Positions 1 through 43,622 of a stretch of DNA of 43,622 nucleotides are shown one piece after another. The DNA is from Deltaproteobacteria bacterium (GTDB taxonomy: Bacteria > Myxococcota_A > Polyangia > Polyangiales > Houyiibacteriaceae), in contig SHLP01000017.1 in the NCBI GenBank assembly GCA_004283055.1, positions 1-43,622 of the forward strand, given 5' to 3'. The notes beneath the pieces were generated by a model. The model saw nothing but the letters and a program-made list of their open reading frames with translations. It was not told the DNA's origin and did no database searches. A program made the position numbers and the translations under genes. How positions within the stretch are numbered: the stretch's first letter is position 1; the number at the start of each line of letters is the position of its first letter.

Positions 1-937
1 AGGGCTCGAGGGTGCGCTGAACCAGATCGTCGATCATCGACTCGAGCTTGGCGCGAGTGAGCCGGATGTTGAGATGTTTGGGACCAGCCGCGTCGGCCGT
101 GAGGAACGGAAGGTTGACCGTCGTCTCGAGCTTCGTGCTGAGCTCGATCTTCGCCTTTTCTGCCGCGTCCTTCAGGCGCTGCAGGACCATCTTGTCTTGG
201 CCGACGTCGATTCCGGTGTCCTTCTTGAACTCGCTCACGAGGTATTCGATGATGCGTTGGTCGATGTCGTCACCGCCGAGGTGCGTGTCGCCGTTGGTGC
301 TCACCACGTCGACGACCTTGTCGCCCACCTCGAGGATCGAGACGTCGAAGGTGCCGCCGCCGAAATCGTAGACAGCGATCAAGTGGTCCTCGGTCTTGTC
401 GAGTCCGTAGGCCAAGGCAGCCGCTGTCGGCTCGTTGACGATTCGCTTCACGTCGAGCCCGGCGATCTTGCCGGCGTCCTTGGTAGCCTGTCGCTGCGAG
501 TCGTTGAAGTAGGCGGGCACGGTGATTACTGCTTCTGTGACCGGTTCCCCGAGGAAATTCTCCGCCGCTTTCTTCAGCTTGCGGAGAACCTGTGCAGATA
601 CCTCCGGAGGCGAGAGCTTCTTGCCTCGGACCTCGAAGCCAGCGTCCCCATTCTCGCGCTGGATGACGTGATAGGGCATGCGCGTCGCGTCATCGCCGAG
701 CTCATCGTAGCGGCGTCCCATGAAGCGCTTGGTCGAGTAGACGGTGCCTTCAGGGTTCGTGATGGACTGCCGTTTGGCGATCTGGCCGACGAGGACCTCG
801 CCCTGGTCGTCCCATGCCACCACCGACGGTGTAATCCGGTCACCCTCCTCATTGACGATGACCTTCGGGTCTTTGCCCTCCATCACCGCGACGACAGAGT
901 TGGTCGTCCCGAGGTCGATGCCGATAATCTTTCCCAT
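1..937 (-). CDS. dnaK: Chaperone DnaK (Hsp70), 5' part, runs off the window edge
   Basis: Cytoplasmic Hsp70 chaperone that binds unfolded peptides in an ATP-controlled cycle with DnaJ and GrpE. The visible 312 codons cover most of the nucleotide-binding domain. The protein opens [14 protein letters not shown] (phosphate-1 loop), has [17 protein letters not shown] near residue 140, [11 protein letters not shown] near 170 and the phosphate-2 loop [10 protein letters not shown] near 190. The substrate-binding domain lies beyond base 1. The ATG at 937 follows a strong ribosome site, AAGGAGAT, about 7 nt upstream. The next gene upstream on this strand is a potassium channel, 137 bp away, so dnaK probably has its own promoter. 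No grpE or dnaJ is seen upstream. Identity is near certain; only the C-terminal end is unknown. Confidence 0.97.
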
Positions 938-983
938 GTTTTCCTATCTCCTTTTGTTTCCGCGCTCTCGTCGGAATGGCGCC

Positions 984-1011
984 AACCTAACCACCCAAGG
1001 GTCGGCGTCAA
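984..1011 (-). promoter_or_regulatory. Putative dnaK promoter
   Basis: On the minus strand TTGACG (1011-1006) is followed, after 16 bp, by TAGGTT (989-984). The start codon is 46 bp downstream behind a good ribosome site, so this mRNA would carry a leader. I saw no clear sigma-32 type site. Inferred from box match and position only. Confidence 0.45.
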
Positions 1012-1074
1012 GGTCCGTCACAACTAGAAAACGAGGTCGAAAGGAGCGGCTCGAACGGGGCGGTTTCGCTCCGG

Positions 1075-2124
1075 TCAGCCCTGAATGCTCCGCCTGAGCT
1101 CGATGGCGTCCTTGGCCTCGACTAAAGCGATCAACGAGTCACCCGCCTGGAGCATGTGCTCGCCCCCGGGGTTGTAGACGTAGTCCCCATCGGCCCGGTG
1201 AACCGCCACGACGAGCGCCCCCGCCTCCCGAATGTCGGTTTCGGCCAGTCGTTTGCCTACGAGTGGGCTCTCGTCCGGCACGTCGATCGCTTCGAGGCCG
1301 ACGCTGATGCCGCCGCCAAACTGCACGATTCGGTCCAGAAAGGCGACCGTTTTGGGGCTCACCATTTCACTGAACAGCCTAACGCCGCCGATGTAGTTGG
1401 GCGCCACGACCGCGTCGGCGCCTGCGCGCCTGAGCTTGGGTTCCGTAGACGGTTCGATCGATTTGGCGACGATTCGAGCGGTTGGGTTGAGGGCGCGGGC
1501 GCTGATGGTCACGAAAAGATTGGACTTGTCGTCGTTCAGGGCCGAAATCACGCCACGCGCTCGCTGGACCCCGGCGAGGTCTAGAACATGGTCGTCGGTC
1601 GCATCGCCGCACACACAGAGAAGCTCGTCGCTAAATTCCTCGTTGAGCTCGTCGAGCCTCTCGCGATCTGCGTCGACCACCACGAAGGGGACGCCGACGG
1701 CGCGCAGCTCGGTTGCGATGTGCCAGCCCGTCGTGCCGATGCCGCAGAGAATGACGTGCCTGCTCAATGCTCCAATTGCCCGATCCATACTCCTGCGCCT
1801 CAGAATTCCCTGCAAGTCACCTTCTACAATCAAAGCGGTCAGACTCGAAATGAAATAAAGCAAGGTGCCGCTGCCCAAAATGATCAAGCTGACGGTCACT
1901 GCCCGCGCCTCGGGCATTTCGTTCATGCCTTCGAGAGTTTCGGCAAATCCGACCGTCGAGAGGGTGATGACGGTCATGTAGAAGCAATCGAACCAGGACC
2001 AACGGCCGTCGCCGACCATGTGATATCCGGCGGCTCCCATCAGAACCACGGCGGCCAAAACGCCCGCCGCCGACATCAAGCGCCCGTAGGCCCCCCGCCT
2101 CGACTTGAGGAACAGCAGCTTCAC
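1075..2124 (-). CDS. Two-TM potassium channel with RCK (TrkA-N/TrkA-C) domains
   Basis: Inner-membrane ion channel gated by a cytoplasmic ligand-binding RCK module, 349 residues. TM1 lies at about residues 15-37, then a pore helix and filter (WFDCFYMTVITLSTVGFAE, about 44-62), TM2 at about 73-100. A Rossmann-type TrkA-N domain follows (HVILCGIGTTGWHIATEL, about 122-139, with an acidic residue ending strand 2 in VVVDADRE), then a TrkA-C domain over the last 80 residues. The filter reads TVGFA where typical potassium channels have TVGYG, so selectivity is not certain. The start is GTG at 2124 with no ribosome site, diverging from the flippase gene 77 bp away. Kch/MthK-like family; ion and ligand are unknown. 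Confidence 0.85.
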   Translation of the reverse strand: MKLLFLKSRRGAYGRLMSAAGVLAAVVLMGAAGYHMVGDGRWSWFDCFYMTVITLSTVGFAETLEGMNEMPEARAVTVSLIILGSGTLLYFISSLTALIVEGDLQGILRRRSMDRAIGALSRHVILCGIGTTGWHIATELRAVGVPFVVVDADRERLDELNEEFSDELLCVCGDATDDHVLDLAGVQRARGVISALNDDKSNLFVTISARALNPTARIVAKSIEPSTEPKLRRAGADAVVAPNYIGGVRLFSEMVSPKTVAFLDRIVQFGGGISVGLEAIDVPDESPLVGKRLAETDIREAGALVVAVHRADGDYVYNPGGEHMLQAGDSLIALVEAKDAIELRRSIQG

Positions 2125-2164
2125 TGGGCCGTAGTTGGCTTGATGCGCCGATCCAAGTCAACCC

Positions 2165-2193
2165 TTGACCATCACGACCGGGAGCGGCACAAC
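2165..2193 (+). promoter_or_regulatory. Putative flippase promoter facing a leftward -35 box
   Basis: TTGACC (2165-2170), a 17-bp spacer and CACAAC (2188-2193) lie 8 nt before the flippase GTG. The -10 match is weak (3 of 6). Back to back with it, TTGACT reads leftward at 2161-2156, suitably placed for the channel gene. The only purine-rich stretch (GGGAG near 2181) is too far from the GTG to act as a normal ribosome site. Confidence 0.35.
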
Positions 2194-2201
2194 CGGCCGC
2201 G

Positions 2202-3722
2202 GTGAATTCCTCCGAAGACGCGCGCCGAGCCGGTCGCGGACTGGTATCGATTGCTGGCGCGAAGGGCTACTTCATCGTCACCAGCTACGCGGTCCAGCTG
2301 CTGCTACCGAGGCTCTTCGGCGAGGCCAAGGAGTTTGGCCTTTATTCGGCGACGATGAGCGGCGTGGCAATTCTCACCAATGTGCTGATTGTTGCGACGA
2401 TCCAATCGGTGTCGAAATTCGTGAGTGAAGACGAGAGCCGTGCCGAGGTGACCCTCAGGCAAGGGCTGCGGATTCAGGCCCTGGTCGGAGGGACACTCGC
2501 CCTGGCCCTCTTCGCGTTCGCGCCGGCGATCGCCCGGCTCTTGTTGGACGGTCAGCTCACACGACTGGTGCGGATCGCGTCGCTGGTCGTGTTTGCCTAT
2601 GCGCTTTACGCCGCCGTCGTCGGCAGTCTCAATGGCAGGCATTGGTTTGCGAAGCAGGCTCGCCTGGATGTGACTTTTTCGACGCTCCGCACGATCGGCA
2701 TCCTCGCCGGCGCCGCGCTGGGGTTCGGAGCGATGGGCGCGATCGCCGGGTTCGCCGCGGCTGCGACCTCGATCGTGACGATCAGCTTGATTTGGATCGG
2801 CTTCGGGAAAGCCGGCATGCCGGGAGAAAAGATCCGACGACGGCGCTGGATCGGCTTCATGGCGCCCATTTGGACGTACCAAATCTGTCTGAACGGCATC
2901 CTGATGATCGACCTGCAGGTTTTAAAGCGAACGGCGACCGAGATCGCGCTCGCCGGCGCGGCGCCGAGCCAGGTCGCAGTTGATTTGGCCAACCAGTACG
3001 TCGGGTACTATCGGGCTGCTCAAACCTTCGCGTTCGTGCCCTACCAGCTGATCATCTCGATGACGTTCATCGTGTTCCCGATGATCAGCAGGGCGACGAG
3101 CATTGGGAACCGCGAAGCGGCGCGGTCGACGATTCAGCATGCAATGCGCTTTTCGCTGCTCTTGCTCCTCTTGGTGGCGGCGCCGACGTCCGGCGCGGCC
3201 GAGGGGGTGATGAGGCTGGCGTACCCATTGGACTATCTCGCGGGGGCGCCGGCGCTGTCGGTTCTGGTTTTTGGCGTAGCGGCGTTCGCCCTCTTTGCGG
3301 TCTCGGCTACGGCGATCAGCGGAGCGGGGAAGCCATCTGTCGCCGCGATGATCGCGGCCGTTTCCCTAATCGTGGTGGTGATTGCAAACCGTGTCCTGCT
3401 GATGCGCTTCGGCCTTGGCGACCATACGCTGAGAGCAGCAGCCACGGGCACCGTGATTGGCATGATGGTGGCCCTCGTCTTATCGGCCTGGGTGATTCAC
3501 CGCTCCTTCGGCGTTTTCATTCCGGTTTCCACCTGGATACGGGCCGGGGTCGCGTCCGTCGCTGGGTACGCGGCTGCGGCCGCCGTCCCGCACCAGTCCG
3601 CGCTGATGGCCCTCGTGGCCCTCGCAGCTGGGTTTCTGAGCGCGCTCGGCGTGCTGATCGTCACTCGTGAGCTGACGCCAAACGACTGGCAGGCCGTTCG
3701 ACGCATCGCTCGCCGAGACTAA
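2202..3722 (+). CDS. Polysaccharide/lipid-linked oligosaccharide flippase, MOP superfamily (Wzx-like)
   Basis: Integral inner-membrane protein of 506 residues with about 12-14 hydrophobic helices, the pattern of the Wzx/MurJ/MATE export superfamily. Members flip undecaprenyl-linked sugars across the inner membrane during surface polysaccharide assembly. The N-terminal region (residues about 10-80) has the typical opening of the family: a glycine-rich first helix, then LPRLFGEAKEFGLYSATMSG. No glycosyltransferases or polymerase genes lie nearby, so the substrate cannot be guessed. The start is GTG at 2202; it lacks a ribosome site. The stop TAA overlaps the moaC stop on the other strand. Function is assigned by fold and topology only. 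Confidence 0.75.
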   Translation: MNSSEDARRAGRGLVSIAGAKGYFIVTSYAVQLLLPRLFGEAKEFGLYSATMSGVAILTNVLIVATIQSVSKFVSEDESRAEVTLRQGLRIQALVGGTLALALFAFAPAIARLLLDGQLTRLVRIASLVVFAYALYAAVVGSLNGRHWFAKQARLDVTFSTLRTIGILAGAALGFGAMGAIAGFAAAATSIVTISLIWIGFGKAGMPGEKIRRRRWIGFMAPIWTYQICLNGILMIDLQVLKRTATEIALAGAAPSQVAVDLANQYVGYYRAAQTFAFVPYQLIISMTFIVFPMISRATSIGNREAARSTIQHAMRFSLLLLLLVAAPTSGAAEGVMRLAYPLDYLAGAPALSVLVFGVAAFALFAVSATAISGAGKPSVAAMIAAVSLIVVVIANRVLLMRFGLGDHTLRAAATGTVIGMMVALVLSAWVIHRSFGVFIPVSTWIRAGVASVAGYAAAAAVPHQSALMALVALAAGFLSALGVLIVTRELTPNDWQAVRRIARRD

Positions 3723-4207
3723 CCTTCGCGACGGTAGTGCCCGCTTCGACCACCCTGCTTCTCCAACAGGACCACCTCTTCAATCGCCATGGAGCGGTCG
3801 ATCGCCTTGAGCATGTCGTAGAGGGTGAGCGCAGCGACGGTGACCGCCGTGAGGGCCTCCATCTCGACGCCGGTGCGCCCAGTGCAGCGAACCGATGCCT
3901 CGATCACGAATCGTTCCTCGTCACCGGCTGGCTCGAAGTCGACTTCACAGCTTGTGATCGCGAGCGGGTGACAAAGCGGGATGAGCTCGGAGGTTCGCTT
4001 GGCTGCCTGAATCCCGGCGATTCGCGCGGTCGCCAGCGCGTCGCCCTTGGGAACGTCGCCAGACAAGAGCACGCGACGAGTGTCCGCATTCATCCGAACC
4101 GTCGCCCGAGCGCGCGCCTCGCGAATACTGGGAGCCTTCTCGCCAACGTCGACCATGCGGGCCCGACCTTCGCGATCCAAATGCGTGAGCTCGTCTTCGC
4201 TTCTCAT
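3719..4207 (-). CDS. moaC: Cyclic pyranopterin monophosphate synthase MoaC
   Basis: Second step of molybdenum cofactor synthesis: turns the MoaA product 3',8-cyclo-GTP into cyclic pyranopterin monophosphate in the cytoplasm. The 162 residues match the usual family length. LCHPL is at 78-82, TGVEMEALTAV at about 112-122, and DMLKAIDRSM at 131-140 carries the aspartate and lysine that correspond to the catalytic pair in Escherichia coli MoaC. The ATG at 4207 overlaps the stop of the upstream luxR-type gene in a TGATG arrangement, so the two are translationally coupled. A TTG one codon upstream is possible but less likely. A molybdopterin oxidoreductase is encoded at 39.7 kb in this window, but no other moa/moe genes are present. 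Confidence 0.95.
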   Translation of the reverse strand: MRSEDELTHLDREGRARMVDVGEKAPSIREARARATVRMNADTRRVLLSGDVPKGDALATARIAGIQAAKRTSELIPLCHPLAITSCEVDFEPAGDEERFVIEASVRCTGRTGVEMEALTAVTVAALTLYDMLKAIDRSMAIEEVVLLEKQGGRSGHYRREG

Positions 4208-4821
4208 CAATCGGTGTGCGGCGCTTCGTAGTTGGGGCGCGGCGGGATGGTAGCCGTCCCAGCCATCCTGGCAATCAGCTCGACCCTCGAGTGCACACCG
4301 AGCTTTGAGAAAATACGTTTGAGGTAGGTGTTGACGGTCGATACCGTGAGTCCGGTCTCAGCCGCGATTTCCCGAGTGCTCGCACCACCGACGAGGAGCG
4401 AAACGACATCGCGTTCGCGTGGCGTGAGCGGGGCGCGGCGCAAGGTCTGCTCGACGGCCTCGCCCGGTCTCCGACTGCCCTCGCCCGTCAATCGTTCCGC
4501 GTAGCCGATTCCGCGAGCGAAGAGCCGAGAAACCGTTTTCAGCAGCTCGAGCTGATTTCCATCGGGTGCGTCGCCTACGATCTCGAGGTGAAGGGTGCCC
4601 ACGTACGCCCGACCCTGACGCAGGGGCAAGGAAAGCGTCGGGTCCGTGCTGGTCAGCGTGTCCTCGCTGCTCAGGGGGTCCGCATCGGGGCGCTCGAGTA
4701 AGAACGAATGGGCCCCAACCAAGCCGGCGATCACGGTAGCCCCACGCTGCGGATAGGTTCGCACCGGGTCGAGCTCCGTTAGGCGCTCGACGACTTCCAT
4801 CAGCCTTTCGCTAGATGTCAC
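4207..4821 (-). CDS. LuxR/FixJ-type HTH transcriptional regulator
   Basis: Probable DNA-binding regulator. The C-terminal third holds a GerE/LuxR helix-turn-helix: LTPRERDVVSLLVGGASTRE, then IAAETGLTVSTVNTYLKRIF and a KLGVHSRVEL end. The N-terminal part has no recognised receiver aspartate and may be a GAF-like sensor. I prefer GTG at 4821 (204 residues) because AAGGA lies 7 nt upstream and a TTGACA promoter precedes it. ATG at 4890 would give 227 residues and overlap gluQ by 14 bp. It lies between gluQ and moaC on the same strand; whether it controls either is not shown by the sequence. Confidence 0.8.
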   Translation of the reverse strand: MTSSERLMEVVERLTELDPVRTYPQRGATVIAGLVGAHSFLLERPDADPLSSEDTLTSTDPTLSLPLRQGRAYVGTLHLEIVGDAPDGNQLELLKTVSRLFARGIGYAERLTGEGSRRPGEAVEQTLRRAPLTPRERDVVSLLVGGASTREIAAETGLTVSTVNTYLKRIFSKLGVHSRVELIARMAGTATIPPRPNYEAPHTD

Positions 4822-4851
4822 AGCTCGGTCCTTGCTCCGCGATTCCCACAA

Positions 4852-4880
4852 ATCAGTGTCGAAAATTGCATTATTGTCAA
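4852..4880 (-). promoter_or_regulatory. Putative promoter for the luxR-type gene, overlapping the gluQ stop
   Basis: On the minus strand a perfect TTGACA (4880-4875) overlaps the gluQ stop codon. A 17-bp spacer leads to ACTGAT (4857-4852). The stretch 4845-4885 is clearly more AT-rich than its surroundings. This would let luxR-moaC be made apart from gluQ. The start GTG at 4821 with its AAGGA site lies just downstream. Confidence 0.45.
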
Positions 4881-5776
4881 CCCTTCGCATCCCAGATGAA
4901 CGGGGAACGCGAGATCGAGCCGAGCGAAAACCTCGAAATCAGCTCCTCGGCCGCGATCGGCGCCGATGTCGCGGCCAAGCCAAGCGAGCAGGCAAGCTGG
5001 CCGACGACCTGCTCGGCCGAGCGACCTGCATCACGAAGCGCTGCGATCGAGACCGCGCCATGCCGCGTGGCGAGACGGTTGCCGTCGGTGTCGAGGACCA
5101 GGGAGACGTGCGCGAAGCGAGGCACGGCATAGCCGAGCGCTCGATAGAGCGCGATCTGTCGGGGTGTCGACCCAAGCAGATCTTCGCCACGGATCACCTC
5201 GCTGATCGCGGACTCCGCATCGTCGACGACGACTGCAAGCTGATACGCCCAGATTCCGTCGGCGCGCCGGAGAACGAAATCGCCCCCGGTCTGACCTTCG
5301 GGAAACGGTCCGCACAAGGCGTCTTCGAACCCTGGAGACGGATCGGCAAAACGAAACCGAAGTGCAGGCGCTCGACCAGACTTGCTGACGCCGTTACGGC
5401 AGGTCCCGGGGTAGCGCGGCCCGTCCGCTCCGTGGGGTGCACTAGCAATCTCCGCGATCTCCTTGCGCGAGCAGGTACACGGGTAAACGAGACCTGCGGC
5501 CTGAAGCGCGGCGAGCGCCCGCTCGTAGGAATCCTCGTTGTCCGACTGAAAATGCGGACCTTCGTCCCAGTCCAAGCCGAGCCATTCGTGGTCCCGGCAA
5601 ATTTGGTCGGCCGCGCCGGCGACCACTCTCGGCCGATCGATGTCCTCGATTCGCATGACGATTTTTCCGCCGTGCTTTCGCGCCTGGAGCCAGGTGATCA
5701 AGGCCGTGCGCGCATGCCCCGGATGCATCCGGCCCGTTGGCGAGGGAGCAAAGCGCGTCCGATAGGTCGAAGCCAC
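4877..5776 (-). CDS. gluQ: Glutamyl-Q tRNA(Asp) synthetase
   Basis: Stand-alone paralogue of the GluRS catalytic core that attaches glutamate to queuosine in tRNA(Asp). The 299 residues lack an anticodon-binding domain, as in the family. Near the N-terminus FAPSPTGRMHPGHART holds the HIGH-type motif, followed by MRIEDIDRPR. A zinc site is suggested by CTCSRKEI and YPGTC. The KMSKS region reads GNRLATRHG, so the usual KLSK lysines are gone (see findings). I choose GTG at 5776, just before RTRFAPSPTG, because an excellent TATAAA lies 7 nt upstream; longer forms add 30 unconserved residues antisense to the exonuclease start. It leads a leftward run with luxR and moaC. Confidence 0.9.
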   Translation of the reverse strand: MASTYRTRFAPSPTGRMHPGHARTALITWLQARKHGGKIVMRIEDIDRPRVVAGAADQICRDHEWLGLDWDEGPHFQSDNEDSYERALAALQAAGLVYPCTCSRKEIAEIASAPHGADGPRYPGTCRNGVSKSGRAPALRFRFADPSPGFEDALCGPFPEGQTGGDFVLRRADGIWAYQLAVVVDDAESAISEVIRGEDLLGSTPRQIALYRALGYAVPRFAHVSLVLDTDGNRLATRHGAVSIAALRDAGRSAEQVVGQLACSLGLAATSAPIAAEELISRFSLGSISRSPFIWDAKG

Positions 5777-5783
5777 ACCATGC

Positions 5784-5789
5784 TTTATA
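5784..5789 (-). promoter_or_regulatory. -10 box of a probable leaderless gluQ promoter
   Basis: TATAAA on the minus strand ends 7 nt before the GTG at 5776. No convincing -35 box is found 16-18 bp further up. There is no ribosome site between the box and the start codon, which fits transcription starting at or next to the GTG. Confidence 0.45.
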
Positions 5790-5814
5790 CGACTTGCGCC
5801 ATGGCGGCTATGCG

Positions 5815-6588
5815 GTGCATCTTCCGTCCGTGCGGGGACGAACCGATGTGTGCGGCTGCTTCCCAACGGGGCGCCACTATCCAGGCATTGCCGACCTGAT
5901 CGCCGATGCGATCCAGAACGTCGAGGGGCTCTGCAAGGAGTTCGAGCCAGGTGCTTCCTGGGCGGACATTCCGTTCACCGTCATCGACTTCGAGACGACC
6001 GGCAGAGACTCGGAGACCGACCGCGTCATCGAGATTGGTCTCGTCACGTTCGACAAGGGGAAAGTCAGCAGAAAGGAAAGCTGGTTGGTCAACCCCGGCA
6101 TGCCCGTGCCCGAAGAGTCCAGGGCGGTGCACGGCATCACGGACGAAGAGCTCGAGGGCGCGCCCGACTTCGCCACGGTGATGCCGCGCCTTCTGGAGCT
6201 CCTGCAGGGCAAGCTCCCCGTCGCTTACAACGCGCCCTTTGATCGCGGGTTCCTGCTGTCCGAGATCGGGCGCGTCGCACCAAAGGGAATGACGGCCGGC
6301 GACATGCCCCCGGCAGCGCGCGAAGATGTCGTCTGGCTCGACCCGCTCGTCTGGGCGCGAGAAATTCTCAAAGAGCTCAAGAGCCGCCGACTCGGCGACG
6401 TGGCGAAGCACTTGAGCGTCCCCCTCGAGCAGGCCCACCGCGCAGCGGGCGATGCGGAGGCGACCGGACGAGTGCTCCTCGAGCTGGCGCCACAATTGCC
6501 GAGGGTCTACGGCGAGCTCGTGCGACTTCAAAAGCGCTACGCAGCGTTCCAAGAAGCCGAGCTCGCTGCTTGGAAACGCTTTCGTTGA
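5815..6588 (+). CDS. DEDDh 3'-5' exonuclease, DNA polymerase III epsilon-like
   Basis: Metal-dependent 3'-5' exonuclease of the DnaQ family. The three Exo motifs are present: IDFETTG (Exo I), YNAPFDRGF (Exo II), and HRAAGDAEAT (Exo III, the DEDDh histidine and aspartate). It is not fused to a polymerase or helicase, and at about 257 residues resembles free-standing DnaQ-like proofreading or RNase T-like enzymes. The start is uncertain. GTG at 5815 avoids overlap with gluQ, while TTG at 5738-5740 region (codon beginning 5737) would add 26 residues. The 3' end overlaps the next gene by 19 bp, so the two are likely co-transcribed. Substrate, DNA or RNA, cannot be told from sequence. Confidence 0.85.
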   Translation: MHLPSVRGRTDVCGCFPTGRHYPGIADLIADAIQNVEGLCKEFEPGASWADIPFTVIDFETTGRDSETDRVIEIGLVTFDKGKVSRKESWLVNPGMPVPEESRAVHGITDEELEGAPDFATVMPRLLELLQGKLPVAYNAPFDRGFLLSEIGRVAPKGMTAGDMPPAAREDVVWLDPLVWAREILKELKSRRLGDVAKHLSVPLEQAHRAAGDAEATGRVLLELAPQLPRVYGELVRLQKRYAAFQEAELAAWKRFR

Positions 6589-7484
6589 GCCCGGAAATCA
6601 CCAAGATTCGCTTGATTTGGGCTCCGTTCGTCTTGATGGCGATCGGCAGTTGGACACCGGTCCTCGGCATGTGGCTCAACGGGGTCGAATGGGCGGGTGC
6701 GGCCGGACGCGCCGTCTCGTTTTGGTACACGGTGCCTGTACTCGTAACGATTCTTCTCGTTCAAGGGCCCTGGTTGAAGCAAGCGATCCTAAAGCCACTC
6801 GGAATTCAGTTCTCGGTCAATCGATGGTGGGGCATCGCCTGGCTGCTGCCCGTCGTGATCTTGGCCGTTGGAATGCTCGTCACCTGGGCGGCTGGCTTCG
6901 AGCCGGTCCTGACGGTCGAGCAGCTGATCGAAAACAAGCGATCCGCGGTGCCTCCTGAGCAAGTCGCTCGGTTTGAAGAGTACTTGGCTGAAAGCCCGCC
7001 GCCGAATCCTTTGATGCTCATAGCCATGGGGATGCCAGCGGGCTTGACGTTCAACCTCATCCCGGCCTTCTGCGAGGAGATCGCCTTTCGCGGCTACTAC
7101 TTCCGCGAGATGCCGGGAGGCTTTTGGAGCCGCTCGACCAAGATCGGTCTTCTGTGGTGGCTGTGGCTGGCGCCATCGGTTGCGATTGGAAACCTCTACG
7201 GAGCGCCGGGGCTCACGAGCGTTTTGCTGGCGCTGCCTTGGTGCGTCGTCGCCTCGTGGGTTCTGGTCTACGTGCGTGTCCGGAGTGATTCGGTGATCGC
7301 CGTCGCCGTCGCGCGTGGGACGATGCTGGCGCTCACCGCAGCAGCGTACGACCTCACGTTCGGCGCGCCGACCTGGCTCGCACCTTTCTACGGCCTTGGA
7401 GGCCTCGTCGGTTTTGTCGTCGTATGGGCGGCTTTTTGGGTTGATGATCGAAGTCGGTCGGTCGGTCGACTGACGACGAGCTGA
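6570..7484 (+). CDS. CPBP/Abi-family membrane protein, probably without protease activity
   Basis: Polytopic membrane protein, 304 residues, with about 7-8 hydrophobic helices. It carries the CPBP (CAAX protease/bacteriocin processing) motif 1 as CEEIAFRGYYFRE, with E169, E170 and R174. The family's second and third motifs normally supply histidines. Here the matching stretches are WWLWLAPSVAIGN (about 196-208) and AVAVARGTMLAL (about 244-255), and neither has a histidine. So it is probably a scaffold or pseudo-protease, unless unseen residues substitute. ATG at 6570 overlaps the exonuclease end; TTG at 6585 is an alternative. The following SDR gene begins 10 bp downstream. Confidence 0.75.
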   Translation: METLSLSPEITKIRLIWAPFVLMAIGSWTPVLGMWLNGVEWAGAAGRAVSFWYTVPVLVTILLVQGPWLKQAILKPLGIQFSVNRWWGIAWLLPVVILAVGMLVTWAAGFEPVLTVEQLIENKRSAVPPEQVARFEEYLAESPPPNPLMLIAMGMPAGLTFNLIPAFCEEIAFRGYYFREMPGGFWSRSTKIGLLWWLWLAPSVAIGNLYGAPGLTSVLLALPWCVVASWVLVYVRVRSDSVIAVAVARGTMLALTAAAYDLTFGAPTWLAPFYGLGGLVGFVVVWAAFWVDDRSRSVGRLTTS

Positions 7485-7494
7485 GGAGAAAGAC

Positions 7495-8310
7495 TTGGGA
7501 GACTCGGAAAGGCTCGGGCTCTACGCCCGTTACGAAGGCTACGCGCTCGTGACCGGGGCGGCGCGAGGGATCGGGCGCGCGTTTGCCGAGCAGCTCGCGG
7601 CCGACGGCTTCGACGTCCTGCTCGTCGACCGCGAAGGCGAAGAGACCATCGCCCTCGCCGAGGAGCTGAGCTCGGCACACCGAATCGATGCGCGAGCGCT
7701 GATCTGCGACCTTGCCGAGCCGGGCCTGGCGGACAAGGCGCAGAGATGGGCCGACGGTTTCGAGATTGGGCTCCTCGTGAACAACGCGGGCATCTCCTTG
7801 CTCGATCCCTTTTTCGACATCTCATTGGACGCACATCTGAAGACGCTCGACTTGAATTGTCGTGCCCCGCTCGTCCTGACGCACATCATCGGCAAGGCAA
7901 TGGCCGCTCGGGGTCGCGGCGGAATCGTCATCGTCTCGTCGGCTTCGGCGCTTTCGGGATCGCCCTACTTCTGCCACTACGCGGCAACCAAAGGCTATGG
8001 CCTGAACCTCGCCTGCGGCCTTTGGTCGGAGCTCCGGGGCAGCGGCGTCGATGCTCTCGCCGTTTGCCCTGGCATGACCGACACCAAGCCCGTCCGAGAC
8101 CAGAGTCTCGACGTCGATCTCCCGTTTTACATTCCAATCAACGGGCCCGAACCGGTAGCGCGCGGCGCGCTGCGCGCACTCGGCAAGCAACCCGCACTGA
8201 TTCCCATGCGTGCCGATCGCATCTCTGCCGGCGTGATGACCAAGCTGTTGCCTAGAGCCTGGACGCTCTCGATCATGAAGCGTTCCATCGCCAAGATGCG
8301 CGGCAGCTAG
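7495..8310 (+). CDS. Short-chain dehydrogenase/reductase (SDR)
   Basis: Cytoplasmic classical SDR, 271 residues, oxidising or reducing an unknown alcohol/ketone. TGAARGIG at 20-27 binds the dinucleotide; D45 at the end of strand 2 favours NAD(H). NNAG is at 96-99. The active site is S149, Y162 and K166 in YAATK. The C-terminal region, with several basic residues, resembles acyl-lipid or hydroxysteroid-type SDRs, but the substrate is not inferable. The TTG start at 7495 is well supported by GAGGAG 6 nt upstream. It sits 10 bp behind the CPBP gene and ends 8 bp from the convergent penicillin-acylase gene. Confidence 0.9.
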   Translation: MGDSERLGLYARYEGYALVTGAARGIGRAFAEQLAADGFDVLLVDREGEETIALAEELSSAHRIDARALICDLAEPGLADKAQRWADGFEIGLLVNNAGISLLDPFFDISLDAHLKTLDLNCRAPLVLTHIIGKAMAARGRGGIVIVSSASALSGSPYFCHYAATKGYGLNLACGLWSELRGSGVDALAVCPGMTDTKPVRDQSLDVDLPFYIPINGPEPVARGALRALGKQPALIPMRADRISAGVMTKLLPRAWTLSIMKRSIAKMRGS

Positions 8311-8318
8311 GCGCGCGC

Positions 8319-10466
8319 TCAGCCCTTGCTGGGTGGCTTTCGCACCTTGAGCCTGCCGGCACGCCAACCCTCGACGCCGCTGGTGTACCATTTGGAGAAT
8401 CGACGGTCGGAGGGGCCGCCGCAAAGCGCAGAGTGGAGGGTCGCGGCGCTCATGTCCGCGACGAATCGAAGCGACGGCGTGAAAGACGTCAGCCTGCCGG
8501 CCGCGCTGTAGATCTGACCCTGGTGAGGCGTCGCGCGTCCTCCGGGGATCGGGATCGGCCCTCGATCGAAACCGAGGAAGCGAGGCAGCTTCCCTCCGAA
8601 GAACATGTTGCTGAGGGTGAGCCGGTTTCGCTCGCCCCATGGCTCGATTCGCTCGTCGGACACTCGTCCGAGCGCGGCCCGCCAAACCTCTTCACGCGTG
8701 CGTGACCCAAGCCAGGGGGACGACTCCGCGACGAGGACGCGGTCGAAGTTCTGATAAAAGTCGATGAACGTGCCCGTGGCGTCATGGAGGTGCTCGATGA
8801 CCTGCGGACCGGCAGCCGGGCCGAACATCTCGACGAGGAGCTCCGTATAGAACAGCTCGAAGGCGGTCGGGCCGGTGGAGTGAAGCTCGTAGCGGCAGTC
8901 CCACGCGCCCAGGGCGTCGGCGATCGGACCCGCACCGAGAAGCGGCTTTAGAATTTCGAGGAACTCGGCCGCCTGGATCGAATACGTGTCCATTTGAATG
9001 GCGCGAAACGAGTCAACGTCGTGATCGTCGCGCGACTCGAGGAGCTCGGTGATGCGGCGCGCCCGGTAGTCGCCCATAGGCGCGTTGATCGGCTTGGCCC
9101 GGCCGAGGTGGTTCAAGTCCTGGTTGGCGGTCACGACCATTTCTTCTTGCGGGTTGTGGACGCGAGGAAGCTCGCCAACAGGCACCAATCCGTCCCAGTC
9201 GAATCGCTCGTCCCAGCCGGGCCGAGGCGCAAAACCCGACCAGTCGTTGGGACGCTTCGGCATCAAGCCGGACATCTGATAGCCAATCTCACCGGCGCTG
9301 TCCGCGAAGACCCAGTTGAACGACGACTCCACGTCCGCGAACGCCGCCATCCCTTCGGAAACGCTGCGGGCCGTCCACATCGGGATGAGGGCGTTGATCG
9401 ACTGTGACCCGCCATCGGCTCCCGTCCACCGCGTCGCGAGCCGGTATCCGGCCTGCATGGCATCTCCGTCGAGGACGCCGTGCAGGTTCTCCCAGAACGT
9501 CTCGACGAGGGCGTCGCCCTTCTTTCGCTTGATCGTCTCGACGCGGCGATCGAAGTCGACCCAGGCATCGGCGCGCCGAAACTTCCCGTCTCGGCAGTCT
9601 TCGACCCAGGAGTCGATCGCATCCATGAAGGTATACGTTGCGCCCCAGCAGAGATGCTCGTTCCGTCCGACCAGGGGTGCAGGCAGACCGGGCATGGTCA
9701 TTAGAAGCGCGTAGCCATCGGGCCAGCGAAAGCTCTGTTCGACCCAGACATTCGGAAGCCGGTTGGTCTCGAGATGCGGGTCGTTGCCAAGCATGGCCGC
9801 GCCGGACGCCGTTTTCGCGCCCGAGATGCACCAGTTGTTCGAGGCCATCATCCGAGGCGCCCCAACGCCCCACTTCACGGCCTCCGGAACGATTCGTTCG
9901 CCAAGCTCGACCTTTGCGAGCATTTCACGATCGAGCCCCTGCGTGCTTCGAGGAAACAGCGCTTCGAGCTGCGCGTCGTCGATGCCGGCTTGAACCATCT
10001 CGACGAAGAGCCGCTCCACCTCTCCCTGCGACTGCGCCAAGGTGAGGAACCCCGCCATTCGAGCGAGCAGCAGGCTATCTTCGATGGTCCAGGGCGCGGG
10101 CCGTACACCCACGAGCCTGAGCTCCCAGGGCACTGACTCCGATAGGCGCGCGTTGACCCCGTCACAATACGCTTCGCACGCGGCGCGGGCCTCGGCGCTC
10201 AGCGTGGCTGCCGCCTCGACGGTGCCGCCCGTCCAATTCATCCGGCGGAAGAACCGATCGACCTCGACCATCTCGTCGCTTCCATCGAGCAGCTCCGCGG
10301 CGCGCCCTTGGCCGAGGATCCGCATGAGCAGCATTTGCATGCCGCGATCCATCGCGTGGCAATAACCCATGCCCCAGTGCAAGCCGCTGATGTCGTCGGA
10401 TTCGATTTGCGGGATTCCATGCTCATCGCGGGTCCAACGTGCTCTCGGCTCTTGCGCAGCGGCCAT
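8319..10466 (-). CDS. Penicillin-acylase-family Ntn-hydrolase, no signal peptide
   Basis: N-terminal-nucleophile amidase, 715 residues. The alpha-chain hallmark is at residues 10-60 (TRDEHGIPQIES, then GYCHAMDRGMQM). The beta chain should start at S209 in MMASNNW, the self-processing nucleophile, and GNDPHLE follows at about 228. Family members hydrolyse penicillins, acyl-homoserine lactones or other N-acyl amides. Most are exported, yet here the protein begins MAAAQEPRARW with no hydrophobic segment and only 2 bp separate it from gloB upstream, so a cytoplasmic location is likely. No homologous beta-lactam or quorum-sensing genes lie nearby. Family is certain, substrate unknown. Confidence 0.9.
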   Translation of the reverse strand: MAAAQEPRARWTRDEHGIPQIESDDISGLHWGMGYCHAMDRGMQMLLMRILGQGRAAELLDGSDEMVEVDRFFRRMNWTGGTVEAAATLSAEARAACEAYCDGVNARLSESVPWELRLVGVRPAPWTIEDSLLLARMAGFLTLAQSQGEVERLFVEMVQAGIDDAQLEALFPRSTQGLDREMLAKVELGERIVPEAVKWGVGAPRMMASNNWCISGAKTASGAAMLGNDPHLETNRLPNVWVEQSFRWPDGYALLMTMPGLPAPLVGRNEHLCWGATYTFMDAIDSWVEDCRDGKFRRADAWVDFDRRVETIKRKKGDALVETFWENLHGVLDGDAMQAGYRLATRWTGADGGSQSINALIPMWTARSVSEGMAAFADVESSFNWVFADSAGEIGYQMSGLMPKRPNDWSGFAPRPGWDERFDWDGLVPVGELPRVHNPQEEMVVTANQDLNHLGRAKPINAPMGDYRARRITELLESRDDHDVDSFRAIQMDTYSIQAAEFLEILKPLLGAGPIADALGAWDCRYELHSTGPTAFELFYTELLVEMFGPAAGPQVIEHLHDATGTFIDFYQNFDRVLVAESSPWLGSRTREEVWRAALGRVSDERIEPWGERNRLTLSNMFFGGKLPRFLGFDRGPIPIPGGRATPHQGQIYSAAGRLTSFTPSLRFVADMSAATLHSALCGGPSDRRFSKWYTSGVEGWRAGRLKVRKPPSKG

Positions 10467-10468
10467 GA

Positions 10469-11212
10469 TCAGAACTCGTCCTTGGCTTCACGAAGCGCAG
10501 TGAACGAAGCCACTGGATCTCGTCCGGCCGCGACGGCGGGCTCGTCGAATCTCAGGAACGGGTTGGTCGCGAGCTCGTGCCCGAGCTGCCCGGGCACGGT
10601 GAACCGTCTCGCTTCGCGCGTGGCCAGCGCTTCGCTGAGCGCGCGAGCGATGTCAGGGTTGCTCGGTTCGACGGTCGCGGCGAATCGGAGATTGTTGACC
10701 GTGTACTCGTGTCCGCACCAGATCTTGGTGTCTGCGGGGAGCGTCCGGAGCTTGGAAAGCGACTCGGACATCATGGCCATCGTGCCTTCGAAGACGCGGC
10801 CGCATCCAGCGAGGAAGAGCGTATCGCCGCTGAAGAGGTTGCCTTCGGAAACGAACGCGATTGCGCCGAGCGTGTGGCCGGGGATCTCGAGGATCTCGAC
10901 CGAGGCACCGCCGAAGTCGAAGGAGTCCCCGTCGGACAAGGCGTCGGTTTGCTTCGGGATTCGCCCCTGTTGGGCGTCGTGCTTCGACCCCCGAACGTGC
11001 TCGAGGGGGCATCGTTCGACCAAAGGCTCGATCCCTCCGACGTGATCCCAGTGGTGGTGCGTGAGCCAAATCTCGCTGAGCTCGACCTTGGCCGCGTCGA
11101 TCGCGCTCAGGACCGGGTCGGCCTGAGATGGATCGACGACAGCTGCGCGGCCGTTCTCGATGACCAGGTAGGCATAGTTGTCGCGCAAACAGGGAACTGG
11201 CACCACCTTCAT
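10469..11212 (-). CDS. gloB: Hydroxyacylglutathione hydrolase (glyoxalase II)
   Basis: Cytoplasmic metallo-beta-lactamase-fold thioesterase that splits S-lactoylglutathione to lactate and glutathione in methylglyoxal removal. THHHWDHVGG at about 51-60 gives the binuclear metal motif. Further metal ligands are in IPGHTLGA, FSGDTLFLAGCGR, and WCGHEYT. The last 80 residues match the C-terminal glyoxalase II domain (NLRFA, then FLRFDEP). 247 residues is close to the family norm. Start ATG at 11212 has no ribosome site but a TATCTT box 7 nt upstream. The penicillin-acylase gene follows after 2 bp in the same transcription unit. Confidence 0.93.
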   Translation of the reverse strand: MKVVPVPCLRDNYAYLVIENGRAAVVDPSQADPVLSAIDAAKVELSEIWLTHHHWDHVGGIEPLVERCPLEHVRGSKHDAQQGRIPKQTDALSDGDSFDFGGASVEILEIPGHTLGAIAFVSEGNLFSGDTLFLAGCGRVFEGTMAMMSESLSKLRTLPADTKIWCGHEYTVNNLRFAATVEPSNPDIARALSEALATREARRFTVPGQLGHELATNPFLRFDEPAVAAGRDPVASFTALREAKDEF

Positions 11213-11219
11213 GTCGGGG

Positions 11220-11248
11220 AAGATACGACCCCACGGTCGCGCTGGCTA
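11220..11248 (-). promoter_or_regulatory. Putative leaderless gloB promoter
   Basis: On the minus strand TAGCCA (11248-11243), a 17-bp spacer, and TATCTT (11225-11220) end 7 nt before the gloB ATG. No Shine-Dalgarno sequence is present in the 7 nt. The -35 matches 4 of 6 and the -10 4 of 6. Confidence 0.4.
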
Positions 11249-11267
11249 GGTGCTTGGAGGGCGGCGC

Positions 11268-12125
11268 TCACTCTTCTTCGTCAAAAGGCCGGTTCGCCGT
11301 CCAATCGAAACTGCCGTCGTCGCGCTCCCGGACGGCTCGTTTCCAGCCGAGCTGCTCTGCCCGCTGTTTGAAGTGAATCCCCTCGGGGCTATGGCGCGTA
11401 ATGCCGTCGAACATGGTCGCAAACATCTGCGTCTGATGCATTCCCATCGCTTCGATGGCCTGATTGATGACCAGCTTCTGCATCATGAGCTGGTTGACAG
11501 GCACGGTGGAGATGCGTTCGGCAAGCGCTTCGACCTCGACATCGAGCCGATCTGCGGGAACCGCCTTGTGCACCAAGCCGATTCGCTCCGCCTCGCGGCC
11601 GTCGATCTTGTCGCCGGTGAAGAGCATTCGCTTCGCGCGCTGTGGCCCAAGTCGATAAACCCACATCGCCGTCGTCGGGCAGCCCCAGACGCGCACCGGC
11701 ATGTATCCGATCTGCGCATCCTCGGCCATGACGATCAAATCGGAGCACAATGCGATGTCGGACCCCCCTGCAACCGCATAGCCGTGGATCTTGCACAGGA
11801 CGGGCCGATAGGATCTCCACAGCGACATGAAGAGCTCGGTGTTCCGCATCATGAACGCGTAGTCCTTCATCGGATCCCACGGCATTTCCTGTGTGCCGGA
11901 CGCCGTCCCCGCGGCTTCGGCGTAGTACTGGAGGTCATAGCCGGCGCAGAACCCGGGCCCCGCCCCTGACAGAACGATGACGTGCACCCCCTCATCGGCG
12001 TTGGCCCGCGCAACACAATCGGCAAGCTCCATTGGAAGCTCGTCGTCGATCGCGTTCATGACTTCCGGGCGATTCAGAGTGATGCGGCCGATTCGGCCGT
12101 CTCGTTGGTAGAGGACACTCGACAT
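11268..12125 (-). CDS. Crotonase (enoyl-CoA hydratase/isomerase) family protein
   Basis: Crotonase-fold acyl-CoA enzyme, 285 residues. ITLNRPEVMNAID at 15-27 and GFCAGYDLQ at about 58-66 form the CoA-binding region, and HGYAVAGGSDIAL at 114-126 the second oxyanion-hole loop. The two glutamates of true enoyl-CoA hydratases (E144 and E164 in the rat enzyme) align with D123 and R145 here, so ordinary hydratase activity is doubtful. An insertion rich in A, T and G at about 70-85 also sets it apart. It may be an isomerase, hydrolase or other crotonase type. ATG at 12125 has TACACT 6 nt upstream. A thioesterase gene diverges from it, suggesting acyl-CoA metabolism. Confidence 0.85.
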   Translation of the reverse strand: MSSVLYQRDGRIGRITLNRPEVMNAIDDELPMELADCVARANADEGVHVIVLSGAGPGFCAGYDLQYYAEAAGTASGTQEMPWDPMKDYAFMMRNTELFMSLWRSYRPVLCKIHGYAVAGGSDIALCSDLIVMAEDAQIGYMPVRVWGCPTTAMWVYRLGPQRAKRMLFTGDKIDGREAERIGLVHKAVPADRLDVEVEALAERISTVPVNQLMMQKLVINQAIEAMGMHQTQMFATMFDGITRHSPEGIHFKQRAEQLGWKRAVRERDDGSFDWTANRPFDEEE

Positions 12126-12131
12126 GAGCCC

Positions 12132-12137
12132 AGTGTA
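12132..12137 (-). promoter_or_regulatory. -10 box of a probable leaderless crotonase promoter
   Basis: TACACT on the minus strand lies 6 nt before the ATG at 12125. No good -35 box is visible. The same TACACT hexamer at the same kind of distance precedes the small gene at 36950. Confidence 0.35.
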
Positions 12138-12166
12138 GCCTTCTTTCCCTGCTGCCTTCGGGTTAT

Positions 12167-12619
12167 ATGGGTTCGATGGATTTGAAGCTCGCGATCGAAA
12201 AAGGAATCCCGTTTGCCGGCCGGACGGAAGTGGAAGTGCTGGAGCTCGAGCCAGGGTACGTGAAGATGATGATGCCGCTCGAGCCGAACATCAATCACGT
12301 CGGCACCATGTACGCTGGGGCGCTGTTCACGCTGGCCGAGCTCCCGGGGGGCGCGATCTTCTTGTCCACCTTCGATGCGAGCAAGTTCTTCCCGCTCATC
12401 AAGGGAATGGAGATCAAGTTCCTCAAGCCTGCGACGACCGACATCGTGGTGGAAGTGCGGCTCAGCCCCGAACAGGCAAAGAAGATTCAAGACGAGGCCA
12501 ACGCGCACGGCAAGGCGAACTACGGCTGGGACTGCGAGCTAAAGGACGACCACAGGCAGGTCGTCGCCGTGTCGTCGAATCGGTACCAGCTGCGCCGGAT
12601 GACGCCGAAGGGTGCTTAG
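12167..12619 (+). CDS. Hotdog-fold acyl-CoA thioesterase-like protein (PaaI/DUF4442 type)
   Basis: Small cytoplasmic hotdog protein of 150 residues, probably hydrolysing or binding an acyl-CoA. The segment NINHVGTMYAGALFTLAELP at about 40-59 matches the family's central helix with its preceding His/Asn-Gly loop. The C-terminal half forms the expected beta strands (IKFLKPATTDIVVEVRL). The start may be the second ATG at 12176, since TATATG at 12164-12169 would then lie 6 nt upstream. The gene overlaps the following Nudix gene by 8 bp and diverges from a crotonase gene. Substrate is unknown. Confidence 0.8.
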   Translation: MGSMDLKLAIEKGIPFAGRTEVEVLELEPGYVKMMMPLEPNINHVGTMYAGALFTLAELPGGAIFLSTFDASKFFPLIKGMEIKFLKPATTDIVVEVRLSPEQAKKIQDEANAHGKANYGWDCELKDDHRQVVAVSSNRYQLRRMTPKGA

Positions 12620-13232
12620 GGCGGACGACAGACTACGCGATCAGATCACCGAGAACCTCGGCGCGCACCGGCGACTCGCGGAGCTCGACCCTTCGCTTCG
12701 ACCGGCAGCGGTCGCGGTCACGGTTGTTGCAAATGCGGCCGAGGAGGCCTGCTTCGTCATCACTCGCCGCGTGTCGACCCTTCGCAATCACAGCGGCCAG
12801 TGGGCCCTCCCCGGTGGACGCATCGATGAGGGCGAGGATCCTGCCGGCGCCGCTCTGCGAGAGTTGGACGAGGAGGTGAGCCTACGCTGCGGACGCGACC
12901 GAGTGCTCGGACTTCTCGATGACTACCCGACCCGGTCCGGGTTCCGAATCACGCCGGTCGTCGTCTGGGCTGGGCAGGAGGTGTCTCTCCGGCCCAACCC
13001 GCTCGAAGTCGCGGAGGTCTATCGCGTTCCCATAACGAGCCTCGACGCACCCGGCATTCCCAAGCTTTCCGACATCGAACAGAGCGATCGCCCAGTGCTC
13101 TCCGTGCGCATACTCGGCCAGGACATTTTCGCTCCGACCGCCGCCGTGGTGTTTCAGTTCCGAGAGGTTGCGATCCACGGCCGCGAAACGCGCGTGGCCG
13201 ACTACGATCAACCACTTTTTGCATGGCGCTAG
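12612..13232 (+). CDS. Nudix hydrolase, CoA-pyrophosphatase-like
   Basis: Nudix enzyme of 206 residues. The Nudix box is clear: GGRIDEGEDPAGAALRELDE followed by EV, at about 68-90. It is preceded by the stretch RRVSTLRNHSGQWALPGG, which resembles the extra signature of CoA-pyrophosphatases (NudL/PCD1 type), enzymes that split coenzyme A into phosphopantetheine and 3',5'-ADP. Placement behind an acyl-CoA thioesterase and near a crotonase fits CoA metabolism. The GTG start at 12612 lies inside the end of the thioesterase gene, so the pair is translationally coupled. The stop is a CTAG shared with the convergent nmrA-like gene. Confidence 0.88.
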   Translation: MLRADDRLRDQITENLGAHRRLAELDPSLRPAAVAVTVVANAAEEACFVITRRVSTLRNHSGQWALPGGRIDEGEDPAGAALRELDEEVSLRCGRDRVLGLLDDYPTRSGFRITPVVVWAGQEVSLRPNPLEVAEVYRVPITSLDAPGIPKLSDIEQSDRPVLSVRILGQDIFAPTAAVVFQFREVAIHGRETRVADYDQPLFAWR

Positions 13233-14299
13233 CCGTTTGCGTGAAGCTGGTGGCTGCTCCGCCACTCCTGAGAGCCTTTGGCGAAGACCGCATCGGACAG
13301 CGGAGGGTGGTTCTGCTCACGCGCAAAGAAGTCCATGTCCGGGGTGCGCATCAGCATCGCCCGTAGGAGACGCCCAAGAGCGGCCATCTTGTTGCCCAGC
13401 GTCGGGATCGCCTCTGGTCGCTGTTCCACGTACCGGCGGCAAATCGTCTCGAAGTCTTCGGCCTCGCGACCGGTCAGCTCTCGGACTACCGTGGTTGGCG
13501 CGCCCAAAGCGAATGCATCCTGCTGATAATCGGTGAAGTAGAGTCGGACCTGGGAGATGTCGTGCGCGGGGAAGCCTGCCACGGTGGCAGCCTTGACGAA
13601 CATGTCTACCGAGCTGGGCGCATACTTCACGTCGCGTCCAAGAACCCTGGCGAAGGTCGCAGCTATTTCTTCGGGCGTGAGTAGCTTCGGACCTGTCGGG
13701 CGATACGCCTTTCCGACATGCGGAGCGGGGTCCACGAGCGTCGCGGCCACGACGGCGCCCATGTCCTCGTTCGATGGGGGTGCGTTTCGGCCTTGCCCCA
13801 ATGCCATTGGGAACACGCCAAGCTGCGCAATGACGTCGAGCACGAGGAAGTAGGTCCACGCGAACCAGCCAGGGGTGATCTGCACCACGTCTACGTTGGG
13901 CATCCACGGACTGATTTGATCCGCGAGCCAAAGCTCGCGCGTCGCAAGAGACGGGTGCCCAGGATGCGACAGCCATTGGCTGAGGGTCGTGACGGTCTCG
14001 AGCTTGGCTTCCTGCGCAGCGACCGCGAACGCCATCGACGCGTGAAGCCCGTTCGGACCGTGGGGCGCCACGAAATACGCGCGCTGAACTCCTCTCATCG
14101 CGCTCCGCAGGTCACGAACATCGAAAAGATTGCCGACGACGACGTCCGCGCCGAGCTCTCGAAGCTTTCGAGCGCGCTCGTCTTCACGACGAACCATCGC
14201 TCGAACCGGAAAGCCAGCTTGAAGGAGGCTCTGGGTGACGGGACGGCCGGTATTGCCGGCTCCGGAGGTGACGAGAATGGTTGGTTTTGTCTTGGTCAT
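13229..14299 (-). CDS. NmrA-like/atypical SDR NAD(P)-binding protein
   Basis: Rossmann-fold protein of 356 residues in the NmrA/atypical SDR group. TSGAGNTGRPVTQSLLQAG at about 11-29 is the nucleotide loop, followed by VRAMVRREDE with arginines that suggest NADP(H). Relatives either reduce substrates or sense the NADP/NADPH state. ATG at 14299 follows GGGGA at a 7-nt spacing and a TATATT -10 box inside a palindrome. An HxlR-family gene diverges from it, the usual layout for a repressor next to its target, so expression is probably induced by a compound or redox stress. Confidence 0.85.
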   Translation of the reverse strand: MTKTKPTILVTSGAGNTGRPVTQSLLQAGFPVRAMVRREDERARKLRELGADVVVGNLFDVRDLRSAMRGVQRAYFVAPHGPNGLHASMAFAVAAQEAKLETVTTLSQWLSHPGHPSLATRELWLADQISPWMPNVDVVQITPGWFAWTYFLVLDVIAQLGVFPMALGQGRNAPPSNEDMGAVVAATLVDPAPHVGKAYRPTGPKLLTPEEIAATFARVLGRDVKYAPSSVDMFVKAATVAGFPAHDISQVRLYFTDYQQDAFALGAPTTVVRELTGREAEDFETICRRYVEQRPEAIPTLGNKMAALGRLLRAMLMRTPDMDFFAREQNHPPLSDAVFAKGSQEWRSSHQLHANG

Positions 14300-14310
14300 A
14301 GAAAAATCCC

Positions 14311-14324
14311 CGTAAATATATACG
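14311..14324. promoter_or_regulatory. Palindrome, probable HxlR operator over the nmrA-like -10 box
   Basis: CGTAAATATATACG is a near-perfect inverted repeat with arms CGTA/TACG and an AT centre. It contains TATATT on the minus strand, a 5-of-6 match to a -10 box 15 bp before the nmrA-like ATG. HxlR proteins bind such short palindromes between themselves and their target. Operator role is inferred. Confidence 0.5.
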
Positions 14325-14334
14325 TTTTTGCCGA

Positions 14335-14362
14335 TTGCTTGTGTTTATAAAGTTACTAGAAT
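14335..14362 (+). promoter_or_regulatory. Putative hxlR-like promoter
   Basis: TTGCTT (14335-14340), a 16-bp spacer and TAGAAT (14357-14362, 5 of 6). Transcription would begin near 14369, which rules out the in-frame start at 14328 and favours ATG at 14421. Confidence 0.45.
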
Positions 14363-14420
14363 CAAAATGCAAGTGGATTGCTTTAGAAAATCAAGAAGGC
14401 CTGTGGGACAACCCGGAGCG

Positions 14421-15086
14421 ATGGCCCAAGCACGCCGGTATCGCCTTCTTTGCCCGATTGCCCGCGCCCTCGATCGGGTTGGCGATCGCTGGACGCTACT
14501 CGTCCTTCGCGACCTTCATGCCGGGCCCGCGCGCTTTTCCGATCTCCAAACGCTCCCCGGCATCGCTTCCAATCTGCTCACCAACCGGCTGCGCCAACTG
14601 GAGGAGGATGGGCTCATCCGTCGCCGCAACGCGGAGTACGGCACGACGGTCTACGAGCTCACGGAGCTCGGTTCGCGGACGGGCGATCTTCTTTTTGAGC
14701 TGGCGATGTTCGGAGCGGAGTTCCCTCCAGACGAAGCCGTCAAGCGACCAGGCAACCTGCGCACGATTGCCGTCACGCTCCGGGTTGCCTGTCAGCGCGT
14801 GGCCGACTCGAACCTGTGCTTGCGGGCCCAGCTCGTAATCGACGGAGAGCCCTTTTCCTTCACGGTCGATCGCGGCATCGTCGACGTGAAGGCAGGCACC
14901 GTGGACGACGCCGAAGTGACGCTCACTACGAGCTACGAACCGCTGATTGCAGTGGCGGACGGCGGATTGACGCTCGATGAGTTTGCAAGCACTTGGATGG
15001 AGCTTTCCGGACCTGACTCAGAGCAAGGGCGAGTGCTGGCAGAGCTGCTGGCGCGCGCGATGACCCGGATGCACCGAGCCGACTAG
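14421..15086 (+). CDS. HxlR-family regulator with C-terminal SCP2-like domain
   Basis: Transcription factor of about 221 residues. The N-terminal 100 residues are a winged helix of the HxlR type: CPIARALDRVGDRWTLLVLR, then FSDLQTLPGIASNLLTNRLR and DGLIRR. The C-terminal part (DGEPFSFTVDRGIVDVKAG onwards) looks like an SCP2 sterol-carrier-like domain, which may bind a hydrophobic ligand. It diverges from an nmrA-like gene across a palindrome and most likely represses it. I start at ATG 14421, where the conserved region begins; ATG at 14367 is possible but lies only 4 nt behind the -10 box. The stop shares CTAG with the next gene. Confidence 0.87.
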   Translation: MAQARRYRLLCPIARALDRVGDRWTLLVLRDLHAGPARFSDLQTLPGIASNLLTNRLRQLEEDGLIRRRNAEYGTTVYELTELGSRTGDLLFELAMFGAEFPPDEAVKRPGNLRTIAVTLRVACQRVADSNLCLRAQLVIDGEPFSFTVDRGIVDVKAGTVDDAEVTLTTSYEPLIAVADGGLTLDEFASTWMELSGPDSEQGRVLAELLARAMTRMHRAD

Positions 15087-15367
15087 CGCTCGACGGTGAC
15101 GCCCTTCCAAAAAGCCACGTGATCGCGGATGTTGGCAGCCGCGTCTTTGGGTTGAGGATAGTACCAAGCGGCATTCTCGTTGCGCTGGCCGTCGACGACG
15201 ACGTCGTAGTAGCTGGCGGTGCCTTTCCAAGGACAGACGCTTTGGTGGTTGCTGGCTTTGAAATACTGGTCGTCGATGGCTCCGGGGGGAAAGTAAACGT
15301 TCCCCTCGACCACCTCGAACTCATCCGACTCTGCAATCACTTGCCCTTGCCAAAGCGCTTTCGCCAT
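15083..15367 (-). CDS. DUF427 domain protein
   Basis: Compact single-domain protein of 94 residues in the DUF427 family, whose biochemical role is unknown. The core [29 protein letters not shown], and [18 protein letters not shown] motifs are all present. The family is widespread and often sits alone, as here. The start ATG at 15367 is fixed by GGAGG 5 nt upstream; a longer frame upstream overlaps the promoter of the divergent gene and is not conserved. It overlaps the HxlR gene end by 4 bp through CTAG. Confidence 0.9.
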
Positions 15368-15420
15368 CGTTCCTCCGGTGTCGTGCAATCTAGGGCGCAG
15401 GTCTCTCGCGTCGAGCCCCG

Positions 15421-15450
15421 TTGACCTGAGCTTCGAGAGCCGCACACAAT
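15421..15450 (+). promoter_or_regulatory. Putative promoter of the YyaL-type gene
   Basis: TTGACC (15421-15426), 18-bp spacer, CACAAT (15445-15450, 4 of 6). The ATG at 15462 follows 11 nt later, leaving at most a leader of a few bases and no clear ribosome site. Confidence 0.35.
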
Positions 15451-15461
15451 CTGAAAGACCG

Positions 15462-17501
15462 ATGGCCAACCAGCTTCTCCACGAGACCAGCCCCTATCTC
15501 CTTCAGCACGTCGACAATCCAGTCGATTGGCACCCATGGGGCGCAGAGGCGATGCGGCTCGCCGAAGAGCAAGACAAGCCCATCTTGCTGAGCATTGGCT
15601 ACGCGGCCTGCCATTGGTGTCACGTGATGGCGCATGAGTCATTCGAAGATGAGGCAACGGCTGCGCAGATGAACGCCGACTTCATAAACGTCAAAGTCGA
15701 TCGCGAGGAGCGACCCGACGTCGACAGTATCTACATGCAGGCGGTTCAGGCGATGATCGGTCGCGGAGGCTGGCCGATGACCGTCTTTTTGACGCCGGAC
15801 GGAAAGCCGTTCTACGCGGGCACCTACTTCCCGAACGAGCCACGCCACGGAATGCCGAGCTTCCGGCAGATCTTGACGGGTGTGTCGCAGGCTTGGAAAA
15901 CCGACCGAGCGAACGTCGTCGGAAGCGCGGGCGAAGTCGCCGAGCAGCTTCGCGCGATTTCGGGCGTCGGTTTTGAGGCGCAGGACCTAGACGCGACCAT
16001 CCTTCAAAGCGCCGTTCGCGGCCTGCAGGGGCGATTTGATTCGAGCTGGGGCGGCTTCGGTGATGCCCCGAAGTTCCCTCAGCCGATGACGCTCGAGCTC
16101 CTGCTCCGCGAGCACGTTCGCATCCGCGATTTCGACGCTCTCGAGATGGTCGAGGTCACTCTGCGGCAAATGGCACGAGGCGGCATGTACGACCAGCTCG
16201 GTGGAGGCTTCGCCCGTTACTCAGTGGACCACCGTTGGCTGGTCCCGCATTTCGAAAAAATGCTCTACGACAATGCCCAGCTCGCACGCGTCTACCTGCA
16301 CGCGTGGCAGATCACGGGCAACCAGCTCTACCGCCGGGTCGCGGAAGAAACGCTCGACTATGCCCTGCTCGAAATGCGCGACCCCGGCGGCGGCTTCTAC
16401 AGCAGCCAGGACGCGGATAGCGAAGGTGTCGAGGGCAAGTTTTACGTCTGGTCCGCCGCCGAAATCCGTGACGCCCTGGGCGAGGACGCCGACATCTTCA
16501 TGCGAATCTACGGCGTCTCCGAGGAGGGCAACTGGGAAGGCCACAACATCTTGAAGCTGGACCTCGATCCGGAGGCGCTTGCAGAAGAGCTCGGAATCGA
16601 CGCCGGGCAGCTTCAAGGACGTCTGGCAGCAGCGCGATCGACGCTCTACGAGCTCCGCTCGCAGCGGGTCCGACCCGGTCTCGATGACAAGGTCTTGACC
16701 TCGTGGAACGGCCTGATGCTCGCCGCCTTGGCTGAAGCGGGGCAGGCCTTCGACCGGCCCGACTACATGGAGGCCGCCAGGTCGAACGCAGAGTTTCTCC
16801 ATCGCACGATGCGAAGCGAGTCCGGGCGGCTCTTCCGAACCTGGAAAGCGGGGTCGAAGCCCAAGTACAACGCCTATCTCGAAGACTATGCTTTCTTGGC
16901 CGATGGCCTGCTGACGCTCTACCAAGCGACGTTTGAACCGCGCTGGTTCGACTGGGCACGCGAGCTGGCGGCGATGATGCTCACCCACTTCCGCGACGCG
17001 GACAATCAAGGCTTCTTCGATACCTCGGACGACCATGAAGAGTTGATTCACCGACCCAAGGATCTGCAGGACAACGCCGTGCCAAGCGGGAACTCCACTG
17101 CGGCGCACGTGCTGCTCGAGCTCAGCCTACTCACCGGCAACGGCGAGTACTGGGAGGCTGCCGAAAGAAGCATCGCGACGATGGGCAAGCTGATGACGCA
17201 GTACCCTTCTGGCTTCGCCCAATGGCTCAACGCGACGAGCTTCATTCTTGCAAAGCCGAGAGAGGTCGCTTTGATCGGAGGCCAGGAGGAGCTCGATCCT
17301 CTGCTGGCCGTCCTGCGAAGCGGGTACAGACCGTTCCAAGTGCTGGCAGCGGGCAGTGAGGGAGGGGAGGTATCGGTTCCTCTCCTCGAGAATCGCAGCC
17401 GCATCGACGGGAAGGGAACGGCTTACGTCTGCCGCCAATTCGTCTGCCAGGCCCCGGTGACCAGTCCCGATGCGCTTGCCCGCCAACTGGAGCCGGCTTG
17501 A
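15462..17501 (+). CDS. Thioredoxin-domain / six-hairpin protein, YyaL (DUF255) family
   Basis: 679-residue cytoplasmic protein of the YyaL/SSP411 (spermatogenesis-associated 20) family. The thioredoxin-like N-terminal domain has [20 protein letters not shown] at about 44-63 with a CxxC pair, then [12 protein letters not shown]. The rest is an alpha/alpha barrel like that of sugar epimerases ([20 protein letters not shown], CxxxD-type SSQDADSEG motif). The enzyme activity of this family is not settled. Start ATG at 15462 matches the conserved opening [14 protein letters not shown]. The last bases TTGA overlap the start of the rhodanese gene, so they are co-translated. Confidence 0.93.
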
Positions 17502-18013
17502 AGCGTCGCTGGGTCGGGCTTGCCGTGCTAGCCCTCGGGGTCTCGATGGCCTTTGCAACGGCGGCGAAAAGCGCGAGCACCTGGAAAGCTTTGATCTCGG
17601 TCCGCTTTCCCGGCGTTCGCTGGGTGGACGCCGAGACGCTCGTAGACTGGATGACGGGCACCGAGGGTAGCGAGCTCGTTCTGCTCGACGTGCGCAACCC
17701 AGAGGAGCAGGAGGTGAGCCAGTTGCGCGGCGCAAAGCGGCTGGATGCCAAGCATCCGAACATCGAAGCCCTCGATATCTCCGAAGACGCCACGGTCGTC
17801 GTCTACTGTTCCGTCGGCTATCGAAGCGCCGCGATCGTCGACGACCTAGAGCTCGCTGGAATTCGAAACGTCTACAACCTCGAAGGAGGGCTTTTCGACT
17901 GGGTGAACGAAGGTCGACCGGTCTATCGGGAAGAGCAGCGCGTCGAAGAGGCACACCCGTTCAATCGTCTCTGGGGCCTGCTCCTTCGCAAAGATCGGAG
18001 AGCCTCGCAGTAG
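17498..18013 (+). CDS. Rhodanese-like protein with N-terminal signal or anchor
   Basis: 171 residues. A basic start and hydrophobic stretch ([20 protein letters not shown]) suggest export or anchoring, so the domain probably works in the periplasm. The rhodanese domain runs from about 45 to 140: [20 protein letters not shown] and the active-site loop CSVGYRS, in which the cysteine carries persulfide sulfur. Start TTG at 17498 overlaps the stop of the YyaL-type gene as TTGA, so both may act on a shared redox task. It ends 3 bp from the convergent kinase gene. Confidence 0.87.
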
Positions 18014-18016
18014 GAG

Positions 18017-19729
18017 CTACTGCGTCGGCGGCTCGTCGATGACGACCGGGTTGCGCGGCGGAGCGTCGGGCGTCCCGGTGGGCACCGTTGGCTCTTGTGG
18101 GAAGTCAGGCACGGTCCAGTCGATGCCGTCGTCCGGCTCGGGCACTGGCTCGGGCGCTGGCCCTGTCACTGGCGCTGGCCCTGTCACTGACGCTGGCGCT
18201 GTCTTCTTCTTCGGCTTCCTGCGTTTCTTTTTAGCCGTTGGCTTGTTCGCCTCCGGCGGCGACGGTTCCTCGATCTCCACGGCTTCGACCGGCGGCTGCT
18301 CCAAAGGGGCCTCCTCGATCGGGGTGGCCCCTACCGAGACCGCGTCGGTACCAACGTCAGCGATCGTGGCGTTTGGTTCGGCTGAGGCCGGCGGCACAGC
18401 GATCGGCTCGAGGTTCTGCTCATCTGCAGTCGAGGGAGGACGATGCGACCACCAGGTACCGATGACGATGATCCCGAACACGAACGCCAAGACGCCCAAG
18501 GACGCCCAGAGCCAGCCGTATTTTCTTCGAGTGGGCCGCTTCACGGCGGGCAGCTCGTGCGAGGTGGTCCCAAAAGGCCGGGGCGCCGACGACAAGAACG
18601 CTTCGTCATCGGGATCGCGCATCACCGCGACCGGCATGGTGGGCGCCAAAGGAGACGGCGAGCTCGGTGGTGCACTCGAACCGAGCAGCTCGCCGAGATA
18701 GGAGCCCGGTGCCGCGAGCTCCTCACCCCAGATCGTGCCGATGAGCAGCGCCCGCCCATCGCGGAGCAGGCCGGCGTTGCCTGCCGCCTCCGCAAGCGAG
18801 TCGAGAAATTCCGCGAGCGTTTGATGTCGCGCATCGGGGTCCTTGCTCAGCGCGCGCATCACCACCCGAGCCACCTCATCGGGGACATCGACGCCCCGTC
18901 CCTTGGTTTGGAGCAACGGCGGCTCCTGATGCACGTGCTGCATGAGGACAGCGCCCGCCGTCTTGCCTTCGAACGGAAGCACGCCGGTGAGCAGCTGATA
19001 CGTCAGGACACCAAGCGAGTAGATGTCGCTTCGCTGATCGGTATCCTCACCGGTAGCCGCTTCGGGTGAAATGTAGGTCGCCGTTCCGAATACGCGACCA
19101 GATTGCGTCGTAGTCGGTCCGATCCCATCCGTCTCGAGAACCCTTGCAATTCCGAAGTCGACGAGCTTCACGAAATCCTCGTCGCGACCTCGCCGCACCA
19201 GGTAAACGTTCTCCGGCTTGATGTCCCGGTGCACGATGCCGGCGGCGTGCACGGCTCCGAGACCTGCGCAGAGCTTCATGATCAAGATCAGCGCACGCTC
19301 GAGTGTGAGAAGGCCGTTCTGCTCTAGCTCCTCGGCCAGCGAACGACCCTCGAGCAGCTCCATCACGATGTAAAGCCGTCCATCGTCGAGGCGTCCGGAA
19401 AGAAAAACGCGCACCAAGTTCGGATGGTCGAGCGAGATGGCAAGCCTGGCCTCGCGCTCGAATCGAAAGACGGCCTGCTCGTCGCGAGCGAGCTCCGCCT
19501 TCAAAACCTTGATGGCCACATCACGGTCCACCGTGGTCTGGTGGGCGCGATAGACGGTACCCATGCCGCCGGTGCCGATCTGCTCGTCGATCCGAAACTG
19601 TTCGAGTAGGACGCTGCCGAGCAGAGGGTCGGCGATATCCGCGTCGGTTACGAGCAGACTGCCGTCGTGAGGGCAGTACTCTGATCGGCTCCCAAACTTC
19701 GAACCGCAGCGAAGGCAAATCTTCCGCAT
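18017..19729 (-). CDS. Membrane-anchored Ser/Thr protein kinase with N-terminal zinc ribbon
   Basis: 570-residue Hanks-type kinase. A zinc-ribbon-like start (CLRCGSKFGSRSEYCPHDG) precedes the kinase domain: glycine loop GTGGMGTVY at 52-60, VAIK lysine 74, HRDIKPEN at 167-174, DFG at 191-193 and SPEAATGE in the activation segment. All catalytic residues are intact. One transmembrane helix lies at about 405-426, followed by a periplasmic tail rich in P, A, E and K with a VTGPAP repeat. The layout is typical of myxobacterial kinases. ATG at 19729 follows GGAAAG. No phosphatase or obvious substrate gene adjoins; the nearby rhodanese gene converges. Confidence 0.93.
   Translation of the reverse strand: MRKICLRCGSKFGSRSEYCPHDGSLLVTDADIADPLLGSVLLEQFRIDEQIGTGGMGTVYRAHQTTVDRDVAIKVLKAELARDEQAVFRFEREARLAISLDHPNLVRVFLSGRLDDGRLYIVMELLEGRSLAEELEQNGLLTLERALILIMKLCAGLGAVHAAGIVHRDIKPENVYLVRRGRDEDFVKLVDFGIARVLETDGIGPTTTQSGRVFGTATYISPEAATGEDTDQRSDIYSLGVLTYQLLTGVLPFEGKTAGAVLMQHVHQEPPLLQTKGRGVDVPDEVARVVMRALSKDPDARHQTLAEFLDSLAEAAGNAGLLRDGRALLIGTIWGEELAAPGSYLGELLGSSAPPSSPSPLAPTMPVAVMRDPDDEAFLSSAPRPFGTTSHELPAVKRPTRRKYGWLWASLGVLAFVFGIIVIGTWWSHRPPSTADEQNLEPIAVPPASAEPNATIADVGTDAVSVGATPIEEAPLEQPPVEAVEIEEPSPPEANKPTAKKKRRKPKKKTAPASVTGPAPVTGPAPEPVPEPDDGIDWTVPDFPQEPTVPTGTPDAPPRNPVVIDEPPTQ
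18154..18189. repeat. Two exact 18-bp tandem repeats in the kinase tail
   Basis: GCGCTGGCCCTGTCACTG occurs twice in a row, with a third degenerate copy after it. It encodes the repeated VTGPAP stretch in the kinase C-terminal tail. Copy number could vary by slippage. Confidence 0.8.
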
Positions 19730-19832
19730 GTCGGTAAGCTTTCCTAAAGTCTTGAGAGGGGTAGCATCTGGCAGTGGGTAGTACAATTCCTCCCTCGGAC
19801 GCAGGTTCGGCCCGTAGCTTCAGTCTTGCGCG

Positions 19833-19860
19833 TTGTTTCCAAACGGAAATCGCGGATAAT
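19833..19860 (+). promoter_or_regulatory. Putative rsmD-coaD promoter
   Basis: TTGTTT (19833-19838), 16-bp spacer and GATAAT (19855-19860, 5 of 6). The spacer contains the inverted repeat TTTCC-AAAC-GGAAA. The ATG is 32 bp further on, behind an AGGAAG. The 163 bp between the kinase and rsmD hold no other feature I can support. Confidence 0.4.
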
Positions 19861-19892
19861 GGAATCGACCAAGGGCAGGAAGCGCTCGGACC

Positions 19893-20480
19893 ATGCGAAT
19901 AATTGGGGGCCGACTTTCGGGACGCAGATTTGGCGCCCCCGGCGGAAGAGGGACGAGACCAACGTCAGACCGAGTACGAGAGGCCCTCGGGTCTGCGCTG
20001 GAGTCTCGCGCCGCATTCGATGGCGCCCAGGTGTTGGATCTCTTCGCTGGGACGGGGGCTCTCGGGTTCGAAGCGCTATCGCGCGGCGCATCGTATGCGA
20101 TGTTGGTGGACGACGACCCTCGGGCGATTCGCCAAATCAAGCTCAGCTCCGAGGAGCTCGGTCTCGGTGACACGGCTCGCGCTGTTCGTCTCGACCTTCT
20201 GGGCGACCCCATCAGCGTGGTTCACAGGCTTCCTCTCGTGAAGCCGGCGTTCAGCTTGGTGTTTGCAGATGCCCCCTACTCCGAGGTAGGCGCGATCCCA
20301 GGTATCCTGAGCGCCTTGCTCGAAGCGGAAAGACTTGCACCTGGTGCGTGGCTCGCGATCGAGCACCCGGCAAGCCATCCGTGGGCTTGGCCAAATGGGC
20401 TCGCGTCGGACGCCGAGTACCGCTATGGTCGCACCGGTATCAGCCTCGGCAGATTTGCAGCCGAGAAAGGCAGGCAGTGA
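19893..20480 (+). CDS. rsmD: 16S rRNA (guanine-966-N2)-methyltransferase RsmD
   Basis: SAM-dependent enzyme that methylates G966 of 16S rRNA in the 30S subunit; 195 residues, as in the family. It opens MRIIGGRLSGRRF, followed by RPTSDRVREALGSAL and the SAM loop LDLFAGTGALGFEALSRGA at about 48-66. The catalytic motif IV, DPPY in typical members, reads DAPY (FADAPYSEV) here. The gene is coupled to coaD by a GTGA overlap, the usual rsmD-coaD pairing in bacteria, which supports the call. Identity is firm; the motif change is worth a check. Confidence 0.95.
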   Translation: MRIIGGRLSGRRFGAPGGRGTRPTSDRVREALGSALESRAAFDGAQVLDLFAGTGALGFEALSRGASYAMLVDDDPRAIRQIKLSSEELGLGDTARAVRLDLLGDPISVVHRLPLVKPAFSLVFADAPYSEVGAIPGILSALLEAERLAPGAWLAIEHPASHPWAWPNGLASDAEYRYGRTGISLGRFAAEKGRQ

Positions 20481-20971
20481 GAGGCATCGCCGTTTATCCC
20501 GGTTCGTTCGACCCCATCACCAAAGGTCACACTGCCATCTTGCAAAGCGGCTTGGTCGCTTTCGAGAAGCTCATCGTGGCGGTCTTGAACAACGACAACA
20601 AGAAGCCGCTGTTCAGTGTAAGCGAACGAATGGAAATGATTCGAGAGTCCGTAGTCGACATGGGCGCCGACCCGAAGCGCATCGAAGTCGACTCCTTCGA
20701 CGGCCTGCTGGTGAACTACGCACAGCGGCGCGACGCCCGCGTGATTCTTCGAGGCCTTCGCGCCGTCGCCGATTTCGAATACGAGCTTCAGATGGCCAAC
20801 ATGAATCGCCACCTCAACCCAGAGGTCGAAACGGTCTTCATCATGGCCAACGATGCGTACTTCTACGTTGCATCCAACTTGGTCAAGGAAGTCACGAGGC
20901 TGGGCGGGGACGTCGCTGACTTGGTCCCCGCTCCGGTGTTGCCGCGGCTTCTGGCCAAATTCGACAAGTAG
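20477..20971 (+). CDS. coaD: Phosphopantetheine adenylyltransferase
   Basis: Transfers AMP from ATP to 4'-phosphopantetheine, the fourth step of coenzyme A synthesis. 164 residues, standard length. GSFDPITKGH at about 9-18 is the nucleotidyltransferase signature; LRGLRAVADFEYELQMANMN and ASNLVKEV near 128-135 complete the active site. The GTG start at 20477 overlaps the rsmD stop, so it is translated with rsmD. The last 109 bp are antisense to the end of the DUF1704 gene, an unusually long convergent overlap. Confidence 0.96.
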   Translation: MRGIAVYPGSFDPITKGHTAILQSGLVAFEKLIVAVLNNDNKKPLFSVSERMEMIRESVVDMGADPKRIEVDSFDGLLVNYAQRRDARVILRGLRAVADFEYELQMANMNRHLNPEVETVFIMANDAYFYVASNLVKEVTRLGGDVADLVPAPVLPRLLAKFDK

Positions 20972-22110
20972 GTCGGCTGGCTCACGAGCCCCTCTCGAAC
21001 CAGCCGACGCAGCTCCGGTACCGCTGCGAGCGAGACTTTCCCGGTCTGCAGCTCGCTCAGATTCGTTTCGCCGCGAGCGACGGCCCGGCGCACGCGCAGC
21101 CAGCCGGTGAGATAGACCGCATCGCGCGACACACCGCCAGCCCGGAAGGAGCGTTCACACAAGGTCACCGCGCAGGCGGGCGAAAACCGATGCTCCCGGA
21201 CGAGGATCTGTGCCGCGTCGCCGAAGGCGACACCCGCGTGCATCGCATGGGTTGCAAGAAGGCGGCCGGCGAGAGTCCTTTGGCGAAACGAGTCGAGCAA
21301 GCCCGCGAGCTCCTCTAGGTAGATCGCAACGCCCTCCTGATCGCCGTACGAGGCGGCGGTGCCAACCGCGAATACTCCGAGCGTCTGCGTGCGCCCGTTG
21401 AACGCGGACACCAGGTGCCCGTAGACCTCATGGACCGCGAGACGCTGCGCTTCGTGTGCGCCGAACAGCCGGTCGGCGATGAAGACGGTGCGCTCGCCGA
21501 CTGCCGCGTTCGCGATCAAGTCGGGATCGACCTTCACATCGATTTGCAGACCCACGTGCTTGGCGTAGGCCAGCATGAGGTCGCGGAGGTTGCTTCGATC
21601 GGCCGACCTGGCTGGAATGGTCCCGAGCTCTCGTTCGACCGGAGCAGTCGCGAGAATTTCATGGGCCGCGTCGAGGACGCTGTGCTCCGCATCGGTGAAC
21701 AGCCGTTCGCTGCCTGTACCGAAAAGTCGCGCCGCCATCGGACGGACTTGCTTGCATCGACCGAGGTTCTCGAGGATCAGCAGCTCGGTCTCCAGCTCTT
21801 CGAGCCGCGTCAGATAGAGCTCGGAAGCCTCACAGTCGGCGGCCAGTCGTCTCGCCCGCTCGAGCTCGAGCCACACGCTTCGCTCGATGCTAACCGGATT
21901 CCACTGCCATCGGGGCTTGGCGTGCTCCCCTCTAGCGACCGAGTGCACGAGCCTATTTCGCTCGACCGGGTCGCCGTGCGTAGTGGCGCCCAGAAGAACC
22001 CGTGCAGCGCCGTGTAGCCGGCGCAAGCCGACATCTAGCTCTGCGCGAAGGCGAGCTCGAGGCCGATCAGAGAAGCTGGGTCGCGCGCTCTGCGAGCTCA
22101 CTTCGTTCAC
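20863..22110 (-). CDS. DUF1704 (TCP/MATCAP-like) metallopeptidase
   Basis: 415-residue protein of the DUF1704 family, a putative zinc peptidase group related to tyrosine carboxypeptidases. HEVYGH at 227-232 supplies two histidines and the general-base glutamate in an HExxxH motif. DQEGVAIYLEE at 257-267 holds the second conserved motif (QEGLA-type). Its substrate in bacteria is unknown. The start, ATG at 22110, overlaps the phoH end by 44 bp, so it is probably expressed with phoH. The final 36 codons lie antisense to coaD and have no motif. Confidence 0.87.
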   Translation of the reverse strand: MNEVSSQSARPSFSDRPRARLRAELDVGLRRLHGAARVLLGATTHGDPVERNRLVHSVARGEHAKPRWQWNPVSIERSVWLELERARRLAADCEASELYLTRLEELETELLILENLGRCKQVRPMAARLFGTGSERLFTDAEHSVLDAAHEILATAPVERELGTIPARSADRSNLRDLMLAYAKHVGLQIDVKVDPDLIANAAVGERTVFIADRLFGAHEAQRLAVHEVYGHLVSAFNGRTQTLGVFAVGTAASYGDQEGVAIYLEELAGLLDSFRQRTLAGRLLATHAMHAGVAFGDAAQILVREHRFSPACAVTLCERSFRAGGVSRDAVYLTGWLRVRRAVARGETNLSELQTGKVSLAAVPELRRLVREGLVSQPTYLSNLARSRGNTGAGTKSATSPPSLVTSLTKLDAT

Positions 22111-23407
22111 CTTTCGAGAGGGTCACGTGGGCGCCTATGCTCTCGCCCTGAAACCGCTGCGCAACCACGGTGAGACCGTTGCTTGCAGAGTCTACGTATG
22201 GATTGTCGATTTGATAAGGGTCGCCGGTGAGGACGATCTTGGTCTCTGCGCCACATCGCGTGATGACGGTCTTGACTTGATGCGGAGTCAGGTTCTGCGC
22301 CTCATCCACGACGAGGAACTGGTTGGGCAGCGAGCGCCCGCGAATGTAGGTCAGCGGCTCGATCTGGATGACGCCAGAGGAGAGGAGGTCTTCGTAGCTG
22401 CGATGCTCTGACATGCGGCCGCGACCGCTGGTGAAGATGTATTCCAGATTGTCGAAGATCGGTTGCATCCAGGGATTGAGCTTCTCTTCCACCGTCCCTG
22501 GTAGATAGCCGACATCCCTGCCCATGGGAAAAATCGGTCGTGAGACGAGCATTCGACCGTAGGCGCCGTCCTGGACCACCGACTGGAGACCAGCGGCGAT
22601 GGCAAGGAGAGTCTTGCCGGTCCCGGCCTTCCCAACCAGCGTCAGTAAGTGGATGTCGGGTGAAAGAAGCATGTCGAGTGCGAAGTACTGCTCGAGGTTT
22701 CTCGGCCGAACGCGCCAGACGCCTTCTCTCCCGACGCGGAGCGGAACGATCGTGCCTTCCTTGGCGTCGAAACGCCCAAGAGCAGTGTGCCTGTGCTGAT
22801 CGCGTTCTCGAAGCACCAGACCCGCATGAGGGAAGAGCTCGACGCCGAGCAGGCTCGCATCGATCGGTTCGCGCTTCGCCAACTGGTCGACCGTCGCCCG
22901 ATCGACGTCGGCGGTGACCACGCCCGAGTAGAGCTCGTCGATCGAGACGCGGCCGCCCTCGTAGGTCTCCGCTTTGAGTCCGAGCGCGTCGGCGCGAATG
23001 CGAAGATTCGTATCCATCGTGACGAACACGAGGGGCCGGTCGGGCTGCTGGTCCCGAAGGTCGAGGGCCATCTGCAAGATGAATCGATCCATCTCGCCTG
23101 GACCCTGCGCGCGCTTGGGCATCTGAGGAGGCACGGCAACCCGAAGCTCACCACCGGTGCTCTCGAGCGGCACGCCCTGATCGAGCGTGCGCCCATTTTG
23201 ATTGCGCAAATCGTCGAGAATGCGCGATAGGTGCCTGGCGTTCTGGCCTAGCTCGCTGAGCTCTTTTTTGAACTGATCGACTTCTTCGATGACGAAGATC
23301 GGTAGGACGACCGCGTTATCTTCGAATTTGTAGACCGCTAACGGGTCGTGAAGGACCACATTGGTATCCAAGACGTAGGTCTTCTTCACGTTGCTGAACG
23401 TTAGCAC
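22067..23407 (-). CDS. PhoH-family ATPase with N-terminal PIN domain (YlaK type)
   Basis: 446-residue cytoplasmic protein. An N-terminal PIN nuclease-like domain starts TYVLDTNVVLHDP with further acidic residues at VTMDTNLR; the C-terminal PhoH domain has GKAGTGKTLLAIAAG (Walker A) and FLVVDEAQN (Walker B) and a GDPYQIDNPY sensor region. PIN-PhoH fusions are linked to RNA unwinding and cleavage. Length and order match the YlaK/PhoH2-like group. GTG at 23407 opens MLTFSNVKKTYVLDTN. It diverges from the TSUP gene and is followed by the overlapping DUF1704 gene. Confidence 0.92.
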   Translation of the reverse strand: MLTFSNVKKTYVLDTNVVLHDPLAVYKFEDNAVVLPIFVIEEVDQFKKELSELGQNARHLSRILDDLRNQNGRTLDQGVPLESTGGELRVAVPPQMPKRAQGPGEMDRFILQMALDLRDQQPDRPLVFVTMDTNLRIRADALGLKAETYEGGRVSIDELYSGVVTADVDRATVDQLAKREPIDASLLGVELFPHAGLVLRERDQHRHTALGRFDAKEGTIVPLRVGREGVWRVRPRNLEQYFALDMLLSPDIHLLTLVGKAGTGKTLLAIAAGLQSVVQDGAYGRMLVSRPIFPMGRDVGYLPGTVEEKLNPWMQPIFDNLEYIFTSGRGRMSEHRSYEDLLSSGVIQIEPLTYIRGRSLPNQFLVVDEAQNLTPHQVKTVITRCGAETKIVLTGDPYQIDNPYVDSASNGLTVVAQRFQGESIGAHVTLSKGERSELAERATQLL

Positions 23408-23444
23408 GCTTTGGGGCCTGCCGTACGGAGAAACGAAAACACGG

Positions 23445-23450
23445 TATAGT
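23445..23450 (+). promoter_or_regulatory. -10 box ahead of the TSUP transporter gene
   Basis: TATAGT (5 of 6) lies 17 nt before the ATG at 23468. No matching -35 hexamer is found 16-18 bp upstream, so an activator or another sigma factor may be needed, or the box is chance. Confidence 0.3.
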
Positions 23451-23467
23451 GCTCACCCGGAACGTTC

Positions 23468-24229
23468 ATGATCGAGGAGTTGAGTTACCAGAGCCTCGCA
23501 ATCCTCGCAGCGGCAGGGGTCCTCGCGACGATCGTGAACGTCATGGCCGGCGGCGGCGGCATGATTGTGCTCCCTGCATTGATGGCCCTGGGACTGCCTG
23601 CTGATGTTGCGAACGGGACATACCGACTTGGGGTCGTCACCCAGAGCGTCGCGGGAACCAGCGCGCTACGGCGCGAGGGCAAGCTCGACACGCGCTCGAT
23701 TGTTCCAATCCTGATCCCTACCGTGCTCGGCGCGATCCTCGGCGCCTTGCTGGCGACCTGGGTTCCTAGGCAGATGCTCAAGCCGATCATGCTCGTGACG
23801 ATGATGGTGATGGCAGCGCTCATCGCTTTTCGGAAGCAAACCTTGATTCCGAGAGAAGGGCCAGCGCTGCGTCCGCGTGAGGCTCCTCATTCATACGCCG
23901 GCCTGTTTCTGGCTGGCCTGTACGGGGGTTTCATCCAGGCCGGGGTCGGCTTCCTCTTGCTTGCGGTTCTCGTTGGAACGCTGCGTCACGATTTGATCGG
24001 TGGGAATGCGCTCAAGCTGGTGCTTACGCTTACATTTGGCACGGTCTCACTTGGAATCTTCGTATGGGCCGGTCTGGTGTCGTGGACACCGGCAATCGTT
24101 TTGGCGGCTGCGTCGATCGTCGGCGCACGGCTCGGCGTTCGCCTGATGCTCAAAGTCCCTGTCGCCGGCTTGAGGTGGTTCGTCTTCGCGGCCGTGGTTG
24201 CGACCTGCGTTGCGGCGTGGCTTCGATAG
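23468..24229 (+). CDS. TSUP (TauE/SafE) family membrane transporter
   Basis: 253-residue inner-membrane protein with about 7-8 helices and an internal two-fold repeat. GGGGMIVLPALMALGLPADVANGTYRLG at about 26-53 (shortened match: GGGGMIVLPALMALGLP, then NGT) and GGFIQAGVGFLLLAVLVG in the second half are the paired TSUP motifs. Family members export or import sulfite, sulfoacetate or other small anions. No sulfur-oxidation genes are next to it; a trans-sulfuration enzyme is 6 kb away. It ends 51 bp before prkA. Confidence 0.88.
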   Translation: MIEELSYQSLAILAAAGVLATIVNVMAGGGGMIVLPALMALGLPADVANGTYRLGVVTQSVAGTSALRREGKLDTRSIVPILIPTVLGAILGALLATWVPRQMLKPIMLVTMMVMAALIAFRKQTLIPREGPALRPREAPHSYAGLFLAGLYGGFIQAGVGFLLLAVLVGTLRHDLIGGNALKLVLTLTFGTVSLGIFVWAGLVSWTPAIVLAAASIVGARLGVRLMLKVPVAGLRWFVFAAVVATCVAAWLR

Positions 24230-24258
24230 TTAACAACGGTCGTGGTAGGTGTTAGTCT
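24230..24258 (+). promoter_or_regulatory. Putative promoter of the prkA-yeaH-spoVR operon
   Basis: TTAACA (24230-24235, 5 of 6) begins right after the TSUP stop. A 17-bp spacer leads to TAGTCT (24253-24258). The prkA ATG at 24281 follows with a strong ribosome site AAGGAGG at 24266-24272. A GTTAG context around the -10 is shared with dnaK and the DUF2505 gene. Confidence 0.45.
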
Positions 24259-24280
24259 CATCGACAAGGAGGACTTCGCA

Positions 24281-26326
24281 ATGGGGGAAATGGTCAAGCA
24301 GATTGCTGCCCTGCAGGACTACGAAAGCTACCAGGATCTACACTGGGAAGGCGCCTTCGAAGAGTACCTTCAAATCGTACGAGAGAAACCTCAGGTTACG
24401 CGCAACGCGTTTCAGCGCCTCTACGACATGGTGATCTCGTACGGCGAAGAGGAGTACATCGACAACAAGAAGAGGTTGATTCGTTATCCCTTCTTCAAAG
24501 ACCCCATCGAAAATGGAAAGGACGCGATTTTCGGTCTAGACATTCCGCTGATGCGCCTGGTTCACGTGCTGCACGCCGCGGCGCAAGGCTACGGACCGGA
24601 AAAGCGAATCATCTTACTGCACGGGCCGGTGGGTTCCTCCAAGAGCACGATCGCACGCCTGCTCAAGAAGGGGCTCGAGCGCTACTCTCGAACGCCAGAA
24701 GGCGCGCTCTATACCTACGAGTGGATCAACTTGCACCAGACGGGGCTTGCGGGCGGCGATGACGTGTTCCCGTGCCCAATGCACGATGAGCCGCTTCGTC
24801 TGATCCCGGCCGAATGGCGCGACCAGGCCGTTCAGGAGCTTCGCTTGGGCGACGATAGGCGACGCGTGCGCGTCAGCGGGGAGCTCAACCCGGCATGTCG
24901 ATTCATCTTCAGGAGCCTGCTCGAACGCTACGACGGCGATTGGTCGAAGGTGATGGCCAATCACATCAACGTGAAGCGCCTCATCCTGAGCGAGCAGGAT
25001 CGAGTGGGGATCGGCACGTTTCAGCCGAAGGATGAGAAAAACCAGGATTCCACCGAGCTGACTGGCGACATCAACTACCGAAAAATTGCCGAATACGGCT
25101 CTGATTCGGATCCGAGGGCGTTCAACTTCGACGGCGAGTTCAACATCGCGAACCGCGGCGTGGTCGAATTCGTGGAGGTCTTGAAGCTCGACGTCGCTTT
25201 CCTCTACGACCTGCTCGGTGCGACGCAAGAGCACAAAATCAAGCCGAAAAAGTTCGCACAAACCGACATCGATGAAGTGATCATCGGACACACGAACGAA
25301 GCGGAATACAAAAAGCTCATCAACAACGAGTTCATGGAGGCGCTTCGCGACCGCACCATCAAGATCGACATCCCGTACATCACGAAGATGAGCGAGGAGA
25401 TCAAGATCTATCAAAAGGACTTCAGCTCTGCGCGCTTGCGAGGCAAGCACGTTGCGCCGCATACGCTCGAGGTTGCGGCCATGTGGGCTGTCTTGACGCG
25501 TCTAGAGGAGCCTAAGAAGCATCAGCTCGCACTGCTGCAGAAGCTCAAGCTCTACGATGGAAAGATTCTGCCGGGCTACACTCAAGACAACGTGAAAGAA
25601 CTGCGCAAAGAGGCAAGCCGCGAGGGCCTCGAGGGCATGTCACCACGGTACGTGCAGGACAAGATCAGCAACTCGCTCGTGCGTGAAGGCACCGAGGGCT
25701 ACATCAATCCGTTCATGGTGCTGAACGAGCTCGAAAAGGGGCTCGCTGCGTCGCTCACCGTCGCCGACGAACAGGGCAAACGCTACGGCGAGCTGATCGG
25801 AGTGGTGAAGGCCGAGTACGACGAGATCGTCAAGAACGAAGTGCAGCGTGCGATCAGCGCGGATGAAGAAGCGATCGGACGCCTTTCGGCCAACTACGTC
25901 GACAACATCCGCGCGTACTTGATGAAGCAGAAAGTGAAGAACAAATACACGGGCAAGGACGAGGAGCCAGACGAGCGCCTGATGCGCTCCATAGAGGAAA
26001 AGATCGACATCACCGAGCCTCGCAAGGACGATTTTCGGCGAGAGATCATGAACTTCATCGGCCACCTGGCGCTCGAGGGTAAGAAGTTCACGTACGAAAC
26101 GAACGACCGCCTTCGGCGCGCACTCGAAATGAAGCTCTTCGAAGACCAGAAAGACTCGATCAAGCTGTCGAGCTTCGTTTCCAATGTCATCGACAAAGAA
26201 ACCCAGGACAAAATCGACATCATCAAGAATCGGCTCATCAAGTATTATGGCTACAACGAGGCGTCGGCGACGGATGTGCTCGCCTATGTCGCAAGTATCT
26301 TCGCGAGGGGCGACGTAAAGGAGTAA
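24281..26326 (+). CDS. prkA: PrkA-family AAA+ protein / serine kinase
   Basis: 681-residue cytoplasmic protein of the PrkA (YeaG) family. The N-terminal AAA+ part has [16 protein letters not shown] (Walker A) near 118; the C-terminal PrkA domain contains [17 protein letters not shown]. PrkA proteins are described as kinases and, in Bacillus, as an AAA+ protease; they act in starvation and stress responses. Start ATG at 24281 is fixed by AAGGAGG 8 nt upstream. It leads a three-gene operon with yeaH and spoVR at 3-bp gaps, the standard arrangement in proteobacteria. Target proteins cannot be predicted. Confidence 0.95.
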
Positions 26327-26329
26327 CGG

Positions 26330-27442
26330 GTGTCGCTGCGCATCGACCAGGATCACTCCCGGTTCCGGAACATCGTTCGCGGTCGGATTCGTCAGAATCT
26401 GCGCAAGTACATCTCGAAGGGAGAGCTGCTAGGCCGGCAAGGCAAGGACATCGTGTCCATCCCCATTCCGCACATCGACATCCCAAAGCTGCGGTTTGGC
26501 GACAAGCAGCAAGGCGGGGTTGCCCAGGGTGACGGGGACCCGGGCGACCCGCTCTCTGGCAGCCCGCAGGAGGGCGACGGCGATGGGAAGCAAGCGGGCG
26601 ATCAGGCTGGCGATCATCCTCTCGAGGTCGAGCTTACGCTCGACGAGCTGGCGGACATACTCGGCGAGGAGCTCGCGCTGCCCAAGATCGAGAACAAGGG
26701 AAAGAGCGCAATCGTCGACAAGAAGGATCGCTACATCGGCGTTCGCAACGTCGGGCCGAACTCGCTGCGCCATTTCAAACGGACGTTTCGGAGCGCGCTC
26801 CGCCGCCAGATCGCGCTTGGAACCTATGATCCCAAGCGTCCTGTGATCATTCCGACCCGCGAGGACATGCGGTACAAGTCCTGGAAAACCGAAGAAGAGC
26901 CCGTTGCGAATGCAGTCATCATCTACATGATGGACGTATCGGGTTCGATGGGAGACGAGCAGAAAGAGATCGTTCGCATCGAATCGTTCTGGATCGACAC
27001 CTGGTTGCGCAAACAATACAAGGGCATCGAGACGCGATTCATCATTCACGACGCCGCAGCACGCGAGGTCGACCGCGACACGTTCTTCCGCACGCGGGAG
27101 TCCGGGGGAACGATGATCTCGTCGGCGTATCGGCTAGCCGCCGACATCGTGGAACGCGACTACCCTTCGTTGGAATGGAACATCTACCCGTTTCACTTCT
27201 CGGATGGCGACAACTGGAGCGTCGATGACACGCTTCTCTGTGTCGACATCCTGAAAAAGCTACTGCTCCCAGCGTCTAACGTCTTTTGTTACGGCCAAGT
27301 CGATAGCCCCTACGGCTCGGGGCAGTTCATCAAGGATCTCAAAGAGCATTTCTCTGGTGACGAGCAACTGATTACGAGCGAAATCAACGATCGCGACGCA
27401 ATCGTCGAGTCGATTCGCGAGTTCTTGGGGAAGGGTAAATAG
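26330..27442 (+). CDS. yeaH: YeaH/YhbH family VWA-like protein (DUF444)
   Basis: 370-residue cytoplasmic protein of the DUF444 family. The first 130 residues hold a basic segment and a glycine-rich low-complexity stretch with [11 protein letters not shown]. The C-terminal half is a von Willebrand A-like domain with an apparent metal site [14 protein letters not shown] at about 201-214 and [16 protein letters not shown] at 26330 follows AAAGGAG at 6 nt, 3 bp behind prkA. Family members always travel with prkA and usually spoVR, so it probably serves as a partner or substrate. No enzyme activity is known. Confidence 0.93.
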
Positions 27443-27445
27443 CGC

Positions 27446-28984
27446 GTGGCCCAATTCGCTCTGAAAACGGCCCTTCCAAACTACCTGCGTGACGAACAGC
27501 GACGAATCGAAGAGTTCGCCACGAAGGTGGGGCTTGATTTCTTTCCGACGATCTTCGAGGTCCTGAGCTACGACCAGATGAACGAGGTTGCCGCGTACGG
27601 CGGCTTTCCAACCCGCTATCCTCATTGGCGTTGGGGCATGGAATACGAGCGCTTGAGCAAGAGCCACGAGTATGGGCTCTCGAAGATCTACGAGCTCGTC
27701 ATCAACAACAATCCGTCGATTGCCTATCTTCTCGAGGGGAACAGCATCGTCGATCAGAAGCTCGTGATGGCGCACGTGTACGGGCATGTTGATTTCTTCA
27801 AGAACAACTTCTGTTTTCGAATGACCAGCCAGGGGCGCGACCCAAGGAGCGGTGCCGACGTTCGCAAGTGGATCGACGCCATGGCCAATCATGGGGCAAT
27901 CGTTCGGAAGTGGGCGAATCGCATCGGCATCGAGACCGTAGAGAACTTCATCGACGCCTGCCTTAGCCTCGAAAACCTGATCGACCCGCAGAAGCCGTTC
28001 TTGCCGATCGAGAGCAGCCCCCGCAGCTCCGAAGAGGACGAGCCGCCGGAAGCTCCCGAGGTTCCACTTCTGCGAGTCGACCGCGAGTACATGGAATCGT
28101 TCATCAATCCGGAAGACTTCGTCGAATCACAGAAGAAAAAGCTCGTGGATGAGGCCGCGCAAGCGCAGCGATTCCCGACGGAGCCGGAGCGAGACGTGCT
28201 GGGTTTCTTGCTCGAGAACGCCCCGCTTCAGCGATGGGAGCGCGAGTGCCTCGCAGTCATCCGCGAAGAGGCTTACTACTTCTTGCCGCAGATGCAGACC
28301 AAGATCATGAACGAGGGTTGGGCGAGCTACTGGCACAGCCGCCTCATGACGGAGAACATCTGCGACGCGAGTGAGATCGTCGACTATGCAGACCGCTGCG
28401 CCAGCGTCTTGGCGACAACTCCCGGGCAACTCAACCCTTACAAGCTCGGCATCGAGCTATTCCGGCACATCGAAGACCGCTGGAACAAAGGGCAGTTCGG
28501 CAAAGAGTGGGACGATTGCGACGACTGGGGGGTTCGACGCCACTGGGATCGCCGCACCGGGCTAGGCCGCGAGAAGATCTTCGAGGTGCGCGCCTTGTAC
28601 AACGACGTGACCTTCATCGACGAATACCTCACCGAAGACTTCGTGGCCGATCAGAAGCTCTACTCGTTCGGATACAACCAGCGAAACGATCGCTGGGAGA
28701 TCGAGAGCCGCACCTTCCAAGAGGTGAAGAGCCAGCTCCTCACGAGCCTGACCAACGCCGGCAACCCGATCATCTCCGTGGTCGACGCAAACCATCAAAA
28801 TCGCTCCGAGCTCCTCTTGGAGCACCGTCATCAAGGCGCCGACCTGCGGCTGGACTGGGCCCAGGAAGTCGTGAAGGCGCTTTCGCGGATTTGGACGAGG
28901 CCTGTCGAGATTCACACCGTCGTCGACGAGAAGCCCACGGCGCTGCGCTACGACGGCAACGACCACTCTCAGAAATCGCTCTAG
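27446..28984 (+). CDS. SpoVR family protein
   Basis: 512-residue cytoplasmic protein of the SpoVR family, named for a spore-cortex gene of Bacillus but widespread in non-sporing bacteria. [20 protein letters not shown] and [14 protein letters not shown] (with His and Asp residues) near the N-terminus, and [12 protein letters not shown]-like [14 protein letters not shown] in the middle, are the conserved blocks. Histidine and glutamate residues there suggest a metal-binding helical fold. GTG at 27446 is 3 bp behind yeaH. The stop is a CTAG shared with the lipoprotein gene. Role beyond PrkA-linked stress is unknown. Confidence 0.94.
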
Positions 28985-29601
28985 AGGCCTCTGCAGTTCG
29001 CGAACTGGATTGGCGTTGGGCCGCCACCCACAGCGCCCACGTCGAAGCCGGACGTGCCGGTGACGCTGCTAATCAAGGACCTGCACTCTATCGCGAAGCT
29101 AACCTCACCGTTGCCCGTGGAGATGTTCGATAGCTGACAGGGCTGTGCCATCGAGGGCGGCTCCTCGCCGCAGCCACCGACGTTGTAAGGGACCTCGTCC
29201 TCGGTGATCGTGACGTTACAGCTTTCCACCGAGTTATCCGCCGGGTCAATCCGCGCCCCGAGCTCGAAGGCGAACTTGGGAAAGCTTCGGTCACCGCGGT
29301 CGACGTTAGCCTCGAGCGAAATGTTTCTCGTCCCGTCCGGGCGATCGACCGATTCGCAAACGGCCAAGATGGCGTCACCGGTGCAAGCAAGCTCACCGTG
29401 CACACCCAGAATTGCCCGTTGGCCCACGCTTCCGAGGCAGGTTTCCGTTGCGAGGCTTCCGCAGTCGACTTCACTGTCGGCCGGACAGGTCAGGTTCCAC
29501 TGCGCATCGACGAGCACGGGCCCCCCTTCCTCGGCGCAGGAAAGCCCCAGAATCGACACGAACAGGCACAACAAACGGCTTGTGTTCAACCTAAACCCCA
29601 C
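28981..29601 (-). CDS. Cysteine-rich lipoprotein of unknown function
   Basis: 206 residues with a lipoprotein signal peptide: a short basic start, hydrophobic core and lipobox LGLSC at 17-21, so lipid-anchored, probably at the outer membrane. The mature part has ten further cysteines, an even number that could pair as disulfides in the envelope. I recognise no domain. GTG at 29601 lacks a ribosome site but has TAACCT 6 nt upstream; a TTG four codons on is possible. It overlaps spoVR by 4 bp and follows the trans-sulfuration gene on the same strand. Confidence 0.75.
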
Positions 29602-29607
29602 GAGGTC

Positions 29608-29636
29608 AGGTTAGCCAGCCGTCGAAAGCCTCGCAA
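29608..29636 (-). promoter_or_regulatory. Putative leaderless promoter for the lipoprotein gene
   Basis: On the minus strand TTGCGA (29636-29631), directly after the stop of the preceding gene, a 17-bp spacer and TAACCT (29613-29608), then 6 nt to the GTG. No ribosome site is present. Confidence 0.35.
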
Positions 29637-30785
29637 CTATGGGGCGAGAAGAGCCTGCTCGAGGTCCTCGCGGAGATCTTCGATGTCTTCGAGACCCACT
29701 GAAAGCCGAATCAAACCGCCTCGAATCCCCTGTGCTTCCCGAACGTGCTCGGGCATGGACGCGTGGCTCATCAGCGCCGGTTGCCCGATCAGCGACTCCA
29801 CCCCCCCTAGACTCTCAGCGAGCGAAAAGAGACGGACCCGCTCTAGGAGAGTCTTGCTGCGCTGCGCGCCGCCTTCGAGCTCGAACGACAGCATTCCGCC
29901 AAATCCGCTCATCTGCCGGGCGGCTAGACCGTGCTGAGGGTGGTCCTCGAGCCCAGGGTAGTGCACGGCGGCGACACCGTTCTGCGTGCGCAGCCATTCG
30001 GCAAGCGCCTGCGCGTTCTCGCAGTGGCGGGTCATTCGAATGGGGAGCGTCTTTACGCCTCGCGCCACCAGATAGCAGTCGAATGGCGATGGAACCGCAC
30101 CCCCCGCGCGCTGAATGAAGCGAAGTCGGTCGGCAAGCTCGGCGCGCTGGCTAATGACCACGCCGGCGACGACATCGCTATGCCCGTTGAGGTATTTCGA
30201 CATAGAGTGTACCACCAAGTCAGCGCCCATCTGAAGCGGCCGCTGGAGCATCGGCGTTGCAAACGTGCTGTCGACGACTGTCCACGCGCCGCGCGCCCTG
30301 GCCAGGTCGGCAATTGCTTCGATGTCGAACACCCGAAGCAATGGGTTGGTCGGCGTTTCGATCCAGACCATCTTGCTACGATCCTCGATCGCGGCTTGAA
30401 CCGCCGCCAAGTCCCACATATCGACCCAGGCGACGTCGACACCCATGGGCCTTACGAGCTGCTCGACCAGTCGATAGGTGCCTCCATAGATGTCGCCACA
30501 GGCGACGAGCTGCTCGCCTGGGCTCAGGAGCTGAAGTACCGCGTGCATGGCGGCGCAGCCCGATGAGAACACGGATGCGCTCGATCCCCCTTCGAGCGTC
30601 GACAGGCTACGCTCCAGCGCGTCCCGACTTGGATTGCTGACACGGCTGTACGCGTGTTCTCGTTGTTCCCCGGGCCCGGTCTGGAGAAAGGTCGTAGAGA
30701 GCGAAATCGGCGGGGTGACCGGCTCTCCGGCCTGGCTGCTGAGCCTCCCGGCGTGCGCCGCGATCGTCGCGAATCGGTGTGCCAT
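29637..30785 (-). CDS. Trans-sulfuration PLP enzyme (cystathionine gamma-synthase/lyase family)
   Basis: 382-residue PLP-dependent enzyme of cysteine/methionine metabolism. YSRVSNPSRDALERSLSTLE at about 45-64, SSGCAAMHA, and the PLP lysine in VVHSMSKYLNGHSDVVAG are family signatures; DSTFATP precedes them. The sequence does not separate cystathionine gamma-synthase, cystathionine gamma-lyase and methionine gamma-lyase. ATG at 30785 is preferred to an upstream start at 30821, as a TTGGCA/TACCTC promoter ends 7 nt before it. TerC diverges from it. No other methionine or cysteine genes are near. Confidence 0.9.
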   Translation of the reverse strand: MAHRFATIAAHAGRLSSQAGEPVTPPISLSTTFLQTGPGEQREHAYSRVSNPSRDALERSLSTLEGGSSASVFSSGCAAMHAVLQLLSPGEQLVACGDIYGGTYRLVEQLVRPMGVDVAWVDMWDLAAVQAAIEDRSKMVWIETPTNPLLRVFDIEAIADLARARGAWTVVDSTFATPMLQRPLQMGADLVVHSMSKYLNGHSDVVAGVVISQRAELADRLRFIQRAGGAVPSPFDCYLVARGVKTLPIRMTRHCENAQALAEWLRTQNGVAAVHYPGLEDHPQHGLAARQMSGFGGMLSFELEGGAQRSKTLLERVRLFSLAESLGGVESLIGQPALMSHASMPEHVREAQGIRGGLIRLSVGLEDIEDLREDLEQALLAP

Positions 30786-30792
30786 GCATTCC

Positions 30793-30821
30793 GAGGTACC
30801 CCGATGCCCACGACTTGCCAA
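30793..30821 (-). promoter_or_regulatory. Putative leaderless promoter of the trans-sulfuration gene
   Basis: TTGGCA (30821-30816, 5 of 6), exactly 17 bp, then TACCTC (30798-30793), then 7 nt to the ATG at 30785. No ribosome site intervenes. Confidence 0.4.
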
Positions 30822-30869
30822 GCGGGGTTTGCAGCGGACAGGCGAGTCAAGCTAATAGAACGCGAGGCG

Positions 30870-31586
30870 ATGATCGAGCTGCTTTCCAATCCCGATGCCT
30901 GGGTCGCTCTACTGACGCTGACGCTCCTGGAGATCGTCCTCGGGATCGACAACATCGTCTTCATCGCAATCCTGGCTTCGCGGCTGCCCGTGGAGAAACA
31001 AGGTTTAGCCTATCGGCTCGGACTCCTTGGCGCGATGCTCACGCGGGTCGCCCTGCTGATGACGATCAACTGGGTGATGCAGCTGACGCAGCCGCTGTTC
31101 GAATTGATGGGGCATCCGTTTTCGGGCCGCGATCTCATCCTGCTAGGTGGCGGGCTGTTCTTGATCGCCAAGAGCGCGCAGGAGATCTACGAGAAGGTCG
31201 AAGGCGAGCACCAGGACGACATCAAGGGCTGGTTCAACGGTCTGCCCGGCATCATCGCTCAGATCATGGTGCTCGACATCATCTTCTCACTCGATTCGGT
31301 GATCACCGCGGTCGGCATGGCCGAGGACATCGAGGTCATGGTCGCGGCCGTCGTCATCGCAATCGCGGTGATGCTGATTTTTGCCAAGCAGATTGGAGAC
31401 TTCGTCAACAAATACCCGTCGATGAAGATCCTCGCCCTATCCTTTCTCCTGCTGATCGGCGTCTTGCTCACCGCAGAAGGCCTCGGGCAACACATCAACA
31501 AGGGCTACATCTACTTCGCGATGGCATTCGCCCTGATGGTCGAGCTAGTCAACATCCGCTTCCGAAAGAAGCAAGAAGCCGACTGA
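30870..31586 (+). CDS. TerC-family membrane protein
   Basis: 238-residue inner-membrane protein with about 7 helices, the TerC/YjbE/YegH group tied to metal (manganese, tellurite) handling. LEIVLGIDNIVFIAILASRL at about 16-35 and LDIIFSLDSVITAVGMAE at about 133-150 are the paired conserved helices with acidic and asparagine residues. ATG at 30870 is where similarity should begin; upstream codons are not conserved. It precedes mgtE by 49 bp on the same strand, so divalent metal transport is a reasonable shared theme. Confidence 0.92.
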   Translation: MIELLSNPDAWVALLTLTLLEIVLGIDNIVFIAILASRLPVEKQGLAYRLGLLGAMLTRVALLMTINWVMQLTQPLFELMGHPFSGRDLILLGGGLFLIAKSAQEIYEKVEGEHQDDIKGWFNGLPGIIAQIMVLDIIFSLDSVITAVGMAEDIEVMVAAVVIAIAVMLIFAKQIGDFVNKYPSMKILALSFLLLIGVLLTAEGLGQHINKGYIYFAMAFALMVELVNIRFRKKQEAD

Positions 31587-31635
31587 GCGAGATTTTTGCT
31601 GCGGGGGCTGCCTGCATGCGCCAGAATCGGGCGCG

Positions 31636-33018
31636 ATGCGGTTGGCGCCCCTCATAGGACCGGACCTCCAAGACGCGATCGCGATCGGTCCTGAGGCCGT
31701 TCGCGAGGCGGTTTCAGAGTTTCACGCAGAGGATATCGCCGAGCTCCTCGAGGATCTATCCGCGAGGGAGGCGGTCACCCTCGTGCGCGCCTTGCCGACC
31801 GAGACCGCGGCCGATGTCGTCGAGCGCCTGAGCCCAAGTCGGCAGGTGCTGGTGTTCAACGCGATCGACACGGGCCGCGCGGTCGAGCTGCTCGGAGAGA
31901 TGGACCCCGACGACCGCGTCGACCTGCTTCAAGAGCTCGAAGAGGACGATGCGGCCGCCTTGCTCACCGCGCTCGAGCGCCGCGAGCCCGAAGCTGCCGA
32001 AGAGGTCCGGGAGCTCGTCCAGTACGAGCCGGAAACCGCCGGTGGTTTGATGACGACTCAGTTCGCGTCCTTGCCTCCGGAGACGAAAGCCTGGGAAGCG
32101 ATGGAGGCTGCGCGGCGCTTCGGACGCGAAGAAATGGCGGAGATGCTCTACTACATCTACGTCTGTCGCCCGAGCGGCGAGCTTCTGGGAGTCGTTTCCC
32201 TGCGCGACCTCATCCTCAGCGAGCCGGCCCAGCCGCTATCGGAGATCATGGTCGAAAACGTGTTCAAGGTGTCGGCGTTCGATGACCAGGAGCAGGTCGC
32301 AGATGCGATTGCGCGCTACGATTTGGCGGCGCTTCCAGTGGTCGACAGGCTGTCACGCATGCTCGGCGTCGTCACGATCGATGACGTCGTCGACGTCGTG
32401 ATTGAAGAGGCCACCGAGGACGCACAGAAGATGGGTGGCGTCGTGCCGCTCGAGGAGTCGTACTTCGATACGAGCTGGGCCGAGTTTGTATGGAAGCGCG
32501 GCTCCTGGCTCGTGCTTCTCTTCATCGCGCAGTTGCTGACCGCGACGGTGATCCGCCAAAACCAAGATTTCCTCGCCGCAACGGTAGAGCTCGTCCTGTT
32601 CATTCCACTGATCATCGCATCGGGCGGCAACGCCGGATCACAGTCCGCAACGCTAATCATTCGCGCCATGGCGGTGGGTGAGCTGCGTCCCGGCGATTGG
32701 GCCAAAGTGGCGGGTCGAGAGCTGCTGATCGGATTGTCACTCGGGATTGCGCTCGGCCTGATCGGCTTCGCACGAGGCTGGTTCGCGGGCGAAACCGTCG
32801 AGCCCATCGCGATCGCCACAGCCGTCGGCGCGAGTATTCTCGCCATAGTCACCCTCAGCACGATGATCGGATCACTTCTTCCGCTGCTGATTCGACGCGC
32901 AGGGCTCGACCCTGCGGTCTCGTCGACTCCGTTCATTGCATCGGTCGTCGATGTCTTGGGCCTCGTCGTTTACTTCGCGGTTGCCCAGGTGATCCTGCAC
33001 GTGGTCTTTGGATCCTAG
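31636..33018 (+). CDS. mgtE: Magnesium transporter MgtE
   Basis: 460-residue magnesium channel. The N-terminal superhelical domain (about 20-130: VSEFHAEDIAELLEDLS, EMDPDDRVDLLQELEE) and a CBS pair (about 130-260: PETAGGLMTTQF, GVVTIDDVVDV) sense magnesium; five helices follow from about 285. The pore motif is in LVLFIPLIIASGGNAGSQSA. Length and order match the family. ATG at 31636 has no ribosome site; CAGAAT lies 8 nt upstream. It follows terC by 49 bp. Confidence 0.95.
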   Translation: MRLAPLIGPDLQDAIAIGPEAVREAVSEFHAEDIAELLEDLSAREAVTLVRALPTETAADVVERLSPSRQVLVFNAIDTGRAVELLGEMDPDDRVDLLQELEEDDAAALLTALERREPEAAEEVRELVQYEPETAGGLMTTQFASLPPETKAWEAMEAARRFGREEMAEMLYYIYVCRPSGELLGVVSLRDLILSEPAQPLSEIMVENVFKVSAFDDQEQVADAIARYDLAALPVVDRLSRMLGVVTIDDVVDVVIEEATEDAQKMGGVVPLEESYFDTSWAEFVWKRGSWLVLLFIAQLLTATVIRQNQDFLAATVELVLFIPLIIASGGNAGSQSATLIIRAMAVGELRPGDWAKVAGRELLIGLSLGIALGLIGFARGWFAGETVEPIAIATAVGASILAIVTLSTMIGSLLPLLIRRAGLDPAVSSTPFIASVVDVLGLVVYFAVAQVILHVVFGS

Positions 33019-33075
33019 CCACTCGATTTTGGCGACAAGCGTGTTAGGCTGCGGGCGTCGTAACAGGAGCTAGTC

Positions 33076-33561
33076 ATGCCGAAACTGACCATCAACTACA
33101 GCCAGGACGTCGATACGGTTTTCCGATTCGTCACCGATCCGGAGCAAATCAAAAAGCGCTGCGAAGCGTCCGGCGAGCGGAACGTACGCGTCCAGGTCGA
33201 GGAGTCGGGTGGGACGAAGGTCATCACTTCGACCCGCGAAATCGATAGCGACCTGCCTGGCTTTGCGAAGAAGCTCTTCAATGCGACCAATACGATCGTC
33301 GAGCGCCGCGAGTGGCGAGACGCGGGCGAGAAGAAGACCTGCAGGAGTCACATCGACGTCGTGGGCACCCCCGGTGAGATCGACTCGAATGTCACGATTG
33401 CGCCAAATGGAAGCGGCTGCACCTATGACGTCGAGTTCGAAGCTACCGCAAAGGTTCCGCTCATCCGAAAGAAGCTCGAGGCCTTCGTCGAGAAGAGCAC
33501 GATGGAAGGCATGCGCGACGAACATTCTTACAACCAGCGTACCCTCGGCGAAGCGGGCTGA
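33076..33561 (+). CDS. DUF2505 domain protein
   Basis: 161-residue protein of the DUF2505 family, thought to adopt a START/SRPBCC-like ligand-binding fold. Conserved features are an N-terminal strand INYSQDVDTVFRFVTDPEQI and a C-terminal helix LIRKKLEAFVEKSTMEGMRDE. No signal peptide, so cytoplasmic. Function is unknown. Start ATG at 33076 follows AGGAG at 6 nt; a TAGGCT at 33045-33050 may be its -10 box. It stands alone between mgtE and a convergent esterase 16 bp away. Confidence 0.85.
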   Translation: MPKLTINYSQDVDTVFRFVTDPEQIKKRCEASGERNVRVQVEESGGTKVITSTREIDSDLPGFAKKLFNATNTIVERREWRDAGEKKTCRSHIDVVGTPGEIDSNVTIAPNGSGCTYDVEFEATAKVPLIRKKLEAFVEKSTMEGMRDEHSYNQRTLGEAG

Positions 33562-33577
33562 GCGGAGCGTTTGAGCC

Positions 33578-35296
33578 TCAGAGCGCGCTGACCAAGTAGT
33601 CTTCGCCGGCCCAGAAGTCGCACTTCGGCGCCGCGTTGCTCCCCAGCCGCACAGTCGTGTCGTAGACTTTGTGCTGATCGGTCTCAGCGTCGTAGGTCGG
33701 CCATTCGAAGCCGCCGAGCGGGCTTGGGCGATCGGTCAGCGCGAAGCGCCAGAAGTCGCCCAGGAGCTCGGTCCAAAGTACCCAGTCGGCCGTTCCCGCT
33801 TCCCAGGTGTTGAGGGTGGCCGAGAAGCCGTCCTCCAAGTCGATCACCAGAAGCGGGTCATAGCCGAAGACATACGGGATATCTGCAGAGTGAAACGCGC
33901 CCAAGTCATAGCTCGGTAGGCTGCCGCCGATGAACGGCAGGACGGCTTCGAGCTGCGAACGTCCGTCCTGGTACTCGAACTGGTAGAGGTATGTCCGGAC
34001 GAACGCGCCCAGCTTCGCGGCTTCGAGCTTGGCCGGACATCGAAAAATCGTGTCCGTGGCAACTGCAGCCAGAGCAACCGCAGGCTCCGAATAGTCCGCC
34101 AGCGGATATTGCTCGGCCGCGCGGGCAGCGAGCTCGGTGTCCCCTCCGACGAAGTTCGCGATCAGCTCTTCGTAGTTGCCGGCTGTGACCTCGAGGGGCG
34201 GATCGGCGAGCTCGCCCAGCCAGACGAAGAGCCTGGCCTCTTCACGCGTGAAGCCGAGGATCGTCGGCACCTGGTTGAAATTGCCGCTGCTAAACGACTC
34301 ACTTGGCTGTTCGATGAAGAACGACCCGTCGAGCACCGGGCCCCAGCTTCCCGTCGGGTCCACGCTCGGGTTGAAACCGAAGTTGGGCGCCGGCGGCAGA
34401 GCCGCAATGACTTCGTCCGCCGACTTCGCCCGCATGCACGCCAAGTTGTCGGCCTCGGCGTCGCATCCCAATGCCGCCGCAAACGCGTCGCCCTGCGCTT
34501 CGGCCGCGGCAAGTGTCGGCCAGGGACGTTCGCACGAGCCGCTTTGCAGGATGGCTTTGTCGAACAGCCCCGCGCTCGTCGGAGAGGCCAAATGGCTGCA
34601 AACGCTGAACGCGCCCGCGGACTCGCCGAAGATGGTGACGTTGTCCGGGTCCCCGCCAAAGCGTTCGATGTTCTGTTGGACCCATCTCAGCGCAGCGGTC
34701 TGGTCCATCAATCCGTAGTTGCCGGATGCTCCATCGGAGCTCTCGGCAGAGAGCTCGTCGTGCGCCAAGAAGCCAAGCTGGCCGAGGCGGTAGTTCATGC
34801 TGACCACGACCGCACCAACTTCGCGGGCGATCAAATCGCCAGCCGTGCCGCCGTCGGCCTGCACGCCTTCACCCAAGGTGAAACCTCCTCCGTGGATCCA
34901 GACCATGACGGGAATGCCCAAGCCGTCGGCCGGCGTATCGACGTTCAGGTAGAGGCAATCCTCGCTCGGGCTGAATCCCGGCACTGGAAGGCCCGCGAAA
35001 GCGAGCTGCGGGCAGATGTTGGGCTTCTCGGTCGCCGGTCGGATATCCGTCCAAGGCTCCGGGTCGACCGGAGGTCTCCAGCGAAGCTCGTCAACCGGCG
35101 GCGCCGCGTACGAGATGCCGCGGTACGAAAGCACCCCGTCGTCCTCGTAACCTTCGACGGGACCGAAGCTGGTTTGCACTTCGATACCGCGATCGGTCGG
35201 GCAGTTCTCGACGCAGATTTCGTCGACCTGAACAGTGCTGCACGCAGCCAAAAATGACGCAAAAACGACACCGACAAGAATGAAGCGTATGCGCAT
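33578..35296 (-). CDS. Type-B carboxylesterase lipoprotein
   Basis: 572-residue alpha/beta hydrolase with lipoprotein signal: lipobox LAAC at 16-19, so lipid-anchored outside the inner membrane. HGGGFTLG at 135-142 forms the oxyanion hole and GESAG at 224-228 carries nucleophile S226; a histidine in GAFHSADIPYVFG near the C-terminus may complete the triad. The family covers cholinesterase-type and p-nitrobenzyl esterases. ATG at 35296 follows GAGAGG. No transporter or acid-handling genes are adjacent, so substrate is open. The AAA gene lies 66 bp upstream on the same strand. Confidence 0.92.
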   Translation of the reverse strand: MRIRFILVGVVFASFLAACSTVQVDEICVENCPTDRGIEVQTSFGPVEGYEDDGVLSYRGISYAAPPVDELRWRPPVDPEPWTDIRPATEKPNICPQLAFAGLPVPGFSPSEDCLYLNVDTPADGLGIPVMVWIHGGGFTLGEGVQADGGTAGDLIAREVGAVVVSMNYRLGQLGFLAHDELSAESSDGASGNYGLMDQTAALRWVQQNIERFGGDPDNVTIFGESAGAFSVCSHLASPTSAGLFDKAILQSGSCERPWPTLAAAEAQGDAFAAALGCDAEADNLACMRAKSADEVIAALPPAPNFGFNPSVDPTGSWGPVLDGSFFIEQPSESFSSGNFNQVPTILGFTREEARLFVWLGELADPPLEVTAGNYEELIANFVGGDTELAARAAEQYPLADYSEPAVALAAVATDTIFRCPAKLEAAKLGAFVRTYLYQFEYQDGRSQLEAVLPFIGGSLPSYDLGAFHSADIPYVFGYDPLLVIDLEDGFSATLNTWEAGTADWVLWTELLGDFWRFALTDRPSPLGGFEWPTYDAETDQHKVYDTTVRLGSNAAPKCDFWAGEDYLVSAL

Positions 35297-35362
35297 CGGA
35301 AACCTCTCAAGCTAAGGGTATGAGCGTACATCAAGCACCTGTCCGGCGCTATCCGGCACTCG

Positions 35363-36868
35363 TCAGCCCGCGAAAACGGCGCGATCCTTGGCCCAAGCGC
35401 GCAGGCTGTCGATCCGCTCGGCCATGGTCACCGAGAGCGGCTTGGTCATCTCGATCTCGTCGGCGATGAGCTCGGTCGTGAGCTTTTCTTGATTCGAGAA
35501 TGCGGTGTACAGGGCGGAGACGACCGCTTGCTCGATTTCGGCACCGCTAAATCCGTCGGTCAGCTCCACGAGCCGCCGTATGTCGAAGTCGACAGGATTC
35601 CGTTTTCGACGCTCGAGGTGGATCTGAAGGATCCGCTTGCGCGCCTCGGCACCGGGAAGGTCGACGAAGAAGATCTCATCGAAACGGCCCTTGCGCATCA
35701 GCTCTGGGGGCAGCTTCGAGATGTCATTGGCGGTCGCGATGACGAAGACACTTTCCTTCTTGTCCTGGAGCCAGGCCAAGAAGGTTCCAAAAATCCTCTG
35801 CGCAGGTCCGCCCTCGGCATCTTCTTGTGAAAGCGCCTTTTCGATTTCGTCGATCCATAGGACGACCGGAGCCATCGCTTCGGCGAGCTTGATCGCGCGT
35901 TTCAAATTCTTTTCGCTCTCGCCAACGTAGCGGTTGTAGAGGTTCGACGGGTCGAGGCGAATCAAGGGAAGCTTCCACTCGGCGGCGACCGCCTTGGCAC
36001 AGAGGCTCTTTCCGCAGCCCTGAACTCCGATCAGCATCAGCCCCTTGGGAGGCGACAGTCCGTATTCCCTGGCGCGCTTTGGGTCTTCGAATGCGGCCTG
36101 GCGCTTACGCAGCCAGTCCTTGAGCTCGCTCAAACCCGCCACGTCGCCCATTTCGTGCTCATGGGGGAAGTATTCGAGTACGCCGGAGCGTTCGATGATC
36201 TGGCGCTTGGCCTGCAGCACTTTGGTAATGTCTTCGCGCCCGAGGACACCGTCCTCGATCACCGCCTGAGTGATGATCTTTTGCACCTCGAAGAACGTGA
36301 GACCGTGCAGGGCCGCGAGCAGCTGTGACACATCCATGCTCGAGAGCTCGACCTTGACGTGAAGCCGCTTGGCCAGATCGCGAAGCACCGCCTGTACGAA
36401 CGAATGGTAGGCCTCGGACGAAGGGGCGTGGAGGCTGAGCGGGGTAAAGAGATGCTCGATGCTCGGGGGCATGTCGATGCCATGGCCTGAAACGATGATC
36501 GCTCCGCGGTGTCCGAAGTACTTCTTGTGGATGTTCTTGATTTGGGCGATGACGGCGGGCTCGTGAAGGTAGGGGCCGAGCCCTTTGAGGTGAAAGATCG
36601 CCTCGAGGTTGGACCGCTCGATGAACGAAAGGGCTTTCTGCGGTGGTCCGCTCTCGGGGGTCTGCCCCGGTTCGGGCAGCTCACGGCGAAGGCCATCGAC
36701 CTGGGTCCAGGAGAAAAGCGGCAAGCTGGTGTTCTCCGCAGCATGCTCCAGCAGCACGTGCACTCGCTCCTCTTCGACGGTCTCGACCAACAACAGTGGG
36801 TGGTGCGCCCGAATCAGGATCTCCAGCTCGCGAAGCTGGTCAGCCGATGGTGGTACCGTGCGAAGCAC
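35363..36868 (-). CDS. AAA family ATPase, Ycf46-like
   Basis: 501-residue cytoplasmic protein. The C-terminal half is an active-looking AAA module: GVQGCGKS (Walker A, 281-288), YVGESEKN (314-321), VVLWIDE (Walker B, 335-341) and [14 protein letters not shown]. The N-terminal 230 residues resemble the degenerate AAA-like part of Ycf46 proteins ([20 protein letters not shown]). Ycf46 proteins have been tied to inorganic-carbon use in cyanobacteria, but function in other bacteria is unknown. Start GTG at 36868 has no ribosome site and lies 6 nt behind a GATCCT -10 box. It shares a symmetric promoter with the small-ORF/DUF1844/Clp operon. Confidence 0.88.
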
Positions 36869-36874
36869 GAATTC

Positions 36875-36903
36875 AGGATCGGGGGTCCCTGAGGGGGTGT
36901 CAA
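36875..36903 (-). promoter_or_regulatory. Leftward half of the symmetric promoter (AAA ATPase)
   Basis: TTGACA (36903-36898), a 17-bp spacer and GATCCT (36880-36875, 3 of 6) end 6 nt before the GTG at 36868. No ribosome site lies in the 6 nt (GAATTC). Together with the rightward half this forms a mirror-image divergent promoter. Confidence 0.55.
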
Positions 36904-36921
36904 ACTTGTGTGAGTTGACAC
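36897..36921. repeat. 7-bp inverted repeat overlapping both -35 boxes
   Basis: GTGTCAA (36897-36903) and TTGACAC (36915-36921) are perfect inverted arms with an 11-nt spacer. Each arm includes one -35 box, so a bound dimer could control both promoters. Centre is at about 36909. Confidence 0.75.
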
Positions 36922-36942
36922 GCGGGGCGGCGAATCTACACT
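36915..36942 (+). promoter_or_regulatory. Rightward half of the symmetric promoter (small ORF-DUF1844-Clp operon)
   Basis: Perfect TTGACA (36915-36920), 16-bp spacer, TACACT (36937-36942, 4 of 6), then 7 nt to ATG at 36950. Transcription would begin at or next to the A of the ATG, giving a leaderless mRNA. Confidence 0.65.
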
Positions 36943-36949
36943 CGGCCGC

Positions 36950-37129
36950 ATGGCATCCCTCGGAGACAAACTAGTGGACAAGCGCATCGTCGAACGGAAC
37001 ATCGCGAAGGGCTTGATTTCCAAGGAAGAGTACGAGCAGCGATTGGCGAGCCTCGCTGATCGAGAGGGTTCGTACGACACGGTCGAGATCGACCCCGCGA
37101 GTTTCGAAGATGGGTCCGAGACGGAGTAG
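36950..37129 (+). CDS. 59-residue small protein, SHOCT-like helix hairpin
   Basis: Small acidic-tailed protein, too short for standard gene calls but well supported: a near-ideal promoter ends 7 nt upstream, the stop is 5 bp before the DUF1844 gene, and codon use fits its neighbours. Residues about 12-38 (KRIVERNIAKGLISKEEYEQ, then RLASLAD) recall the SHOCT pattern of a short oligomerisation or recruitment helix pair with a G-[IL]-[ST]-x-E-E turn. The rest (TVEIDPASFEDG) is acidic. I know no function. As first gene of the operon with DUF1844 and a Clp ATPase, it could be an adaptor or assembly factor. Confidence 0.75.
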   Translation: MASLGDKLVDKRIVERNIAKGLISKEEYEQRLASLADREGSYDTVEIDPASFEDGSETE

Positions 37130-37134
37130 CGCGT

Positions 37135-37416
37135 ATGAGTGAGGAAGAGGGCTCAGCGCCGACCATCGACTTCAACACCTTCATCTTGTCGTTGAGCACG
37201 TCTGCGCTCATTCATCTCGGCAAGTTGCCTGGTGCGGAGGACGACTCGACGGTGAACCTCGCCCACGCAAAGCAGTCGATCGACTGTATCGCTCTTCTCG
37301 AGGAAAAGACTCGGGGGAACCTCACGGGTGAGGAAGAGCGGCTCATCACCGAGGTGCTCTACGACTTGCGGCTTCAATTCGTGGCGGCAAGGAAAGCCGC
37401 GGACGAGCAGGCTTGA
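37135..37416 (+). CDS. DUF1844 domain protein
   Basis: 93-residue protein of the DUF1844 family, function unknown. The core DFNTFILSLSTSALIHLGKL and ARK-type C-terminal helix with NLAHAKQSIDCIALLEEKT match the family. It is probably helical and cytoplasmic. ATG at 37135 follows GGAG at 8 nt. It lies 5 bp behind the 59-residue gene and overlaps the Clp gene by 4 bp (TTGA), so the three are co-translated in an operon. Confidence 0.9.
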   Translation: MSEEEGSAPTIDFNTFILSLSTSALIHLGKLPGAEDDSTVNLAHAKQSIDCIALLEEKTRGNLTGEEERLITEVLYDLRLQFVAARKAADEQA

Positions 37417-39626
37417 AAAAGCTCACCCTGCGTCTCGATTCCTACAGCGAGGACGCGCGTCGATACGTCGCCGCGGCGCAACGGCTCGCAGACGAGCGCG
37501 GGCACGCAGAAGTTCAGCCCATTCATCTTTGGTACGAGCTGGTGGATACGGCGCCGGCGGTCCAAGCAGCGCTCGACTCGGCGGGGGTCGACGCGACCGA
37601 CGTGCTGGTCGATTCCGAATGGGCGCTGCGAAGGGTCGCGAAGACCGAGCGGAATGGTCTCGCGTACTTGTCGACCCGCTTCTTGGAGCTGCTGTCGAGG
37701 GCCGAGCTCGAGGCAACCCAGCACGCTGGGCTCCCCGTGGGCACCGCCAACTTGGCTCTGGCCTGTGCACAGGAGCCCGAAGGCCTGCTCCGTTCGGTCC
37801 TTCGAACCTCCGGCATGAGCAGCGCGATTCTACGCCAAGCCTTGGCGGACGCCGGCGAAAACGATAGACCCGACGGACGTGCAGAGGCAGAGATGGGTGT
37901 TCTGGACGAGTACGGCCGCGATCTGACGCGCTTGGCAGCTCAAGACGCATTCGATCCGCTCATTGGGCGGGAGGCCGAGCTTCGGCGGATGCTCCAAGTC
38001 CTCGCGCGGCGCAAAGAGAACAACCCGCTACTCGTCGGCGAGGACGGAACCGGCCGAACCGCGCTCGTTCATGGACTCGCATCTCGAATCGCAGCCGATG
38101 AAGTGCCCGAGCTCCTGGCTGACAAGCGCATCATCGCGCTCGATTCCGCGGAGCTGGTTGCGGGGACCAAGCTCCGCGGGCAGCTCGAGGAGCGCATGCG
38201 GTCGATCCTCGATGCTGTCCGCGACTCGGGCGGGCAGGTCATCTTGTTTTTACCCAATCTTGCCGGCTTTCTCCGCGCCAAGGGCGGCGCCGGAGACATG
38301 CTTGCCAGTGCTCTGAGCCGCGGGGAGGTCCGGGCACTCGCACGCTGCACTCCCGATGAGCTTCGAGAGATCAACGACGAAGCGAGCACGCTGTCACGCA
38401 GGCTCGTCCCGATTACAGTCGAGCCGCCAAGCTCGGAACAGGCGGTGGCGATCCTGCAAGGTCTGAAGGCGCGGCTCGAGGCGGCCCACGAGGTCGAGAT
38501 CAGCGAGCCGGCGCTCGACGCCGCGGTTCGGTTCGCGCGCCGCTACGTGGCGGGACGCGAGCTACCGAAAAGCGCCATCGACCTCATCGACGAGAGCGCA
38601 GCGCGCGTTCGCTTGGGCCTCGACGGTGACGAGTCGGACAGCTCGGTGGGCCCCGAAGACGTCGCCGCGGTCGTCTCGCTCTGGACGGGCGTGCCGGCCT
38701 CCAAAATGATGGAAGAAGAAGCACAAAAGCTCCTGCACATGGAGGACCGACTGCGAGAGCGCGTCGTCGGCCAGGACCACGCCGTGAGCGCACTGAGCAA
38801 AGCCGTGCGGCGTGGGCGCGTCGGTCTTCGCGACCCCAAGCGTCCCATCGGCTCGTTTCTCTTTCTCGGCCCGACGGGGGTCGGCAAGACCGAGCTCGCC
38901 AAGACCCTGGCTGCATTCCTGTTCGACGACGAGGCTGCGCTGACGCGGCTCGACATGAGCGAGTTCATGGAAAAGCACATGGTCGCGCGCCTGATCGGGG
39001 CGCCGCCAGGATACGTCGATAGTGAAGCAGGCGGGTTCTTGACCGAAGCCGTCCGCCGCCGCCCGTATTCAGTGGTCTTGTTCGACGAGGTCGAAAAGGC
39101 CCACCCCGACGTGTTCAACATCTTGCTTCAAGTTCTCGAAGACGGTCGACTCAGCGACTCTCGCGGGCGGGTCGCGCATTTCCGAGACACCGTCATCATC
39201 ATGACTTCGAACGTGGGGAGCGAGCTCATTCTCGAGCATCAGGGTTCCGACGAGGCGCTGAACGAGCGAATCGAGGAGCGGCTCCACGACTATTTCCGAC
39301 CGGAGTTCCTCAACCGAGTCGACGAGGTTCTCATCTTCGACCGGCTCGACAAGGAGGAGCTCGCGGCGATCCTCGAAATCCAACTCCGACAGCTCCACAA
39401 GCTCTTGGCTCCCCGGGAGATCGGGCTGACATTGACCGATGCCTCGAAAGAGCGACTGATCGACCTGGGTTACGATCCGGCATTCGGCGCGCGTCCTTTG
39501 AAGCGGGTCCTCGTTCGGGAGCTTCAAGACCCCCTCGCGGAGGCCCTCCTCCGAGGCGAGTTCAGCGACGGAGACACGATCGCGGTCGACTCCGACGGCA
39601 CGTCGTTCTCCTTCCAAAAGGCCTAA
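37413..39626 (+). CDS. ClpA/ClpC-like Hsp100 ATPase with degenerate D1
   Basis: 737-residue double-AAA protein with Clp N domain (about 5-145), D1 (about 180-400) and D2 (about 445-730). In D1, Walker A reads GEDGTGRT (209-216, lysine changed to R215), Walker B reads VILFLPN (276-282) instead of IDE, and the pore loop is KLRG (253-256) not KYRG; R329 and R330 remain. D2 is intact: GPTGVGKT (486-493), VVLFDE (554-559), pore GYVD (533-536), sensor GAR. No middle coiled coil (only about 25 residues between D1 and the D2 linker) and no IGL/VGF ClpP loop are seen. TTG at 37413 overlaps the DUF1844 stop. So it is neither a normal ClpA/C nor a ClpB. Confidence 0.92.
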   Translation: MKKLTLRLDSYSEDARRYVAAAQRLADERGHAEVQPIHLWYELVDTAPAVQAALDSAGVDATDVLVDSEWALRRVAKTERNGLAYLSTRFLELLSRAELEATQHAGLPVGTANLALACAQEPEGLLRSVLRTSGMSSAILRQALADAGENDRPDGRAEAEMGVLDEYGRDLTRLAAQDAFDPLIGREAELRRMLQVLARRKENNPLLVGEDGTGRTALVHGLASRIAADEVPELLADKRIIALDSAELVAGTKLRGQLEERMRSILDAVRDSGGQVILFLPNLAGFLRAKGGAGDMLASALSRGEVRALARCTPDELREINDEASTLSRRLVPITVEPPSSEQAVAILQGLKARLEAAHEVEISEPALDAAVRFARRYVAGRELPKSAIDLIDESAARVRLGLDGDESDSSVGPEDVAAVVSLWTGVPASKMMEEEAQKLLHMEDRLRERVVGQDHAVSALSKAVRRGRVGLRDPKRPIGSFLFLGPTGVGKTELAKTLAAFLFDDEAALTRLDMSEFMEKHMVARLIGAPPGYVDSEAGGFLTEAVRRRPYSVVLFDEVEKAHPDVFNILLQVLEDGRLSDSRGRVAHFRDTVIIMTSNVGSELILEHQGSDEALNERIEERLHDYFRPEFLNRVDEVLIFDRLDKEELAAILEIQLRQLHKLLAPREIGLTLTDASKERLIDLGYDPAFGARPLKRVLVRELQDPLAEALLRGEFSDGDTIAVDSDGTSFSFQKA

Positions 39627-39659
39627 ACGCCGCGGGTACGCCCGAGGCCTCGTCTCGGG

Positions 39660-39665
39660 TATGCT
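39660..39665 (+). promoter_or_regulatory. -10 box of a probable leaderless promoter, molybdopterin oxidoreductase
   Basis: TATGCT lies 6 nt before the ATG at 39672, inside the 45-bp gap after the Clp gene. No good -35 box is seen, and there is no ribosome site. Confidence 0.35.
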
Positions 39666-39671
39666 CCACGG

Positions 39672-41852
39672 ATGAGCAGCACCCACTACCGAACCTGCAA
39701 TCTGTGCGAAGCGATGTGCGGACTGGAAGTCGAAATCGACGGCACCGAGGTCAAGTCGATCCGCGGAGATGATGCAGACGTGTTCAGCCGCGGACACATC
39801 TGCCCGAAAGCGACCGCGCTCAAAGACTTGTACGAAGACCCCGACCGGCTGAAGCAACCGGTCCGCAGAGTCGGAAAAAGTTGGGAGCCCATTTCGTGGG
39901 ATGAGGCGCTCGAGCTGGCGGTCGATCGACTCCATGCCGTCCAGAAGCAGAACGGGCGCGGCTCGGTGGGACTCTATTTCGGCAACCCGAACGCCCACAA
40001 CTTCGGAACGCTGGTGTACGGGCCTGCGTTCTTCCGGGCGCTGGGGACAAAAAATCGATTCTCGGCAAGCTCGTGTGACCAGTGGCCGCTCATGCTCGCT
40101 TCGTACTTCATGTACGGTCACCAATTGCTGTTTCCAGTCCCCGACGTCGATCGCACCGACTACATGATCCTGATCGGCGCCAATCCACTTGCGTCCAACG
40201 GGAGCATCATGTCGGCTCCTGGAATCAAGAAGCGGCTTCAAGCGATCAGCAAGCGTGGCGGGAAAGTCGTGGTCGTCGACCCACGAAGGTCTGAAACCGC
40301 GCAGATCGCCGACGAGCACGTCTTCATCCAGCCCGGCACCGACGCCTTGTTCCTTCTCGGAATGCTCCATGAGGTCTGCGCCTCGGGTGCCGACCTGGGA
40401 CGATTGAAACCGTATGTGAAGAACCTCGACCGTCTGATCGAGATCGCGAAGGCGTATCCACCGGATACGAGCGAAGCGATTACCGGAGTTCCTGCAGCGA
40501 CGGTGAAGCGACTTGCACGTGAAATGCAGAGCGCCGCCACAGCCGTGGCCTACGGCCGGATGGGCGCCTGCACGCAGGAGTTTGGTGGCCTCAACATGTG
40601 GCTCGTCAACGCCCTCAATGCGGTCACCGCAAACCTCGACGAACCGGGCGGCTCGATGTTCGCAACACCGGCGATCGATTCCCTTCAGAAGATCGCGGGC
40701 TTCGGGCTTGGGCGAGGTTCGTACGGACGTTGGCGCAGCCGCGTTCGGGGCTTGCCCGAATTCGGGGGAGAGCTGCCTTCGTCCGTCATGGCCGAAGAAA
40801 TTCTGACCGAGGGCGAAGGGCAGATTCGGGCCATGGTCGTCCTGGCGGGCAACCCTATCCTGTCGACCCCAAACGGCGCACGCCTCGATCAGGCCTTCGA
40901 GTCGCTCGACTTCACCCTGGCAATCGATTTCTTCATCAACGAGACCAGCCGGCACGCGGACTTGATCCTGCCGCCCGTGTCTCCCATTCAACGCAGCCAC
41001 TACGACCTCGCGCTCAACCTGGTCGCCGTCCGCAACACGGCGAACTACTCCCCGCCACCCTTCCCCACCTCCGAGGACGAGTTGGACGACTGGGAGATCC
41101 TCAGCGAGCTCAGCTGCCGATTGGCCGCCAAGCGTCACGGGAAGCTGAGCAAGGAGTACCTGATGGCGCGGGCAGCTCAGAAAGCAGGACCGGAGCGCGT
41201 GCTCGACGTGGGCCTTCGCCTCGGACCGTATGGGAAGCGATTCAAGCCGCTCGGAACGGGACTCTCGCTCGGCAAGCTCAAGAACGAGCCGCACGGAGTC
41301 GACCTCGGGCCGCTTCAGAGCTGTTTTCCGCAGCGTATCCCGGAAGCGCACGGCGCGATCGACATGGCCCCCGAGCTCTTCGTCGAGGATCTCGACCGCC
41401 TTGGAGCGCGATTTGCTTCTGAAGCCTCTGCGGCCCCGGAAGGCAAGCTCCTTCTCATCGGACGCAGGCATCTCCGCAGCAACAACTCCTGGATGCACAA
41501 CAGCCCGCGCCTCATGAAGGGTAGGACCCGCTGCACGGTGATGATCCACCCGGACGACGCCGAGCGGCTCGGCGTGAGTGCCGGTGACGACGTGACCCTG
41601 AGCTCACGCGTAGGCGAGGTCACCGCGCCAGCTGAGATCACGGGGGACATGATGCCAGGAGTCGTGAGCCTCCCACACGGCTTCGGTCACGGCCGTGAAG
41701 GCGTCAAGCTGGGCGTCGCGGCGAATCACCCGGGCGTGAGCGTCAACGACCTCACCGATGACCAGCTGATCGATGAGCTCAGCGGAAACGCGGCGTTCAG
41801 CGGCGTGCCCGTAACGCTCAAGGTCGCCCAGCAAGTCGTTGCGGCAGAGTGA
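39672..41852 (+). CDS. Molybdopterin-dependent oxidoreductase, Fe-S type
   Basis: 726-residue enzyme of the DMSO-reductase/formate-dehydrogenase superfamily. It binds one [4Fe-4S] cluster through C9, C12, C16 and C44 (CNLCEAMC, then GHICPKA). The molybdopterin domains follow, and the C-terminal molydopterin-dinucleotide domain has RRHLRSNNSWMHNSPRLM at about 597-614. C135 in SASSCDQWP lies roughly where the molybdenum-ligating Cys/Sec is found in formate dehydrogenases; this is a guess. No signal peptide and no partner subunits are encoded, so it is probably a soluble single-subunit enzyme with unknown substrate. moaC is 35 kb away in this window. Confidence 0.9.
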   Translation: MSSTHYRTCNLCEAMCGLEVEIDGTEVKSIRGDDADVFSRGHICPKATALKDLYEDPDRLKQPVRRVGKSWEPISWDEALELAVDRLHAVQKQNGRGSVGLYFGNPNAHNFGTLVYGPAFFRALGTKNRFSASSCDQWPLMLASYFMYGHQLLFPVPDVDRTDYMILIGANPLASNGSIMSAPGIKKRLQAISKRGGKVVVVDPRRSETAQIADEHVFIQPGTDALFLLGMLHEVCASGADLGRLKPYVKNLDRLIEIAKAYPPDTSEAITGVPAATVKRLAREMQSAATAVAYGRMGACTQEFGGLNMWLVNALNAVTANLDEPGGSMFATPAIDSLQKIAGFGLGRGSYGRWRSRVRGLPEFGGELPSSVMAEEILTEGEGQIRAMVVLAGNPILSTPNGARLDQAFESLDFTLAIDFFINETSRHADLILPPVSPIQRSHYDLALNLVAVRNTANYSPPPFPTSEDELDDWEILSELSCRLAAKRHGKLSKEYLMARAAQKAGPERVLDVGLRLGPYGKRFKPLGTGLSLGKLKNEPHGVDLGPLQSCFPQRIPEAHGAIDMAPELFVEDLDRLGARFASEASAAPEGKLLLIGRRHLRSNNSWMHNSPRLMKGRTRCTVMIHPDDAERLGVSAGDDVTLSSRVGEVTAPAEITGDMMPGVVSLPHGFGHGREGVKLGVAANHPGVSVNDLTDDQLIDELSGNAAFSGVPVTLKVAQQVVAAE

Positions 41853-41867
41853 GCTGGCGATTTGGAC

Positions 41868-42017
41868 TCAGCGTCGGCGTTTCGCGGGCAGCTGAGGGGG
41901 CCTGACGCGCACTGGAACGGGCGACGGAGGCGGGCTGAGCAGGCCTTCGAGAGCGTCGATCAAGGCGTCCATTACCTCGCGGACGCGATCAGAAAACTTT
42001 TTCGAACTTTCAGCCAC
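41868..42017 (-). CDS. Probable 49-residue basic, proline-rich small protein
   Basis: A 49-codon frame reading leftward from GTG at 42017 to TGA at 41868. The first 27 residues form a likely amphipathic helix (MAESSKKFSDRVREVMDALI and on), the rest is proline-rich and ends in a basic cluster (PAKRRR). TTGACA (42054-42049), a 16-bp spacer and CATTAT (42032-42027) lie upstream, and AAGG precedes the GTG. It converges with the molybdopterin gene at a 15-bp gap, like other pairs here. I know no function. Support rests on promoter, composition and position. Confidence 0.5.
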   Translation of the reverse strand: MAESSKKFSDRVREVMDALIDALEGLLSPPPSPVPVRVRPPQLPAKRRR

Positions 42018-42026
42018 CTTGCCTTC

Positions 42027-42054
42027 ATAATGGGCCCACCGATGGGTCTGTCAA
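42027..42054 (-). promoter_or_regulatory. Putative promoter of the 49-residue gene
   Basis: Perfect TTGACA (42054-42049), 16-bp spacer and CATTAT (42032-42027, 4 of 6) on the minus strand; 9 nt to GTG at 42017. On the plus strand CATAAT at 42026-42031 may serve mpl, so two divergent promoters could overlap here. Confidence 0.4.
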
Positions 42055-42100
42055 CACCCGACTCGATATTGCAGGGCAATTGCCGCAATCCGGAGCGCAG

Positions 42101-43501
42101 GTGCACGTTCATCTGATCGGAATCGCGGGCACGGGGATGAGCGCGCTCGCCGCGCTGCTCGTCGAGGCCGGGCATCGCGTGAGTGGGAGCGACACGGCGT
42201 TCGACCCGCCGGTCGGTCCATACCTCGAGGAGCTCGGCGTTGAATGCTTGGAAGGTTGGCGCAGCGGGAACCTGGACCGCAACCCCGACCTCGTGGTGGT
42301 GGGCAACGTCTGCAGGCGAGACAACCCCGAAGCACAAGAAGCCATGAGTCGCGAGCTTCCAACCCTCTCGATGCCTGCTGCGCTAGCCGCCAAAGTTCTT
42401 TCGCGGCGCAAGTCCTTGGTCGTTGCGGGAACACACGGAAAGACGACCACATCGGCCCTTCTTGCGTACTTGCTGCGGCAGGCAGGAATGGACGCCGGCT
42501 TTTTCATCGGCGGAATTCCCTTGAACTTCGATCGAAGCTCACGGCTCGGGTCCGAAGGGCTTCCGTTCGTCGTCGAGGGCGACGAGTACGACAGTGCTTT
42601 CTTCGAGAAAGAGCCCAAGTTCTGGAGCTATCACCCAAGCGCCGCGATTCTGACCTCGATCGAATACGACCACGTCGACATCTATCCAAACGCAGAGGCG
42701 TACATCTCCGCGTTTCGTCGCTTCGTCGAGCTGATTCCCAATGAGGGCTGGCTTTTCGCATGGGCAGGCGACCCCGTGGTACGTGAGGTTTCATCGAGGG
42801 CGCATTGCAAGGTGCGTTTCTATGCGCTCGAGGGCGACGACTGCGGCGAGGTCCAACCGATGTGGCTCGGCATGCCTGCGCCGGGCGGCGCCATGGATCT
42901 ATTCGGAGGCGGATCGCTGTGCGGGCGAGCTAGCTTGCCGTTGCTCGGCCAGCACAACGCCCGGAACACGGTTGCGGCCCTCGCGATGGCAAGCGAGGCG
43001 GCAGGCGCGCCTCTCGACAGGCTGATTGCTGCTCTGCCCGGCTTTCGCGGAACCAAGCGTCGCCAAGAGCTCGTCGGAGTCAGCAAAGGAGTCGAGGTCT
43101 ACGACGACTTTGCTCACCACCCAAGCGCCGTGAAGGAAACTCTGGCGGGCTTCCGAGAGCGCGCGAAGGGAAGACTGATCGCAGTCTTCGAACCCAGGAG
43201 CGCGACGGCGTCTCGGCGCTTGCATCAGGACGACTATGCCGACGCGTTTGCGCCCGCAGACGTGTGCATCTTGGCGCCCGTTGGACGGACGGGGATTCCC
43301 GCCGAAGAGAAGCTGGACACGAAGAGCATCGCGGAGGCGATCTCGAGCCGCGGTGGTCAGGCGCGAGCCTGCGAGAGCGTCGAAGAAGCGGTCGAGGCGG
43401 CGGCGACCGAAGCGGAGCCCGGCGACACCATCGTCGTCATGTCAAACGGCCGATTCGACGACGCCCCGGACCGAATTTTGCTCGCACTCGTGAAGGACTG
43501 A
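42101..43501 (+). CDS. mpl: UDP-N-acetylmuramate:L-alanyl-gamma-D-glutamyl-meso-DAP ligase Mpl
   Basis: 466-residue cytoplasmic Mur ligase that joins recovered murein tripeptide to UDP-MurNAc in peptidoglycan recycling. VHLIGIAGTGMSALAALL at the start is the UDP-sugar binding domain; GTHGKTTTSA is the ATP loop; EGDEYDSAFFEKEPKFW and YDDFAHHPSAVKETL are Mpl/MurC signatures. EGDEYD and the FHH-type loop favour Mpl over MurC. GTG at 42101 follows GGAG at 5 nt; a TTG at 42080 is less likely. About 250 bp separate it from the previous rightward gene; they hold the 49-residue gene and promoters. Confidence 0.93.
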   Translation: MHVHLIGIAGTGMSALAALLVEAGHRVSGSDTAFDPPVGPYLEELGVECLEGWRSGNLDRNPDLVVVGNVCRRDNPEAQEAMSRELPTLSMPAALAAKVLSRRKSLVVAGTHGKTTTSALLAYLLRQAGMDAGFFIGGIPLNFDRSSRLGSEGLPFVVEGDEYDSAFFEKEPKFWSYHPSAAILTSIEYDHVDIYPNAEAYISAFRRFVELIPNEGWLFAWAGDPVVREVSSRAHCKVRFYALEGDDCGEVQPMWLGMPAPGGAMDLFGGGSLCGRASLPLLGQHNARNTVAALAMASEAAGAPLDRLIAALPGFRGTKRRQELVGVSKGVEVYDDFAHHPSAVKETLAGFRERAKGRLIAVFEPRSATASRRLHQDDYADAFAPADVCILAPVGRTGIPAEEKLDTKSIAEAISSRGGQARACESVEEAVEAAATEAEPGDTIVVMSNGRFDDAPDRILLALVKD

Positions 43502-43549
43502 GCGCTGCCCGACAAGCCCAACATCAATCAACGACGTAGAGACGCTCAA

Positions 43550-43622
43550 GTGGAAAATGGCGTGCGACGGGCCTACCGGGGCACGGAAAAAAGCGCCCCT
43601 CCCTACGGAGACAGGGCCAACC
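43550..43622 (+). CDS. Possible start of the next gene, open to the window edge
   Basis: An open frame from GTG at 43550 runs 24 codons without a stop to the end. TAGAGA lies 7 nt upstream and there is no ribosome site, which fits the leaderless pattern seen elsewhere. Too little sequence is present to name it or be sure it is a gene. Confidence 0.25.
   Translation, partial: MENGVRRAYRGTEKSAPPYGDRAN

Follow-up and report, generated by a model that had tools for sequence, protein, structure and literature searches.

How work is divided between two stacked AAA+ rings is an open question that has mostly been probed with engineered mutants. Threading by E. coli ClpB is driven mainly by AAA2, in which the pore residue Y653 is essential, the AAA1 pore mutant Y251A has almost wild-type activity once repression by the M domain is relieved, and mutants in the Walker B motif of AAA1 are strongly reduced in disaggregation with some activity left (PMC6593972). 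D2 is also the principal motor of ClpA (PMC9663308). The M domain acts both as the Hsp70 docking site and as a repressor; in the Hsp70-independent Hsp100 ClpG/ClpK its deletion hardly matters, and mutation of the AAA1 Walker B motif of ClpG strongly reduces disaggregation (PMC8024975). Human CLPB/Skd3 disaggregates with just one ring, which is of the D2 type (PMC9934407). In Pex1/6, a two-ring AAA machine that occurs naturally, D1 lacks Walker B and, in Pex1, also the pore aromatic, which shows that such a machine can run on an inactive D1 (PMC4490564).

The Hsp100 gene studied here lies in a window of 43,622 nucleotides, which is the whole stretch of DNA that was analysed (features are listed in Table 1). 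The comparisons described below suggest that it probably encodes a ClpB paralogue that is functional and belongs to a lineage-restricted Myxococcota clade, a protein in which D2 would provide the power, D1 would be passive and neither DnaK docking nor ClpP would be used.

Table 1. Coordinates in the window of the studied Hsp100 gene, its domains and motifs, and the adjoining DUF1844 gene.
Feature	Position	Strand	Basis or remark
ClpB-derived Hsp100 with degenerate D1, without M domain	37413..39626	+	TTG start, 737 aa; clade placement
N-terminal (Clp_N-like) domain, aa 1-145	37413..37847	+	weak Pfam Clp_N match at aa 22-63; helical in AF2 model
D1 AAA+ domain, aa 163-403, catalytically degenerate, folded in AF2 model	37899..38621	+	AF2 model and dN/dS
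D1 Walker A GEDGTGRT (K212R equivalent)	38037..38060	+	alignment
D1 pore loop AGTKLRG (Y251L equivalent)	38160..38180	+	alignment
D1 Walker B ILFLPNL (D278P and E279N equivalents)	38241..38261	+	alignment
D1 trans-acting arginine pair R329-R330 (R331/R332 equivalents), conserved	38397..38402	+	alignment
Short linker where the M domain (~120 aa) of long-form relatives and ClpB is missing	38616..38651	+	
D2 AAA+ module, aa 413-737, catalytic residues intact	38649..39623	+	Pfam AAA_2, E 3e-66; ClpB_D2-small, E 3e-24
D2 Walker A GPTGVGKT	38868..38891	+	alignment
D2 pore-1 loop GYVDS, family signature replacing GYVGY/F	39009..39023	+	43/43 members
D2 Walker B VVLFDE	39072..39089	+	alignment
Segment after D2 sensor 1 without ClpP-docking tripeptide, layout as in ClpB	39207..39266	+	
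D2 sensor 2 GAR	39486..39494	+	alignment
DUF1844 protein directly upstream of Hsp100	37135..37416	+	Pfam PF08899; conserved adjacency

The protein was aligned to E. coli ClpB, and ClpB numbering is used for the equivalent residues. A preliminary description of the window had proposed a dead D1 with arginine for the Walker A lysine, PN for the DE of Walker B and leucine for the pore tyrosine, and all three substitutions were borne out in register with E. coli ClpB (R215 aligned with K212, T216 with T213, L254 with Y251 and P281/N282 with D278/E279). No indel shifted D1, and displacement of its motifs by an indel was thereby ruled out. Given that the substitutions were shared across eight separate genome assemblies they are not sequencing errors, and this sharing together with the low dN/dS given below also ruled out a pseudogene. 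The loss of the hydrolysis residues supports a D1 ring unable to hydrolyse ATP by the usual chemistry. The word dead may nevertheless go too far, since nucleotide binding by D1 is possible: the Walker A lysine is kept in 27 of 35 relatives with an M domain (long forms), and the trans-acting arginines (R329/R330 in the alignment with R331/R332) are present in all eight proteins of the type studied here (short forms). The description of D2 as intact held for the catalytic residues, the equivalents of K611, Y653, D677, E678, N719, R756 and R815 being kept (K492 aligned with K611, Y534 with Y653, D558/E559 with D677/E678, R635 with R756 and R694 with R815), but it had missed that the pore-1 loop is GYVDS and not the canonical GYVG[Y/F].

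The M region comprised 46 aa, compared with 163-167 aa in ClpB and 45 aa in E. coli ClpA. The coiled-coil M domain is thus absent from this protein as first described, but this is not a trait of the family: among relatives from the same family and order, D1 is dead and the M domain is still present, most members keep the domain, and its loss was a late, genus-level event whereas the decay of D1 is much older. A ClpP insert of the IGL/VGF type was not found after D2 sensor 1, whereas the genome's own ClpA carries VVGFASG and its second ClpA-like protein SIGFKAG. The missing ClpP loop was confirmed in this way but is no special loss, since ClpB, from which the protein is derived, always lacks this loop.

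Elsewhere in the 4.3 Mb assembly are genes for a canonical ClpB whose D1 and M domain are intact (C293), for a canonical ClpA (C35), for a further ClpA/C-like protein (C268) and for a ClpX adjoining ClpP (C69); the Hsp100 studied here comes on top of these. It scored below the cut-offs of the NCBIfam equivalog models for ClpB (TIGR03346, 827 versus 1232 bits), ClpA (TIGR02639, 607 versus 993 bits) and ClpV/TssH (TIGR03345, 569 versus 885 bits) and of the NCBIfam ClpG and ClpK models (577 versus 1900 bits for both). Its ClpA-like size and layout (737 versus 758 aa) would suit a protein without an M domain from the outset, either of ClpA type or a chimera of ClpA and ClpB. We give this origin almost no credence, and it was ruled out by two results: over N and D1 the protein is 52-56% identical to M-domain-bearing long forms versus only about 39% to the ClpB and ClpA encoded in the same genome, and in a tree built without the M domain it is nested in the ClpB-side clade. 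In these quick trees, which had E. coli ClpA as outgroup and were computed without bootstraps and without ClpC sequences, the family formed one clade (SH-aLRT 100) beside the ClpBs with the short forms as one clade (100) inside it, a placement among ClpB rather than ClpA. A second tree with the motif columns removed and more ClpBs included gave the same topology for the family and the short forms. The stem of the family is long, with 0.51-0.65 substitutions per site.

The family was sampled from genomes of the same genus, the same family and the same order, and residues were checked in 8 short and 35 long members. The short form was found in 8/19 genomes of the genus, with 71-100% identity over N and D1; other genera have the long form, which carries an M domain and is mostly 860-1040 aa in length. 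Two marks define membership and both are present in the studied protein, namely loss of the D1 pore aromatic (43/43 members) and GYxDS in the D2 pore (43/43 members versus 0/19 canonical ClpBs). The aspartate of D1 Walker B was lost in 41/43 members, as was the glutamate, the exceptions being the long members L034 with DE, L025 with PE and L070 with DD. Arginine replaces the Walker A lysine in 8/8 short and 8/35 long forms. The D2 catalytic residues were invariant across the 43 members wherever sequenced. Loss of the whole M domain is restricted to one clade within the genus of the window. Separately, the M domain of the long member L060 (4001-6493) is partly replaced by low-complexity sequence rich in Ala, Ser and Thr, possibly an independent M-domain loss.

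A scan of 189 Myxococcota genomes, in which the residues of matches were checked at the top loci and at 12 others, found recognised members confined to the window's own order, Polyangiales; the restriction is a statement about this sample, and the weakest members, at about 406-415 bits against the profile, score no higher than some canonical ClpBs (up to 417 bits). A family spread throughout the Myxococcota was rejected within the same limits. No paper on a degenerate-D1 ClpB clade was found in the open-access literature, to which the search was confined, the subscription literature lying outside it. The studied protein is a real, conserved ClpB variant that is apparently previously undescribed.

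On the second tree a minimum of one change was required for the pore aromatic, two for Walker B and four for the Walker A lysine. The simplest order would be that the pores changed first, followed by Walker B, then by Walker A in several lines, and finally by the M domain in the lineage studied here. A second ClpB (B2) was observed in another Myxococcota family (L146, L147, L148, L149 and L156) and grouped with the degenerate-D1 clade in the second tree at a support of 93, which was not starred. B2 resembles the family in its D1 pore, where leucine replaces the tyrosine (AGTSLRG), and in a change of Tyr to Ser in D2, but it retains DE or DD in Walker B, the M domain and GYVG in D2 (loop GSARGYVGS). 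In L146 the Walker A lysine is replaced by arginine.

Within the short clade dN/dS was 0.05-0.10 for D1, 0.03-0.07 for D2 and 0.07-0.15 for the N domain as calculated by the Nei-Gojobori method, with some pairs near saturation, and D1 is under purifying selection about as strong as that on D2. In the AF2 model (mean pLDDT 79, pTM only 0.51) the AAA strands and helices of D1 are preserved, and the closest solved structures are ClpC and ClpB. Eight congeners without the Hsp100 have a clean empty site, in which DUF1844 is followed directly by a molybdopterin oxidoreductase gene, the one that lies beside the Hsp100 in the window. Given this clean absence from eight congeners, the Hsp100 gene is dispensable and its task non-essential. 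The empty site is more likely to result from loss than from gain, judging from the loci of other genera, in which DUF1844 also adjoins the long form. The absence, together with the degenerate D1 motifs, would also be expected of a decaying gene heading for loss, but we regard decay as very improbable, as the frames are open in all members, dN/dS is about 0.03-0.10 across D1 and D2, and the D2 motifs are invariant. A protein kept intact in this way by evolution probably works, as an unfolding machine powered by one ring.

The stop codon of DUF1844 overlaps the TTG start of the Hsp100 and the two genes may be co-expressed. For DUF1844 itself nothing relevant was found in the open-access literature, and in two congeners (G005 and G006) it is shortened by an earlier TAG. 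DUF1844 lies directly upstream on the same strand in 8/8 genomes with the short form, and five long-form loci have it no more than about 0.4 kb away, which could point to a remodeller dedicated to one particular client, the DUF1844 protein being either that client or an adaptor. The invariant acidic residue of the D2 pore, which suggests an altered substrate range, is consistent with such a role. We nevertheless consider it quite unlikely, given that many long-form loci are non-adjacent to DUF1844 and that DUF1844 is retained in congeners without the Hsp100; survival of the one gene where the other is absent makes a strict partnership improbable. Beyond DUF1844 and Mpl, no common neighbour of the long-form loci was found with crude ORF calls. 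The Mpl-like ligase of the window (42080-43501, + strand) matched TIGR01081 and TIGR01082 best among NCBIfam models, both slightly below cut-off, and such a ligase is also near the Hsp100 in L058, L059, L065 and L066. On the other side, an AAA ATPase (35363-36868, - strand) has AAA and AAA_lid_3 matches confined to its C-terminal half and stays beside DUF1844 in congeners whether or not they have the Hsp100; we take it to resemble Ycf46-type proteins with a degenerate N-terminal half.

The preliminary reading of a remodeller powered by a single ring and without a known partner remains the best one, as a reading of sequence. After duplication from ClpB, the pore loops would have been altered and ATP hydrolysis by D1 lost through Walker B; later the Walker A lysine would have been lost in several lineages and the M domain in the genus of the window. 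Most likely a two-tier hexamer is still formed, with D1 as a passive ring that would serve as scaffold and entry port and perhaps hold nucleotide, and D2 alone would hydrolyse ATP and pull substrate through its Y534 loop. Without the M domain the protein would be free of M-domain repression and would lack ClpB-style recruitment and activation by DnaK, and without a ClpP loop its substrates would be released and not degraded, a chaperone-type output. A disabled D1 combined with a missing M domain is how a derepressed, D2-powered, DnaK-independent machine would be expected to look, and the near wild-type activity of derepressed Y251A makes the joint loss of D1 grip and M domain mechanically plausible (PMC6593972). 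Given that AAA1 Walker B mutants of ClpB and ClpG are weak, a machine running on D2 alone may lack the strength to disaggregate and may do something milder.

A protein that does not thread might instead enter mixed hexamers with the canonical ClpB as a regulatory subunit and tune it. ClpB is present in the same genome, the two D2s are 62% identical and the interface arginines are retained, but the clade has diverged on its long stem and has preserved every catalytic residue of D2, needlessly so for a mere poison subunit, and we judge this reading unlikely. Returning to the D2-powered paralogue, a more specific scenario, which we put forward only tentatively, is that stepwise silencing of D1 followed by M-domain loss in one genus produced a free-standing remodeller with an acidic D2 pore and clients of its own, possibly with DUF1844 as partner. 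The clade offers a natural graded series with D2 intact throughout, in which Walker B is still intact in L034 and then Walker B, Walker A and finally the M domain are lost in turn. Such a series could separate the roles of hydrolysis by D1, of its grip and of the M domain.

Among the known systems, the studied Hsp100 shares with ClpB/Hsp104 common descent, the N-D1-D2 order, the D2 catalytic set, the lack of a ClpP loop and the trans-arginine pair of D1, but it lacks Walker A and B and the pore aromatic in D1 as well as the M domain, and its D2 pore is GYVDS instead of GYVGY. ClpA is similar in length and also without an M domain, but differs in its active D1 and in its ClpP loop, and by sequence the studied protein belongs with ClpB. 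ClpG depends on both of its AAA rings and on an additional N1 domain, in contrast to the machine proposed here, and human CLPB/Skd3 has no D1 whatsoever and makes use of an ankyrin domain. Pex1/Pex6 is eukaryotic, belongs to a different AAA clade and forms a heterohexamer, so that its likeness is an analogy only, but its D1 also lacks Walker B and the pore aromatic, and in it D2 does the work.
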